Origin: Gammaproteobacteria bacterium
GTDB taxonomy: Bacteria > Pseudomonadota > Gammaproteobacteria > Arenicellales > UBA868
Length of the DNA: 64,000 nucleotides
Direction: 5' to 3'
Assembly: GCA_022450155.1 (NCBI GenBank)
Contig: JAKUQR010000007.1
Location: 58,796-122,795 of the forward strand
Both the position numbers and the translations under genes were made by a program. Below the pieces are notes generated by a model. It ran no database searches and was not told the origin of the DNA. It was given only the letters and a program-made list of their open reading frames with translations. Shown in pieces: positions 1-64,000 of this stretch. How positions within the stretch are numbered: the first letter of the stretch is position 1; every line of letters begins with the position of its first letter.

Positions 1-2
1 AC

Positions 3-1235
3 AATGAGAAGAATGCCTCTCAGCAGGATAGCAACACTTCAGAGCGCGCCGTGGTGACCACCTCAAATACAGTCGATGACGAGAAAGTTAAGAGTACAGG
101 CAGCCTGGCTGTCGCAACAGAGAAGGAATCTGGACAGCAAAATACCGCTGATCGTGGACCTGTGGAGGCACTGACAGGGGTTCTTCGCAACCTAACCACA
201 GTTGACGAACTCAAAAAGCTTTACCAAAAGGACGAGCAGCTTGTTGCTATGTTAAGCGCAGCAATCATACTGATCCTATTGCTGTTGCTACTGGTTCTGC
301 GCAGACGACGCTTGGCCAATCAAGATAATTCGGCGTCAGCGGCGATGCCCATCGTGATGCCGGCGGTGACCGGTGGGCGTGATACCGAAATTTCTACCCA
401 GCAGCTCCCTGGTGCGAAGCCAGGAGAAGAACCCAACGCTAGGTCTGAAGACCCAGGAATAGCAGAGAGATCAGGTGACGCGTCGCCTGATGGCGGTAAG
501 GCGACCACCGATCCGATTTCTGAGGCGGACATCTATCTCACCTACGGCCACCGTGATCAGGCTGAGCAAGTGCTGGCGTCCGCGATTGTCAGCGAACCGA
601 CCAGAGTTGATCTCAAGCTGAAGTTGCTCGAGGTGTATCAGGCGCAAGCGAACTTGGAAAAGTTCGAACAGACGGCCAGCCAACTGTCTACATCCCTGTC
701 GGCGGATACCCCTGAATGGGTATCGGTCGTTCAAATGGGTCGTGCCATGTCCTCGAACAATCCACTTTTCACAGCAACGTCTCTCAGTCGTCATGATCCA
801 GACAACGACATAGCCAGTGACGACGATAGCGGGATTGAAGAAATCGGGATTGATCTTGAACTTGAGGAGCCAGGAGTGGAATTATCGACCTCTACGGCCA
901 GTTCACAGTCAGACGTGCAAGCGAATGAAACAACGCGCTCATCGCCGGCTGATCTGGAATTTGCAGAGGACCCGGTTAAGGCAGGCGATCCGGTCAAACA
1001 CCCTGCAGACGAGACAGCGTCCGGTTCGAGTGCTTCTGGTACGGAAGCTTCAACCGAAGATCCAGATAATGCCGATAGTATGGATGTTGGGACCCGTCTT
1101 GATCTTGCCCGGGCCTATGTTGAAATGGGAGACAACAGTACCGCCAAGAATTTACTCAACGAAGTGATACAACACGGCGATGCGGGTCAAAGGGCAAGTG
1201 CTCAGGCGATATTGACGAACCTCGACAGCAAATAA
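3..1235 (+). CDS. fimV: FimV-like pilus-assembly/peptidoglycan-hub protein, C-terminal part (5' end outside window)
   Basis: The frame is open from the left edge, so the start lies outside the window. About 410 residues remain. A hydrophobic segment at about residues 82-101 is followed by an Arg-rich stop-transfer, consistent with the single inner-membrane span of FimV. After it come a TPR-like block (EADIYLTYGHRDQAEQ), a long acidic Ser/Thr/Asp-rich linker, and a last 50 residues typical of the FimV C-terminal domain (LDLARAYVEMGD, then AKNLLNEVI). In Pseudomonas the family localises polar type IV pilus and cyclic-AMP machinery. truA lies nearby, as in other gammaproteobacteria, but trpBA on the other strand separates them. 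The GTG codons at 51 and 54 are not likely to be the true start. Confidence 0.85.
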   Translation, partial: NEKNASQQDSNTSERAVVTTSNTVDDEKVKSTGSLAVATEKESGQQNTADRGPVEALTGVLRNLTTVDELKKLYQKDEQLVAMLSAAIILILLLLLLVLRRRRLANQDNSASAAMPIVMPAVTGGRDTEISTQQLPGAKPGEEPNARSEDPGIAERSGDASPDGGKATTDPISEADIYLTYGHRDQAEQVLASAIVSEPTRVDLKLKLLEVYQAQANLEKFEQTASQLSTSLSADTPEWVSVVQMGRAMSSNNPLFTATSLSRHDPDNDIASDDDSGIEEIGIDLELEEPGVELSTSTASSQSDVQANETTRSSPADLEFAEDPVKAGDPVKHPADETASGSSASGTEASTEDPDNADSMDVGTRLDLARAYVEMGDNSTAKNLLNEVIQHGDAGQRASAQAILTNLDSK

Positions 1236-1262
1236 CCTACAAATTCCCGGTTCATGGCTTGA

Positions 1263-2099
1263 TCAGGTTCGTGCTGTACCGCTAGCCAGGCCCTGAACAA
1301 ACTCGATAACGTTATCACACAGTTCTGTGGTCGGTTGCCCGCTATCATCCAGATTTGCCTTGATCTGATCGACCAGTGCGGAACCAACAACCGCAGCATC
1401 TGCAAAAAGATTGACAGTGCGAACCTGTTCGGCTGTTTTTATTCCAAATCCAACTGCAAGCGGTAGGTTGGTCATATCGCGCAGTTGAGTGATCGCCTGT
1501 TTGACACGTTCGGGATCGGCGGAGTGTGTACCAGTAATACCGGTTATCGATACATAGTAAACAAAACCACTGGTATTCTGTAGAACAGTTTTGAGGCGTT
1601 TATGGTTTGTGGTTGGAGTAACCAGGCGAATCCAGTGAAGGCCGGTCGTCAGGGCAGGATGACAAAGCTCTTCATCTTCTTCAGGAGGCAGATCTACGAT
1701 AATGAGGCCATCGACACCCGATGAATAGGCATCATGCACAAATTTCTGAGTACCATACTGATAAATAGGATTGAAGTAGCCCATCAAAATAATGGGTGTC
1801 TGTGAATCTGCGCGCCGGAAATCCCTGACCATGCCAAGAGTGCTTTTCAATGTCGCACCTGCTTTCAAAGCGCGCTGACTGGCTGCCTGTATAGCTGGCC
1901 CGTCAGCCATGGGGTCAGAAAAAGGCATGCCTAGTTCAATGACGTCTGCACCGGCTGCGGGCAACCGGCTCAGAAGATCTCTGGATATGGATGGACTCGG
2001 ATCCCCGGCCGTCAAAAAAGTAATCAGTCCACCCCGGGATTCACTGGCGAGCTGAGCGAATTTTCGTGTCAGCCTGGTTTCTACCCCAATGGCCTTCAC
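1263..2099 (-). CDS. trpA: Tryptophan synthase alpha chain
   Basis: This subunit cleaves indole-3-glycerol phosphate to indole, which passes to TrpB. The length (278 residues) is slightly above the E. coli protein. The catalytic pair is visible as Glu55 in [10 protein letters not shown] and Asp66 in MADGPA, with the same 11-residue spacing as E. coli Glu49/Asp60. The GTG start overlaps the trpB TGA stop in a GTGA arrangement, implying coupled translation. The gene ends 27 bases from the convergent fimV stop, and I see no intrinsic terminator between them. Confidence 0.97.
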
Positions 2100-3316
2100 A
2101 GTTCCACTCCCAATGCGTGAGCAATAGTGAAAACATCTTTATCTCCGCGGCCGCACAAATTCATGACTATCAGGTTGTCCTTATCAAGCGTAGGCGCAAT
2201 CTTGGCAACGTGTGCCAGCGCGTGGGCAGGTTCAAGAGCGGGGATTATTCCCTCTGCTCGGCAACATAATTGAAATGCATCCAAAGCTTCGCTGTCAGTT
2301 ACAGACACATATTCGACCCGACCAACATCATTTAGCCACGAGTGTTCAGGACCGATTCCAGGATAGTCGAGCCCGGCAGAAATAGAGTGCGCATCGATAA
2401 TCTGTCCGTCGGAATCCTGTAGTAGATATGTTCGGTTACCGTGCAGTATGCCCGGTGTGCCACCTGTGAGCGATGCAGCATGTTTACCTGATTCTACGCC
2501 AAGACCTGCTGCTTCCACGCCTATGATCCTTACATTATCGTCGAGGAAGGGGTGGAACAGGCCCATAGCGTTTGAACCACCGCCAATACAGGCAATTAAT
2601 ATATCCGGGAATCTGTTTTCCGCCTTGAGGATCTGCTCCTTCACCTCACGACCTATCACACTTTGAAAGTCTCGAACCATGGCAGGGTAGGGATGTGGCC
2701 CTGCAACGGTGCCGATGATATAGAAGGTTTCTTCCACGTTAGCGACCCAGTCCCGAAGCGCTTCATTCATTGCGTCCTTAAGGGTCGCTGTCCCGCTCTC
2801 CACCGGGATGACTTCGGCTCCCAGTAGTTTCATTCTGAACACATTTGGCGCCTGGCGTTCTATGTCCGTTGAGCCCATGTACACAACACAGGGTAGATCG
2901 AAAAGAGCGCAAACCGTAGCAGTTGCAACGCCATGCTGACCCGCGCCTGTTTCTGCGATAATTCGTTTCTTGCCCATTCGGCGAGCAAGCAGAATCTGAC
3001 CCAGTGTGTTGTTGATCTTGTGGGCGCCAGTATGGTTCAGCTCGTCGCGTTTGAAGTAAATACGAGCACCACCGAGTTCTTGAGTCAGGCTTTCAGCGAA
3101 GTAAAGCGGACTTGGGCGACCGATGTAATGTTCTGCAAAAAAGTCGAAATCTGACTGAAAGCTTGGGTCAATCTGGGCCTGGGCATAGGCCTGTTCGACC
3201 TCAAGAACCAGTGGCATGAGTGTCTCCGCCACGAAACGACCGCCAAAAATTCCAAAATGACCGGTTTCGTCCGGACCGCTACGATAAGATTCCGGCTTTG
3301 CGTTATTTGTTGACAT
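2096..3316 (-). CDS. trpB: Tryptophan synthase beta chain
   Basis: This PLP enzyme condenses indole with serine to give tryptophan. The 406 residues match the family. The PLP lysine is Lys100 in HTGAHKINN, and the phosphate-binding GGGSNA loop lies at about residues 245-250. It is the first gene of a two-gene minus-strand unit with trpA, divergent from truA. In many gammaproteobacteria trpB-trpA lie directly after trpF in the truA-trpF-accD operon. Here trpF stays in place while trpBA is on the far side of truA in the opposite direction, so a local inversion or translocation is inferred. Confidence 0.98.
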
Positions 3317-3357
3317 CAGCGCGTTATAGTGTGTAGATAGATCGTGAACTATGGTCT

Positions 3358-3363
3358 ATTGTA
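3358..3363 (-). promoter_or_regulatory. Candidate -10 element for trpBA
   Basis: On the minus strand this reads TACAAT, a 5/6 match to the sigma-70 -10 box, about 42 bases before the trpB ATG. No convincing -35 box sits at 16-18 bases, so this is weak. No leader peptide with Trp codons fits in the short leader. Confidence 0.25.
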
Positions 3364-3526
3364 TCAGCGTCCGCCAAGGCAACAGTAATGAACCTTGGTT
3401 TCAAATGGGGCCATATAGCACGACCCATTCACAACTGGTAGGGCTATTGTTTAGTCCGACGTTGAGTGTTTTCCCTCCAAACTTTCATTTCAACGTAACC
3501 AGGTGTTCCCGGGGGCAGTGTACAAG

Positions 3527-4324
3527 ATGATTTCAAATAGTATATTTCGATTGGCCATGTGTCTCGAGTACGATGGTAGTCATTACCATGGATGGCAGAT
3601 ACAAAGTGGGGTAGTAACCGTACAAGAGACGTTGGAAGGGGCCGTGTCCAGCGTAGCAGATGAGCAGGTTCAGGTGATTACGGCGGGTCGTACAGATGCA
3701 GGAGTGCACGCGACGAGTCAGATTGTTCACTACGATACTCGGTCCGATCGGTCGAGCCAAGCGTGGCTACGGGGTATCAACTCTAATTTGCCACATTCGG
3801 TTGTTGTATCGTGGGTGGTACCGGTGCCGGCTACTTTCCATGCACGGTATTCTGCGCTCACTCGGTCCTATCGCTATGTCCTGTTGAATAGACCGGTACG
3901 GCCGACCTACCTGTCCAGGCGGGTTTCCTGGGACTACAGGCCGCTTGATCTAAACAAGATGAGGGCAGCTACGAAACCTTTGCTTGGCGAACACGACTTT
4001 AATGCATATCGTGCAGTTTCATGTCAATCAAATACATCGACCCGCACCATTCACGAGCTTGAAATCAATCAGAGAGAAAGCTGGATTTGGTTCGATGTAA
4101 AAGCAAATGGATTTCTCAAGCACATGGTTCGGAATATTGTCGGGGTCCTCGTGGCCATTGGCGCCGGTGAAGCCGAGCCGGACTGGGCCAGGGAAGTACT
4201 GGAAACACGTGACCGAACGATGGGCGGTGTAACAGCCCCTGCCGATGGACTGTATCTGTGCGGTGTTTCCTACCCGGACAGGTACAACTTACCCACAGCA
4301 CCGCCGTCATGCAGGTTCTGGTAA
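3527..4324 (+). CDS. truA: tRNA pseudouridine(38-40) synthase TruA
   Basis: TruA isomerises uridines 38-40 in the anticodon arm of many tRNAs. The catalytic Asp57 lies in GRTDAGVHA, close to E. coli Asp60, and the C-terminal FLKHMVRNIVG motif is also present. I chose the ATG at 3527 (265 residues, the family size), which has a G-rich stretch about 12 bases upstream. A GTG at 3503 in the same frame would add eight residues that do not look conserved. It starts the rightward block toward trpF, accD and folC, and is separated from trpF by 64 bases. Confidence 0.95.
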   Translation: MISNSIFRLAMCLEYDGSHYHGWQIQSGVVTVQETLEGAVSSVADEQVQVITAGRTDAGVHATSQIVHYDTRSDRSSQAWLRGINSNLPHSVVVSWVVPVPATFHARYSALTRSYRYVLLNRPVRPTYLSRRVSWDYRPLDLNKMRAATKPLLGEHDFNAYRAVSCQSNTSTRTIHELEINQRESWIWFDVKANGFLKHMVRNIVGVLVAIGAGEAEPDWAREVLETRDRTMGGVTAPADGLYLCGVSYPDRYNLPTAPPSCRFW

Positions 4325-4388
4325 CATGAAGTTGGGACCATGTTGACATGGTTCGTCGGTTGCAAATTACGTTAACCAGTAAATCACC

Positions 4389-5039
4389 TTGCGAACTCGT
4401 ATAAAAATCTGTGGAATTACCCGGGTTGAGGATGCTGTGACCACGGCCTCTTTTGGTGCGGATGCAATTGGCCTTATGTTTTACGGTCCGAGCCCTCGTG
4501 CAGTTAACATACGCCAGGCTGCAGATATCGTTGACAGTTTACCCGCGCTGGTTCATGTTGTTGGTGTGTTTGTGGACCCGACCGAAAAAGACGTTGATGC
4601 GGTACTCAGTGAAGTAAAGCTTACCGTGCTCCAGTTTCATGGCAGTGAGTCTGCCGAGTTTTGTAACGGCTTTGGAATACCATACATCAAAGCATTGAGG
4701 ATGTCGGATGATGCCGACCCCGAATCCTATGCACGTTCCTATCCGCAAGCGTGTGCGCTTTTGTTGGATGCCTATGAATCAGAAAGATACGGTGGCACGG
4801 GTATGGTATTTTCGTGGGAACGGGCCAAACAATGTCAGAGCAGTCCCGTGATTATTGCTGGTGGTATAGACGCGAGCAATGTTTCGGCTGCGCTTTCGAT
4901 ATCCGGGGCCTATGCTGTTGATGTTTCAAGTGGAGTGGAAACTTCACCCGGTCAGAAGAACGCACAAAAGATCCAATCATTGATCTGTGCGGTTAGGGAT
5001 CATGATCAGATTCAAAGACATGACGGTAGGGCAGACTGA
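4389..5039 (+). CDS. trpF: Phosphoribosylanthranilate isomerase
   Basis: TrpF catalyses the Amadori rearrangement of phosphoribosylanthranilate in tryptophan synthesis. The 216-residue protein opens with the family signature IKICGITR, whose Cys8 is the general base; Asp127 in [13 protein letters not shown] is the matching general acid. The only start giving the conserved N-terminus (MRTRIKICG) is the TTG at 4389. An ATG in frame would remove the catalytic Cys. It ends two bases before accD, so the two are co-transcribed, as in Legionella- or Xanthomonas-like gene orders, except that trpBA is missing from between them. Confidence 0.96.
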
Positions 5040-5041
5040 CC

Positions 5042-5929
5042 ATGAACTGGTTCGAGAGACTGATACCACCTAAGATCAAAGTCCGCAGTGCAATAAATAA
5101 ACGCAGTGTCCCACAGGGTTTGTGGCATAAATGTGGGGCCTGCAATGCTGTGCTGTATGGTTCGGAGCTTGAAAGGACCAGCCAGGTTTGTCCAAAGTGC
5201 GGGCATCATATGCGACTGAACGCCCGTGAGCGATTGCGGACATTGTTCGACGAGGCTAAGTTCACTGAACTGGCAAGCAGTCTACGACCCGTTGATCCGT
5301 TAAGGTTCAGGGATTCTAAAAGGTATAAAGAAAGGCTCAGTGATGCCCAGAAGGGCAGTGGGGAGTCCGAGGCGCTGATCTGTGCTCATGGAAGAGTTGA
5401 TGGGTCAGAATTGGTCGCGGTCGCCTTCGAATTCAAGTACATGGCAGGATCGATGGGATCAGTGGTCGGTGAGCGTTTCGTCAGGGCGGTCGATCATGCC
5501 CTACAGACTCAGACACCTCTGGTCTGTTTCATCGCCAGCGGTGGTGCCCGAATGCAGGAGTCGATTTTGTCGCTGATGCAAATGGCAAAAACAACTGCCG
5601 CACTGAACAGACTGCACGAAGCTGGGCTACCCTACATTTCAGTTCTTACAGACCCGACAATGGGTGGTGTGTCGGCAAGCATTGCCATGCTGGGTGACGT
5701 TATCATCGCCGAACCAAACGCGCTGGTTGGGTTCGCAGGACCTCGGGTGATTGAACAGACGGTACGCGAGACTTTACCGGAAGGTTTTCAACGTGCTGAA
5801 TTTTTACTTGAACACGGCGCCATTGATATGATCGTGGCAAGAGATAAAATGTCCGACACTATCGCCAGCTTATTGAAAACGTTAGCGCCTAATTCCGAGC
5901 GTAGCATAGAGGGGGAGTTGGTGTTTTAA
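5042..5929 (+). CDS. accD: Acetyl-CoA carboxylase, carboxyltransferase beta subunit
   Basis: With AccA (encoded near 48.6 kb here) it forms the carboxyltransferase that makes malonyl-CoA for fatty-acid synthesis. The 295 residues include the N-terminal C4 zinc ribbon (Cys31, Cys34, Cys50, Cys53) and the crotonase-like carboxyltransferase core with the GGARMQE motif. The ATG follows the trpF stop by two bases. folC follows after 34 bases, keeping the accD-folC pairing common in proteobacteria. Confidence 0.98.
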
Positions 5930-5963
5930 TTCTAGAGACGGTGTTTACTCTTTATCATCCAGT

Positions 5964-7298
5964 GTGGAAAAGAAAGTACTGCCAACAACTGAGCTGACCG
6001 TGTCCTTATCATCTCGAACACTGGATCAGTGGCTCGAATATATTCAGTCGATTCATTTTCGGTCTATAGATCTTACCTTGGATCGTGTACGGCGCGTGCT
6101 TCACCGAATGAGGCTTCGGTTGCCATGCAAAGTGATCACATTTGCCGGTACGAATGGCAAGGGTTCAACAGTCAGATTTGTCGAGTCAATTTATGTGTCG
6201 ACTGGTTATAGGGTGGGTGCTTATACCTCTCCTCATCTGGTTGCCTATGGGGAAAGGATTCAACTCAATCAATGCCCTGTCGAAGAGGGCGAGTTGGTGG
6301 AGTCGTTCGCAGTAGTTGACCAGGCTCGGCAGGGCATTCCCTTGACGTTTTTTGAGTTTGGGACCTTAGCGGCGCTTTATATTTTTTCGATCAACAAGCT
6401 GGATGTGGTACTGCTAGAGGTCGGATTGGGCGGTCGATTGGACGCTGTTAATACGATGACTTCGAATCTCAGCTGTATTACCCCCGTGTCACTTGATCAC
6501 GAAACCTGGCTCGGACGATCTTGTGAGCAGATAGGATATGAGAAAGCCGGCATCCTTCGCTTCGGTGGTAAAGCAGTGCTCAATGACCACAACGTGCCAG
6601 CTTCCATCGTCGATAGGGCGGTTCTGTTGAAATGTGGGATAAAACGAATCGGCATAGATTACAGTCATACAGCATTCGACGGCTACTGGGCCTGGAAACC
6701 GGATCCGTCGCGATGGGGCGGCGCAAGAACACACGATAGCCTGCAGATCCCTGGATCGGGGGGCGATGCTGTCCTGCACAACGCAGCAGGTGCGGTTGCA
6801 ATCGTTGAATCGATGAACGCAGATTTGCCTGTCGATAAAGATGCAGTCGGCGAGGGTCTCGCAAACACAGAATTACCTGGTCGGATTCAGGTGTTGCCGG
6901 GCAGGGTCGAACGAATTTTTGATGTCGCCCATAATCCGGCTGCTATAGTTAATCTGGCCGCGTTCATTGATAAGCGTGATCCTGTTAGGCGTAACCTGGC
7001 TGTGTTTTCCATGTTGAAAGACAAAGACGTGGCTGAAGTCGTCCGCCTTATGGGGCCTAGAATTGCCGGCTGGCACCTGACCCAGCTGGACAGTCCTCGG
7101 GCGACTCCATTACAGGAACTGGCTGATGTAGTGGCCACTCATTCGAGTTCGGACATAAAGATGTGGTCTGATCCTTTGCATGCCTACAAAATGGCTATGC
7201 AGCTTGCACGTTCCGGCGACAGGGTAATTGTTTTCGGATCATTTTATCTTGTGGGTGCTATACTCAAATCAGTTTCAGAAGATCCTCTTCAGGCGTGA
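5964..7298 (+). CDS. folC: Bifunctional dihydrofolate / folylpolyglutamate synthase
   Basis: This Mur-ligase-family enzyme adds glutamate to dihydropteroate and extends the polyglutamate tail of folates. The ATP loop GTNGKGST lies at residues 62-69. The DHETWLG and GYEKAGI motifs of the central domain follow, and DVAHNP marks the C-terminal domain. The 444 residues are slightly longer than usual because of an N-terminal tail of about 15 residues from the GTG at 5964; a start nearer residue 19 cannot be excluded. The stop abuts the next ATG with no gap, implying coupling to the SPOR gene. Confidence 0.95.
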   Translation: MEKKVLPTTELTVSLSSRTLDQWLEYIQSIHFRSIDLTLDRVRRVLHRMRLRLPCKVITFAGTNGKGSTVRFVESIYVSTGYRVGAYTSPHLVAYGERIQLNQCPVEEGELVESFAVVDQARQGIPLTFFEFGTLAALYIFSINKLDVVLLEVGLGGRLDAVNTMTSNLSCITPVSLDHETWLGRSCEQIGYEKAGILRFGGKAVLNDHNVPASIVDRAVLLKCGIKRIGIDYSHTAFDGYWAWKPDPSRWGGARTHDSLQIPGSGGDAVLHNAAGAVAIVESMNADLPVDKDAVGEGLANTELPGRIQVLPGRVERIFDVAHNPAAIVNLAAFIDKRDPVRRNLAVFSMLKDKDVAEVVRLMGPRIAGWHLTQLDSPRATPLQELADVVATHSSSDIKMWSDPLHAYKMAMQLARSGDRVIVFGSFYLVGAILKSVSEDPLQA

Positions 7299-7880
7299 AT
7301 GCCACAGCCCACCGATCATTTATTTGATTTAAAGCATCGACTTATTGGCGCGGCAGTTTTAATAATCGTTGCTGCAATTGTTCTCCCCTCGGTCCTGACT
7401 GGTCAGAAACACGATTATCGCCGTGCATCAATCAATAATGGCGAAGTGGTAGTGCCAATTCAGCAGACGTTTATCTCGCGGATTGAGGCGGGGAAGCGCG
7501 ATGTTTCTGCACAACCCAGTCCTGCTGAAGCCGATAAAGATAAATCTGAATCAAGAAAGGAGTCCAATACACAAGGGCCCACTATGGATGTAAATGATCT
7601 GGGAAATAACTACAATCAGCCTGTGGCCGGCCTGGTTGGGTTGCCCTCCGGCTGGGTGGTTCGGGTGGGTGTGTTTCAGATACCTGAAAATGCGAAGAAA
7701 AGGCGATCTCTGCTTGACGAAAACGGATTTAACGTCAATCTGGAGGAAACTAAACTGAATGGCAAGACAGCGATCAGGGTATTTCTGGGCCCGTTTTCGA
7801 CCGAGGAGGAGGCCGAACGTATGAAAGCTCGAGCAGTCATGGTCACAAACGATAAAGCATTTGTCGCACGCTACCCGTAG
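7299..7880 (+). CDS. SPOR-domain membrane protein (DedD-like)
   Basis: A 193-residue protein with a short cytoplasmic N-terminus, one membrane segment at about residues 13-31, a hydrophilic periplasmic linker rich in Lys, Glu and Ser, and a C-terminal SPOR domain from about residue 115 (WVVRVGVFQ, then RVFLGPFSTEEEAE). SPOR domains bind denuded peptidoglycan at division sites. The slot between folC and cvpA is where dedD lies in E. coli, so a septal role is inferred by position as well as domain. The linker is poorly conserved, so I leave the symbol blank. Confidence 0.88.
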   Translation: MPQPTDHLFDLKHRLIGAAVLIIVAAIVLPSVLTGQKHDYRRASINNGEVVVPIQQTFISRIEAGKRDVSAQPSPAEADKDKSESRKESNTQGPTMDVNDLGNNYNQPVAGLVGLPSGWVVRVGVFQIPENAKKRRSLLDENGFNVNLEETKLNGKTAIRVFLGPFSTEEEAERMKARAVMVTNDKAFVARYP

Positions 7881-7915
7881 ATGCCGAACAGATTAAGATC
7901 TAAGACACGAGGTAG

Positions 7916-8437
7916 ATGCTGGTGTTGGACTCGATAAATCTCGATCAGATCGTCTGGGTTGATGCCGTCGTGCTTGCGGCCCTCGTCCTATCGCTTGGAT
8001 TAGGTATTTTCCGCGGGATCGTGCGTGAGATACTGTCCTTGAGTTCTTGGATTATCTCAATATGGTTGGCCTATGTGTATGGGGACGATCTGGCCATTGT
8101 GGTCGTACCCTGGGTCGAGTCGGAACGACTCAGTGGGCTGATCGGCTACGTGGTTGTTTTTGTGACAGTTCTGGTTCTGCTTTCGCTGGTTGGCGCCCTA
8201 CTGCTTAAGCTTTTTCGGATAGCCGGGCTTTCCGGTACCAGTCGTTTGCTGGGTGGGTTGTTTGGGTTTCTAAGAGGTCTCGTGATCGTAACAGTCTTGT
8301 TATTTAGTGCAGAGTGGACGCCAGCAACCAGTCAGGCATGGTTCAGAGACTCCCAGATCGTGCCATACTTCGATGTGCCGCTCACTTGGTTCAAATCCAG
8401 GGTAGTGGATCAGTTGAATGCAGCGACCTTCCAGTAA
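7916..8437 (+). CDS. cvpA: CvpA family inner-membrane protein
   Basis: A 173-residue membrane protein with about four predicted spans. It carries the family opening (WVDAVVLAALVLSLGLGIFRG) and the central RLLGGLFGFLRG turn. CvpA is linked to colicin V export and to envelope stress or bile tolerance in enterics; its molecular function is not settled. The position directly before purF is highly conserved. The ATG at 7916 has GAGGT close upstream. Confidence 0.9.
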   Translation: MLVLDSINLDQIVWVDAVVLAALVLSLGLGIFRGIVREILSLSSWIISIWLAYVYGDDLAIVVVPWVESERLSGLIGYVVVFVTVLVLLSLVGALLLKLFRIAGLSGTSRLLGGLFGFLRGLVIVTVLLFSAEWTPATSQAWFRDSQIVPYFDVPLTWFKSRVVDQLNAATFQ

Positions 8438-8493
8438 GGTAGCGAAAAGTAGAACAACAATAGTTGAACCAATAGGAATCAGAGTAACAAACC

Positions 8494-10011
8494 GTGTGTG
8501 GTGTCATAGGTATAGTCGGGCAATCTCCGGTCAACTATGCGATCTATGAAGCCCTGACCCTGGTGCAGCATCGAGGTCAGGATGCCGCAGGTATAGTGAC
8601 CTGCGACAATCTTCGTGTCCATCTACGTAAGGACAGTGGCCTGGTCAGGGATGTGTTTCACTCCAGACACATGGAGCAGTTGGTCGGCAATATTGGCCTA
8701 GGCCACGTACGATATCCAACCGCAGGTAGTGATTCCAAAGCTGAGGCACAGCCGCTATATGTGAATTCTCCATTCGGTATTGCCCTTGGTCACAACGGTA
8801 ATCTGACTAACACTGCCGAACTGAGTGAGGAATTATTTCGGGAAGATCTAAGACAACTGAACACCAACTCAGATTCTGAGGTCTTGTTGAACGTTTTTGC
8901 ACATGAGCTTCGTGAGTCCGTCGGTGCCAGTCGACTCCAATTGGAGCCTGACGATGTTTTCAGGGCGGTGGGTCGTGTGTATGAACGTTGTCATGGTGCT
9001 TACGCGGTGGTTGCGATGATTGTGGGGTATGGGCTTGTTGCTTTTCGAGATGCCAATGGTATTCGCCCGTTGGTTCTCGGTGAGAAACCCGATGCTGATT
9101 ATAATTCCGTGCTGATAGCGTCAGAAAGTGTTGCTTTAGATGTTCTTGGCTACAGCAATCTAGGCGATGTCGGTGCAGGAGAAGCAGTTTTCGTGGACCT
9201 TAGAGGCAATATTCACAGGAAAATATGTTCTGAGCGGTCGAGCCTTTCGCCCTGCATATTCGAATACGTGTACCTGGCCCGCCCAGATTCAATTATTGAC
9301 GATGTTGCCGTCTACAAAAGTCGTTTGAGAATGGGCGAAAAACTCGGTTGGCGGCTTTTAGAGATGTGGCCGGACCACGACATAGAAACAGTGATACCCG
9401 TGCCTGATACCAGCAGAACATGTGCTCTGCAGCTGGCAAATGTTATTGGTGTTAAGTACCGCGAGGGGTTTATAAAGAACCGTTACATCGCGCGGACATT
9501 CATCATGCCGGAGCAGGCTGAACGACGTCGATCTGTCAAACAGAAACTCAATGCGATTGATCTTGAATTTCGAGGCAAGAATGTATTGTTGGTTGATGAC
9601 TCGATAGTTAGAGGGACGACCTCACAGCAAATCATTCAGATGGCACGAGAAGCCGGAGCGCGAAGTGTGTACTTCGCCTCCGCTGCACCGCCGGTCAAGT
9701 ATCCCAATGTATACGGAATTGACATGCCCGTGGTGGGAGAGTTAGTTGCAAATAATCGTACTACAGAAGAGGTCTGTCAGCACATAGGAGCAGACTGGTT
9801 GATGTATCAACAACTGGAGGATCTAGTTGACGCAGTTCGGGCGGGAAATCCGTCGATAAAAAGTTTTGATTCTTCCTGCTTCGACGGTAATTATGTCACT
9901 GGAGATGTTACATCGGATTACCTGAGCGAGTTAGAAAAGCAGAGAAGCGGTTCGAAAAGAAGCAGCAGGCGAAATGAACTAGACTCTATTGAGCCGAGTG
10001 TAGCTCACTGA
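8494..10011 (+). CDS. purF: Amidophosphoribosyltransferase
   Basis: PurF commits PRPP to purine synthesis, transferring glutamine amide nitrogen to make phosphoribosylamine. The GTG start puts the N-terminal nucleophile at Cys2 (MCGVIGIVG), exposed after Met removal. The glutaminase domain is followed by the phosphoribosyltransferase domain, whose PRPP loop VLLVDDSIVRGTTS lies near residues 363-376. The length of 505 residues is normal. The 3' end overlaps the convergent lpxH by seven bases, so neither gene can have an intergenic terminator there. Confidence 0.98.
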   Translation: MCGVIGIVGQSPVNYAIYEALTLVQHRGQDAAGIVTCDNLRVHLRKDSGLVRDVFHSRHMEQLVGNIGLGHVRYPTAGSDSKAEAQPLYVNSPFGIALGHNGNLTNTAELSEELFREDLRQLNTNSDSEVLLNVFAHELRESVGASRLQLEPDDVFRAVGRVYERCHGAYAVVAMIVGYGLVAFRDANGIRPLVLGEKPDADYNSVLIASESVALDVLGYSNLGDVGAGEAVFVDLRGNIHRKICSERSSLSPCIFEYVYLARPDSIIDDVAVYKSRLRMGEKLGWRLLEMWPDHDIETVIPVPDTSRTCALQLANVIGVKYREGFIKNRYIARTFIMPEQAERRRSVKQKLNAIDLEFRGKNVLLVDDSIVRGTTSQQIIQMAREAGARSVYFASAAPPVKYPNVYGIDMPVVGELVANNRTTEEVCQHIGADWLMYQQLEDLVDAVRAGNPSIKSFDSSCFDGNYVTGDVTSDYLSELEKQRSGSKRSSRRNELDSIEPSVAH

Positions 10012-10760
10012 GTAAGGACAAGCTCCTCTCGACAATCCCCGTAGGAGAGCGAGATCACATTATCGTTGAGCACTGCAGCACTGGGTCCGTTTGCCCAGTC
10101 ACCAAGGACTATACGGTAAGCAGTGTCGCTGTCATTCAACTCGATCCGGTGTATACCCGGGCGGTGTGTGTGCCCGTGAATCATCACCCGGGCATTAGTC
10201 TTATTGAATTCATCTACGACTGCTGATTGATTCACATCCATTATGTCCAGGGGTTTTATTGACTTTCCATATTCACTGCGGTATCGGACGGTTTGGGCGA
10301 GCTTGTCTCGCTCCATAATGGGTTTTCGTAGAAAGTTGCGTTGCCAGTCTGGGGCTCGGACCATGTTGCGAAAGGTCTGATGCTCAATGTCATCAGTGCA
10401 AAGACTATCTCCATGGAGAAGTACCGCTTGACAGGTCTGAGTCACAAGTAAGAATGGTTCTGAGATTAAAACACAACCGGTTCGTTCGCTGAACTCAGAA
10501 CCGAGTAAAAAATCACGGTTACCGTGGAGCACAGAAATCGCCATACCGATATCCGAGAAGTCTTTCAGAATCGTCTCATAATCAGATTGCCCAAGATGTT
10601 CAGATGCATCGTCACCTAGCCAGTACTCGAATAAGTCACCCAGAATAAACAGGTTTTGTATTCCCAATGACGCCAAGTCGCTGAGGTAATGCTTAAAGCG
10701 GGGTCCCAAGGCCGACTCGTCCGGGGTCAGATGGAGGTCGGAGATGAAAGCGATGCTCAA
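10005..10760 (-). CDS. lpxH: UDP-2,3-diacylglucosamine diphosphatase LpxH
   Basis: LpxH hydrolyses UDP-2,3-diacylglucosamine to lipid X on the inner face of the inner membrane, the step before LpxB. The 251-residue calcineurin-like phosphoesterase shows Asp8/His10 (SDLHL), GDLFEYWLGDD, HGNRDFLLG and the C-terminal HGHTHRPG metal-binding motifs. The only start giving the family N-terminus is the TTG at 10760; the frame has a stop codon seven codons further upstream and no ATG or GTG. It stands alone on the minus strand. Confidence 0.95.
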   Translation of the reverse strand: MSIAFISDLHLTPDESALGPRFKHYLSDLASLGIQNLFILGDLFEYWLGDDASEHLGQSDYETILKDFSDIGMAISVLHGNRDFLLGSEFSERTGCVLISEPFLLVTQTCQAVLLHGDSLCTDDIEHQTFRNMVRAPDWQRNFLRKPIMERDKLAQTVRYRSEYGKSIKPLDIMDVNQSAVVDEFNKTNARVMIHGHTHRPGIHRIELNDSDTAYRIVLGDWANGPSAAVLNDNVISLSYGDCREELVLTQ

Positions 10761-10893
10761 TTCAGGTGTAATCCATTAAATGCACTTCGTGAATCCATGA
10801 TCAGTAAACAGTTTCACCTGCCTTGGTGATTTCGTCAAATTTCAATTGCCGAGGTGCATCGAGTCGACACGTATAGTGGTTGCGAGCTACAGT

Positions 10894-10922
10894 CGGAGAG
10901 GCAGGGATCTCGCCTGACTCCG
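10894..10922. repeat. Imperfect inverted repeat / hairpin
   Basis: CGGAG-AGGC on the left pairs with GCCT-(GA)-CTCCG on the right: nine base pairs with a two-base bulge around a nine-base loop. No T-run follows on either strand, so it is not a standard intrinsic terminator. It could be a protein-binding site or an RNA stem in a long ilvB leader. Confidence 0.4.
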
Positions 10923-11025
10923 AAGTGACTAGAGCGTATGCGACCTACCGATCGGGGCAACCTAGTTTGGTCAAGTATGCAATTGTTTTCTTCTCGAATT
11001 CCTGTAAATGGCCCAGAAGAATCAA

Positions 11026-11055
11026 TTTACAGCGACTCAATCATAAAGATATACT
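11026..11055 (+). promoter_or_regulatory. Promoter for the ilvBNC operon
   Basis: TTTACA (5/6 to the -35 consensus), an 18-base spacer, then TATACT (5/6 to the -10 consensus). Transcription would begin near 11062 and give a leader of about 68 bases to the ilvB GTG. Confidence 0.5.
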
Positions 11056-11094
11056 TTAAGGTTTACGGGAACTCAATTGAATAATAGTTTAAAA

Positions 11095-11110
11095 GCTTGC
11101 TTCGGCAGGC
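11095..11110 (+). promoter_or_regulatory. UUCG tetraloop hairpin next to the ilvB ribosome-binding site
   Basis: A six-base-pair stem (GCTTGC with GCAGGC, one G-U pair) closes a UUCG tetraloop, seven bases before the AGAGGTGA ribosome-binding sequence of ilvB. Such loops are unusually stable. It could protect the message or shape initiation, but no regulatory role is shown. Confidence 0.4.
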
Positions 11111-11129
11111 AGTTCGAAGAGGTGAGTAC

Positions 11130-12866
11130 GTGACATTGACTGGTGCGGAAATCGTTGTCCAGAGCCTCAAGGATGAGGGCGTGGAATTTGTGTTTGGCTA
11201 TCCAGGTGGTGCGGCTTTGCACATCTACGATGCGCTCTACAAGCAACAGGATGTCCGACATATACTTGTTCGTCATGAGCAGGGCGCAACCCATGCGGCC
11301 GATGGATATGCTCGGGCGACCGGAAAGACGGGTGTTGTGCTGGTAACGTCAGGTCCGGGCGTGACTAACGCCGTGACCGGTATTGCAACGGCCCACATGG
11401 ATTCCATTCCGATGGTCGTACTGACGGCCCAGGTTCCGACTGCACTGATTGGAGATGATGCGTTTCAGGAGGTCGATACGGTCGGAATTACACGACCATG
11501 CGTTAAACACAATTTTCTCGTCGGCAGGGTTGAAGATCTTGCGGAAATAATAAAAAAAGCCTTTTATATTGCGAGTACCGGGAGACCGGGGCCAGTGGTT
11601 GTCGACATACCTAAAGATGTGACTGCGCAGATTACTGAATACGAATACCCCACCAGCGTGGAGATTCGTTCCTATGCCCCTGTCTTGAAAGGTCATCCGA
11701 AACAGATAAGTCGAGCCGCCGACCTGTTGCTGGGCGCGGATAAACCCATAATTTATAGTGGTGGCGGAATTATTCAAGGTAATGCCGCAGACGAACTGAC
11801 CCAGCTTGTCAGGGAGCTCGAATTTCCATGCACTAACACCCTTATGGGGTTAGGCGGGTTTCCGTATAGCGATCCGCTGTTCCTCGGGATGCTTGGCATG
11901 CATGGTACCTACGAAGCCAATATGGCGATGTACGACTGTGATGTCATGCTGGCAATCGGAGTGCGTTTCGACGACAGGGTAACCGGAGACCTAACCAAGT
12001 TTTCTCCTAATTCAACAATTATCCACGTGGACGTTGATCCTTCTTCTATCGGAAAGAATGTAAGTGTGGAAGTGCCGATTGTGGGTCAAGCCGCATCGGT
12101 GCTCCGTGAAATGCTCAGTGTTGTGAAAGCCAGAAAGGCTGATGGGTTAATGCCTGAGATCGCACAGTGGTGGGACAGAATCAAGGATTGGCGCGCATTG
12201 AAGTCATTCGAATATGATCGTGATACCGTGGAGATAAAACCACAATATGTAATCGAAACGTTACATAAAATCACCAATGGCAGCGCTTTTGTTACTTCCG
12301 ATGTAGGTCAGCATCAAATGTGGGCTGCGCAGCATTATGGATTTGGCGCCCCCCGGCGTTGGATTAATTCCGGTGGACTCGGCACCATGGGGTTCGGCCT
12401 ACCGGCTGCCATGGGCGTGCAACTGGCATATCCCGATGAGCAAGTCGCCTGTGTCACGGGCGAGGCCAGCATTATGATGTGTATCCAGGAACTGTCTACC
12501 TGTAAGCAATACGATTTGCCTGTAAAGGTGATTAATCTGAACAATCGATATATGGGAATGGTGAGACAGTGGCAGGAATTTTTCTACGACAAGCGTTACT
12601 CTCATTCCTACATGGACGCATTGCCCGATTTCGTCTCTTTAGCGGAAAGTTTTGGTCATGTGGGGATGCGGGTTGAAAATCCTGCTGATGTCGAGGCTGC
12701 GCTGGAAGAAGCATTTGCACAAAAGACCCGCCTGGTCTTTATGGATTTCATTACTGACCAGACGGAAAATGTCTATCCAATGATAGCAGCTGGTGCAGGA
12801 CACAACGAAATGCATCTTAAGCCTTCTGGAGCGGATAATGTTCCAGTCGAACGGGAACTTGCCTAA
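11130..12866 (+). CDS. ilvB: Acetolactate synthase large (catalytic) subunit
   Basis: This ThDP enzyme condenses pyruvate with pyruvate or 2-ketobutyrate, the first common step to valine, leucine and isoleucine. I chose the GTG at 11130 because AGAGGTGA lies five bases upstream and the resulting MTLTGAEIVVQSL matches the family N-terminus; an in-frame TTG at 11097 would add 11 poor residues. The ThDP glutamate lies in VRHEQGATHAADGYAR. The Mg/ThDP motif, normally GDGS or GEGS, reads GEAS here. 578 residues. By similarity it is closest to the IlvI/IlvB type. ilvN follows after four bases. Confidence 0.96.
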   Translation: MTLTGAEIVVQSLKDEGVEFVFGYPGGAALHIYDALYKQQDVRHILVRHEQGATHAADGYARATGKTGVVLVTSGPGVTNAVTGIATAHMDSIPMVVLTAQVPTALIGDDAFQEVDTVGITRPCVKHNFLVGRVEDLAEIIKKAFYIASTGRPGPVVVDIPKDVTAQITEYEYPTSVEIRSYAPVLKGHPKQISRAADLLLGADKPIIYSGGGIIQGNAADELTQLVRELEFPCTNTLMGLGGFPYSDPLFLGMLGMHGTYEANMAMYDCDVMLAIGVRFDDRVTGDLTKFSPNSTIIHVDVDPSSIGKNVSVEVPIVGQAASVLREMLSVVKARKADGLMPEIAQWWDRIKDWRALKSFEYDRDTVEIKPQYVIETLHKITNGSAFVTSDVGQHQMWAAQHYGFGAPRRWINSGGLGTMGFGLPAAMGVQLAYPDEQVACVTGEASIMMCIQELSTCKQYDLPVKVINLNNRYMGMVRQWQEFFYDKRYSHSYMDALPDFVSLAESFGHVGMRVENPADVEAALEEAFAQKTRLVFMDFITDQTENVYPMIAAGAGHNEMHLKPSGADNVPVERELA

Positions 12867-12870
12867 CTGA

Positions 12871-13362
12871 ATGAGAAGAATCATTTCTTTGCTCGTGGAG
12901 AATGAGTCTGGGGCGCTATCCAGAATAGCAGGCCTTTTTTCGGCTCGCGGTTACAACATCCAATCCTTAACTGTTGCACCTACTGAGGATGAAAGCCTCT
13001 CCAGGATGACTATAGTTACGCAGGGCTCTGATGCCATTATCGAACAGATCACCAAGCAGTTGAACAAGCTTATAGATGTTGTTCGATTGGTGGATTTAAC
13101 TGAAGGTCGTCATATCGAGCGCGAGTTGATGTTGATAAAGGTTATCGCAGAACGTGGCGAGCGAGAAGAGGTTAAACGACTGACTGACATATTTCGGGGT
13201 CGAATCATTGACGTCACTAATGGCACTTATACCATCGAGTTGACTGGCCCGGGTGGAAAACTCGATGCATTTATTGAGGCGCTACAGGGAACGGAAGTGG
13301 TCGAAGCGGTTCGCTCGGGTGTATCTGGTATATCTCGCGGGGATCGAGCGTTGCGATACTAG
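12871..13362 (+). CDS. ilvN: Acetolactate synthase small (regulatory) subunit
   Basis: A 163-residue partner of IlvB. The N-terminal ACT domain (RRIISLLVENESGALSRIAG) binds valine and gives feedback control; the C-terminal domain continues past RELMLIKV. It starts four bases after ilvB, so the subunits are co-expressed. The size equals the E. coli IlvH type (about 163), not the shorter IlvN or IlvM types, so an ilvH label would be equally fair. Confidence 0.96.
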   Translation: MRRIISLLVENESGALSRIAGLFSARGYNIQSLTVAPTEDESLSRMTIVTQGSDAIIEQITKQLNKLIDVVRLVDLTEGRHIERELMLIKVIAERGEREEVKRLTDIFRGRIIDVTNGTYTIELTGPGGKLDAFIEALQGTEVVEAVRSGVSGISRGDRALRY

Positions 13363-13402
13363 GTTTTACCTTGCGTTCTGATCTCACTAAATCTACTGAT
13401 AA

Positions 13403-14446
<1,044 letters not shown>

Positions 14447-14502
14447 ACTGGGAGATCATGCTCAGGCGTGAGATGCTTGGTTTTTTGGAAGCCTATTGAC
14501 TC

Positions 14503-15138
14503 ATGATTGCCCGAGAAGGCTGGACGCGTATAGCTTTTTTTGCGGTGTTGGCGTTAGGAGTGCAGATTTTCGCAGGCACTTTTTGGGCGCTACCCTTGTG
14601 GTTGTTGCTTCTGTTGGTAATACAGTTTTTCAGGGACCCTGATCGCGAAATACCGCAGCAGCCCGGGGCGATAGTCTCGCCAGCTCATGGGCGCGTTATT
14701 GCGATTGAAAATGTTATAGACCCCTATATAGAACGCCGGGCACTCAAGATCAGTATCTTTATGAACATATTTTCTGTTCATTCTAATCGAACTCCGGTAG
14801 ATGGAGTTGTGGTTGAGAAGTGGTATGAAAAGGGTCGATTCTTGAACGCTTCACTGGATAAGGCATCTCAATTAAACGAGCGATCTGCCGTGCACTTTCG
14901 TACCAGGGATGGTTGGGATGTCACGAGTGTTCAGATTGCTGGCCTGGTTGCCAGGCGTATACTTTGTTATCTGAAAAAGGATCAGGAGGTAGTACGGGGT
15001 GAGCGTTACGGGTTTATCCGTTTTGGCTCACGAGTCGATCTATATCTGCCCGAGGATACTTATGTGGTTGCGCAACTCGGTCGCTGGGTATTGTCTGGAA
15101 CCGACATAATCGGTTTTTTACCGGTCTCTGAACACTAG
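14503..15138 (+). CDS. psd: Phosphatidylserine decarboxylase, short (archaetidylserine-type) form
   Basis: Makes phosphatidylethanolamine from phosphatidylserine at the inner membrane. The 211 residues are the compact proenzyme form, not the roughly 300-residue E. coli Psd. The chain is predicted to self-cleave at Gly175-Ser176 in RFGSRVDLYLP, creating the pyruvoyl cofactor from Ser176. Two hydrophobic segments at the N-terminus (about residues 8-40) anchor it. It lies two bases before pssA, the enzyme that supplies its substrate. The ilvBNC-psd-pssA-leuA order recurs in other gammaproteobacteria. Confidence 0.93.
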   Translation: MIAREGWTRIAFFAVLALGVQIFAGTFWALPLWLLLLLVIQFFRDPDREIPQQPGAIVSPAHGRVIAIENVIDPYIERRALKISIFMNIFSVHSNRTPVDGVVVEKWYEKGRFLNASLDKASQLNERSAVHFRTRDGWDVTSVQIAGLVARRILCYLKKDQEVVRGERYGFIRFGSRVDLYLPEDTYVVAQLGRWVLSGTDIIGFLPVSEH

Positions 15139-15140
15139 TC

Positions 15141-15968
15141 ATGGAAACGGGAAAGAAAATCCACAAGCTAGAGCGAGCTGACAGAGGTCGCAAGGGGATC
15201 TATATATTGCCGAACCTGTTTACGACCGGCAGTCTTTTTGCTGCATTTTACGCGATCGTGCAGGCTACAAACGGCTTCTATGAACATTCTGCTATCGCTA
15301 TAGTCGTTGCTGCCGTGCTCGACAGCCTTGATGGTAGGGTCGCGCGGATGACCAATACGGTAAGTGATTTTGGCAAGGAGTACGATAGTCTTGTTGATTT
15401 GGTAGCGTTTGGGCTAGCCCCGGCTTTGGTTTTCTATGCATGGGGACTGAAAGATTTTGGCAAAATAGGATGGTTGACTGCATTCATCTACGTCGCCACC
15501 ACGGCACTGAGACTCGCCCGCTTTAATACTCAAGATACCAAAAGCGATAAATATTTTCGCGGGTTACCTTGCCCGGCGGCGGCGGTGCTGGCAGCGACAA
15601 CTCTTTGGACAGTGCAGAGTTATGGCTTAACGGGTACCTGGACTGTTGTTACGGCGTTGCTGGTGATGATTCTTCTGTCAGCAGCGATGGTGAGTTCTTT
15701 CCCTTATAGGAGCTTTAAGGATCTTGATCTAAAAAACCGGGTACCATTCATGACGCTTCTCGCGCTCGTGCTAGTTTTTGTACTGATTTCATTTGATCCA
15801 CCCGTCGTGCTCTTGCTGCTGTCAGTTGGTTTTGCACTATCTGGTCCAATCTTATGGTTATTTGGAAAGAAACCAGAATCTTCCGATATTGCCGATGAAG
15901 ATGACTTTGAGGCTGACGATGAAGTAACAGAAATCGGGACAACAGTCAGCGGGGTTGATAAATTATGA
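15141..15968 (+). CDS. pssA: CDP-diacylglycerol-serine O-phosphatidyltransferase
   Basis: An integral membrane CDP-alcohol phosphatidyltransferase that makes phosphatidylserine. The full signature DGxxAR-x8-Gx3Dx3D is present with Asp64, Gly65, Ala68, Arg69, Gly78, Asp82 and Asp86. Six or more hydrophobic segments are followed by an acidic cytoplasmic tail of about 25 residues (DEDDFEADDEVTE). The 275 residues correspond to the Bacillus-like membrane-embedded PssA, not the E. coli peripheral type. psd is directly upstream. Confidence 0.94.
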   Translation: METGKKIHKLERADRGRKGIYILPNLFTTGSLFAAFYAIVQATNGFYEHSAIAIVVAAVLDSLDGRVARMTNTVSDFGKEYDSLVDLVAFGLAPALVFYAWGLKDFGKIGWLTAFIYVATTALRLARFNTQDTKSDKYFRGLPCPAAAVLAATTLWTVQSYGLTGTWTVVTALLVMILLSAAMVSSFPYRSFKDLDLKNRVPFMTLLALVLVFVLISFDPPVVLLLLSVGFALSGPILWLFGKKPESSDIADEDDFEADDEVTEIGTTVSGVDKL

Positions 15969-16010
15969 TTCGTCGTTATACTGCCCGTCCAAGGAACAAG
16001 GCCATTTAAA

Positions 16011-16118
16011 GTGTATCCAAGCACCTACAGATTTTGTCTTGCTAAGGAACCGCGAACAGGGTTGACACGCTCTCTTCCGCTGGGTTTAGCACTGTGTGGT
16101 CTTCTGCTGCGCCGCTAG
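16011..16118 (+). promoter_or_regulatory. Candidate leucine-rich leader peptide and attenuation region for leuA
   Basis: A small open frame ends 144 bases before leuA. From an internal TTG at 16062 it would encode 18 residues, of which seven are Leu (ending ALCGLLLRR), including CTT-CTG-CTG just before the stop. From the GTG at 16011 it would be 35 residues. A six-base-pair hairpin (16108-16123) spans the stop codon, so a ribosome stalled at the Leu run would mask it. This layout resembles the leuL leader of enterics. There is no clear T-run terminator downstream, and the TTG is also part of a perfect TTGACA, so the frame may be coincidental. Confidence 0.35.
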
Positions 16119-16167
16119 GCGCACCATATCCCCCCTCCAACTAAAACTCAACCAGATCGACTGCTTA

Positions 16168-16185
16168 CATCGTTGTAAAACGATG
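16168..16185 (+). promoter_or_regulatory. Hairpin with GUAA tetraloop in the leuA leader
   Basis: CATCGTT pairs perfectly with AACGATG around a GTAA loop (a GNRA tetraloop). It lies between the candidate leader peptide and leuA. No T-run follows. A further five-base-pair stem (GTCTG with CAGAC) lies between it and the start codon, and CTGCG at 16107-16111 could alternatively pair with CGCAG at 16191-16195. Together these allow switching structures, but only folding or expression data could show it. Confidence 0.4.
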
Positions 16186-16262
16186 CCGCACGCAGGTTAA
16201 TGAGGTGTGGCCTCTGGGTGTCAGTCTGGTATTCAGACAAATTAGCAGAAGTGAGGTGCATC

Positions 16263-17810
16263 ATGACTGATCGGTTAATTGTTTTTGACACAACGTTGCG
16301 TGACGGCGAGCAGAGTCCTGGCGCATCGATGACGGCAGATGAAAAAATGAGGCTCGCTCGGCAACTGGAACGACTAAGAGTAGACGTTATAGAAGCCGGA
16401 TTTCCAGCTGCCAGTCCCGGAGACTTTGAAGCGGTTCAAAGAATCGCAAAGCAGGTGAGAGAAAGTACGATCTGTGGTCTGGCCCGGGCTAATGCCCGCG
16501 ATGTCGACCTGGCAGCCGATGCCGTCAAGCCGGCGGAATCTCCGAGAATACACACGTTTATTGCTACCTCTCCCATTCATATGCGGGAGAAGCTGAGAAT
16601 GTCACCTGAACAGGTGTTGGAACAGGCGGTGTTGTCGGTTAAACAAGCCAGAAATAGCACGGGAGATGTGGAGTTCTCGCCTGAGGATGCGGGTCGTTCT
16701 GATGAGGATTTCTTGTGTCGACTACTTGAAGCAGTAATCGATGCCGGCGCAACGACGATTAACATACCAGACACTGTAGGCTATACGATGCCTAGCCAGT
16801 TTGGAGAGTTGATAGGCAATCTGATGGAGCGGATACCGAACTCCGATAAAGCAATATTTTCAGTACATTGCCATAACGATTTAGGGATGGCTGTCGCCAA
16901 TTCGCTAGCCGCAGTGCTGAAGGGAGCGCGTCAGGTCGAGTGCACTGTCAATGGACTCGGAGAGCGAGCAGGCAACGCATCACTCGAAGAAATTGTGATG
17001 GCAGTCAGGACAAGACAAGATTTTTTCGACTGTGATACCAACATAGACTCGACACAGATTGTCCCAGCAAGTCGCCTGGTATCGACTATTACCGGATTTC
17101 CTGTTCAGCCCAATAAAGCGATTGTGGGTGCTAATGCGTTTGCTCATGAAGCCGGCATACATCAGGACGGTGTTCTAAAAAATCGTGAAACTTACGAAAT
17201 AATGCGTGCGGAAGATGTCGGCTGGTCAGCTAACAAGCTTGTGCTCGGCAAACATTCGGGTCGTACAGCGTTTACGAAACGTCTTTCAGATTTAGGGATA
17301 GAATTTGAGTCTAAGGTCGATCGGGATGAGGCCTTTGCAAGGTTTAAGACATTGGCTGACAAGAAACACGAGATATTTGATGAAGACCTTATAGCTTTGG
17401 TCAGTGAAAGTGATTCTGAACAGGTGAATGAAAAACTTCAATTGGTGTCGTTAAGGGTATGTTCGGCAACCGGTGAGATACCGAAAGCTGTCGTTACGCT
17501 AAATATTGAGGGTACTGAGGAAACAGGATCAGCGACGGGCGACGGAGTTGTAGACGCTTCATACAAGGCTGTAGAAAGTATTGCTCCTTCAAAGAGTAAC
17601 CTGCTCTTGTATTCTGTGAACAACATTACGACTGGTACAGATGCACAAGGAGAAGTCAGTGTGCGTCTGGAAAAAGATGGAAGAATCGTCAATGGTAACG
17701 GAGCAGACACCGATATTGTAATTGCCTCAGTAAAGGCGTACGTGAATGCGCTAAACAGGCTCAACCAGAGTCAATATTCCGTTCATCCACAATTGAGTGG
17801 TACGGAATAA
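16263..17810 (+). CDS. leuA: 2-isopropylmalate synthase
   Basis: LeuA condenses acetyl-CoA with 2-ketoisovalerate, the first committed step to leucine. The [12 protein letters not shown] signature is at residues 9-20, the metal-binding HCHNDLGMA motif lies near residue 200, and [13 protein letters not shown] follows. The C-terminal regulatory domain for leucine feedback is complete (515 residues in all). I use the ATG at 16263, preceded by GAGG, not the in-frame ATG at 16200, which adds 21 residues unlike the family. leuB, leuC and leuD are not in the window. Confidence 0.97.
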
Positions 17811-17811
17811 G

Positions 17812-18501
17812 GTGGGCCAGCAGCTGTTGGCAATACGTTACAGATCGCAGTACTTACGGGAGATCGGGATTGTTCGCTGGCAAAGGAGAGTGTCGAGAAC
17901 ATCTCCAGTTAGGGCAGATGGTGACGATATCGAACTGGAGGCGCTTGCGGATAAGGTTCGGCAGTGTCAGGCATGCGGCCTTCATACGCACCGACAGAAC
18001 ACGGTTTTCGGTCATGGCTCCATAGACGCAGACTGGTTGTTCGTAGGTGAGGCACCCGGTTCGGAAGAGGATAAACAGGGCCTACCGTTCGTGGGTCGTG
18101 CGGGCCAGTTGTTAGATTCAATATTGTTTAGCATCGGATTGGCGCGGGACGAGGTTTATATCGCCAATGTGCTCAAATGCCGGCCGCCGCGGAACAGAGA
18201 TCCGATGGGTGAAGAGGTGATTCAATGTGAGCCCTATCTGCACAAGCAGATCGACCGCATCAGACCTGAGATTATCATCGCAATGGGTCGCTTTGCAGCC
18301 CAAGCACTACTGAAGTCGACAGCGTCGATAGCGGAACTGCGTGGCCAAAGACATGAGTATTCAAAATTCAGGATTCCTTTAGTAGTAACCTATCACCCGG
18401 CATACTTACTCCGCTCACCGTTAGAGAAACAGAAGGTGTGGAAAGATCTTCAGTTCGCGCAGGTTCTGTTGCACGGATCTGAAAGTGAACGGTCAACATG
18501 A
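17812..18501 (+). CDS. Uracil-DNA glycosylase, family 4 (iron-sulfur)
   Basis: Removes uracil from DNA during base-excision repair. The cluster cysteines are visible as Cys52/Cys55 in CQACGLH and the later pair in LKCRPPRNRDP and VIQCEPYL. Active-site motif A is GEAPGSEEDKQG and motif B is HPAYLLRSP. The N-terminal YLREIGIVRW segment matches gammaproteobacterial members. I chose the GTG at 17812, two bases after the leuA stop; a GTG at 17797 inside leuA is possible. The 3' end overlaps the decayed rimI frame, suggesting these were once coupled. Confidence 0.93.
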   Translation: MGQQLLAIRYRSQYLREIGIVRWQRRVSRTSPVRADGDDIELEALADKVRQCQACGLHTHRQNTVFGHGSIDADWLFVGEAPGSEEDKQGLPFVGRAGQLLDSILFSIGLARDEVYIANVLKCRPPRNRDPMGEEVIQCEPYLHKQIDRIRPEIIIAMGRFAAQALLKSTASIAELRGQRHEYSKFRIPLVVTYHPAYLLRSPLEKQKVWKDLQFAQVLLHGSESERST

Positions 18502-18927
18502 TCTGGGTATAGTGCGGCCTATGGGGCATTCAGATATACCTCAAGTTGTGGAGAAAGAGCGACCAATCGTAATTCATCCGTGGTCGCAGAAGATATTCTC
18601 CGAGTGTCTTAAAGTGGGTTATCGGTATTGGGTTGTCGATACCGATGATCAGATCATCGCTTACCTCGATCAGTCGGTTCGTGGAAAGAATCGCACATCT
18701 TGAATTTGGCTGTAATATGCAATCGGCAAGGTCACGATCTCAGCCGTGGTCTTGTCAAGAAGGCATGCGATTATGCCGGCAAAAGCGGAGCGGAGAGGGT
18801 TCTGCTGGAGGTTTCCCCAAATAATTGAATCGCGCGACAGTTGTGTGTAACAGAAAGGTTTATGGTCTTTTGCCGCAAAAATAACGACTATCGTTCTGTT
18901 GGTCACTCGTCTTGGAGCGGGTTCTAG
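18485..18927 (+). pseudogene. rimI: Decayed ribosomal-protein S18 alanine N-acetyltransferase (RimI)
   Basis: Three pieces together span a whole GNAT protein. The first frame, from a GTG overlapping the glycosylase gene, reads VRPMGHSDIPQVVEKER, then HPWSQKIF, KVGYRYWVV and IIAYL, matching the RimI N-terminus. Between about 18665 and 18682 the match moves to the -1 frame, continuing ESHILNLAV, then the acetyl-CoA loop NRQGHDLSRGL and GAERVLLEVSPNN. An in-frame TGA at 18826-18828 interrupts it, after which IARQLCVTERF and RKNNDYRS resume the C-terminus until TAG at 18925. One frameshift plus one stop leaves no intact enzyme. Degradation looks recent because the rest still reads well. Confidence 0.85.
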
Positions 18928-19056
18928 AGCCTGCTTCGGCAATGACGCATTGAATTTGATTTGTTATCCTGTAGACCGACTGATAGCACCATGATGACTA
19001 AATCGCCGGCATTAACCAGTTGTCGTGGGCTACCGGATAATTTGGGATCGTAGTTT

Positions 19057-19764
19057 ATGCACAATTGGTTTAACACCGAGCTTGGAAACTGTTTCACTGC
19101 CGAAGCATGTGCTCACATTCCCAGTCTGGTTCCTTATGGTTATCATGGAGTGGCATTGCAGATTGGGGCAGGGGGGCAGGATTTACTGGCCGACATTGAC
19201 TGTGGTGAGCGAATCTATGTTGTTCCCCCAGGCTGTAAACTGAACGGAGCGCGAGTCTGTTCTGATTGGGACGCGCTGCCTTTCGAGCGCAGGTCTATGG
19301 ATCTCGTTGTCCTGTTCCACGCGTTAGATTTCGGGAAAGATCCCGGCGGAGTATTAAGAGAAGTTAGCGAGATCTTGGCGCCCGAAGGGTATTTGGTTGT
19401 CCTGGGGCTCAACCCCTTTGGTATCTGGGGTATCTGCCGGTTGCTCAAATTTCATAAAAACACAATTCCGTGGACGGCAAACTACTTTCCGCTGACGAGG
19501 GTCCAAGACTGGATAAACTTATTGGGGTTCGCAACGGTAGGAGGGACAATGTATTTCTATCGACCACCTGTCAATAATGAACTTATATTGCGTCGGCTAA
19601 AATTTATGGAGGCGGCCGGCCGGCGTTGGTGGCCCGCACTTTCTGGTGCTTATATTCTGGTTGCGAAGAACAAGGCCCTTAACACCCACACAAAACATCT
19701 GAAGAACGTGTTAAGAGGGCGCCGGCAACGACACCGGCTCCAAACATTATCGCGAAAATCCTGA
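19057..19764 (+). CDS. SAM-dependent methyltransferase, YafS-like
   Basis: A 235-residue class I methyltransferase-like protein. The fold is indicated by ALQIGAGGQDLLADI (motif I), SDWDALPFERRSMDLVVLFHALDF (motifs II-IV) and LREVSEILAPEGYLVVLGLNPFG (post-motif). It lies directly before rnhA and dnaQ, as does E. coli yafS, which supports the assignment to that family. Its substrate is unknown. The C-terminus ends in a basic tail (about 25 residues, many Arg and Lys) that could bind nucleic acid, which is speculation. Confidence 0.8.
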   Translation: MHNWFNTELGNCFTAEACAHIPSLVPYGYHGVALQIGAGGQDLLADIDCGERIYVVPPGCKLNGARVCSDWDALPFERRSMDLVVLFHALDFGKDPGGVLREVSEILAPEGYLVVLGLNPFGIWGICRLLKFHKNTIPWTANYFPLTRVQDWINLLGFATVGGTMYFYRPPVNNELILRRLKFMEAAGRRWWPALSGAYILVAKNKALNTHTKHLKNVLRGRRQRHRLQTLSRKS

Positions 19765-19799
19765 CTACAGTCGACAATCAGGGAAACCAGTAGAAAACA

Positions 19800-20240
19800 G
19801 TGGCTGAGCGATGGTTAATCTATACGGATGGGGCCTGTCGCGGCAATCCAGGGCCAGGAGGCTGGGGTGCGGTTCTGTATCGGGTAGGTGAGAAAAATGA
19901 ACTCAGTGGTGCCGAGTCAAATACGACCAACAATCGGATGGAACTGACAGCACCAGTAGAGGCCCTTGACGCACTTCCGGCCTCCAGCCACGTATCCGTC
20001 TACACAGACTCACAGTACGTCAAAAATGGTATAACTCTGTGGATATCAAACTGGAAGCAAAACGGCTGGAAAACATCAAATGGCAAGCAGGTAAGAAACC
20101 AGGATCTCTGGCAAGCACTTGATCAATCCACACGGCGCCATGTTGTCCAGTGGTATTGGGTAAAAGGCCATTCTGGCGACGCTGGGAACGAAAGAGCAGA
20201 TGAGTTAGCCAATGAGGCGATCGAAAGAATGCTTGCTTAG
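19800..20240 (+). CDS. rnhA: Ribonuclease HI
   Basis: Cleaves the RNA strand of RNA-DNA hybrids, removing primers and R-loops. All four carboxylates are visible at E. coli-like positions: Asp10 ([11 protein letters not shown]), Glu48 (NNRMELTA), Asp70 (VYTDSQYV) and the Asp in NERADELAN. The 146 residues match the family. The GTG start at 19800 gives [11 protein letters not shown]. The dnaQ neighbour and its same-strand orientation differ from E. coli, where rnhA and dnaQ are divergent, but match many other gammaproteobacteria. Confidence 0.97.
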
Positions 20241-20273
20241 ATGGCCTAAGATCAGGTACGCGACAGCAACGAC

Positions 20274-21011
20274 ATGAGACAAGTCTTTTTAGATACCGAG
20301 ACAACTGGTTTAGATTGGGAACTAGGTCATCGCGTCGTCGAGATAGGCTGTATCGAGGTGTCAGCCCGGCGGATTACAGAAAATTCTTTTCATAGTTACG
20401 TCAATCCCGAAAGGCAGGTCGAGTCGGAAGCGCAAGAAGTGCACGGACTCACCACAGAATTTCTGTTGGACAAGCCAAGATTTTCAGAACTCCTAGAGGA
20501 ATTCCTGTCATTTATAGAAGGCTGTGAATTGGTTATCCACAACGCATCCTTTGATATCGGGTTTTTGAATAACGAAATAAGGTTGGTGGATCCAGCGCGT
20601 GGGAAAATTGATGATTATTGCCAGGTCGTAGACAGTTTGGCACTGGCTCGACAACTGCATCCCGGCCAGCGCAACAGCCTCGATGCTTTAGCCAAGCGCT
20701 ATCAGGTCGATACCAGTCAGAGGACTTATCATGGTGGTCTACTGGATGCGAGAATTTTGGCAGAGGTCTATCTCGCGATGACCGGTGGACAGGCAGACCT
20801 CTCCTTTATGATGAATGACCAGCAGGCGAAGTTAAGAGAGGACAATCTAGATATCGGTCGGAGTTCTGCAAGAGGCGCCAGAGGCAGCAGTGACTACTCA
20901 GACGAGAGATTCGTGGTCATTTCGGCCAGCGATGATGAGATTTTAGAACACAATGAATGGCTCGATAGGTTAGGCGACAACTGTGTCTGGAGGTCTGATG
21001 TAGAGTCCTGA
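20274..21011 (+). CDS. dnaQ: DNA polymerase III epsilon subunit (3'-5' proofreading exonuclease)
   Basis: Proofreads for DnaE in the replicative core. Motif Exo I is at Asp7/Glu9 (LDTETTG), Exo II is NASFDIGFLNNE and Exo III is YHGGLLDARILAEVY. After the nuclease domain, GGQADLSFMM resembles the beta-clamp-binding motif, and the C-terminal tail that contacts DnaE follows, so this is a full-length 245-residue epsilon. Since DnaE here lacks the intact PHP His-x-His, proofreading should rest on this protein. Confidence 0.96.
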   Translation: MRQVFLDTETTGLDWELGHRVVEIGCIEVSARRITENSFHSYVNPERQVESEAQEVHGLTTEFLLDKPRFSELLEEFLSFIEGCELVIHNASFDIGFLNNEIRLVDPARGKIDDYCQVVDSLALARQLHPGQRNSLDALAKRYQVDTSQRTYHGGLLDARILAEVYLAMTGGQADLSFMMNDQQAKLREDNLDIGRSSARGARGSSDYSDERFVVISASDDEILEHNEWLDRLGDNCVWRSDVES

Positions 21012-21049
21012 TTGGGCCACGCTGAGGATGAATTTTCGTTGGAAAAGTT

Positions 21050-21078
21050 TTGATATTGTGGGTATGTGTGCCTTAAAT
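21050..21078 (+). promoter_or_regulatory. Promoter for acs
   Basis: TTGATA (5/6 to the -35 consensus), a 17-base spacer, then TTAAAT (4/6 to the -10 consensus), about 46 bases before the acs ATG. I did not see a convincing CRP site or sigma-54 (GG-N10-GC) element. Confidence 0.4.
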
Positions 21079-21124
21079 CATTAGAGGGTTATTGTTTCAG
21101 GCAAGAGTTAGCGAGGAGAAATAG

Positions 21125-23062
21125 ATGAATGATGACCGAAAATATCCGGTCGACTTGGAATATGCGGAAACTGCCTACATTGATGAGACCCGCTACCAGG
21201 AGATGTATCGTCGGTCAATCGATAATCCCGAAGAGTTTTGGTCGGAGCAGGCGGAAAAATACCTGACTTATACCAAGAAGTGGGATCAGGTGATGAAGTA
21301 TGACTTCGTCACCGGAGAGATTGCATGGTTTAGTGGTGCAAAACTCAATGCAACGGTTAATTGTATAGATCGTCATCTTGAGTCTCGGGGCGATCAAGTT
21401 GCGATCATATGGGAGAGCGACGATCCATCTGAACAGCAGCATATTTCTTACAAAGAGCTACATGAACGCGTCTGTCGATTTGCCAATCTTCTGAAATCGC
21501 GCGGAGTGAAAAAGGGGGATCGGGTTTCTATCTACATGCCGATGATTCCTGAGGCTGCAGTCGCTATGTTGGGTTGTGCCCGGATCGGAGCAGTGCACTC
21601 CGTGGTATTCGGCGGCTTTTCGCCAGATGCGTTAAGAGACCGCATCCTGGATTCAGATTGCCGTGTTGTTGTAACTGCAGACGAGGGCCCACGTGGAGGG
21701 CGACCAGTGCCGCTCAAAGCAAACGTTGAGACAGCGCTTAAGGAATGTCCGGATGTGCATACCACTATCGTTGTGCGAAGAACGGGCGCTAAGGTGCCTG
21801 GTGACGCAAAACGAGATGTCTGGTATCACGAAGGTATAGCGGGTGTATCACCGGATTGTGAGCCTGAAGAGATGGATGCAGAGGATCCTCTGTTTATTCT
21901 CTATACGTCAGGTTCTACCGGAAAGCCTAAGGGCGTGTTGCACACTACCGCGGGTTATCAACTCTACGCGGCGATGACTCATCGATTGGTATTCGATTAT
22001 AAAGAAGGAGAAATATATTGGTGTACAGCTGATGTGGGTTGGATCACAGGCCACTCATATATTGTTTACGGCCCTTTGGCCAACGGTGCAACTACATTGA
22101 TGTTTGAGGGAGTGCCAACCTATCCAGACGCGAGTCGTTTCTGGGATATTGTGGAAAAACATTCTGTCAACATTTTCTATACCGCACCGACGGCAATTCG
22201 AGCGTTGATGAGTTTAGGAGATGGTCCTGTGCTGGCTGCTGATCGTACAAGTCTTCGCATATTAGGCACCGTAGGTGAGCCGATTAACCCAGAGGCCTGG
22301 GAATGGTATTACCGAGTCGTTGGGGACCAACGGTGTCCTATCGTGGATACGTGGTGGCAGACAGAGACTGGTGGTATTCTAATTTCGCCCCTGGTTGGTG
22401 CAACGGCACTGAAACCAGGTTCAGCAACCCGACCGTTTTTCGGAATTCAGCCAGCGCTTCTGGACGATGAAGGCAATGAAGTACATGGTGCAGGTGTGGG
22501 TAATTTGGTTATCAGGCACTCATGGCCAGGACAGATGCGAACGGTGTACGGTGATCACGACCGCTTTATATCGACCTATTTTGCCACGTACCCTGGATAC
22601 TATATGACCGGAGACGGTGCACGCAGAGATGAGGACGGTTACTACTGGATCACAGGTCGAGTTGATGACGTTATCAATGTTTCGGGTCATCGAATGGGAA
22701 CCGCTGAGGTTGAGAGTGCTCTGGTATTGCATGATTTGGTCGCGGAGGCAGCTGTTGTCGGGTATCCGCACGAAATCAAGGGACAGGGGATCTACGGCTA
22801 CGTTACTTTGATGGTGGGTAGTGATCCCAGTGACGAACTTAAGAATGACCTCGTTAATCTCGTGCGAAAGGAAATAGGTCCGTTTGCGGCACCCGATGTA
22901 ATCCAATGGGCTCCGGGGTTGCCGAAAACCCGCTCGGGAAAGATTATGCGTCGAATTTTGAGAAAGATAGCCGCCAATGAAATTGATGACTTGGGAGATA
23001 CGTCGACCCTGGCAGATCCTACTGTCGTAGACGAGCTGGTGTCTAAGCGACCGAATCGCTAG
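21125..23062 (+). CDS. acs: Acetyl-CoA synthetase (AMP-forming)
   Basis: Activates acetate to acetyl-CoA through acetyl-AMP, allowing growth on or scavenging of acetate. The 645-residue protein carries the P-loop-like [11 protein letters not shown], the WWQTETGG adenylate motif, the hinge [13 protein letters not shown] and, near the C-terminus, [11 protein letters not shown], whose Lys is the site of inhibitory acetylation in homologues. The ATG has GAGGAG nine bases upstream. It is monocistronic between dnaQ and the rpsF operon. Confidence 0.98.
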
Positions 23063-23071
23063 CCCAATCAG

Positions 23072-23100
23072 TTGTTCTCGAAGAGAAAGGCGGTTAAAAT
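23072..23100 (+). promoter_or_regulatory. Promoter for rpsF-rpsR-rplI
   Basis: TTGTTC, a 17-base spacer, then TAAAAT (5/6 to the -10 consensus). Transcription would start near 23107, giving a leader of about 70 bases that contains the hairpin described next. Confidence 0.45.
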
Positions 23101-23128
23101 CCGGGCCCCAAATAAAGTCCGATTAACT

Positions 23129-23152
23129 CCTTGCTTCACTGCGAAGAGCAGG
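23129..23152 (+). promoter_or_regulatory. Candidate S6:S18 autoregulatory hairpin in the rpsF leader
   Basis: A bulged stem in the leader: CC-(T)-TGCTTC on the left pairs with GAAG-(AG)-CA-GG on the right. Many bacteria control rpsF-rpsR with a leader structure that mimics the S6:S18 binding site on 16S rRNA. I see the position and a bulged stem, but I cannot confirm the conserved CCG loop element. Confidence 0.3.
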
Positions 23153-23177
23153 AAGCACGATCCATAGGGAGAAACTT

Positions 23178-23702
23178 ATGCGCCATTACGAGGTAGTATT
23201 TCTCGTCCATCCTGATCAGAGCGAGCAGGTCCCTGCAATGACCGAACGATATAGGGGCGTTATAGAGAACGCCGGCGGTCAGCTACACAGGCTGGAAGAT
23301 TGGGGTAGGCGTCAGTTGGCCTATCCTATTGAGAAGGTTCACAAAGCACATTACGTGCTGATGAACGTAGAGTGTGATCAACCAACGCTTGATGAAATAA
23401 ACAACCTGTTTAAATTCAACGATGCAGTTATCAGAAATCTAATCATCAAGAAGAAAATTGCCGTTAGCGAACCGTCATTCTTGGCACAAAGCGGGGACAA
23501 TAATGATGCTGCTTCTGAGCCTGAGAGGCTTACTAGCGAGGCCGTAGAGACGGCGGACGCCGACAAGAACCCGGGCACTGATAGGGAAGCGGACGGTGAG
23601 GTGGTAGATGATCAGCCGTTGGAAAAATCAGCGTCAGCGGACGGAGATTCTGCTGCGGTCTCAGATCCTGAAGCTGAGGAAGTTGAGGAGCCCCAGACAT
23701 GA
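23178..23702 (+). CDS. rpsF: Small ribosomal subunit protein bS6 with long acidic tail
   Basis: bS6 binds bS18 on the platform of the 30S subunit. The first 100 residues are the normal fold ([52 protein letters not shown]). The remaining 70 are a disordered, strongly acidic tail rich in Asp, Glu, Ser and Ala, making the protein 174 residues against about 131-135 in E. coli. Acidic tails are known on other bS6 proteins, and E. coli bS6 receives extra glutamates from RimK. The stop overlaps the rpsR start (ATGA). Confidence 0.96.
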
Positions 23703-23920
23703 GAAACAACCGCCGTCGTAAATTCTGTCGTTTTACTGCCTTGGGTGTAACCGAGATAGACTATAAAGATTTGGACACCCTCAAATCCTATATTACCGAG
23801 ACGGGAAAAATAATTCCCAGCAGGAATACCGGAACCAAACCGCGCTACCAGCGTCAGTTGGCCACTGCGGTCAAAAGAGCGCGTTACCTGGCTTTACTTC
23901 CTTATAGTGATCAGCATTAG
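23699..23920 (+). CDS. rpsR: Small ribosomal subunit protein bS18
   Basis: The bS6 partner on the 30S platform; 73 residues with the conserved [23 protein letters not shown] and [19 protein letters not shown]. The ATG overlaps the rpsF stop by four bases. The protein begins Met-Arg-Asn-Asn, whereas E. coli S18 begins Met-Ala and is acetylated on that Ala by RimI after Met removal. Methionine aminopeptidase does not remove Met before Arg, so this S18 should not be a RimI substrate, in line with the dead rimI nearby. Confidence 0.97.
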
Positions 23921-23956
23921 CACCGTTTCAGACCAGTGTTTTGGAGAAAATGAGAT

Positions 23957-24442
23957 ATGGAAATCATACTACTGGAAAACATACAGAATCTGGGAGAGCT
24001 AGGAGACGTTGTACAGGTGCGATCTGGTTATGCCCGGAATTATCTTGTGCCACAAGGCAAGGCGGTATGGGCGACTCAAGACGCGAAGGGGCAGGTTGAA
24101 GAACGCCGTAAAGAGCTCGCAAAACTAGACAGTGAAAGAATGGATGCTGCAAAGGCTAAGATCGATTTGTTGCCGGCGTCTGTGACTGTTGCTCGTAGAG
24201 CAGGTGAAGAAGGCAAACTGTTCGGTTCTGTATCAGCGGTAGATATTTCGGAATTGTTGCAAGGTGCGGATTTAGCCATCCAGCGTTCCGAAATCGATCT
24301 GCCTGAAGGGCCGATCAAAGCCTTAGGGGAACATGAAATTCACGTAATACTTCACCCACAAGTCAGGCAATCGCTGAAGGTTGTGGTGATTGCTGAACAG
24401 GAAGAAGATGGCGACGACGTTCAGGAAGACAACATCTCCTGA
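23957..24442 (+). CDS. rplI: Large ribosomal subunit protein bL9
   Basis: The elongated 50S protein near the L1 stalk. The N-terminal domain (MEIILLENIQNLGELGDVVQVRSGYARNYL without breaks) is typical, followed by the connecting helix and the C-terminal domain (GKLFGSVSAVDIS, EHEIHVILHPQV). It has 161 residues, about 12 more than E. coli, again as an acidic tail (EQEEDGDDVQED). Last gene of the rpsF operon, ended by a strong terminator. Confidence 0.98.
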   Translation: MEIILLENIQNLGELGDVVQVRSGYARNYLVPQGKAVWATQDAKGQVEERRKELAKLDSERMDAAKAKIDLLPASVTVARRAGEEGKLFGSVSAVDISELLQGADLAIQRSEIDLPEGPIKALGEHEIHVILHPQVRQSLKVVVIAEQEEDGDDVQEDNIS

Positions 24443-24467
24443 GTCGTATACGTTATTTGCCCCGCGA

Positions 24468-24491
24468 GCCGGACAAAATGTCCGGCTTTTT
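24468..24491 (+). terminator. Rho-independent terminator after rplI
   Basis: A perfect seven-base-pair stem GCCGGAC/GTCCGGC with an AAAAT loop is followed immediately by TTTTT. It lies 25 bases after the rplI stop and closes the ribosomal operon before dnaB. Confidence 0.95.
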
Positions 24492-24596
24492 CGTGTATCC
24501 TTATCTGGCCAGATACTGCGACCGAATAGTGACTGTGCCCAACTGATTTACTGTAAAGTTGCCAGCTTGTAACGCATTGAATTTTGAGCATACGCG

Positions 24597-25979
24597 ATGT
24601 CAGAGACCCAGGCAATAATCTCAAACAGACGCGAATACCCTGTACCGCCGCAAGCACTTGAAGCAGAGCAGTCGGTTCTGGGTTGCCTGCTTTTGGATTC
24701 CAGGCGGTGGGATGATGTGGCAGAGGTTGTATTAGAAGAAGACTTCTACACTAAGGCGCATCGAGATATATTTTCGGCTATAAAAGCGCTTCATGCTGCG
24801 GACGAACCGGTAGATGTAGTTACAACAGCAGAGTGGCTGGGCAATAGCGGTGTGCTCGATAGGGTCGGTGGCCTCACTTACTTGGGAGAACTGGCTAAGA
24901 ATACACCGGGTACAGTTAACGTCATAGCTTATGCTGCGATCGTCCGAGAACGGTCTGTGTTACGGCGTTTGATCAACGTTGCCACACAGATTTCTGAAAA
25001 AGCTTACAACCCTGAAGGTTCCAATGTAGAAGACTTATTGGGGTACGCGGAAAAGCTGGTGTTCGATATAGCTGAAGCCGACAAACGCCAGAAGGGTGGG
25101 TTTATGCCGATTCAGGGTCTTCTGACAGAGGCATTAGACAGAATAGAGGAACTCTATGAATCCGGACAAACCATTACAGGCGTATCGACGGGGTTTGGCG
25201 ATCTGGATGACATCACATCAGGCCTTCAACCCTCGGATCTGATAGTTATCGCTGGTCGGCCATCGATGGGTAAAACCAGTCTTGCAATGAACATAGTTGA
25301 GAATGCCGCGATCGGGAGCAAACTGCCTGTTGCGGTATTCAGCATGGAAATGCCTGGCCAGCAACTTGCAATGCGAATGCTTTCATCTTTGGGCAGAATC
25401 AATGCACATCACGTCAGGACAGGAAAACTTTCCAAGGATGACTGGCCTCGTCTGACCTCGGCCGTGGAGTTGCTTGATTCTGCTCCTATATATATTGATG
25501 ATACTCCCGCGCTTACACCGGTTGAACTAAGATCTCGCATTCGCAGACTGTCCCGGGAACGTGGGCGACTCGGTATGATCGTAGTCGACTATCTACAGTT
25601 GATGCAGACCGGTGATAACAGCGAGAATCGAGCAGTTGAGGTATCTAACATCACCAGGGCACTAAAGATTATTGCTAAAGAGATGTCTGCCCCTGTGGTC
25701 GTGCTTTCACAGTTAAATCGGAGCCTGGAACAAAGGCCTAACAAAAGGCCTGTTATGTCCGATCTTAGAGAGTCTGGCGCGATAGAGCAGGATGCCGATG
25801 TTATATTTTTTATTTATAGAGATGAGATCTACAATGAAGATTCTAAGGATCGTGGTACAGCCGAAATTATCATAGGTAAACAAAGAAATGGCCCCACGGG
25901 TACCATTCGACTGACATTCCTGGGCGAATACACTCGGTTTGAGAACTATGTTTCTGAGTTTTCAGAGCCTCTGTATTGA
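24597..25979 (+). CDS. dnaB: Replicative DNA helicase DnaB
   Basis: The hexameric 5'-3' helicase that drives the replication fork. The N-terminal collar domain (PPQALEAEQSVLGCLLLD) leads to the RecA-like motor with Walker A GRPSMGKTS near residues 219-227, Walker B GMIVVDYLQLM, and the LNRSLEQRPNKRPVMSDLRESGAIEQDAD region. 460 residues with no intein. It follows the rplI terminator, so it needs its own promoter in the 105 bases between, where I saw no clear sigma-70 pair. No alr gene follows, unlike in several relatives. Confidence 0.98.
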   Translation: MSETQAIISNRREYPVPPQALEAEQSVLGCLLLDSRRWDDVAEVVLEEDFYTKAHRDIFSAIKALHAADEPVDVVTTAEWLGNSGVLDRVGGLTYLGELAKNTPGTVNVIAYAAIVRERSVLRRLINVATQISEKAYNPEGSNVEDLLGYAEKLVFDIAEADKRQKGGFMPIQGLLTEALDRIEELYESGQTITGVSTGFGDLDDITSGLQPSDLIVIAGRPSMGKTSLAMNIVENAAIGSKLPVAVFSMEMPGQQLAMRMLSSLGRINAHHVRTGKLSKDDWPRLTSAVELLDSAPIYIDDTPALTPVELRSRIRRLSRERGRLGMIVVDYLQLMQTGDNSENRAVEVSNITRALKIIAKEMSAPVVVLSQLNRSLEQRPNKRPVMSDLRESGAIEQDADVIFFIYRDEIYNEDSKDRGTAEIIIGKQRNGPTGTIRLTFLGEYTRFENYVSEFSEPLY

Positions 25980-26090
25980 GTTGTGGGGAACCTCGTTAGA
26001 CCTGGGTACTGGATCGGGATAGGGATAGGGACCATATGGCGGCTGCAAATTAAATCTTTTCGTTTGTGATCATAGGGAAATCTTGGGGCA

Positions 26091-27446
26091 ATGCCAGCGA
26101 AAGAAAAGGTTGCCTACATCTGTGCCTCGTGTGGATCCAAACACCCCAAATGGACCGGCCAGTGTAATGAATGCGGAATATGGAATTGCTTGACAGAAAC
26201 CAAGATTGCCCATTCAACAAAATTTATTCACGACGTTAGCCGGACAGACAGTGTCCCAATAGATCTATCGAGCATCCAAGTGGCAGAGATTGCTCGAATG
26301 TCGACAGGTTCTGGTGAGTTCGATCGAGTCCTTGGCGGCGGGTTCGTAGAGGGTGCAGTAGCTCTGCTTGGAGGTGAACCAGGAATAGGTAAGAGCACTC
26401 TGGCTCTTCAATGTGCTGGTTGTCTTTCGGCCGCCGGCTCGGTTCTTTATACCACCGGGGAAGAGTCCCTGCAGCAACTTGCCTTAAGGGCAAGCCGTAC
26501 AAAGGTAAAGAGTTCGAACATTAAGACGTTAGCAACTTCAGAACTCGAAACCATCTTGCAAGTCGCTAAGTCGACTGGCCCTAAACTCATAGTCATTGAT
26601 TCGATACAAACCCTGTTTTCCACTGAACAGGAATCTGCACCCGGTAGTATCAGTCAAGTTCGGACTTGTGCGGATCGATTGGTGAGGTTTGCCAAATCGA
26701 CAAATACTGCGATTCTTATGATAGGACATATAACCAAAGATGGCGTGCTTGCTGGGCCTAAGTTACTTGAGCATATAGTCGACACCGTTCTGTATTTTGA
26801 AGGAGACCCCGATAGCCGGTTACGACTGGTAAGAGCTTTCAAGAATCGATTCGGCGCTATAAATGAGGTAGGTGTGTTTGTGATGGCCGATTCAGGATTG
26901 AAGGGCGTAGAGAATCCATCGTCTATCCTCCTTTCTTCGGATGACACAGATAAGTCTGGGAGCGTCGTCCTGGTCGCACAGGAAGGCACCCGCCCATTGC
27001 TGGTAGAGCTTCAAGCGTTGGTCGATGATGCCGTGCTTGCGGCTCCTCGCAGAATTTCCATAGGTCTTGATGGTGGGCGCATTAACATGTTGCTGGCTGT
27101 GCTAAGCAGGCATGCTGGTGTTACCTTGGGGAATAGGGATGTTTACGTTAATGTTGCCGGGGGAATAAAACTATCGGAAACAGCCGCAGACGTGGCCATA
27201 GCTTTAGCGGTGTTATCTAGTTATTTTGACAAGCCGCTACCAGCCGGCACAGTATGCTTTGGTGAAATAGGATTATCTGGTGAGATCAGACCGGTTCAAC
27301 GAGGCCAGGAGCGACTTAGGGAGGCGCAAAAACTCGGATTCAAACAAGCAATAATCCCGCAGGCGAACCAAGCTGCTCAAAGTCCGGAGAATCTGCAGGT
27401 TGTTCCAATTAAACATATCGGTGAGTTGTTGGAGTTGTTCCATTGA
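26091..27446 (+). CDS. radA: DNA repair protein RadA (RecA-like recombination ATPase)
   Basis: A helicase promoting branch migration in recombinational repair. It has the N-terminal C4 zinc finger (Cys11, Cys14, Cys25, Cys28), the RecA-like core with Walker A GGEPGIGKST at residues 94-103, the RadA-specific KNRFG motif near residue 251, and a C-terminal Lon-protease-like domain (GGIKLSETAADVAIALAVLSS). 451 residues. The stop lies one base from the convergent dapD stop. Confidence 0.98.
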   Translation: MPAKEKVAYICASCGSKHPKWTGQCNECGIWNCLTETKIAHSTKFIHDVSRTDSVPIDLSSIQVAEIARMSTGSGEFDRVLGGGFVEGAVALLGGEPGIGKSTLALQCAGCLSAAGSVLYTTGEESLQQLALRASRTKVKSSNIKTLATSELETILQVAKSTGPKLIVIDSIQTLFSTEQESAPGSISQVRTCADRLVRFAKSTNTAILMIGHITKDGVLAGPKLLEHIVDTVLYFEGDPDSRLRLVRAFKNRFGAINEVGVFVMADSGLKGVENPSSILLSSDDTDKSGSVVLVAQEGTRPLLVELQALVDDAVLAAPRRISIGLDGGRINMLLAVLSRHAGVTLGNRDVYVNVAGGIKLSETAADVAIALAVLSSYFDKPLPAGTVCFGEIGLSGEIRPVQRGQERLREAQKLGFKQAIIPQANQAAQSPENLQVVPIKHIGELLELFH

Positions 27447-27447
27447 A

Positions 27448-28269
27448 TCAGATATCGCGCAGCAACTCATTAATCCCGACTTTCGACCGCGTTTTTTCAT
27501 CAACCTTCTTGACGATTACAGCACAATACAAGCTGTGTGTGCCGTCTTTTGCCGGCATTGTTCCAGATACTACGACAGAGCCTGCAGGGATTCTTCCATA
27601 ACTGACGTCACCATTTGCACGATCAAAAATTCTGGTGCTCTGGCCAATATACACACCCATTGAGACTACGGAACCTTCTTCAACGATCACACCTTCAACG
27701 ATTTCGCTGCGCGCACCAATAAAGCAGTTGTCCTCAATAATAGTAGGGGAAGCTTGAAGAGGCTCAAGGACCCCGCCGATACCCACGCCTCCCGACAGAT
27801 GGACGTTCTTTCCGATTTGGGCGCAGGAGCCAACCGTTGCCCACGTGTCTACCATAGTTCCTTCGCCTACGTAGGCTCCAATATTGACATAGCTTGGCAT
27901 GAGAATGACATTGGGCGCGAGATAAGCGCCATGACGAACCATGGCTGGCGGCACAACACGGTATCCACCAGTTTGAAATCGCACATCGTCGAAACTGTCG
28001 AACTTGCCGGCAACCTTGTCATAGTACTTGGAGTCTCCAGATTCTAATACCCTGTTTTCAGCAAGTATGAATGACAACAGCACCGCTTTTTTGAGCCACT
28101 CATTGACTACCCACCCGGTAGCTGTTGGTTCGGCAACCCTGGCATCACCGTTATCCAGGAGTTCAAGTGCGTCTTGTACTGCCTGGATCAACTCGGCACT
28201 GACTGAAGAACGGGTCAAGGATGCACGATTTTCGTATGCCTCAACAATAAGTTCTGTAATGTTGTTCAT
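27448..28269 (-). CDS. dapD: 2,3,4,5-tetrahydropyridine-2,6-dicarboxylate N-succinyltransferase
   Basis: Succinylates tetrahydrodipicolinate in the lysine and meso-diaminopimelate pathway, feeding peptidoglycan synthesis. The 273-residue protein has an N-terminal helical part and then the left-handed beta-helix of hexapeptide repeats ([20 protein letters not shown], then [19 protein letters not shown]). It is the last gene of the minus-strand map-glnD-dapD cluster, an order also seen in Pseudomonas and relatives. Confidence 0.97.
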
Positions 28270-28299
28270 GATATGGATGGCTGAAGGAGAATCAAGGCG

Positions 28300-30954
28300 T
28301 CAGGAAGGCAGCGCGGCGCAAACGGTTTCTGCAATTTTGTTTCTTTCTTCTGGGTTATTTATCGGTTGGCCGTCACGGTCCGTAATATAGAAAATATCTT
28401 CCGCTCTTTCACCGAAGGTACTGATTCTAGCGCTCACCAGATGTGTTTTACACGCAATGAATGCCTTCGCAACTTGATGGAGTAGCCCGGGTCGGTCTTG
28501 GGCAATGACCACCATAATGGTTTTGTCCTGATCTCTTGGCTTGGGAAATGTCACCTTTGTGCCTATAGGAAAATGCTGCAGGGTGCGAGAGAGTCGAGTC
28601 CGCTGGGGATCTTTGCTGGGTTTTGGATCTATTATCTGCGCCCTCAATGCCTGTTTTGTAGACTTTATGACTCTTTTGGTCAGTTTGTTACGGCCCACGT
28701 TCAACACAACAAATATCATCATAACCAGGCCAGAACGGGTACGGTGGACGCGAGCATCGACGATGTTCAGGTTTTCTCGATCAAAACCCGCAGTCACATT
28801 ACACAATAGATGCTCCGAGTCAGGCGCGCAGACAAACACCTCGGTGGTGCCAGATTCACTATTGTCTATCGTGTCTATAATTGGCAGGGACGCTATAGAG
28901 GAAGATGACAGAAGGCTCGTGTGCCAGGCAATGGCGGCTGGGGGATTCCGAAGAAAATACTCGTCTTCCAATATCGACCATACACTTTCGGCTGTCTCTC
29001 GCTTGATCGATGCGTCCTTCAGATAAGTCAGCGACTCGCTTTTCAGATCTTCTATTCTTTCTGATGGCAGTAGCGGGGACCCAACGTCACGATGAAGCGC
29101 CTGTGTCGTTGCGTTGTAGAGGTCACCCAGAAGCTTCGCCTTCCAGTCATTCCATACATGAGGGCTGGTGCCCCTTATATCAGCAACCGTAAGCAGATAA
29201 AGATTGTCCAGGTGTTCCTGATCTCCAACCAGGCGCGCAAAGTCATCTATTACGCCAACATCTGAGATATCTTCACGCTGTGCTGTCCACGACATGGTGA
29301 GATGGTGGCGGACCAGCCACGATACAAAATGACAGTCATAATCACTCATGTCGTGTATTCTGCAGAATCGATAAGTCTCAGATTCACCCAGCTTGGAGTG
29401 GTCTCCTCCTTGCCCTTTTGAAATATCGTGAAACAGTGCCGCTATAAAAAGACGATGCCGCTTGAAAATCGTACGCATTAGCCTGCTTTCTGCCGGGTAC
29501 TCGTTGTCGTGTTCGGGCATCTCAAGTCGTCGGAGATTTCTTACGACAAAGAGAAGATGTGCGTCGACTGTATAGACATGAAAAAGGTCATGTTGCATCT
29601 GGCCTTTGATTCGCCCAAATTGGGGTATATAGGCCCCTAGAATACCGTAAGCGTTCATTTGTCGGAGTGCGCGTGTCTGTCCGAGCGGTGCTTTCAGAAT
29701 CTCCATAAATAGACTTCTACACCGGAGGTCTTGGCGAAATTCAGAATCTATTCGAAAAAGATTCTCTCGAATTGATCTGATGGTGACTACGCTGATGCCT
29801 GTGAGATCCGGGTGCTGTTGCAAAAGCAAGAAAACTTCCAGAAGAGCGAAAGGGGATGTCTGAAATACAGTAGAGTTGCGTATTTCAATAAGACCGTTTC
29901 TTGTACGAAAGCGACGATTTAGGTCGGTAGCTCCATTTTTTCCATCCTTTGTTTTTGGTTTCGCGGCTGCTTGCAACTGCTGCAGTACAGTGGTATTGAG
30001 CAGTTGTACTTCACCAACTGTTCGGTAATACCGTTTCATGAGTTTTTCGACTGCCAACGTCGTTGTATCTTTATAACCGAATTGTTGGGCGATTTCGCGC
30101 TGGTAATCAAAAAGAAGCCGGTCTTCAGCTCGACCTGACGCGAAGTGCAATGCATTGCGAATTTTCCACAGGAAGTTCCGCCCTCTGATCAATTCCCGAT
30201 ATTCGTGCTCGGCTAGGTAATTGTGGGAAACAAGGTAACGGAGACCCTGCTGATTAAGAACCCGGTGAGCAACCCAGCCAATGGTCTGGAGGTCTCTTAA
30301 ACCACCGGGTCCTTCTTTGATCTGAGGCTCGAGGTTATAGGCAGTGTCATCGTAGCGCAGGTGGCGGGCTGACTGTTCGTCGATTTTGGCTTCTAGGTAT
30401 TTTGCAGCTGGCCACATCATGTCGACCCCGGTTCGCAACTTGAGTTGACTCAGCAGTTCGGCGTCGCCAGCAAGTGCCCTCGATTCCAATAAGTTGGTCA
30501 TTACAGTCACATCATTCCGTGCCTGAGAGGTACAGTCGCGAAGTGTGCGAACGCTGTGACCGATTGTGAGTCCGACATCCCAGAGTGTTCGAACCAGCGA
30601 TTCAGTATTTCGTTGTTGTGTTTTAGTGGGTGCCTTTTGAAAGAGTACCAGTAAATCGATGTCCGACCCCGGATGAAGTTCAGACCTGCCATAGCCACCA
30701 ACGGCAACGAGTGCGACCGACCGACCTTTTTCCGTCGAAGGTGCGTGATGTTCCCAGATGGCTTTGACGACCTGATCTACAAGCCAGGCATGAGCAGTGA
30801 CGATATCCTGTGAAGGGGCACCACCCAGATGGTAGCTCCTTAATACGTCGTTACTTTCGTTCAGCAGTGTTTTGAGCTGGCCGACTTCATCCGAATCCTC
30901 TACCAACCGGTGCAGAGCCCGGGTATCCAGGATACGGTTGCGTGATAACCGCAT
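28300..30954 (-). CDS. glnD: Bifunctional PII uridylyltransferase / uridylyl-removing enzyme
   Basis: The glutamine sensor that uridylylates PII when nitrogen is short and removes UMP when glutamine is plentiful. The order of domains is complete in 884 residues: nucleotidyltransferase (GGYGRSELHPGSDIDLL) near residue 80, a GlnD helical domain, the HD hydrolase domain (LFHDISKGQGGDHSKLGE), and two C-terminal ACT domains, the last opening with VVIAQDRPGLLHQV. The start lies three bases after the map stop, so translation may be coupled. Confidence 0.97.
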   Translation of the reverse strand: MRLSRNRILDTRALHRLVEDSDEVGQLKTLLNESNDVLRSYHLGGAPSQDIVTAHAWLVDQVVKAIWEHHAPSTEKGRSVALVAVGGYGRSELHPGSDIDLLVLFQKAPTKTQQRNTESLVRTLWDVGLTIGHSVRTLRDCTSQARNDVTVMTNLLESRALAGDAELLSQLKLRTGVDMMWPAAKYLEAKIDEQSARHLRYDDTAYNLEPQIKEGPGGLRDLQTIGWVAHRVLNQQGLRYLVSHNYLAEHEYRELIRGRNFLWKIRNALHFASGRAEDRLLFDYQREIAQQFGYKDTTTLAVEKLMKRYYRTVGEVQLLNTTVLQQLQAAAKPKTKDGKNGATDLNRRFRTRNGLIEIRNSTVFQTSPFALLEVFLLLQQHPDLTGISVVTIRSIRENLFRIDSEFRQDLRCRSLFMEILKAPLGQTRALRQMNAYGILGAYIPQFGRIKGQMQHDLFHVYTVDAHLLFVVRNLRRLEMPEHDNEYPAESRLMRTIFKRHRLFIAALFHDISKGQGGDHSKLGESETYRFCRIHDMSDYDCHFVSWLVRHHLTMSWTAQREDISDVGVIDDFARLVGDQEHLDNLYLLTVADIRGTSPHVWNDWKAKLLGDLYNATTQALHRDVGSPLLPSERIEDLKSESLTYLKDASIKRETAESVWSILEDEYFLRNPPAAIAWHTSLLSSSSIASLPIIDTIDNSESGTTEVFVCAPDSEHLLCNVTAGFDRENLNIVDARVHRTRSGLVMMIFVVLNVGRNKLTKRVIKSTKQALRAQIIDPKPSKDPQRTRLSRTLQHFPIGTKVTFPKPRDQDKTIMVVIAQDRPGLLHQVAKAFIACKTHLVSARISTFGERAEDIFYITDRDGQPINNPEERNKIAETVCAALPS

Positions 30955-30957
30955 AAT

Positions 30958-31725
30958 TCAGACAGGTTGAGACGGGTGGCCTGTTAGAATTTCATGACCG
31001 TCTTCGGTAACTGCTACCGTATGTTCCCATTGTGCGCTCAGGCTATGATCTCTGGTAACAACGGTCCAGCCGTCCGGGAGCAGGCGAGTTTCCTTCTTTC
31101 CCGCGTTGATCATTGGCTCAATGGTAAAGGTCATCCCAGGGGTGAGCTCCAAGCCGCTTCCAGACCTACCGTAGTGCAGTACCTGTGGGTCTTCATGAAA
31201 CACACGCCCAATGCCATGGCCACAGTATTCGCGCACAACGGAAAACCCGTTGCCCTCAGCATATTGCTGGATCGCAGCACCGATGTCTCCAAGGCGGGTG
31301 CCAGGGCGTACAAGACGGGTAGCTGTTTCAAGGCACTCACGAGTGACATTTATCAGGCGTTGAGCTCGAATTGAGATGTCGCCAATCGCAAACATTCTGC
31401 TGGCGTCCCCATGGTACCCATCTTTTATCACGGTGATGTCGATGTTAATGATATCGCCTGTTTTGAGCTTTCTCTTGCCTGGAATACCGTGGCAGACCAC
31501 GTGATTCACACTTGTACAGATCGATTTGGGGAATCCCCGATAGTTTAATGGCGCTGGTATCGCATCGAGCTCATCGGTGATGTATCGGTGACAAATCTGA
31601 TCCAACTCATCCGTGGTGACACCAGGCGTCACGTGAGGCGTTATCATATCGAGCACCTGTCTCGTTAGTAGGCCAGCTACCCGCATTTTGGTTAATTCAT
31701 CGGCAGTTTTTATCGTTACGGACAT
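30958..31725 (-). CDS. map: Methionine aminopeptidase, type I
   Basis: Removes the initiator Met from nascent proteins whose second residue is small. All five metal ligands are visible: the Asp pair in INIDITVIKDGYHGD, His in CGHGIGRVFHED, Glu in FTIEPMIN and Glu in WEHTVAVTEDG. 255 residues. It is divergent from rpsB, the usual gammaproteobacterial layout, with 271 bases between the two starts. Confidence 0.98.
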   Translation of the reverse strand: MSVTIKTADELTKMRVAGLLTRQVLDMITPHVTPGVTTDELDQICHRYITDELDAIPAPLNYRGFPKSICTSVNHVVCHGIPGKRKLKTGDIINIDITVIKDGYHGDASRMFAIGDISIRAQRLINVTRECLETATRLVRPGTRLGDIGAAIQQYAEGNGFSVVREYCGHGIGRVFHEDPQVLHYGRSGSGLELTPGMTFTIEPMINAGKKETRLLPDGWTVVTRDHSLSAQWEHTVAVTEDGHEILTGHPSQPV

Positions 31726-31852
31726 GGAACACGGAAAATTGGTTAATTTCGGGGCAACCTATCCTACACGAACATTTCGCCAGATGTGCCCTCAAGTGCT
31801 GTTTTCAGAACACTTAACCGGACAGTATGGGTAGTGCAGAAACGTCAGCCAC

Positions 31853-31881
31853 TGGCGATTTTCTCAATGTTCGGATACAAT
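31853..31881 (+). promoter_or_regulatory. Promoter for rpsB-tsf
   Basis: TACAAT (5/6 to the -10 consensus) with TGGCGA 17 bases upstream as a poor -35. Transcription would begin near 31888, giving a leader of about 109 bases to rpsB, in keeping with the long rpsB leaders of gammaproteobacteria. Confidence 0.4.
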
Positions 31882-31927
31882 CCCGCCCCCAAAATCCTGG
31901 CAGGTAACATAATCAATCGCCCGGGTG

Positions 31928-31951
31928 CCCATTTGCATACAAACAGATGGG
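31928..31951 (+). promoter_or_regulatory. rpsB leader: Hairpin in rpsB leader, candidate S2 feedback element
   Basis: CCCATTTG pairs with CAGATGGG over eight base pairs (one G-U) around an eight-base loop, 45 bases before the rpsB start. In E. coli S2 represses its own operon through a conserved structured leader. The position fits; the identity with that element is inferred. Confidence 0.4.
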
Positions 31952-31996
31952 TTGGCGATAGAGGTACCTGTCGAAACTGAACCCGAAGGAGATTAC

Positions 31997-32884
31997 ATGG
32001 CAGACATCAATATGCGTCAGATGCTGGAAGCTGGCGTTCATTTCGGTCATCAGACCCGTTACTGGTCACCAAAGATGGCACCCTATATTTTTGGTAGCCG
32101 TAACAAAATTCATATTATTAATCTGGAAGCCACGTTGCCCCTATTTCAGGAGGCGATGAACTTTCTAGGAAGCATTACCGCTGCAAAAGGAACGGTGTTG
32201 TTCGTTGGCACAAAGCGTCAGGCGAGCAAACTGGTTCGGGAGCAGGCTCAACGGTGCGGTTGCCCTTTTGTGGACCACCGCTGGCTTGGGGGTATGTTAA
32301 CGAACTTTAAGACAGTCAAGAATTCTATAGCCAGGTTGATTGAGCTTGATGAGTTAAATAGTAGTGGTGCTATAGCCCGGCTAAGCAAAAAGGAAGCGCT
32401 TAGTTTGGAGCGACAACGAAGTAAGCTGGATCGCAGTCTTTCCGGTATACGGGATATGAAGAGTCTTCCAGACTGTGTTTTTATCATAGATGTCGAACAT
32501 GAAAAAATCGCGGTTGCCGAGGCTAAGAAATTGAAGATCCCGCTGGTCGGTATAGTCGACACAAACAGCTCACCAGAGGGAATCGACTACCCGGTTCCTG
32601 GTAATGATGATGCAATAAGAGCGATACGCCTTTATCTTTCTCATGCCGCTGATGCTATTTTGGAGGCAAAAAGTATTCTCCCAGAAGTTATCGGTGGTGA
32701 CGCTGAAGACTATGTAGAGGTTTCTGAAGACATGGGGGTAGCTGGTATGGTTGGGGGCGGCCAGATTGAAGTGTCTGAGCCTCTTGTTGCCCCGGAAGAG
32801 GTTCCCGAGGCTACACCTGCCCCAACAGGAGAAGGTGCGCTGTCAACGGAAATCGAAAAAAGCACTGATGAACAAGCGCAGTGA
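31997..32884 (+). CDS. rpsB: Small ribosomal subunit protein uS2
   Basis: Binds the 30S head-body junction and is needed for S1 recruitment. The conserved core opens [22 protein letters not shown] and contains [20 protein letters not shown] and the [22 protein letters not shown] block. The 295-residue length exceeds E. coli's 241 owing to a C-terminal tail of about 60 mainly acidic and Pro/Ala-rich residues. AAGGAG sits six bases before the ATG at 31997; a frame extension to 31925 lacks that support. Confidence 0.98.
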
Positions 32885-32902
32885 CCGGGTGAGGACCATT
32901 AC

Positions 32903-33784
32903 ATGACTATATCAGCCGTCTTGGTCAAAGAACTGCGTGAGCGTACTGGTGCAGGCATGATGGACTGCAAAAAAGCTCTTATTCAGACAAATGGCGACAT
33001 AGAGCAGGGCATAAAGCTGCTGCGAAAGATAGGCGTTGCAAGTGCAGAAAAGAAGTCGGGACGAATCGCAGCTGAAGGAATAGTCGTCCAGCTTTCTTCG
33101 GAGGACAACTCTTTGGGCGTGTTGGTCGAGATAAATTGCGAAACCGACTTTGTGGCCAAAGACCGCTCGTTTAAAGAATATGCAACGGCAGTCGCGCAGT
33201 GTGTGCTTGCTGGTGAACAAAACACGATTGAAGAACTGGGGGAATCTGAACTTCATCCAGATATGTCCGTCGATCAGGTACGCCAGGAGCTGATCTCCAA
33301 AATCGGTGAAAATATTTCTGTTCGCCGTTTCGATAGACTGAGATCTCCCGATGGTCTGGTGGCTGGTTACCTCCATGGGGGAAGGATCGGTGTACTGGTC
33401 TCCATGGATGTGTGCGATGCGGAGCTCGGTAAAGGTATTGCGATGCATATTGCAGCCAGTCACCCAATTTGTATCGCCGAGGCTGACATTCCTGAGAAAG
33501 TCATCGAGGCGGAGCGGTCAATATTTGTTGCGCAGGCAAAAGAGAGCGGCAAATCTGATGACATCGTTGCACGTATGGTCGACGGCAAGTTAAAAAAGTT
33601 TATGAAGGAGAATACCCTGCTGGGGCAGGCTTATGTAAAGGATCCAGATACAACGATTGGCGATTTGGTCGCCGGTGCTGGCGTAGCGGTAGTCGAGATG
33701 CTTCGCTATGAAGTGGGTGAAGGACTTGAAAAACGTGATGATGACTTCGTCGCCGAAGTGATGGCACAAGCTAACCGTGGATAA
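32903..33784 (+). CDS. tsf: Elongation factor Ts
   Basis: The guanine-nucleotide exchange factor for EF-Tu. The N-terminal UBA-like region (VKELRERTGAGMMDCKKAL) and the TDFVAKD contact with EF-Tu are visible, with the dimer core filling the rest of the 293 residues. It follows rpsB by 18 bases. In most gammaproteobacteria pyrH comes next; here the next gene is frr, 451 bases away. Confidence 0.98.
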   Translation: MTISAVLVKELRERTGAGMMDCKKALIQTNGDIEQGIKLLRKIGVASAEKKSGRIAAEGIVVQLSSEDNSLGVLVEINCETDFVAKDRSFKEYATAVAQCVLAGEQNTIEELGESELHPDMSVDQVRQELISKIGENISVRRFDRLRSPDGLVAGYLHGGRIGVLVSMDVCDAELGKGIAMHIAASHPICIAEADIPEKVIEAERSIFVAQAKESGKSDDIVARMVDGKLKKFMKENTLLGQAYVKDPDTTIGDLVAGAGVAVVEMLRYEVGEGLEKRDDDFVAEVMAQANRG

Positions 33785-34235
33785 GATAATGTGGAAGAAG
33801 AAAACGTCCACCACAGATGTTGTCTGACGATTTTATCGGCAAAAGTCTGACTTGAAAACAAGCTGCCTGTAATACCCCGCATGTCCTCAACCGGACAGAT
33901 GCAAATCTCATAGCGGGTATCGGGCGTTTACGGGCATCACGGATTCAATACCGATTTAACTGTACGTCTCAAGGCTATTGAGCCACCCGAATCTCCCTGA
34001 ATAAACAGACCGGTCCCACCGTGGTCATGAGTGGGTCCGCCACGCCCGTAACAAAATTGGTCGTATTATCTTTGACATTGTTACCAAATCTAGTCGTAAT
34101 GCGCTGAATTGAATAAATATTTCTGGATGCTGAAACCCAGCCTGTTAATCCACTTGGACAGTATTAAAATATCGAGAAGCCCCGATAGATATATACAGAT
34201 TCCGAGGGGCAGTAGGTGATGAAGGGAGGAAAATG
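33785..34235. other. Gene-free stretch where pyrH is expected
   Basis: 451 bases with no supported gene in any frame. None of the UMP-kinase motifs (LKLSGEAL, GGGN, TGDHMG-like) can be read, so this is not an obvious pyrH remnant. It holds a good promoter (34072-34100) and, just before the frr ribosome-binding site, a five-base-pair GCCCC/GGGGC stem with a long loop. pyrH is presumably elsewhere. Confidence 0.7.
34072..34100 (+). promoter_or_regulatory. Promoter for frr and downstream genes
   Basis: A perfect TTGACA -35, a 17-base spacer and CGTAAT (4/6 to the -10 consensus). Transcription would start near 34107, giving a leader of about 130 bases. It would uncouple frr-uppS-cdsA from the rpsB-tsf promoter. 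Confidence 0.5.
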
Positions 34236-34793
34236 ATGATCGATGAAATCATGTTGGACGCAAAAACTCGCATGAAAAAGAGCATCGCTGCAGTCAAGGT
34301 TGAATTGGCAAAGATCCGTACCGGTCGGGCCACCCCAGCGCTGCTCGACCATGTTGTGGTTAATTATTACGGCAACGATGTGGCGCTTAATCAGGCTGCA
34401 ACAATCAGTGTGTCTGATGCCCGCACCCTGTCAGTGCAGGCTTGGGAAAAGAGCATGGTACCAACAATAGAGAAGGCTATTCTAGAATCACAGTTGGGCC
34501 TAAACCCTGTTACAGCTGGCGAGGTCATGCGCATTCCTATACCGCCGTTGACAGAAGAAAGGCGTCGGGAGATGAGTAAGCTGGTACGCAGTGAGGGAGA
34601 ACACGGGAAGGTCGCCATTCGAAATATAAGGCGAGATGCAATTAGTCATGCCCGTGATTTGGTTAAAAGCAAGGACATCAGCCAGGATGAAGAAAAAAAA
34701 GGAGTAGAGCAGATACAATCGCTTACGGATCAGTACAGCGCAGAAATTGATGCACTGATCAAAGAGAAAGAATCCGACATTATGGAAGTGTAG
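34236..34793 (+). CDS. frr: Ribosome recycling factor
   Basis: Splits post-termination ribosomes with EF-G. The 185 residues equal the E. coli length, with the three-helix-bundle sequences KIRTGRATPALLD, NPVTAGEVMRIPIPPLTEERR and VRSEGEHGKVAIRNIRRDA. GGGAGG lies six bases before the second of two adjacent ATG codons, so I use 34236; using 34233 would add one Met. Confidence 0.98.
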   Translation: MIDEIMLDAKTRMKKSIAAVKVELAKIRTGRATPALLDHVVVNYYGNDVALNQAATISVSDARTLSVQAWEKSMVPTIEKAILESQLGLNPVTAGEVMRIPIPPLTEERRREMSKLVRSEGEHGKVAIRNIRRDAISHARDLVKSKDISQDEEKKGVEQIQSLTDQYSAEIDALIKEKESDIMEV

Positions 34794-34856
34794 TCAAATA
34801 GAAAGCTGATCAGCTGTATTATCTTGTCAAACATCTAGTCATATATAGTCGAACCT

Positions 34857-35594
34857 ATGCCGGGTGAAGATCTGTGTGAAGTGCCATACCATGTTGCCAT
34901 CGTGATGGATGGGAACGGTCGTTGGGCGCAGCGAAGGAAGCAGTCCAGAATTTACGGCCACAAGAAAGGGGTAGAGGCACTACGCCGCATCATAGAATGC
35001 TGTGGATTTCATGGTGTTTCAATATTGACTATATTCGCTTTCAGCAGTGAAAACTGGCGTCGGCCACCAGCAGAAGTCACCGGACTGAAACGCCTCTTGT
35101 TTTCCAGCCTTGCTGCTGAAGCTGATAGTCTGGTCAGCAATGGTGTCCGGCTTCGTGTTATCGGTGATTTAGGACCGTTTGGAACTGATGTCCTGCACTT
35201 GGTTCAGGACACGGAACGTAGAACAGCCAGTAACCACAAGCTGGAACTGGTCATTGCAGTGAATTATGGGGGTCGCTGGGACATCGTCTCTGCCTGTCGA
35301 AGGCTGGCTATGAAAGCGGTTGAAGGAAAACTTTCTTGCGATGCTATTGACGAACAGTGTGTTTCTGAGGCGCTCAGTACATCGACACTACCCGACCCGG
35401 ATTTGTGCATTCGGACTGGCGGTGAATACCGAATTAGCAATTTTCTACTCTGGCAACTCGCCTATACCGAATTGTATTTTACTGAAACACTCTGGCCTGA
35501 ATTCACCGAAGATGATTTTGTTGAGGCCCTGAATTGGTACGCCACGCGGCAAAGACGGTTTGGCAAGATCCAGGAACAGGTCAGGGTCTCCTGA
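34857..35594 (+). CDS. uppS: Undecaprenyl diphosphate synthase
   Basis: Adds eight isoprene units in cis to farnesyl diphosphate, making the lipid carrier for peptidoglycan and O-antigen. The signature MDGNGRWAQRR with the catalytic Asp is near residue 19, followed by FAFSSENWRRP and the RTGGEYRISNFLLWQ...YTELYF region. 245 residues. Same order (frr-uppS-cdsA-dxr) as other proteobacteria. Confidence 0.97.
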   Translation: MPGEDLCEVPYHVAIVMDGNGRWAQRRKQSRIYGHKKGVEALRRIIECCGFHGVSILTIFAFSSENWRRPPAEVTGLKRLLFSSLAAEADSLVSNGVRLRVIGDLGPFGTDVLHLVQDTERRTASNHKLELVIAVNYGGRWDIVSACRRLAMKAVEGKLSCDAIDEQCVSEALSTSTLPDPDLCIRTGGEYRISNFLLWQLAYTELYFTETLWPEFTEDDFVEALNWYATRQRRFGKIQEQVRVS

Positions 35595-35698
35595 CTGATC
35601 AGAGTTTAATTGGAGTCACAACAAGAGACGATCTGGTTCTAAAGGTAGGTTGTTCTGAGTTACCTGACAGCACAGTGCGGCCCTGCTGAGCTTATGGA

Positions 35699-36535
35699 AT
35701 GAAAAAACGGTTAGCAACAGCAACAGTGCTGGCGGCACTCGTAGTCACAGTTATCCTTTGGTTACCAGGCGCCGTATTTACCGGATTTCTAGTCGTCACC
35801 AGTGGATTGGCTGCTTGGGAGTGGTCCCGGTTGATTCCAGGTGGGTTGTCCTCGGCAGTACGGGGCGTATATTCTGCCGTGGTCCCTATGGTTTTGCTTG
35901 GAAGTGCATTGTATGAGCCGAGTTGGGTGCCCCTGACGATAGGCGCATCAATGGTTTGGCTCGTGCTTAGCGGGGTTATTTTGTTTCAGATATACCACCG
36001 ATCTCAGGTGCAGATACGTTCCGGGCTTCTTCTTGGTTTGATCCTGCTCGTACCGGGCCCCGTTGCTTTGATTGCCATTCAGCAGAATCTGGAACAAGGG
36101 CGTTTGCTGGTTTTGATGATCTGCGTCGTTGTCTGGGCGGCTGATACTTTTGCTTATGCAGTCGGTAAACGATTTGGGCGACATAAATGGACGCCAAGTA
36201 TCAGTCCCGGAAAAACACTGGAGGGCACACTGGGTGGTATAGTGGGTGCTATTGGAACGGGGATCATCTTCTTTTTTGTCCTGATGGAAAACTATAAGGT
36301 CGGCATCATTGGATTTGGCCCGTGGTGCTTAATCGCTGCATCAGTTGCCGTAATGGCAATCATTGGTGATTTGGTGGAGAGTGCTGTAAAACGCTCAGCG
36401 CATCAGAAAGACAGTGGCACCCTTTTGCCGGGGCATGGTGGGGTGCTTGACCGGATCGATAGCCTGTTGTGTGCGGCACCAATATTCGGCAGTTGGATGT
36501 TTTTGTGGGAAAAGGGCGCAACAGTCGCGTTGTAG
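35699..36535 (+). CDS. cdsA: Phosphatidate cytidylyltransferase
   Basis: Makes CDP-diacylglycerol from phosphatidic acid and CTP, the precursor used by PssA. A membrane protein with about eight predicted spans and the C-terminal signature SPGKTLEGTLGG, then GDLVESAVKRSAHQKDSG and LPGHGGVLDRIDSL. 278 residues. dxr begins five bases later. Confidence 0.96.
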   Translation: MKKRLATATVLAALVVTVILWLPGAVFTGFLVVTSGLAAWEWSRLIPGGLSSAVRGVYSAVVPMVLLGSALYEPSWVPLTIGASMVWLVLSGVILFQIYHRSQVQIRSGLLLGLILLVPGPVALIAIQQNLEQGRLLVLMICVVVWAADTFAYAVGKRFGRHKWTPSISPGKTLEGTLGGIVGAIGTGIIFFFVLMENYKVGIIGFGPWCLIAASVAVMAIIGDLVESAVKRSAHQKDSGTLLPGHGGVLDRIDSLLCAAPIFGSWMFLWEKGATVAL

Positions 36536-36539
36536 TGAG

Positions 36540-37781
36540 ATGATCAAAAACATCGCAATTCTGGGTGCAACAGGTTCTATCGGTACCAGCGCACTAGATG
36601 TTATCGCAAAACATCCTGATCGTTTTGCTATCTGGGGCTTAACGAGTCATTCTCGTATAGACAATTGCTGTGCAATGATCGAAAAATTCCAGCCGAAGAT
36701 GGTGGCGGTTTCTGCTGCGATGACGGGTGATGTGGCTAACTTTTTGGCCAGTGGTTTTGGTTCGGTAACGCTGCTGGAAGGTGAACAAGGAATCAACACG
36801 ATAGCAGCTGCCGAGGAGGTTGATATTGTTATTGCTGGGATAGCAGGCGCTGCGGGATTTGCTTCGACACTGTCTGCGATCAGAGCGGGAAAGAAGGTCC
36901 TAATTGCAAACAAAGAACCTCTGGTCATGCTTGGCGAGATGCTGCGAAAGCTGGTTGCGGACTCGGGTGCTCAGATAATACCGATCGACAGCGAGCACAA
37001 TGCGATATTTCAGTGTCTCCCCAAAGCTGCACAGATCGATTGTATGAGCGGTGAAATAGACGCTGATCATGGATTACTGCGACATGGCGTACAAGGAATT
37101 ACCCTGACGGCATCGGGGGGGCCGTTTCTGAACACACCACCAGAAAGAATGTCAGACATTACGCCTGATCAAGCCGCTGCCCATCCTAGATGGACTATGG
37201 GGCGCAAGATATCAATTGATTCTGCGACAATGATGAACAAGGGCCTGGAAATGATCGAGGCCTGCGCTCTTTTTGGTGTTAGCCCACAGAATGTTGAAGT
37301 GGTCATTCACCCAGAAAGTATTGTCCACTCTTTTGTGGAGTACCTAGACGGGTCGATACTCGCTCAATTAGCAAGCCCTGATATGCGTGTGCCAATCGCT
37401 GCAGCTCTGGGCGATTGTGAACGTATTGATTCGGGTGCCGAACGATTAGATCTTGTCCGGGTGGGGCAGCTTAATTTTCAAAAGCCCGATGACCGGAAAT
37501 TTCCTTGTCTTGTACTCGCTCGACAGGTTGCAGAGACTGGTGGCGCGGCTCCTGTGGTACTGAATGCCGCCAACGAAGTTGCAGTCAATGCATTCTGTGC
37601 GGGTAGGCTACGATTTACCGATATCCCTGATCTAATCCACTGCGCGCTTGAAGACTTTAGCAATCTGGCAGTTGATGATGTGGAATCCATAATCCGGCTA
37701 GATCAGCAGGTTCGCGATATCCTGCAAAATAGGTTAGACACAAGCGCCAATTCATCACAGCAGACGGCGGCAGAATGCTAA
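36540..37781 (+). CDS. dxr: 1-deoxy-D-xylulose 5-phosphate reductoisomerase
   Basis: Second step of the MEP isoprenoid pathway, using NADPH. GATGSIG near residue 9 binds the cofactor; the metal site includes the DSEHNA motif; the flexible loop LTASGGPF and SATMMNKGLE follow. 413 residues from the ATG at 36540, which gives the exact family N-terminus (MIKNIAILGATGSIG); a frame extension to 36414 lies within cdsA and is rejected. The 3' end overlaps rseP. ispD is not found near ftsB in this window. Confidence 0.97.
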   Translation: MIKNIAILGATGSIGTSALDVIAKHPDRFAIWGLTSHSRIDNCCAMIEKFQPKMVAVSAAMTGDVANFLASGFGSVTLLEGEQGINTIAAAEEVDIVIAGIAGAAGFASTLSAIRAGKKVLIANKEPLVMLGEMLRKLVADSGAQIIPIDSEHNAIFQCLPKAAQIDCMSGEIDADHGLLRHGVQGITLTASGGPFLNTPPERMSDITPDQAAAHPRWTMGRKISIDSATMMNKGLEMIEACALFGVSPQNVEVVIHPESIVHSFVEYLDGSILAQLASPDMRVPIAAALGDCERIDSGAERLDLVRVGQLNFQKPDDRKFPCLVLARQVAETGGAAPVVLNAANEVAVNAFCAGRLRFTDIPDLIHCALEDFSNLAVDDVESIIRLDQQVRDILQNRLDTSANSSQQTAAEC

Positions 37782-39124
37782 TCATGGAAGTTGTCGAGAA
37801 TGTGGTCTGGTTTCTTGTTGCTGTATTCATCTTGGTTACGTTTCATGAATTGGGACATTTTGGTGTTGCACGCCTTCTTGGTGTAGGTGTATCGAAATTT
37901 TCTATCGGTTTCGGCAAACCCCTGTATTCTTTTCGATCTCGGCGTTCCGGCACTGAATATGTGCTCGGCGCATTACCTTTCGGCGGGTATGTAAAATTCA
38001 TCGATGAACGGGAAGATCATGTCGATTCCCAGGATCTGCCTCATGCATTCAATCGCCAAAATCTGTGGGTCAGAACGGCAGTTGTCATCGCTGGCCCAGC
38101 TGCTAATTTTGTATTAGCAATATTCTTTTACTGGCTTGTATTCGGGATAGGCGTTCCAGGTGTTGAGCCAATAATCGGTTATGTGCAACCTGGGAGTTCG
38201 GCAGAAGCGATTGGGCTACAACGTGGAGATCGAATAGCCCAGATCAACGGTAGGAAGGTTCGCAGCTGGGGTGAGCATCGTTATTACCTTTTGGACCAGG
38301 TTCAGAATGGTGAAACGTTAACGTTCACTATTGAGACACCCACCGGTGAGAACAAAACTGTTTCTATAGAATCAAGCAGATTGGAGTCGGGTCAGATGAA
38401 TCCATTGATTCTGGAGCAAAAGATTGGAGTACTACCACGAATAGCACCCGTTGTCGGGACTCTGATTCCAGGGGAAGTCGCGGACGCCGCAGGTATACAG
38501 GTGAATGACCGGTTTATGTCGATTGAGGGTGTGCCTATCAACGGGTGGCGTGATGTGGTCGAGATTATATCGTCCAGGCCCGAACAGACGACCCGATTAT
38601 CTGTACTTAGAAATGGATCAATTAAATTGGCCGTAGTGGTTCCAAAAGCGATAAATTCCATGAACGAGGTTGTCGGTAGGATTGGTGTCGGACCTGCAAA
38701 TCATGTCAATGTGGTGATTCGACTGGGCGCTGGTGAAGCGATCGTTCGCGCTGTTGAGGCTACCTGGCTTCTGAGCAAATTGACTGTTGGAATGATTGTT
38801 CAGATGATCCAAGGTAAAGAGTCAACAAAAAGCATTGGCGGACCCTTGTCAATTGCAAAATACGCTGGCGCATCGGCTGAATACGGCTTGACTGCTTTTC
38901 TGATGTTTTTGGCTATTCTGAGCATCAGTCTCGGAATTCTAAATCTATTGCCAATTCCTGTTTTGGATGGGGGGCACTTAGTCTATTTTCTTATCGAGGG
39001 TATAAAGGGTACACCAGTTTCTGAAACATTTATGTATAGGTCTCAGCAGCTAGGTTTCGCAGTTCTGGCTGTACTCATCAGCTTTGCTCTTTACAATGAT
39101 GTGCTCAATATTTTCAAATTCTAG
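37775..39124 (+). CDS. rseP: Site-2 intramembrane zinc metalloprotease RseP
   Basis: Cuts the membrane segment of the anti-sigma factor RseA in the envelope-stress pathway and clears remnant signal peptides. The zinc motif HELGH is at about residues 24-28 in the first span. Two periplasmic PDZ domains follow (VQPGSSAEAIGLQRGDRI and LIPGEVADAAGIQVNDRF), and the C-terminal LLPIPVLDGGHL carries the third metal ligand. 449 residues. The first ATG overlaps the end of dxr; an ATG three codons later is equally possible. Confidence 0.96.
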   Translation: MLIMEVVENVVWFLVAVFILVTFHELGHFGVARLLGVGVSKFSIGFGKPLYSFRSRRSGTEYVLGALPFGGYVKFIDEREDHVDSQDLPHAFNRQNLWVRTAVVIAGPAANFVLAIFFYWLVFGIGVPGVEPIIGYVQPGSSAEAIGLQRGDRIAQINGRKVRSWGEHRYYLLDQVQNGETLTFTIETPTGENKTVSIESSRLESGQMNPLILEQKIGVLPRIAPVVGTLIPGEVADAAGIQVNDRFMSIEGVPINGWRDVVEIISSRPEQTTRLSVLRNGSIKLAVVVPKAINSMNEVVGRIGVGPANHVNVVIRLGAGEAIVRAVEATWLLSKLTVGMIVQMIQGKESTKSIGGPLSIAKYAGASAEYGLTAFLMFLAILSISLGILNLLPIPVLDGGHLVYFLIEGIKGTPVSETFMYRSQQLGFAVLAVLISFALYNDVLNIFKF

Positions 39125-39128
39125 ACCT

Positions 39129-41426
39129 ATGAAACTCAACCTGATATGCAGAGTACTTTGTTTGGTCGCGATGTTTGTCCTCTGCGGACCAGTGCACGCA
39201 TTTGATCCTTTCGAGGTCAAAGATATACGGGTTGAAGGTGCTCAAAGAATCGAGGTAGGCACGATTTTCAATTACCTCTCAGTCAAAGTCGGGGATGAGA
39301 TAACCGACGACATAGCTCGAGACTCGGTGCGTATACTGTTTTCAACCGGATTCTTCAATGATGTTCAGCTCAAGCGGGAAGGGGATGTGCTCATAGTTGT
39401 CGTCAGTGAGAGACCGTCGATCGCCTCGATAGAGTACCTGGGAAACAAAGACATTCGAGATGAAGAGATCGAAGAAGTCCTTCACTCAGTAGGATTTGTC
39501 GCCGGTAAGGTGTTCAGTCAACCAATGTTCGACAAACTATTGAAAACCCTACGTGAAAGATATTTCTCGCGGGGCCGATACTCTGCGACTATAGATTCGA
39601 CCGTAACGCCATTAGATGCCAGTAGGGTGCGCATTCGACTACAGATCGACGAAGGCCGCGTGGCACGTATCGAGAAGTTGCGGATTGTTGGTAACAATAA
39701 ATTTACTGATCGCGAACTTCTAAAATTACTTGAACTGCGAGAGGATTCCTGGCTAGGTTTTCTTTCATCAAAGAGAAATTATTCAATTGATAAGTTGAAT
39801 GCATCGTTGGAGGCGCTAAAAAGTTTCTACCTGGATCGTGGATATATCAATTTTGACATTGATTCCCATGATGTCGCGATCAGTCAGAACAAGCAAGACA
39901 TATTTGTGACCATCTCCATAACAGAGGGCGAGCCTTACACATTCGGTAAGGTCGAACTGGATGACACGCAGGGGTATATAACTAAAGAAGATTTTGATGC
40001 AGTTCGACCCCATTCCGGAGCACCGTTTTCTCGGCGCCAGGTGTTGTTGGCAAGATCAACATTGGAGTCAATACTCGCTGACGTCGGTTTTGCATTTGGC
40101 ATTGTGAATGCAATGCCGGAAATCGACAGAGAGCGTAATCTTGTTGATTTTATATTTGCTGTTGACCCGGGTCCTAAGGTTTACGTCAGGCAAGTCAATG
40201 TCCGCGGAAATCAGGCCACGCGAGATGAAGTTATCCGTCGGGAAATGCGTCAGGTCGAGGGAGCTCTCTACTCTGCGAAAGATATTCGACGATCACGTGA
40301 ACGAATTCAGCGGCTGGGGTACTTTGATGAAGTGAAAATAGATACGCCGGCTGTGCCGGGTACTATTGACCAAGTCGACATCAATGTTACTGTCCAAGAA
40401 CGATCAACCGGTAACTTTATGTTTGGGGTCGGGTATGCTGGTGCTGATGGGGTCCTACTACAGGCAGAGGTCAATCGGGAAAATCTTTTCGGCTCCGGTC
40501 GGGAGTTGAAATTCAAAGTTGAACAATCTTCGGTTGAGCAGGTATACGAGGTTGCCTATACCAATCCTTACTTCACGAAAGAAGGCGTAAGTCTGGGCTA
40601 TTTTGTCGATTATAAAAATGTTGATACAGCTAAGACGACCAGTGCAGACTACGAATCTATCAGTAGTGTATTCGGTGTACGGACTAAGATACCGGTATCG
40701 GAGTACAACTCTCTAAACTTAAGTGTTGGTTATGAGCAACTGGATCTGGAAGGCACCACAACGACACCAACCGAATTCAGTTCATTTATCACTGACCACC
40801 CCAACAGTCAAAATCTAATTTTATCGGGTGGTATCACAAAGGATACCAGGGACAGCATATTTTTCCCCCAAAAAGGGTACCTTCGCCGGGCTTTATTCGC
40901 GTTTACTGGTCCTGGCAGTGACCTGGAGTACTATAAGGTGACCCTCCGTGGACGGTGGTATAGACCCTTAGGTAACAATCTGACAATGAATATACGCGGT
41001 GTGGCTGGCTATGGAGACGGGTACGGTGATCTTGATAAGTTGCCCTTTTTCAGAAATTATTATGCTGGAGGCGCCGGGACGGTTCGAGGATATGGTCCTC
41101 GTTCCCTTGGTCCTAGACCAAGCGATAGTTCGGGCGACGCCTTGGGAGGGAGTAAAAGAATAAACGCTACCACAGAACTGTATTTTCCGGTTCCTGGACT
41201 GGATGACTCTAAAGATAAGCGGCTTAGTTTTTTTGTCGATGCAGGCCAGGTTTACGGGTCTAGCCAGAGTGTTGATCTTGCAGAACTACGTTATGCGGCC
41301 GGCATCACCTTCCACTGGTTCACCGCAATCGGACCTATGTCACTATCGTATGCAATGCCGTTTAATGACGAGTCGACTGACAACATTAATAAGCTTCAGT
41401 TCACCCTTGGCGCCATGTTTCGGTAG
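39129..41426 (+). CDS. bamA: Outer-membrane protein assembly factor BamA
   Basis: The Omp85 core of the BAM complex, which inserts beta-barrel proteins. From the ATG at 39129 a signal peptide of about 24 residues ends in VHA before FDPFEVKDIRVEG. Five POTRA domains follow, then the 16-strand barrel with the lid-lock motif VRGY (GGAGTVRGYGP) and a C-terminal Phe-x-x-Phe-Arg beta-signal. 765 residues. It follows rseP by four bases and precedes the periplasmic chaperone gene skp. Confidence 0.97.
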   Translation: MKLNLICRVLCLVAMFVLCGPVHAFDPFEVKDIRVEGAQRIEVGTIFNYLSVKVGDEITDDIARDSVRILFSTGFFNDVQLKREGDVLIVVVSERPSIASIEYLGNKDIRDEEIEEVLHSVGFVAGKVFSQPMFDKLLKTLRERYFSRGRYSATIDSTVTPLDASRVRIRLQIDEGRVARIEKLRIVGNNKFTDRELLKLLELREDSWLGFLSSKRNYSIDKLNASLEALKSFYLDRGYINFDIDSHDVAISQNKQDIFVTISITEGEPYTFGKVELDDTQGYITKEDFDAVRPHSGAPFSRRQVLLARSTLESILADVGFAFGIVNAMPEIDRERNLVDFIFAVDPGPKVYVRQVNVRGNQATRDEVIRREMRQVEGALYSAKDIRRSRERIQRLGYFDEVKIDTPAVPGTIDQVDINVTVQERSTGNFMFGVGYAGADGVLLQAEVNRENLFGSGRELKFKVEQSSVEQVYEVAYTNPYFTKEGVSLGYFVDYKNVDTAKTTSADYESISSVFGVRTKIPVSEYNSLNLSVGYEQLDLEGTTTTPTEFSSFITDHPNSQNLILSGGITKDTRDSIFFPQKGYLRRALFAFTGPGSDLEYYKVTLRGRWYRPLGNNLTMNIRGVAGYGDGYGDLDKLPFFRNYYAGGAGTVRGYGPRSLGPRPSDSSGDALGGSKRINATTELYFPVPGLDDSKDKRLSFFVDAGQVYGSSQSVDLAELRYAAGITFHWFTAIGPMSLSYAMPFNDESTDNINKLQFTLGAMFR

Positions 41427-41437
41427 CGAGAGCTAAG

Positions 41438-41962
41438 TTGATTCTGAGAACAATCAAAATTGTCACGCTGTGCTTGCTATTTGTCAGTTCTGGGATGCTG
41501 TCTGTACAGAGCAGCTATGCAGGCGGACATCAGCTCAAGATAGGCTTTGTCAATCCTGTCAAATTACTCGAACTATCACCACAAGGAGAGAAGGCTCTGC
41601 TGCTGTTGGAAGAGGAGTTCCGGCCGAGAGATCAAGAACTGATCGACATTCGGGAGAAGGTTGTAGTGCTGGAAGATGATCTGGACAAAAATCGTCTAGT
41701 CCTTCAGGCTTCTCAAATCAAGAAAAAACAAAGAGCTATTGATAGTCTTAAACGCAAACTGAAAAGAGATCAACAAGAAGCCCGAGAAGATTACAATATT
41801 CGCAGAAATGAGGAGCTCGCCAAGCTGCAACGACTTGTTCGTGAAATGATCGTTACAATTGCGAACGAAGAGGGGTTCGATCTAATAGTTGAACAGGCTG
41901 TTTATGTTAGTAATAGAATAGATCTGACTGAACGGGTTTTGCAGAGACTGTTGGAAGAATGA
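41438..41962 (+). CDS. skp: Periplasmic chaperone Skp (OmpH family)
   Basis: A holdase that carries unfolded outer-membrane proteins to BAM. The TTG start gives a 30-residue signal peptide (hydrophobic core VTLCLLFVSSGMLSV, cut near SYA-GG). The mature part opens LKIGFVNPVKLLELSPQG, and the long charged middle (about residues 65-130) forms the coiled-coil tentacles. 174 residues. No ATG upstream of the signal fits. lpxD should follow but does not. Confidence 0.9.
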   Translation: MILRTIKIVTLCLLFVSSGMLSVQSSYAGGHQLKIGFVNPVKLLELSPQGEKALLLLEEEFRPRDQELIDIREKVVVLEDDLDKNRLVLQASQIKKKQRAIDSLKRKLKRDQQEAREDYNIRRNEELAKLQRLVREMIVTIANEEGFDLIVEQAVYVSNRIDLTERVLQRLLEE

Positions 41963-42004
41963 CCCAACTCGGTGCCATTTCACTTAAACTAAAATAGATA
42001 TCGT

Positions 42005-42033
42005 TTGATCCGATACTGCTTTGTTCCTACTAA
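42005..42033 (+). promoter_or_regulatory. Weak candidate promoter for fabZ-lpxA-lpxB
   Basis: TTGATC, a 17-base spacer and TACTAA lie in the 86-base gap between skp and fabZ. The -10 matches only 3/6. It lies so close to fabZ that the leader would be under 15 bases. Low weight. Confidence 0.15.
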
Positions 42034-42048
42034 AGTCGGTAATTCCAT

Positions 42049-42495
42049 TTGACTGTACTAGATATTAACCGTATTCGGGAAATTCTTCCCCATCGTTACC
42101 CGTTCCTGCTCATAGATAGAGTTACGCAGGTGGTTGACGGGAAAAGTTTGACAGCGGTTAAAAACGTAACGGTAAACGAGCCTATTTTCACTGGTCATTT
42201 TGAGCATCGCCCAATATTCCCCGGCGTTTTGATGATCGAGTGTATCGCTCAGGCATCGGCTCTGCTGGCAAGTCTCATACTGGATGCCACGGCAAATCGA
42301 CAGCGTCTTTACCTGTTTGCCGGAGTCGATCGAGCCAGGTTCAAGAGGATCGTTGAGCCTGGTGATCAGATGTCCATAGAAGTCGAGCTAAAGAATCATA
42401 AACAGCAGGTGTGGCGTTGCAATGGAACCATTTCAGTAGATGGTGTTCTGGCATGTAGTGCTGAAATTCTTTTTACTCACAAGGATTTGCCGTGA
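42049..42495 (+). CDS. fabZ: 3-hydroxyacyl-ACP dehydratase FabZ
   Basis: Dehydrates 3-hydroxyacyl-ACP in fatty-acid elongation, competing with LpxA for 3-hydroxymyristoyl-ACP. The hot-dog fold motifs LPHRYPFLLIDRV and GHFEHRPIFPGVLMIE carry the catalytic His and Glu. 148 residues. The TTG start at 42049 gives MTVLDINRIREILPHRYP, the family N-terminus; no other in-frame start precedes the conserved region. The stop overlaps the lpxA GTG. Confidence 0.96.
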   Translation: MTVLDINRIREILPHRYPFLLIDRVTQVVDGKSLTAVKNVTVNEPIFTGHFEHRPIFPGVLMIECIAQASALLASLILDATANRQRLYLFAGVDRARFKRIVEPGDQMSIEVELKNHKQQVWRCNGTISVDGVLACSAEILFTHKDLP

Positions 42496-43262
42496 TCGAC
42501 AAGCGCGCATCGGTTGCGCAGGGAGCGAGTATTGGCAAAAAGGTTTCTATCGGCGCTTTTTCTATTATTGAGCAAGAGGTTGAGATCGGTGACGATACCT
42601 GGATTGGTTCACATGTCGTTATTCGAAACGGAACAAAGATCGGCGCCTGTAACAAGATCTACCAGTTTTCGTCGATAGGGGAAGATCCACAGTTCGCAGC
42701 CTACAACGGAGAAAAAACCTCGTTGATCGTGGGCGATGGGAATGTTATCCGGGAGTACGTAACGCTAAATCGTGGTTCACCAGCAGGAACCGGTATAACG
42801 CAAATCGGTGACAACAACTTTTTGATGGCTTACGTGCATATTGCGCATGATAGCCGATTAGGGGACAACATTACTTTCGCTAACGGTGCAAGTCTTGCCG
42901 GGCATGTTGAGATAGGAGACTGTGCGATACTCGGTGGATTTACACTGGTGCACCAGTTTTGTCGGGTTGGCGCTCACGCCATTACAGGCATAGGCACCGT
43001 TTGCCTTAAGGATATACCGCCATTTTTGATGGTGTCTGGAAATCCAGGAAAACCCTACGGCATAAACAGCAAGGGGCTTCGCCGACGCGGATTCAGTGAG
43101 GATGTCATTTCGGCGATTAAAACCGGCTATCGCTGTCTTTACCGATCAAACAATGATTTGCAGACTGCTATCGAGGAACTTCAGTTGCTGGGTGCAACCC
43201 AAAAAGAATTAGAACAACTCGCGTCATTCGTCATGGCCTCAGATCGGGGTATTGTTCGTTAG
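42492..43262 (+). CDS. lpxA: UDP-N-acetylglucosamine acyltransferase
   Basis: First step of lipid A synthesis: attaches the 3-hydroxyacyl chain to UDP-GlcNAc. The left-handed beta-helix of hexapeptide repeats fills the first two-thirds, with the catalytic His in YVHIAHDSRLGD, and the C-terminal helical domain (NSKGLRRRGFSEDVI) follows. 256 residues. The GTG start overlaps the fabZ TGA (GTGA). Confidence 0.97.
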   Translation: MIDKRASVAQGASIGKKVSIGAFSIIEQEVEIGDDTWIGSHVVIRNGTKIGACNKIYQFSSIGEDPQFAAYNGEKTSLIVGDGNVIREYVTLNRGSPAGTGITQIGDNNFLMAYVHIAHDSRLGDNITFANGASLAGHVEIGDCAILGGFTLVHQFCRVGAHAITGIGTVCLKDIPPFLMVSGNPGKPYGINSKGLRRRGFSEDVISAIKTGYRCLYRSNNDLQTAIEELQLLGATQKELEQLASFVMASDRGIVR

Positions 43263-43286
43263 AATGAACTAGAGGGAGCAGTAACA

Positions 43287-44423
43287 ATGCATGTCGCTGT
43301 GGTGGCCGGTGAAACTTCCGGGGATCAACTCGGTGGCGGTGTTCTGGCTTCTCTTCGTGATTTAGTGGGAGACTTGAAGGTCACCGGAGTTGGTGGGAAC
43401 GCCATGGCAGCTCAAGGTCTTGAATCCCTGCATGCAATGGAAGATATTTCCTTGATGGGGCTTGATGGCGTCACAGAAAAGCTTTTAAAGGCCATTCGAA
43501 TTCGTAAATCACTTTTCAATACGTTTTTGAACGACCCGCCTGACGTATTCCTGGGTATTGATATACCTGATTTCAATATCTCACTAGAAGAGAGGCTGAA
43601 AGCTCACCGGATACCTACTGCGCACCTGGTAAGCCCTACCGTATGGGCGTGGCGGTCGTACAGGATTCGGAAGATCAGAAGGTCCGTTGACCGAATGATG
43701 GTGTTATTTCCATTCGAGGAAACCTTTTATAGGTTACACGGCGTATCGGCAAAATTTGTTGGCCATCCTGCGGCAGATGAAATCGATCAGATCACCAGGA
43801 AGCAAGCAAGGGAAAAGCTCACTGGAGAAGGCTTAGAAGTCGATCGAACAACTGTCGCTCTTCTGCCGGGAAGTAGACGATCGGAAATAGATAGCCTGGG
43901 CAGACTGTTCCTAGACACCGCAGAACGACTTGCACAAGTAAACGCCGAAATACAATTTATTTTGCCAGTTGCGAATACCTCGGTTGCCCAGCAACTTCGA
44001 GATCTTGTCGATACACACAAAGGAGGCCAGAATGTCTTTCTGACTGAGCAGAATGCAAGGCTCGCGATTGCAGCGGCCGATGTAGGCCTCATCGCGTCAG
44101 GCACCGCGGCGCTGGAAGCTGCACTCCTTGCTAGGCCGATGGTCGTGGCTTATAAGGTCTCACGGTTGTCCTACCTGCTGGCAAGGCTGTTTGCCAAGGT
44201 GAGACATGTTTCGATGCCTAACCATCTGACTGCTGAGCCTATGGTAAAGGAATTTCTTCAGGATGATGCCAACGTAGATAATCTGTGCGGTGAGATTCAG
44301 CTTGTGTTGACTGACAAGATTTACAGGGAAAAAATAGAACACGCCTTTCAGGGTCTAACAGGGATGCTTCGCAACAATGCGAGTGATACGATCGCGAAAG
44401 AGCTGATTTATATGACAGACTAG
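43287..44423 (+). CDS. lpxB: Lipid-A-disaccharide synthase
   Basis: A GT19 glycosyltransferase that joins lipid X and UDP-2,3-diacylglucosamine. Starts with VAVVAGETSGDQLGG and contains SPTVWAWR, FVGHPAAD, LLPGSRRSEI and the donor-binding region ASGTAALEAAL. 378 residues. GAGGGAG precedes the ATG. Together with lpxA and lpxH most of the early pathway is in this window, but not lpxD, lpxC or lpxK. Confidence 0.97.
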   Translation: MHVAVVAGETSGDQLGGGVLASLRDLVGDLKVTGVGGNAMAAQGLESLHAMEDISLMGLDGVTEKLLKAIRIRKSLFNTFLNDPPDVFLGIDIPDFNISLEERLKAHRIPTAHLVSPTVWAWRSYRIRKIRRSVDRMMVLFPFEETFYRLHGVSAKFVGHPAADEIDQITRKQAREKLTGEGLEVDRTTVALLPGSRRSEIDSLGRLFLDTAERLAQVNAEIQFILPVANTSVAQQLRDLVDTHKGGQNVFLTEQNARLAIAAADVGLIASGTAALEAALLARPMVVAYKVSRLSYLLARLFAKVRHVSMPNHLTAEPMVKEFLQDDANVDNLCGEIQLVLTDKIYREKIEHAFQGLTGMLRNNASDTIAKELIYMTD

Positions 44424-44427
44424 AGGT

Positions 44428-45009
44428 GTGAGCACTACGGATCTTTGGGGAGGCGTTGATGAAGTGGGCAGAGGCCCTTTGGCCGGTCCGGTTGTCGCCG
44501 CAGCGGTAATATTGGAACAGGGCGTACGCCTGAGCGGAATACGGGACTCAAAGAAAGTTCCTGCTAGTCGAAGGCAGGAGCTTTCCGATCTGATACGCCG
44601 CATGTCGGTCTCTTGGGCGATAGCCGCTGCGACTGTTTCTGAAGTAGACCACTATAATATCCACCAGGCCACATTGCTTGCCATGCGGCGGGCGGTCCTT
44701 GGCTTGAATGTGGCTCCAACGTATTTGTATGTTGATGGCACTGTATACCCAGATATCCGTTGCCCGGGTGAAGCTGTGGTGCGAGCTGATGAGAATATCC
44801 ACGTAGTGGCGGCGGCATCGATACTGGCAAAGGTGGCAAGAGATCGTATCATGATAGCCATGAGCAAAATATATCCTGGTTATGGCTTTGAGAGGCACAA
44901 GGGATATCCGACATCTTCGCACTTGGATACGCTAAGTCGGCTGGGGCCCTGTGCAATTCACCGGACAAGTTACCAGCCGGTGAGAATCCTGCTGGAAGGG
45001 CGGGTCTGA
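44428..45009 (+). CDS. rnhB: Ribonuclease HII
   Basis: Removes ribonucleotides misincorporated into DNA. The active-site Asp-Glu is in GVDEVGRGPLAG near residue 10; further motifs are DSKKVPASRR, AAASILAKVARD and GYGFERHKGYPT. 193 residues from the GTG at 44428, four bases after the lpxB stop. With rnhA, both RNase H types are encoded. Confidence 0.97.
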   Translation: MSTTDLWGGVDEVGRGPLAGPVVAAAVILEQGVRLSGIRDSKKVPASRRQELSDLIRRMSVSWAIAAATVSEVDHYNIHQATLLAMRRAVLGLNVAPTYLYVDGTVYPDIRCPGEAVVRADENIHVVAAASILAKVARDRIMIAMSKIYPGYGFERHKGYPTSSHLDTLSRLGPCAIHRTSYQPVRILLEGRV

Positions 45010-45030
45010 TCGTTTGCACCTGGTAGACCA

Positions 45031-48000
45031 ATGAACAAGACAGCATTTCTTCACTTGGATGTACACACCGAGTATTCGCTTGGCGACAGTATCGTCCGGG
45101 TAAAGGAGTTGGTTAAAACGGCGAAGTCAATGTTGATGCCGGCAGTCGCGATGACGGACCTGTCAAATCTATACGGGGGCATCAAATTTATCCGTGCTTG
45201 CGTCGATAATGGTGTCAAGCCATTGATTGGTGTCGATGTCGAGGTTGTGGAAGAAAATGGCATGACACAAGGACGCCTTATCCTGCTTTGTCGAAATAAT
45301 GCCGGGTATCGACATGTTTGTGAATTGCTGACGAATGCTTATACGCTTGATGTAGATTCTGCAAAGGTCGCTATCGGGTTTAGTGAATTAAGCAAAGGCT
45401 GCGGCGATCTTATAGCAATCTCGCCCAGCATTGACGGCGCAATTGGTAAATTGATGTACGCAGGAAAGTCAGATCAGGCGAGAATGACTGCCGAGAAATA
45501 TTCTTACATGTTTCCCGAGGCTTTTTACCTGGAAATCACCAGAACAAACCGAAGGGGTGAAGGCGAGTATGAATTGCAAGCCTTGCGACTGGCATCTGAG
45601 CAAAAAATTCCACTCGTTGCAGGCAATGCTGTGCGATTCTTGAGTCGCGATGATTTTACCGGCCATGATATTCGAGTATGTATTCATGAAGGTAACGTAC
45701 TGCAAGATCCCCGGCGGGTGAGACGCTATACCGACCAGCAGTACTTTAAAAGTCAGTCGGAAATGGTTGCCCTATTTAATGATATTCCATCTGCTCTTGG
45801 AAATACCCTAGAAATTGCGAAGAGATGTAATGTCTTTCTTGAGATGGGTAAAACCTACATGCCGATGTACCCATCTGTGACGCACAAGTCTGAAGATGAA
45901 ATGCTGAAGGAAGCTACCCGCGCAGGCCTGAAATACAGATTTGAGCAGCACGCAGTAAAAGATGCGGACTACGACCACTACTCGAAGCGATTACAGATTG
46001 AGCTGGAAACAATTGTTCAGATGGGATTTTCCGGGTATTTTTTGATCGTTGCAGACTTCGTTAAATGGGCAAAAGAAAACGATATTCCTGTTGGTCCGGG
46101 TCGAGGCTCTGGAGCTGGATCTTTAGCTGCTTACTCACTGGGGATAACAGCTCTCGACCCAATTCGCTATGGACTTTTGTTTGAACGCTTTCTCAATCCG
46201 GAACGGGTTTCCTTGCCCGATTTCGATATTGATTTCTGTATGTACGGGCGTGACAGAGTTATAGAGTATGTGAGTCAGAAATATGGCAGGGACCGGGTCG
46301 CTCAGATTATTACTTATAACACCCTGGCTGCCAGGGCCGTCGTTCGAGATGTTGGCCGTGTGATGGAGCACCCATATGGGTTTTGCGACACCCTGGCGAA
46401 AATGATTCCATTTGAGGTCGGGATGACACTTGATAGAGCTCTGGATCAAGATGAAGGGTTAAAGGAGCGATATACCAACGATGCCGACGTCACCCAGTTG
46501 ATTGATAACGCAAGACTGCTCGAGGGGCTCCCGCGCAACGCCGGCAAACATGCAGGTGGCTTGGTAATCGCACCTGACCCGATCACTCGCTATACGCCTT
46601 TGTACCAGGAACCGGGTATGAGTCAGCCTGTAACGCAATACGATAAGGACGATCTGGAGGCAATAGGCCTCGTAAAATTTGACTTCCTGGGGCTAAGAAC
46701 CCTAACGGTTATTGACTGGTCGGTAAAAAATATTAATCTTAAGCGATCAGATACGGGCCGTGAGTTGATTGATATCGAGCAACTTGCTCTTGATGATCAG
46801 AAAGTATATTCGCTTATCTGCACTGGTTATACAACGGGACTGTTTCAACTTGAATCCAGAGGTATGCAGGAACTTATCCAGAGATTAATGCCCGATCACT
46901 TTGACGAACTGATTGCTCTAGTGGCCTTATTTAGACCGGGACCGCTTCAGTCCGGAATGGTGGACGACTTTGTCAGCAGGAAACACGGTCATGAAGAGGT
47001 TCGCTATCCTCATCCAACTCTCATCGAGATCTTAAGGCCAACATACGGAGTGATTCTCTACCAAGAGCAAGTAATGGAGATCGCTCGTGTTTTATCTGGT
47101 TATACACTGGGATCTGCCGATTTGCTTCGACGAGCGATGGGAAAGAAAAAACCTGAAGAAATGCGTGAGCAACGTCAGTCGTTTGTTGAGGGTGCTGCTG
47201 AAAGACAGGTCGATCGAGCGAATGCAACGTATATTTTTGATTTAATCGAAAAATTTGCAGGTTACGGATTCAATAAATCTCATTCAGCTGCCTACGCACT
47301 TCTGAGCTATCAGACGGCATGGCTCAAGACCCACTACCCATCGGAGTTCATGGCGGCTTGTATGTCTGCAGATATGGAACACACGGACAAACTCGTCGTA
47401 CTTGTTAATGAAGCAAAGCGAATGGGTATTCCGCTACTTGCTCCTGATATAAATCAGTCCGACCGCGAGTTCAAGGTCGATGAGGGTGGATCTATTCGTT
47501 ATGGACTTGGTGCCATAAAAGGCATGGGTGAGCGAGTAATCGACTCACTGTTAAATGAGCGTGCGGCCCATGGTGAATTTAGTGACTTGCACTCGTTATG
47601 CCGCAGAGTTGACCAGTACCGCGTTACCAAGAAGGTGTTTGAAGCGTTGATTATGTCTGGGTCTTTAGATTGTCTTGGTTCGATCAGGGCTGCACATTGG
47701 GCGATGCTGCCCCAGACCGTCGAACTGGTTGACCAGATGGCTGAAGATCAGTCTTCCGGGCAAAATGATATGTTCGGTCTCGAGTCTAGTGCAATGGTCG
47801 GTGATCTAGCAGTATCAGTACCAGACTGGTCCTCAAGGAAAGCCCTAGAGAATGAAAGGCAGGCACTGGGACTGTATCTAAGCGGTCACCCTATCGATCA
47901 TGTACATGATGAACTTGATGCCCTAGTAGCTGGAAGCATTGCTGAGACTCGTCCAACCCCGGAACGAAGAATATGTTTAGCCGGTCTGGGTTCTGCTTTA

Positions 48001-48525
48001 CGCGCCTTCAACAACAAAAGAGGTGAAACCGCAGCGTTCTTTAGCTTGGATGATGGATCTGCCTGCGCGGATGTCACAGTATCAAGCGATCTTTATCAAA
48101 GCGTAAGAAACATCATTGAAACATCTGAGATCCTGCTGGTTGAAGGTCTGTGCTCCTTGGATGATCGCACCGGACAATTGCGGTTAAAAGCTGACCAGAT
48201 CAAAACTCTGCGGCAGATTCGAGAAGCGGGACTCACCAGGTTGGTCGTGCTACTGGACATAAAGGGTAATATCGAGAGCCAGATAGTTGATCTGCAAGCC
48301 GTGCTGGATAATTACCGACCGGGTTCAACTTCTGTCTGTGTCGAGTACTGTAATGCGAAAGGTGATAAGGCTGTCATAAATTTGGGTTCTGACTGGACAG
48401 TTCAAGTGGGTGAAGAGACGATTGAACAACTGGTCGAGATATTTGGCGCGGGATCACTCCGTTACATCTACGATAAAACCAGATTCAAAGATCAACCGGA
48501 CTTGCTGTCATACCGGGCCGCTTGA
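45031..48525 (+). CDS. dnaE: DNA polymerase III alpha subunit
   Basis: The replicative polymerase. The N-terminal PHP domain opens [11 protein letters not shown], where Asp replaces the second His of the metal-binding His-x-His (E. coli has Arg), so no PHP-based proofreading is expected. The palm carries the catalytic pair Asp399/Asp401 in [17 protein letters not shown], the fingers ([21 protein letters not shown]), a beta-clamp-binding region and an OB fold follow. 1164 residues. The lpxB-rnhB-dnaE-accA-tilS order is conserved across gammaproteobacteria. Confidence 0.98.
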   Translation: [1164 protein letters not shown]

Positions 48526-48590
48526 AACACGGTTAAAGTGTGGGAATTGGGATAAAATGAACTGGTCCGATGTGAGATTTAGGTAACTGT

Positions 48591-49553
48591 GTGGTGGATA
48601 ATTTTCTGGAGTTCGAAAAGCCGATCGAAGAACTTTCGGCAAAGATAGAAGAGCTTGAAAGGGTCAGTCAGACTCAAAACCTAGATCTGAGCGAACAGAT
48701 CAACAATCTTGAAGACAGAAGACAGAAAGTCACACACGACATTTTTTCCTCTCTCGATCCTTGGCAAATCACTCAGATTGCCCGTCATCCGATGCGTCCC
48801 TACACCCTTGACTACGTGGGTTTCGTTATTGCCGGGTTCCAAGAACTTCACGGCGACCGTATGTTTGCCGATGATAGATCGATTATTGCGGGTATCGGAA
48901 AGATCGACCAGCGGAACGTTGCGCTAATTGGGCACCAAAAAGGTCGGAATACACGGGAGAAACTGCGACGCAACTTTGGTATGCCTAAACCGGAAGGATA
49001 CCGAAAGGCGCAAAGGGTTATGAAACTCGCAGAAAAATTTGGCCTCCCTATTGTGACACTGATCGATACGCCAGGAGCTTATCCTGGCGTTGATGCGGAA
49101 GAGAGGGGTCAAAGTGAGGCAATAGCTCGTTCGCTCTCAGTAATGATTGCCTTAAGGGTCCCTGTTATTACAGCAGTTATCGGGGAGGGAGGATCCGGGG
49201 GAGCCCTGGCTATCGGGGTTTGTGATCGCTTGATAATGATGGAGTATTCCACCTATTCGGTGATTTCACCGGAAGGTTGTGCGTCTATCTTATGGAAAAG
49301 TCCGGATAAGGCACCCGAGGCCGCAGCAGCTATGAAGATCACATCAGCCGATCTAAAGAAGTTAGGATTAGTTGATGAGATTGTTCCGGAACCTTTGGGG
49401 GGGGCGCACCGCGACCCCGAGCAGGCAGCTGCGCATCTAAACGCCAGTTTGGTTCGCCATCTTGAAGAAGTTTCAAGTTGGACAATCCCGGAGCTGCTGG
49501 GCAAACGTTACGAACGACTACAGTCATTTGGCCAATTTCAGAACGGAATATAA
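48591..49553 (+). CDS. accA: Acetyl-CoA carboxylase, carboxyltransferase alpha subunit
   Basis: Partner of AccD. The N-terminal helix [18 protein letters not shown] and the core [23 protein letters not shown] and [14 protein letters not shown] motifs are typical. 320 residues from the first of two adjacent GTG codons, which has AGGT about six bases upstream; the second GTG would shorten it by one residue. Confidence 0.97.
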
Positions 49554-49573
49554 ACGCGACAAGTAGCGTGCCT

Positions 49574-50935
49574 ATGTTTGATAGTGAAGTAGTACGATTT
49601 GCACAGGACAAAAACGCTCGTCGACTATTGGTGGCGTTAAGCGGTGGTGTAGATTCGATTTCTCTACTGCACAAGTTGTGTGAATTACGTACGCGTTACG
49701 ACCTTAATATAGTTGCTTTGCATGTCGATCATCAGATTCAGCCTGAATCTGAACAGTGGATGAGACATTGTCAGGCTCAGTGTGATGAGTTCGAAGTACC
49801 TATAAAAACAGTAAGACTCACATTGCAGGAGTCCGGACACGGACAAGAGGCGGCTGCAAGGCAGGCCCGCTACGATTGGTTCCGCTCTCAGGTCGGCCCT
49901 GCGGATGTCTTAGTGATGGCGCACCATATGGGGGATCAGGTCGAGACCGTCTTGTTGCGGCTATTTAGAGGATCGGGTTTGCTGGGACTCGGGGCAATGC
50001 ACGAGATGAGAAAATTCGGTTTGGGTTGGCTGGCACGACCACTGCTGAAAGTGTCCAAGGAAGAGATCGTAGCTTATGTTAGAGAAAATGATCTTCGGTA
50101 CATAGAAGATCCAAGTAATTTCGATATCCATATTGATAGAAATTTTGTACGGCACGAGCTACTACCGCTGATTCGCTCACGTTGGTCCGGTGTCGATCAA
50201 ACAATTTCCCGAAGTTCAGATCATCTCAAATCAATTCAGTCCAGCTTAGACAAGAGTGCCAGGTCGGATCTTAGAATGTTTCTTTACCTTAATAGACCTA
50301 CTCTATTGGGCGACTATGGCTGTGTGAGAGTCAGTGACCTGATCAGACTCGATCAAACTCGAGTTGTTGAGGTATTACGCTACTGGATCCGGTGCGAGGG
50401 GCTTGATCTACCGAGTACTGGAAAAATGAATGAACTGATTAGACAAGTTGTTGGGAACGGCACTAAAGGCCGTGGAGGTATACGATGGCAACAGGGCGAA
50501 TTTCGTGTGTATCGGGAATTTCTCTACCTACTTCCGGCACAGCCCAAGTTATGCAGTCCAACGCCACAACGCTGGCAGGGACAGGATGCCATGTGCATAA
50601 AGGAAGTCGATATAGCATTGTCGTTACGCCGTTGTCGGGGTAGGGGAATCAGGCTATCTTCAAATAATAACTCGCAATTTATTCTTGATTGGCAGCATAG
50701 GGACCGTGTTTTCCATCCTTACGGGTCTGTTCACAAACGAACCATTAAGAATCTGTTCCAAGAAAAAGGAATTCCACCATGGGAGCGATGCAGACTGCCT
50801 TATGTGTATCTGGATGACGATCTGGTCTGTATACCAGGCTTGGCAGTGGAACAACACTATGCCGCTTCGGGCACCGAAATAGGGCTGGAAATCAATATTT
50901 CTGGAGCTCAAACGCGTCGCCCAGATTCGGGATGA
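49574..50935 (+). CDS. tilS: tRNA(Ile)-lysidine synthase
   Basis: Converts C34 of tRNA-Ile(CAU) to lysidine so it reads AUA. The PP-loop SGGVDS is at residues 23-28, followed by LHVDHQIQPES and the MGDQVETVLLRLFRGSGLLGL segment; two C-terminal TilS domains complete the E. coli-like 453 residues. I use the ATG at 49574; the frame is open upstream into accA but those residues are not part of the family. Confidence 0.94.
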   Translation: MFDSEVVRFAQDKNARRLLVALSGGVDSISLLHKLCELRTRYDLNIVALHVDHQIQPESEQWMRHCQAQCDEFEVPIKTVRLTLQESGHGQEAAARQARYDWFRSQVGPADVLVMAHHMGDQVETVLLRLFRGSGLLGLGAMHEMRKFGLGWLARPLLKVSKEEIVAYVRENDLRYIEDPSNFDIHIDRNFVRHELLPLIRSRWSGVDQTISRSSDHLKSIQSSLDKSARSDLRMFLYLNRPTLLGDYGCVRVSDLIRLDQTRVVEVLRYWIRCEGLDLPSTGKMNELIRQVVGNGTKGRGGIRWQQGEFRVYREFLYLLPAQPKLCSPTPQRWQGQDAMCIKEVDIALSLRRCRGRGIRLSSNNNSQFILDWQHRDRVFHPYGSVHKRTIKNLFQEKGIPPWERCRLPYVYLDDDLVCIPGLAVEQHYAASGTEIGLEINISGAQTRRPDSG

Positions 50936-50992
50936 CGCTTAACCGTTGTTCTCGGTGGCCATGTCTGGTAATCTAACCGTCCGTCAGGTATG

Positions 50993-51031
50993 GCGGAGCA
51001 CGTTCGTTCGAGTGTGCTGTTTTATCTCCGC
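50993..51031 (+). terminator. Possible terminator after tilS
   Basis: Two overlapping hairpins lie about 60 bases after the tilS stop: AGCAC/GTGCT with a 12-base loop followed by GTTTTA, and an outer GCGGAG/CTCCGC stem. The short stem, long loop and imperfect T-run make it weak as an intrinsic terminator. It sits immediately before the pyrG promoter. Confidence 0.35.
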
Positions 51032-51037
51032 GAATCC

Positions 51038-53574
<2,537 letters not shown>

Positions 53575-53619
53575 TTTTGCGCCGATTATTTCGTTGACTT
53601 GGGAGAGAAAGAGGTGGGC

Positions 53620-54954
53620 GTGAGGATTGCCGGTGTCACTGGGCGTGAAATTATCGACTCAAGAGGTAATCCGACAGTACAGGCAGTTGTAGCCTTAACC
53701 GACGGATCAATAGGTACTGCCGCAGTGCCTTCGGGCGCTTCAACCGGCAGCCTTGAGGCGGTGGAACTCAGGGATGGCGACCCATCAAGGTATTCTGGCC
53801 TTGGTGTTTTGCGTGCAGTTGAAAATATAAATACTGAGATCTCAAGATGCGTTTTTGAGCAGGATCCATTTGAGCAATCCGAGATAGACAATGCGCTTGT
53901 TGTTCTTGATGGCACGCCCAACAAATCACGCCTTGGCGCCAATGCCATCTTAGCCGTATCACTTGCGATAGCCCGTGCGAGTGCATGCAGTATCAGATTG
54001 CCACTCTATCGGTATTTGGCCAAGATGTTTGGCGGCGGTGCTGGTGATAGTGTTCTGCCTGTTCCCCAGATAAATATTCTGAATGGAGGAGCTCATGCAG
54101 ACAATCGTATTGATTTCCAGGAGTTTATGATCCTACCGGTCGGTTCGACTAGTATTGCCGATGCAGTCAGGGTGGGTGCCGATGTATTCCACATGCTGAG
54201 AACAATTCTTAAGCAAATGGGTCTGAGCACTGGAGTGGGTGATGAGGGTGGATTTGCGCCTGAAATATGCTCCAATGAACAAGCCATAGAGGTTGTGCTC
54301 GAGGCGATTACCCAGGCAGGCTATGTACCCGGCGTAGATGTTTACCTCGGTCTGGACATTGCGAGCTCAGAGTTTTTTCGTGATGGCCGATATTGTTTAG
54401 AAGGTGACGATCAGACTTATACATCGGAAGAATTTGTTCAATTGATTATGACCTGGGTAGAGCGGTATCCGATTTTGACTGTTGAGGATGCGATGGCAGA
54501 AGATGACTGGGAGGGTTGGGAATCGATTACGCGAGTCGTCGGTGATCGTATACAACTCACAGGTGATGATCTGTTTGTAACCAATCCTAAAATACTTGCA
54601 AAAGGGATAGAGCGTAAAATTGCAAATTCAATATTAATCAAAGTTAATCAGATCGGCACACTGTCCGAGACATTTGAGGCGATTCGTATGGCCAAAGCAG
54701 CGGATTATGGTGTCACGATCTCACATCGATCGGGTGAGACTGAAGACACTACGATAGCCGATCTAGCCGTTGCCACAGGTGCTGGACAGATTAAAACAGG
54801 TTCTCTGTGCAGATCGGAACGTGTTTCAAAATACAACAGGCTGATGGTGATAGAGGAGGAACTGGGTTCGGCATCATCATTTGCTGGGCTGAATGGTTTT
54901 CCTCATTATAAGAAGGGCGTTTCGACACCCAACCCTGCGACATACAGTCGATAG
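53620..54954 (+). CDS. eno: Enolase
   Basis: Interconverts 2-phosphoglycerate and PEP, the latter also used by Kds[14 protein letters not shown] opens the protein; [14 protein letters not shown], the metal ligands in [24 protein letters not shown] and LTGDDLF follow, and [10 protein letters not shown] lies near the end. 444 residues. I chose the GTG at 53620, with GAGG five bases upstream; an in-frame TTG at 53599 would add a charged heptapeptide unlike the family. Confidence 0.97.
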
Positions 54955-54960
54955 GAATGC

Positions 54961-55254
54961 ATGTCCCACAGAGTATTGCTCGGCACCTTGTTATTGCTTT
55001 TTGTCCTTCTTCAATACGCTATATGGGCTGGAAAAAATAATGTGCTCGATCTAATCACCCTCAATTCAACACTGAGCGAGTTGAGAGAGCAGAACAAGAA
55101 GCTGCGAAAAAGAAACGATCAGCTACATGCTGAGGTGATTGACATAAAAAGCAGATTGAGTGCGATAGAAGCACGCGCGCGATCAGAACTGGGCTTGATC
55201 AAGCCTGGCGAGACGTTTTTTCAAATCATTGAAAAAAAAGAAGAAAAGAAGTAG
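54961..55254 (+). CDS. ftsB: Cell-division protein FtsB
   Basis: A small bitopic divisome protein that forms a complex with FtsL and FtsQ. A short N-terminus leads into one membrane span (LLGTLLLLFVLLQYAIWAG, residues 5-23), then a periplasmic coiled coil (LREQNKKLRKRNDQLHAEVIDI) and the conserved ARSELGLIKPGETFF. 97 residues. It follows eno as in E. coli (ygbQ), but ispD does not come after it; the convergent ygfZ does. Confidence 0.93.
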   Translation: MSHRVLLGTLLLLFVLLQYAIWAGKNNVLDLITLNSTLSELREQNKKLRKRNDQLHAEVIDIKSRLSAIEARARSELGLIKPGETFFQIIEKKEEKK

Positions 55255-55278
55255 ACAATTATTCGCAGACAGCAATCC

Positions 55279-56337
55279 CTATCTAGGTTCTTGAAGCCTA
55301 TAGGGCAGGGGCAGAGTTGTGAACTGTTCGTTACCTTGAACTCTATAGCAGTAAACGTTTTTGGCTTCCAAGAAACCGGAAACACTTAACAGGCACTCCG
55401 TGTTGATTCCGTCCAGGGCGCTGGCGTTTACGATGGTACCAGCCTTTTCGTTCAGTGCATCAGCCAAATAAACAGGCTGACCCACGCTGACTTCACCCGC
55501 GCTATTGATCTTTCCCCGTAGTACACGTTGCTTGACTCGACCGAGGTATCGCAGTCGTGCAACAATTTCCTGACCTGGATAACAACCCTTGGTGAAACTT
55601 ACACCAGATACCAAATCAAGGTTGATGTTTTGTGGTGTAAAGAGACCACTGGTCAATGCAGTTACAGTGGCAATGCCGTGGCGGATCTGGAGCAGGTTCC
55701 AATAATCCGAACCTAGAAGCGTAATATTTTCGCCAGTTTCTTCAATAAATTCGATAGCATCAGTCACTGGAACAACAATAAGTTGAGCTGGTGGGCCAGG
55801 CTCTGAATCACCATGGCATTCTTTGGGCCACGCAGATCCAATTTGGCACGAGGTAGATGTTGAAAACCGATCAAGTTCTACATCTCCGCTGAGGCACATA
55901 ACTGCTAAGTCAGAACAGACTCGGAAGGTCACATCCGCGCGGAGGACGAACATCTTCAGTCGATCAAGCAAAGGAGTGACATTTGAATGATGAGTCACCA
56001 TGTAGATAGCGCCATTCATCGGAAAGAGGCGAAACGTTGCGAGAACCCGTCCTTTGGGGTTGCAATAAGCTCCAAAAAGAAATCGTGTGTCTCCTAAATC
56101 TTTGATATCACAAGTTACTTGGCTTTGCAAAAAAGATTCAGCATCCTTTCCTTCGCAGCACATAACAGATTCCTGTGTACACGGGACGGCGAACTGACCA
56201 GGCACCTGTTGTTGAGATTGGGGGAATACCGTTCGCTGTCCCTCTGCAATTGCCCCGCCCTTTGACTCGAGTAACGCCAGCCAGGAGGGGTCAATTGACG
56301 ATTTATGGGTCTTGCTTGTCACAGGGAGATGACTCAT
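55279..56337 (-). CDS. ygfZ: Folate-binding iron-sulfur assembly protein YgfZ
   Basis: A tetrahydrofolate-dependent protein of the GcvT-like family that supports maturation or repair of certain [4Fe-4S] enzymes. The diagnostic motif KGCYPGQEIVARLRYLGRVKQR is visible around residue 245, with the conserved Cys. 352 residues. It is divergent from the SDH cluster, one of the main iron-sulfur enzymes here, and from sdhE, which in E. coli lies next to ygfZ; this supports a functional link. Confidence 0.93.
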   Translation of the reverse strand: MSHLPVTSKTHKSSIDPSWLALLESKGGAIAEGQRTVFPQSQQQVPGQFAVPCTQESVMCCEGKDAESFLQSQVTCDIKDLGDTRFLFGAYCNPKGRVLATFRLFPMNGAIYMVTHHSNVTPLLDRLKMFVLRADVTFRVCSDLAVMCLSGDVELDRFSTSTSCQIGSAWPKECHGDSEPGPPAQLIVVPVTDAIEFIEETGENITLLGSDYWNLLQIRHGIATVTALTSGLFTPQNINLDLVSGVSFTKGCYPGQEIVARLRYLGRVKQRVLRGKINSAGEVSVGQPVYLADALNEKAGTIVNASALDGINTECLLSVSGFLEAKNVYCYRVQGNEQFTTLPLPYRLQEPR

Positions 56338-56483
56338 GAATATTCATGTTGTTTCTGTATAGAACAGGGTAATTTGACTAAAGACTCGGGTCGGTAAGCA
56401 TATCATGCGCTCTCAAGGCCAATGGTTCACAATCGACCTCTGCCGAACTTGTATTATAGTCACAAAGCGGAGAAAATTAATCT

Positions 56484-56702
56484 GTGGACATCAAAGGTAT
56501 TAATCAAAAAACAGAAGTCTTGTCGGGAGCTGCGAGTAAACGCGGCAATAGGATTCCGGACTCTGTCGTCGATGTTCTAACGTCAAAACAGCCCGAAACT
56601 AACGCTGCGAAGCAATCTGCCTGCAGCAGCCCAATAACATCTCACCCCGACCCGACTCGGTTTGGTGACTGGGAACACGCTGGCCGCTGCATAGATTTTT
56701 GA
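56484..56702 (+). CDS. Succinate dehydrogenase assembly factor 4-like protein (DUF1674)
   Basis: A 72-residue protein whose last 18 residues, DPTRFGDWEHAGRCIDF, match the C-terminal signature of the SDHAF4/DUF1674 family (PTRYGDWE-x-KGR-x-SDF). The rest is polar and probably disordered, as in that family. Eukaryotic SDHAF4 holds flavinylated SDHA before it joins SDHB. The gene lies 46 bases before sdhC, which supports the same role. GTG start; GGAG lies about 11 bases upstream. I recognised it from the motif alone, without a search. Confidence 0.85.
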   Translation: MDIKGINQKTEVLSGAASKRGNRIPDSVVDVLTSKQPETNAAKQSACSSPITSHPDPTRFGDWEHAGRCIDF

Positions 56703-56748
56703 CAGTCGATCAGCTTACATTAATTTCTCGTACCATCGACAATCGAAG

Positions 56749-57129
56749 ATGCCAGTTAAGCAACGTCCCGTCTCACCCCATCTTCAGATTTACAGACCGC
56801 AGCTGCCATCGTTTTTGTCAATTTTGCACCGGGCGACCGGCTTGTTTTTGGTGCTAGGGCTGATGGTTATCTGCATTTGGCTAATCTGTGTCGCACTAGG
56901 AGAGGATTATTTTCAGATATTCAATTCAATCGGATCAACGGCATTGGGGAAGATGTTCTCTCTGGGGCTGGTATTCAGTTTGGTCTATCATTTTTTTAAC
57001 GGTATTCGCCATCTTGTCTGGGACTGTGGTTATGGCTTCGAGCTAACGAGTGTCTATTTCAGCGGCACAATAGTTCTTCTAGTGTCGATTTTTGTTACAT
57101 TGCTCGTTGTCGCCCGGATCTGGTTTTAA
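56749..57129 (+). CDS. sdhC: Succinate dehydrogenase cytochrome b556 subunit
   Basis: Membrane anchor of complex II. RPVSPHLQIYRPQLPSFLSILHRATG carries the quinone-site Ser/Arg region, and the haem-ligand His lies in VYHFFNGIRHLVWDCG. Three membrane spans in 126 residues. The operon order sdhC-sdhD-sdhA-sdhB follows. Confidence 0.96.
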   Translation: MPVKQRPVSPHLQIYRPQLPSFLSILHRATGLFLVLGLMVICIWLICVALGEDYFQIFNSIGSTALGKMFSLGLVFSLVYHFFNGIRHLVWDCGYGFELTSVYFSGTIVLLVSIFVTLLVVARIWF

Positions 57130-57159
57130 TAGTTTCGAATAAGATATGGACGGTAGGGT

Positions 57160-57498
57160 GTGGTAAACGATTTAGGATCAAAGCATTGGAAGTATCAACG
57201 CTATTCGGCTTTGGTACTGGCGCCAGTAATACTTTGGCTGTTAGTCAGGATTATTTTTCGCCCAGAACTGAGTTATGTTGAAGTAAAACAGTGGTTAACA
57301 CTGCCCGCATCATCTTTGCTTTTGGCCCTGACGATAGGTGTACTGTGTTTCCATGCCGCAATTGGAATCCAAGTCATCTTAGAGGATTACGTATCTAGCG
57401 ATCGTCTGCAAAAGCAGCTAGTCAATCTGGCCAGGTGGGTTGCTGTTCTAATGAGTGGCTGTGCGGTTTGTACGATTCTTTTTATGTGGACCCAGTAA
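57160..57498 (+). CDS. sdhD: Succinate dehydrogenase membrane anchor subunit
   Basis: The second anchor of complex II; 112 residues with three membrane spans. [19 protein letters not shown] is typical of the SdhD start, and the second haem ligand is expected in [17 protein letters not shown], which includes the conserved Asp-Tyr near the quinone site. GTG start at 57160. Confidence 0.93.
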
Positions 57499-57502
57499 TT
57501 AC

Positions 57503-59290
57503 TTGACCAAAGCATACACAATCATCGACCACACTTATGATGCAGTGGTGGTCGGAGCCGGCGGAGCCGGCCTCAGAGCCTGTCTTGGCCTCGCCGAGGG
57601 CGGTCTGAAAACAGCGTGTCTAACCAAAGTGTTTCCGACTAGGTCGCACACCGTGGCGGCTCAGGGCGGCATGAGTGCTGCATTGGGCAACATGGGGGAA
57701 GATGACTGGCGTTGGCACATGTACGATACAGTTAAAGGTTCTGATTGGCTGGGTGATCAAGATTCGATCGCATATATGTGTAAAGAAGCCCCCGCTGCCG
57801 TGATTGAGCTTGAGGGTTACGGAGTGCCTTTTTCGCGGACTGAAAACGGCAAGATCTATCAGCGGGCGTTCGGTGGTATGACGACCCATTTCGGAGAAGG
57901 GCGAGCCCAGCGAACCTGTGCAGCAGCCGATAGAACGGGCCACGCGATATTGCACGCCCTCTATCAACAATCTTTACGACACGAAGTCGAGTTCTTCATC
58001 GAATATGTAGCACTTGATCTAATCATGCGCGATGGCGCCTGTATAGGTGTTATTGGTTGGAGCCTGGATGACGGTACTTTGCATCGATTTTCCTCTAAAA
58101 GTGTAATTTTAGCGACCGGAGGTTACGGTCGAGCCTATTTCTCCGCAACTTCAGCACATACCTGCACCGGTGATGGCAATGCAATGGTGCTACGGGCCGG
58201 ACTGCCTCTTCAGGATATGGAGTTCGTGCAGTTTCATCCAACAGGTATTTATGGATCGGGTTGTCTGATAACAGAAGGCGCCCGAGGTGAAGGCGGATAT
58301 CTGACCAATTCTGACGGCGAACGGTTTATGGAGCGCTACGCGCCTAATGCGAAAGACCTTGCGTCACGTGACATTGTTAGCCGAGCGATGACCAAGGAAA
58401 TTCGTGCCGGTAAAGGTGTTGGCCGAGATAAAGATCACCTGCATCTTCACCTTGAACAGCTCGGGTCCGATATTTTGTCTGAACGTCTACCAGGGATCTC
58501 GGAGACAGCACGGGTGTTTGCTGGCGTCGATGTCACACAGGAGCCAATACCCGTACTACCGACGGTACACTACAACATGGGCGGTATCCCGACAAATTTC
58601 TGGGGCGAGGTGATTACCCAGGGATCCGGTGGAGATGACAAGGTCGTCACAGGTTTGTTCGCAATTGGCGAAGCGAGTTGTGTATCTGTCCACGGAGCCA
58701 ATAGACTGGGATCGAACTCTCTACTGGATCTTATCGTGTTTGGCCGGGCTGCCTCAAAAAGGTTGATCGAGATCCTAGATCACCGGGTTTCGTGCCCAAC
58801 AGCAGGGGATAGCGACACCGAAAGGGCGTTAACACGGTTCGACCAGATTAGGCATAGTCAGGGTGACTATCCAACAGCGGCACTCCGACTGGCAATGCAA
58901 AAAGCAATGCAGGATAACTGCGCTGTATTTAGGACAGAAGAGGTGTTGAAAGAAGGTATCGAAAAAATCCAGACTATCAGAGGTCGATTTATGGAGGTCA
59001 GGGTCACTGACAGATCCATGATCTGGAATACGGATCTGGTTGAGACGCTCGAGCTTGAGAATCTCTTGCTTCAATCCGTTGCGACTATTCACAGCGCCAA
59101 TCGGCGCCAGGAGAGTCGTGGAGCCCATGCTCGGGAGGATTATCCGAATCGTGACGATGGGAAGTGGTTAAAACATACGCTTACCTGGACCGATGCAGGC
59201 GATGATCCCGTGATAGCTTATCGACCTGTCAGGCTCTCGACTGGCACCACCGAGGTAGAATCGGTTCCACCTTCAGACAGGGTCTATTGA
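57503..59290 (+). CDS. sdhA: Succinate dehydrogenase flavoprotein subunit
   Basis: Oxidises succinate to fumarate through covalent FAD. GAGGAG at residues 18-23 binds FAD, and His49 in [10 protein letters not shown] is the covalent attachment site. Substrate-binding motifs FHPTG and [10 protein letters not shown] and the capping REDYPNRDD are present. 595 residues. The TTG at 57503, four bases after the sdhD stop, gives the family N-terminus; the frame extends back inside sdhD to 57455 but that extension is not conserved. Confidence 0.97.
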
Positions 59291-59302
59291 CGAGAACGCG
59301 TT

Positions 59303-60076
59303 GTGGCAGATTTACGGTTACCAAAAAACTCTAGGGTGCGACCGGGCCACACCCACAAAGGCACCGGAGGCGCGGACGCTCGAGAGTTTCAAATCTACCG
59401 CTGGGATCCCGATAATAACGACAATCCCCGGCTTGATATTTATCATGTTGATATCAAAGACTGCGGGCCGATGGTGTTAGATGCGATTATAAAAATCAAA
59501 AACGAGATAGATTCTACGCTCACTTTTAGGCGGTCTTGTCGGGAGGGAATCTGCGGATCTTGTGCGATGAACATAGATGGCATGAACACTCTGGCATGTA
59601 CAAAGGCAATCGCGGAAGTAAAGGGTGCGGTAAAAATATACCCCCTCCCTCACATGCCGGTCATTAAAGATCTTGTGCCGGATCTGACCCAATTCTTTCG
59701 CCAACTTGCCTCGGTGGAACCATGGCTCAAAACAAAAGAGTCGACTGGACTAATCGAGAATACCCAAACTATAGACGAAAGAAAACGCCTCGATGGCCTC
59801 TACGAGTGCATTCTTTGTGCTTGCTGTTCAACGAGTTGTCCGAGTTATTGGTGGAATAGTGACCGCTATCTCGGACCAGCGGCGCTCCTGCAGGCATATC
59901 GATGGATTGTTGACAGTCGTGACATGGCAACCGAAGATCGGCTTGAACAACTAGATGACACCTTTAAATTGTATCGCTGTCACACAATCATGAATTGTAC
60001 TAGCGCGTGCCCGAAGGATCTGAATCCAGCTAGGGCCATTGGGCAGATAAAAAAGATGATCGCTCGATCTCAATAA
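59303..60076 (+). CDS. sdhB: Succinate dehydrogenase iron-sulfur subunit
   Basis: Passes electrons from FAD to quinone via [2Fe-2S], [4Fe-4S] and [3Fe-4S] clusters. The ligands are visible in [32 protein letters not shown] and [17 protein letters not shown]. 257 residues, with an N-terminal extension of about 25 residues (including a basic His-Lys stretch) relative to E. coli SdhB. GTG start; sdhE follows after four bases. Confidence 0.97.
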
Positions 60077-60080
60077 GAGG

Positions 60081-60347
60081 ATGAGGGCAGATCGGGCAAA
60101 GGTGCTCTGGCGATGTCGTCGAGGTATTCGGGAGCTCGACTCGGTTTTAAGGCCCTTTGCCGAAGACTGCTACGATGAACTGTCGCCGCTAGAAAAGACC
60201 CGACTGCAGACGCTTCTTGGCTGTCAGGACACCCAGATCCTTGACTGGGTTCTCGGGCGGGAAATACCCGATGAAGAAGGCCTACAAAGCCTGGTCGACT
60301 CGATCATCCGGTATTCGCAAAAGTCGAGGCTAACCGGAATGGTATGA
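60081..60347 (+). CDS. sdhE: FAD assembly factor SdhE
   Basis: A small protein that promotes covalent flavin attachment to SdhA. The key RGxxE motif is present as RRGIRELD, with the typical LRPFAEDCYDELSPLEK and LLGCQDTQILDWVLGR. 88 residues, GAGG directly upstream. It ends the SDH cluster, so two assembly factors (SDHAF4-like and SdhE) flank the four structural genes. Confidence 0.95.
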   Translation: MRADRAKVLWRCRRGIRELDSVLRPFAEDCYDELSPLEKTRLQTLLGCQDTQILDWVLGREIPDEEGLQSLVDSIIRYSQKSRLTGMV

Positions 60348-60437
60348 GAGTCTGGATCTGGATAATAGCGAGTATTGTTTGTGGCATAACCCGCTAAAGA
60401 CTGGCTACCCAATAGCGCTATATCCTGATAGACAGTA

Positions 60438-61415
60438 GTGATAGAATCGCCCACCGTTTTGAGATCGAAAATATTTATAGATGGTCAGGCCGGGACAACC
60501 GGCCTTAGGATCAGGCAATGGACTCAGCATCGTAGCGATTTTGAGCTCCTGACTCTTGCTGAAAATGACCGACGTTCCGTGACAGCACGGCAGGAAGCCA
60601 TATCGCTAGCCGACCTCACCATTCTTTGTCTGCCGGACGCCGCCGCTGGAGAAGCTGCCGTCTGGGCACAAAATGCCGGTACCAGGGTTCTCGATGCCAG
60701 TACCTGCCACCGTGTTGCAGATGACTGGACATATGGGCTTCCTGAACTATGTGAAGAGCAACGTGCTAGGATTGGTTCGGCTGATCGTGTGAGTAACCCA
60801 GGCTGTTATTCCTCTACCTTTATTCTGTTGTTGCGACCCTTGATAGATGCCGGACTGATACCAACAGATGTTCCGATATCTATACATGCCTTATCCGGTT
60901 ATAGCGGCGGCGGTAAATCATTGATCGAACGCTGGGAAAACCATGATAATGAGTTGGCGGACCTCCAGTATGAAGCGCCCTACGCATTGGGGTGGGTCCA
61001 CAAGCACATTCCTGAGATGCAGCGATACACGGGCTTGACGGTCCAGCCCCAGTTCCTGCCAGCTGTGGGTCCGTTTCACAGCGGCATGCGGGTTCAGGTA
61101 CCTCTTCACGAAAGTATTTTTTACAACAGGCCCGATGGTGAAGAGATCTGGACACTTCTTAATCAACGTTACGCTGGTGAACCGTTTATTCAGGTCGCAC
61201 CGTTTGCCGGCTTTGAAGCGGTCAGTGAAAACGATTTGGATCCAACTGGGTTTAACGGGAGCAATCAACTCCAAATTCATGTATTTCCGAATCCCGCGGG
61301 GCATATTCTGCTGGTTGGCTTGCTGGATAATCTAGGTAAAGGTGCTTCCGGAGTAGCCGTACAGTGCCTTAATCTGATGTTGGGTCTGCCGGAGGAAGCG
61401 GGGCTACCTGTTTAA
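60438..61415 (+). CDS. argC: N-acetyl-gamma-glutamyl-phosphate reductase, type 2
   Basis: Reduces N-acetylglutamyl phosphate in arginine synthesis. The compact form opens KIFIDGQAGTTGLRIR, has the catalytic Cys123 in NPGCYSS, and SGYSGGGKSLI, which together mark the type 2 subfamily (about 310-325 residues), distinct from the type 1 enzyme of E. coli. 325 residues from the GTG at 60438; a TTG at about residue 7 is an alternative start. It stands alone, with no other arg gene nearby. Confidence 0.93.
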   Translation: MIESPTVLRSKIFIDGQAGTTGLRIRQWTQHRSDFELLTLAENDRRSVTARQEAISLADLTILCLPDAAAGEAAVWAQNAGTRVLDASTCHRVADDWTYGLPELCEEQRARIGSADRVSNPGCYSSTFILLLRPLIDAGLIPTDVPISIHALSGYSGGGKSLIERWENHDNELADLQYEAPYALGWVHKHIPEMQRYTGLTVQPQFLPAVGPFHSGMRVQVPLHESIFYNRPDGEEIWTLLNQRYAGEPFIQVAPFAGFEAVSENDLDPTGFNGSNQLQIHVFPNPAGHILLVGLLDNLGKGASGVAVQCLNLMLGLPEEAGLPV

Positions 61416-61532
61416 CCTACACAGCTACAGGATCAAGTGCGCTCTTTAGCTGACAGCCGAGTATGCGATTATTTAGCCCCCCAGGGGAAAGGGCTCACCA
61501 GTTAGATGTGTTAGAACTTTTCGCTACGAGTC

Positions 61533-61561
61533 TTTAACGGGTACTGTCTAGCCGTTAGAAT
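61533..61561 (+). promoter_or_regulatory. Candidate promoter for lepA-lepB
   Basis: TTTAAC, a 17-base spacer and TAGAAT (5/6 to the -10 consensus), about 79 bases before lepA. The rest of the 224-base gap after argC holds an AGCCC/GGGCT stem without a T-run and nothing else I can support. Confidence 0.35.
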
Positions 61562-61639
61562 ACAAAAGGCTTGAAGGCTCGACAAATCTTACAGTCGTCA
61601 GCTGTACACCTCCTACTCCATAGACTCGACTGATAACCT

Positions 61640-63445
61640 ATGCTTCCCAGGAATCAAAAGAACGTTCGCAACTTCGCGATAATTGCCCATATCGATCATG
61701 GGAAATCAACGCTATCGGACCGATTAATTCAGTTGTGCGGCGGTTTGACTGACCGGGAAATGTCAGAGCAGGTACTTGATTCGATGGAGCTTGAACGCGA
61801 GCGGGGGATAACGATCAAAGCTCAGAGTGTCTCCTTGAAGTACACATCGCGTAAAGGAGACCAGTATTCGCTTAATTTTATTGATACGCCGGGTCATGTG
61901 GATTTCGCTTATGAGGTTTCCAGGTCATTAAGTGCGTGTGAGGGTGCGTTGCTCGTGGTTGATGCCTCACAAGGCGTGGAGGCACAGACACTTGCACACT
62001 GTTATGCGGCGGTCGACTTAGGCCTAGAGGTGATCCCGGTACTCAACAAGATCGATTTGCCTTCCGCAGAACCCGAGCGGGTGTTGCGAGAAATTGAAGA
62101 CCTTATTGGCCTAGACTGTTCAAACGCTCTGTCGATCAGCGCAAAAACGGGTGCCGGAGTTGAAGAGGTTCTAGAGTCCATTGTCTCCTCTCTGCCCGGG
62201 CCCGAAGGCGACGCAAACGACCCCTTAAGGGCGCTCATCATTGATTCGTGGTTTGATAATTATCATGGCACGGTTTCGTTGGTTAGGCTGGTAGACGGCA
62301 AGATTGCCAGCCGCGACAAGATCAAGATCAGTTCTACTGGGGGTGAGCACCAGGTGGCGGAGGTAGGAGTATTCACACCGAAAAAGCAAGTAGTTTCGCA
62401 GCTGGTAGCTGGTGATGTCGGCTATATGATCGCTGGCATTAAAGATATAAAAGCGGCGAAGGTCGGTGACACAATAATCGATGCCAGATCGGTAGGCACG
62501 GTAACTCTGCCTGGGTTCAAAGAGGAAAAGCCCACTGTTTTCGCCGGCCTGTACCCGGCGAACAATGCCGATTACGACAGTTTTCGTGATGCGCTGGACA
62601 AGTTGGGTCTGAATGACGCATCGTTGCAATATGAACCGGAAGTGTCGCCAGCTTTGGGATTTGGATTCCGGTGTGGGTTCCTGGGTCTGCTTCACCTCGA
62701 GATAGTTCAGGAGCGCCTTGAGCGTGAATATGACCTTGAGTTGATTACCACAGCGCCTACGGTCTTGTATCAGGTTATAACAACTGAACAGAAGCTGGTA
62801 GGGGTGCAGAACCCTTCCGACCTTCCGGATCCGGCGATGATCAGAGAAATACGTGAGCCATTTATTCGTGCGCGCATACTTTCGCCGCAAGATCAAGTCG
62901 GTCCAATCATCTCATTGTGCATTGAAAAGCGTGGGGTTCAGCAGAACATCAATTACCACGCGAGACAGGTCTTGATCGAGTTTGATTTGCCACTGGCTGA
63001 GGTGGTGTTTTATTTTCATGATCAATTAAAGTCAGTAAGCCGGGGATTCGCTTCGTTGGATTATGAGTTACTCGATCATCGGGTGGCTGATATGGTTAAG
63101 CTTGACATATTGATTAATGGTGATCGGATCGATCCTTTATCCCTTCTGGTGCATCGCGAGCAGGCGAAATATCGCGCACGGGATCTAGTCAGCCGAATGC
63201 GTAAACTTATTCCGAGGCAGATGTTTGACGTCGCAATTCAGGCTTCCATTGGTTCGAGGGTCATTTCGAGAGAGACAGTCAAAGCTTTGCGAAAGAACGT
63301 CACTGCAAAATGCTATGGCGGCGACATTACGCGAAAACGCAAACTGTTAGAGAAGCAAAAAGAAGGAAAGAAACGGATGAAACAGGTGGGCTCCGTAGCC
63401 ATACCCCAGGAAGCATTCCTATCAGTCCTGAGGATGGGCAACTAA
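61640..63445 (+). CDS. lepA: Elongation factor 4 (LepA)
   Basis: A translational GTPase acting on stalled or misassembled ribosomes and 30S biogenesis. G1 [10 protein letters not shown]3 DTPGHVDF and G4 NKID are present, then domains II, III and V-like, and the LepA-specific C-terminal domain ([30 protein letters not shown]). 601 residues. lepB starts two bases after the stop, the same order as in E. coli. Confidence 0.98.
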
Positions 63446-63446
63446 C

Positions 63447-64000
63447 ATGGATTTTGCATTTGCTTTGTTTAGTGGGCTGGTAGTAACCGGCGGGATTGTG
63501 CTTTGGGATCGCCTGCAAAGACGAACAGGCACTGACTTTAAGGATAAAGACACTATAGGTGCGGGATCCAGAACGGCTGGTATTGTTATCGAGTATGCGC
63601 GTGCCTTTTTCCCCGTGATACTGGTTGTGTTCGTCCTTCGATCTTTTGTTGTCGAGCCGTTCAGGATCCCCTCTGGTTCAATGCTGCCGAGTCTCTATAT
63701 CGGAGATTTTATTCTCGTATCAAAATCTAGCTATGGCATAAGACTGCCTCTGGTTAATCAGAAAATCTTTTCGATCGGAACTCCTAAACGAGGTGACGTG
63801 ATGGTGTTCAGATACCCACATGACGAGAAAACAAATTTTATCAAGCGGGTTGTTGGATTGCCGGGCGATATTGTTGATTACAAAAACAAAAGACTTCGAA
63901 TTAATGGCAACGTTGTTGATATTCAAAAAGTGGATCGGGAAGACACCGAACAGGGTGCACGACTCAGTCACCAGGTTGGGGAATACATTGAAAGTCTCGG
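63447..64000 (+). CDS. lepB: Signal peptidase I (3' end outside window)
   Basis: Cleaves signal peptides on the periplasmic side. The ATG lies two bases after the lepA stop; 184 codons are in the window before the right edge. Two membrane spans flank a charged loop (about residues 3-20 and 52-70). The catalytic Ser is in RIPSGSMLPSL near residue 80, and the general-base Lys in NFIKRVVGLPGD near residue 132. The serine-lysine dyad is complete; the last domain is cut off. Confidence 0.95.
   Translation, partial: MDFAFALFSGLVVTGGIVLWDRLQRRTGTDFKDKDTIGAGSRTAGIVIEYARAFFPVILVVFVLRSFVVEPFRIPSGSMLPSLYIGDFILVSKSSYGIRLPLVNQKIFSIGTPKRGDVMVFRYPHDEKTNFIKRVVGLPGDIVDYKNKRLRINGNVVDIQKVDREDTEQGARLSHQVGEYIESL

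Follow-up and report, generated by a model that had tools for sequence, protein, structure and literature searches.

In the genome analysed here, the usual place between tsf and frr lacks pyrH, which encodes UMP kinase, and tsf and frr are likewise adjacent in the three other sampled genomes of its genus and in the sampled genome of the sister genus (5/5 genomes). UMP kinase is normally essential. The data fit a loss of pyrH rather than a move to another location. Independent losses of the gene appear to have affected a second clade within the order as well as one or more further gammaproteobacteria. The bacteria of the pyrH-less group are uncultured and apparently marine. We refer to the source genome as G000, to its genus as g1 (G000-G003) and to the sister genus as g5 (G007). 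The relatives compared were G001 (MED-G25), G002 (NP122), G003 (REDSEA-S15_B12) and G007 (SP340), and completeness was estimated at 95.5% for G000, 86% for G001, 81% for G002, 89% for G003 and 85% for G007, all of which are drafts. More generally, the pyrH-less genomes are multi-contig drafts and the named ones are MAGs.

The tsf-frr junction

The window, i.e., the whole stretch of 64,000 nucleotides that was analysed, is part of contig C7 of the 3.2-Mb G000 draft (77 contigs). Its genes around the junction (Table 1) are a methionine aminopeptidase gene on the minus strand, rpsB, tsf, the gap, frr, uppS, a cdsA-like gene whose score falls under its model's cut-off, two genes that are presumably dxr and rseP, and bamA. 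Elsewhere in the window, the minus strand carries a 352-aa ORF at 55279-56337 with no Pfam match at E 1e-5.

Table 1. Coordinates of the features discussed (window positions, except for Cmk)
Feature	Coordinates	Strand	Evidence or remark
rpsB, ribosomal protein S2	32024..32884	+	TIGR01011, 317 bits, over cut-off
tsf, elongation factor Ts	32903..33784	+	TIGR00116, 322 bits, over cut-off
pyrH-less tsf-frr interval, non-coding	33785..34232	+	homologous in four congeneric genomes
TTGACA-17-CGTAAT promoter-like site	34072..34100	+	TTGACA in 1/4 compared species (source species only)
genus-conserved block	34092..34110	+	17/19 positions invariant, four genomes
strongly conserved gap block, candidate frr promoter	34152..34172	+	20/21 positions invariant, four genomes; putative promoter role
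frr, ribosome recycling factor	34233..34793	+	TIGR00496, 213 bits, over cut-off
uppS, polyprenyl diphosphate synthase, next gene after frr	34857..35594	+	TIGR00055, 270 bits, over cut-off
pyrG, CTP synthase (UTP to CTP)	51077..52756	+	TIGR00337, 814 bits
Cmk, single-copy CMP kinase	G000:C5:30646-31275, locus L115		between aroA-like and rpsA-like genes

The stop of tsf and the start of frr are separated by 448 bases, and any ORF contained entirely in this interval is shorter than 60 aa. An earlier note on this DNA had claimed that pyrH is absent from the tsf-pyrH-frr slot, and this claim is borne out. The profile search that it proposed for a pyrH fragment in the gap found nothing and leaves this claim standing: a PyrH protein profile built from 20 relatives detected no remnant in the six frames of the tsf-frr gaps of the five genomes (best E 0.99), and a DNA profile of pyrH run on the gaps matched only the nine controls. 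The protein profile recovered all nine 150-base pyrH pieces used as positive controls at E 2.3e-12 or better; these were easy controls, since the three genomes that supplied them also contributed to the profiles. The comparison of the gap in relatives, also proposed in the note, revealed the same pyrH-less junction in three congeners and in the sister genus, and the gaps of the four congeneric genomes align with a mean column identity of 80%. An assembly deletion or chimera at the source junction alone, which the note had named as the finding that would speak against it, is refuted, and we give it practically no chance: the same junction recurs in four further assemblies recorded under separate names (L135-L138), and the four congeners share a homologous gap sequence. 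A conserved RNA in the gap was considered and rejected, with no Rfam match reaching the gathering score in 33500-34500 and no supported fold in the gap (covariation term of +1). A tRNA in 30000-37000 was rejected as well.

Distribution of pyrH across genomes

The earlier note argued that pyrH must be elsewhere in the genome, following excision or transfer. The full-genome search that it called for was run on the 95.5% complete G000 draft and yielded no PyrH over the TIGR02075 cut-off: the best score was 38.7 bits, for an aspartate kinase, against a cut-off of 243.9. Nor did we see a copy that had been excised or transferred. At E <= 1e-3, PyrH was found in none of G000-G003, G007, G048, G053 and G058, and the matches to TIGR02075 in G000-G003 and G007 were weak, lying in long frames that we read as aspartate kinase, with zero matches in G002. 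The same search detected PyrH in 14/14 control genomes, four archaea among them.

The gene order itself points in the same direction. Among 80 named frr loci, pyrH lies between tsf and frr in 71, three have pyrH on a locus that does not include tsf, and one has neither gene (its frr is 73 bases from the locus end); tsf without pyrH is confined to five loci, namely L135-L138 from the genus and sister genus, and L162. Outside these two genera, 24 of the 28 genomes of the same family (f1) possess PyrH, with pyrH directly before frr in 23 of them and on another contig in one, and the other four genomes are incomplete, frr not being found in them either. It could be argued that pyrH persists on a replicon, an island or a repeat that assembly and binning lost every time, as the two genera are represented by drafts only (five genomes, 81-95.5% complete). 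We consider this quite improbable: a random miss in all five has a probability of about 2e-5 (the product of the incompleteness values), the slot itself was assembled without pyrH in 5/5 genomes, and the genomes lacking pyrH group by clade in two families.

The second of these clades emerged from a scan of 109 genomes of the order using a threshold of E <= 1e-20. PyrH was present in 79 genomes, and the 30 without it comprise the five of the genus and sister genus (g1, 4/4; g5, 1/1), 14 genomes of family f8 and 11 scattered ones. Within f8, PyrH is absent from 14/14 genomes of genera g20, g22, g27, g28 and g29 (G048, G053, G058 and G091-G101) and present in 10/10 genomes of genera g13, g30 and g31. 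For ten of these 14 genomes the status was derived by subtraction from the genome list; the looser threshold of E <= 1e-3 covered three of the 14 (G048, G053 and G058), such that a divergent enzyme is possible in the other 11, and completeness is as low as 72% and 75% in two of the genomes. Where f8 junctions were read (three genomes), tsf and frr are adjacent and ~125-200 bases apart. The remaining 11 genomes (G013, G016, G026, G027, G045, G057, G066, G067, G075, G079 and G080) are scattered and for the most part incomplete, for which reason we did not count them as losses. The absence may nevertheless be real in one of them, G075 (family f10, genus g23, 93% complete), which presents neither a PyrH nor a Cytidylate_kin match at the thresholds applied, unlike most of the family members listed. 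A separate observation concerns G040, where the PyrH match (G040:C14:24240-24925) is split in two, with a TAG in frame in the first piece, which corresponds to a frameshift, a sequencing error or a broken gene.

Beyond the order, a sample of the class centred on genome G109 (90% completeness requested, values not displayed) presented PyrH in 268/276 genomes at E <= 1e-15. The eight without it were G109, four genomes of 1.0-2.0 Mb and three very small genomes of 0.3-0.4 Mb; unlike the latter, the G000 draft is 3.2 Mb long and has its own CTP synthase. Genome G109 (APA_bin_104, locus L162), which does not belong to the set of 109 scanned for the order, is a gammaproteobacterium in which tsf and frr are adjacent and no PyrH is found at E <= 1e-15. 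We found no published report of a natural pyrH absence among the matches listed in the open PMC literature, as judged from titles and the beginnings of abstracts.

Candidate replacements for UMP kinase

CTP is made from UTP, and UMP phosphorylation is hence required. Since the window contains pyrG, UMP must still be phosphorylated to reach UTP in these bacteria. Five G000 proteins match PF00696, each over its curated cut-off, and all of them are other enzymes: aspartate kinase (TIGR00656), ProB (TIGR01027), ArgB (TIGR00761), LysW-aminoadipate kinase (NF010659) and carbamate kinase (NF009007). No amino-acid-kinase gene of G000 is therefore left for an archaeal-type UMP kinase, and a relocated UMP kinase of the bacterial or archaeal type was rejected for the assembled genome. 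The [LysW]-aminoadipate kinase gene (L004, G000:C9) lies beside genes that we read as ArgC-like and aminotransferase-like, and an ordinary argB is found on C2.

The families ADK, Cytidylate_kin, Thymidylate_kin and AAA_17 were searched across genomes, and the amino-acid kinases in G000 alone. Each g1 genome presents one ADK and one TMPK match, which led us to reject a second enzyme of the adenylate kinase or thymidylate kinase type in the genus, and G000 has one full Cmk. With 227.9 bits for TIGR01351 (cut-off 168), the one protein of the ADK family in G000 is identified as an adenylate kinase; it scores 115.2 bits with the UMP/CMP kinase model TIGR01359, under the cut-off of 207.6, and there is no second protein of the family. 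This adenylate kinase (L132:523-1479) is 318 aa long, its domain reaching to about residue 215 and being followed by a long, lysine-rich, histone-like C-terminal tail, and adenylate kinase open frames of more than 300 codons are found in many family members too. Within the families searched, no extra nucleotide kinase was found in the genus that is absent from pyrH-bearing relatives. A 389-aa protein resembling 2-phosphoglycerate kinase (L130:512-1681, G000:C4; 267 bits, under the model's cut-off of 343) was rejected as a replacement, as several pyrH-bearing family members have likely counterparts, which are weak matches judged by hit and frame size only.

Sequence changes in Cmk

The Cmk of G000 scores 221 bits with TIGR00017 (cut-off 135.6) and its pocket residues are conserved. 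It is a member of this (d)CMP kinase family and adjoins an rpsA-like gene, but differs from the family by a Gly in place of Ser14 of the P-loop in all four genomes of the genus and in the one of the sister genus. The corresponding motif, DGPGGSGKGT, was found in 10 of the 109 genomes of the order, all ten without PyrH, and in 0/79 of the genomes with PyrH. Of the 30 genomes that gave no PyrH match, 20 lack the motif, nine of these belonging to the f8 clade, and in some of the 20 no Cmk was found at all. G043 possesses PyrH and yet has a Gly at position 14 of Cmk.

We aligned 62 Cmk sequences, of which 18 come from genomes lacking pyrH, 40 from PyrH-bearing genomes and four from genomes whose pyrH status is unknown (G013, G026, G057 and G079), these four being left out of the counts. 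Asp35 and Asp129 are invariant in 40/40 Cmks of genomes with PyrH and changed in 5/18 and 2/18, respectively, of those without it. Asp35 is replaced by Glu in the four g27 genomes (4/4) and by Gly in G109, whose Cmk reads LGSGTLYR instead of the usual LDSGALYR and AEGRDMG instead of ADGRDMG. Because the Cmk P-loop of G097 and G101 is ordinary and their pocket residues are the usual ones despite the lack of a PyrH match, no Cmk change is common to all pyrH-less genomes. Two candidate markers lost support. GPGGSGKGT, which had looked like a mark of every pyrH loss in 8/8 pyrH-less genomes, was weakened by G097, G098, G101, G091-G094 and G109, and T20A, observed in the Cmk of G098, was dropped as it is also present in one of the four Cmks of unknown status.

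The Cmk tree keeps the f1 and f8 groups apart and unites the genus with its sister genus in a single clade (SH-aLRT about 96). A tree-aware pair test offered two well-supported independent pairs (four on all branches), too few for significance, and a single pyrH loss within f8 was not rejected (p-AU 0.355). The Cmk of g1 presents no clear acceleration. At columns that are invariant elsewhere, the pyrH-less groups have two and three Cmk changes versus 0-2 in eight control groups, and two and one Frr changes versus 0-3, which suggests a slight excess of changes in Cmk.

The residues that read cytosine (Ser36, Arg110 and Asp132), as well as Arg181, Asp185 and Arg188, are unchanged in 18/18 Cmks of pyrH-less genomes. 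This is compatible with another explanation, namely that pyrH was lost and that a different kinase, e.g., a guanylate-kinase-like, polyphosphate-driven or unannotated P-loop enzyme, took its place. The ordinary Cmks of some pyrH-less f8 genomes would agree with it, and guanylate kinase, PPK2 and other kinases lie outside the families searched. The kinases surveyed above, the 2-phosphoglycerate-kinase-like protein included, argue against it, and we regard such a replacement as unlikely, if a serious contender.

Expression of frr

The earlier note described a strong promoter in the place of pyrH. A TTGACA with a 17-base spacer and CGTAAT is indeed present, but its strength is not supported by our comparisons: the -35 TTGACA is absent from the three other congeners, where the downstream TAAT is kept, and comparable sites arise in shuffled sequences. 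A TTGACA followed by 15-19 bases and a hexamer with at least four of six matches to TATAAT was obtained in 121/5000 shuffles of the gap, and the promoter pattern sought window-wide had at least one match in 44/100 shuffles. A site of this type is not rare by chance, and a promoter scan under its own rules did not list it. The block at 34152-34172, which contains a -10-like TAAAAT at 34165-34170, is probably, judging from its conservation, the more promising site for an frr promoter common to the congeners.

According to an excerpt of PMC6131387, frr of E. coli is transcribed alone, among other units, although pyrH is present. A promoter of its own is thus ordinary for frr and not a mark of pyrH loss, and the independent promoter that the note had proposed as following or enabling the loss need not have enabled it.

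Probable loss of pyrH and a possible takeover by Cmk

We propose that pyrH was deleted from tsf-pyrH-frr in the common ancestor of the genus and its sister genus and, as far as the draft assemblies reach, was not re-inserted elsewhere. The conversion of UMP to UDP would now be performed by the single-copy Cmk, a P-loop kinase unrelated to PyrH whose homologues act on UMP as a side activity. Expression of frr would depend on a promoter of its own within what is left of the interval, on read-through from rpsB-tsf, or on both. We judge this explanation, taken as a whole, to stand at about an even chance of being correct. That a UMP-active Cmk suffices for growth in the genus is the most likely hypothesis, by analogy with the systems described below, rather than a result.

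The closest likeness is with a laboratory swap in E. coli, in which an unrelated CMP kinase stands in for the absent PyrH, as we propose here. In the portions of PMC3386227 consulted, an extra cmk allows the deletion of the whole pyrH locus, and this strain grew even when cmk was uninduced, which the authors attribute to leaky expression or carry-over; the history of suppressors is covered in PMC3603445, likewise consulted in part. The extra cmk of that swap was plasmid-borne (PMC3386227, same portions), whereas the absence described here is natural and genus-wide and cmk is single copy. An excerpt of PMC3603445 reports a low UMP kinase activity of Cmk and describes a model of the Yersinia enzyme in which Ser14 forms a hydrogen bond with CDP, the bonds to cytosine come from Ser36, Arg110 and Asp132, and Tyr40 contributes stacking. 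The Cmk of Thermotoga accepts UMP, as stated in the available part of PMC10248530. The takeover would also resemble the eukaryotic UMP/CMP kinase (TIGR01359, adenylate kinase superfamily) in that one enzyme would act on both UMP and CMP; unlike that system, G000 has an adenylate kinase as its sole member of the ADK family.

On a broader scale, we suggest tentatively, at somewhat short of an even chance, that bacteria with genomes of ordinary size have deleted the nearly universal pyrH independently at least three times, leaving Cmk to make both CDP and UDP. The enzyme would have been retuned in different ways in some lineages, by Ser14-to-Gly, by Asp35-to-Glu, or by Asp35-to-Gly together with Ala38-to-Thr and Asp129-to-Glu, and the whole would constitute a natural counterpart of the cmk-for-pyrH swap of E. 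coli. PyrH is presented in an excerpt of PMC12847342 as an antibacterial target without eukaryotic homologues. If pyrH has truly been lost repeatedly in nature, the UMP kinase step would be replaceable outside the laboratory, pyrH would not be safe as a universal marker, and the predicted replacement would become testable.
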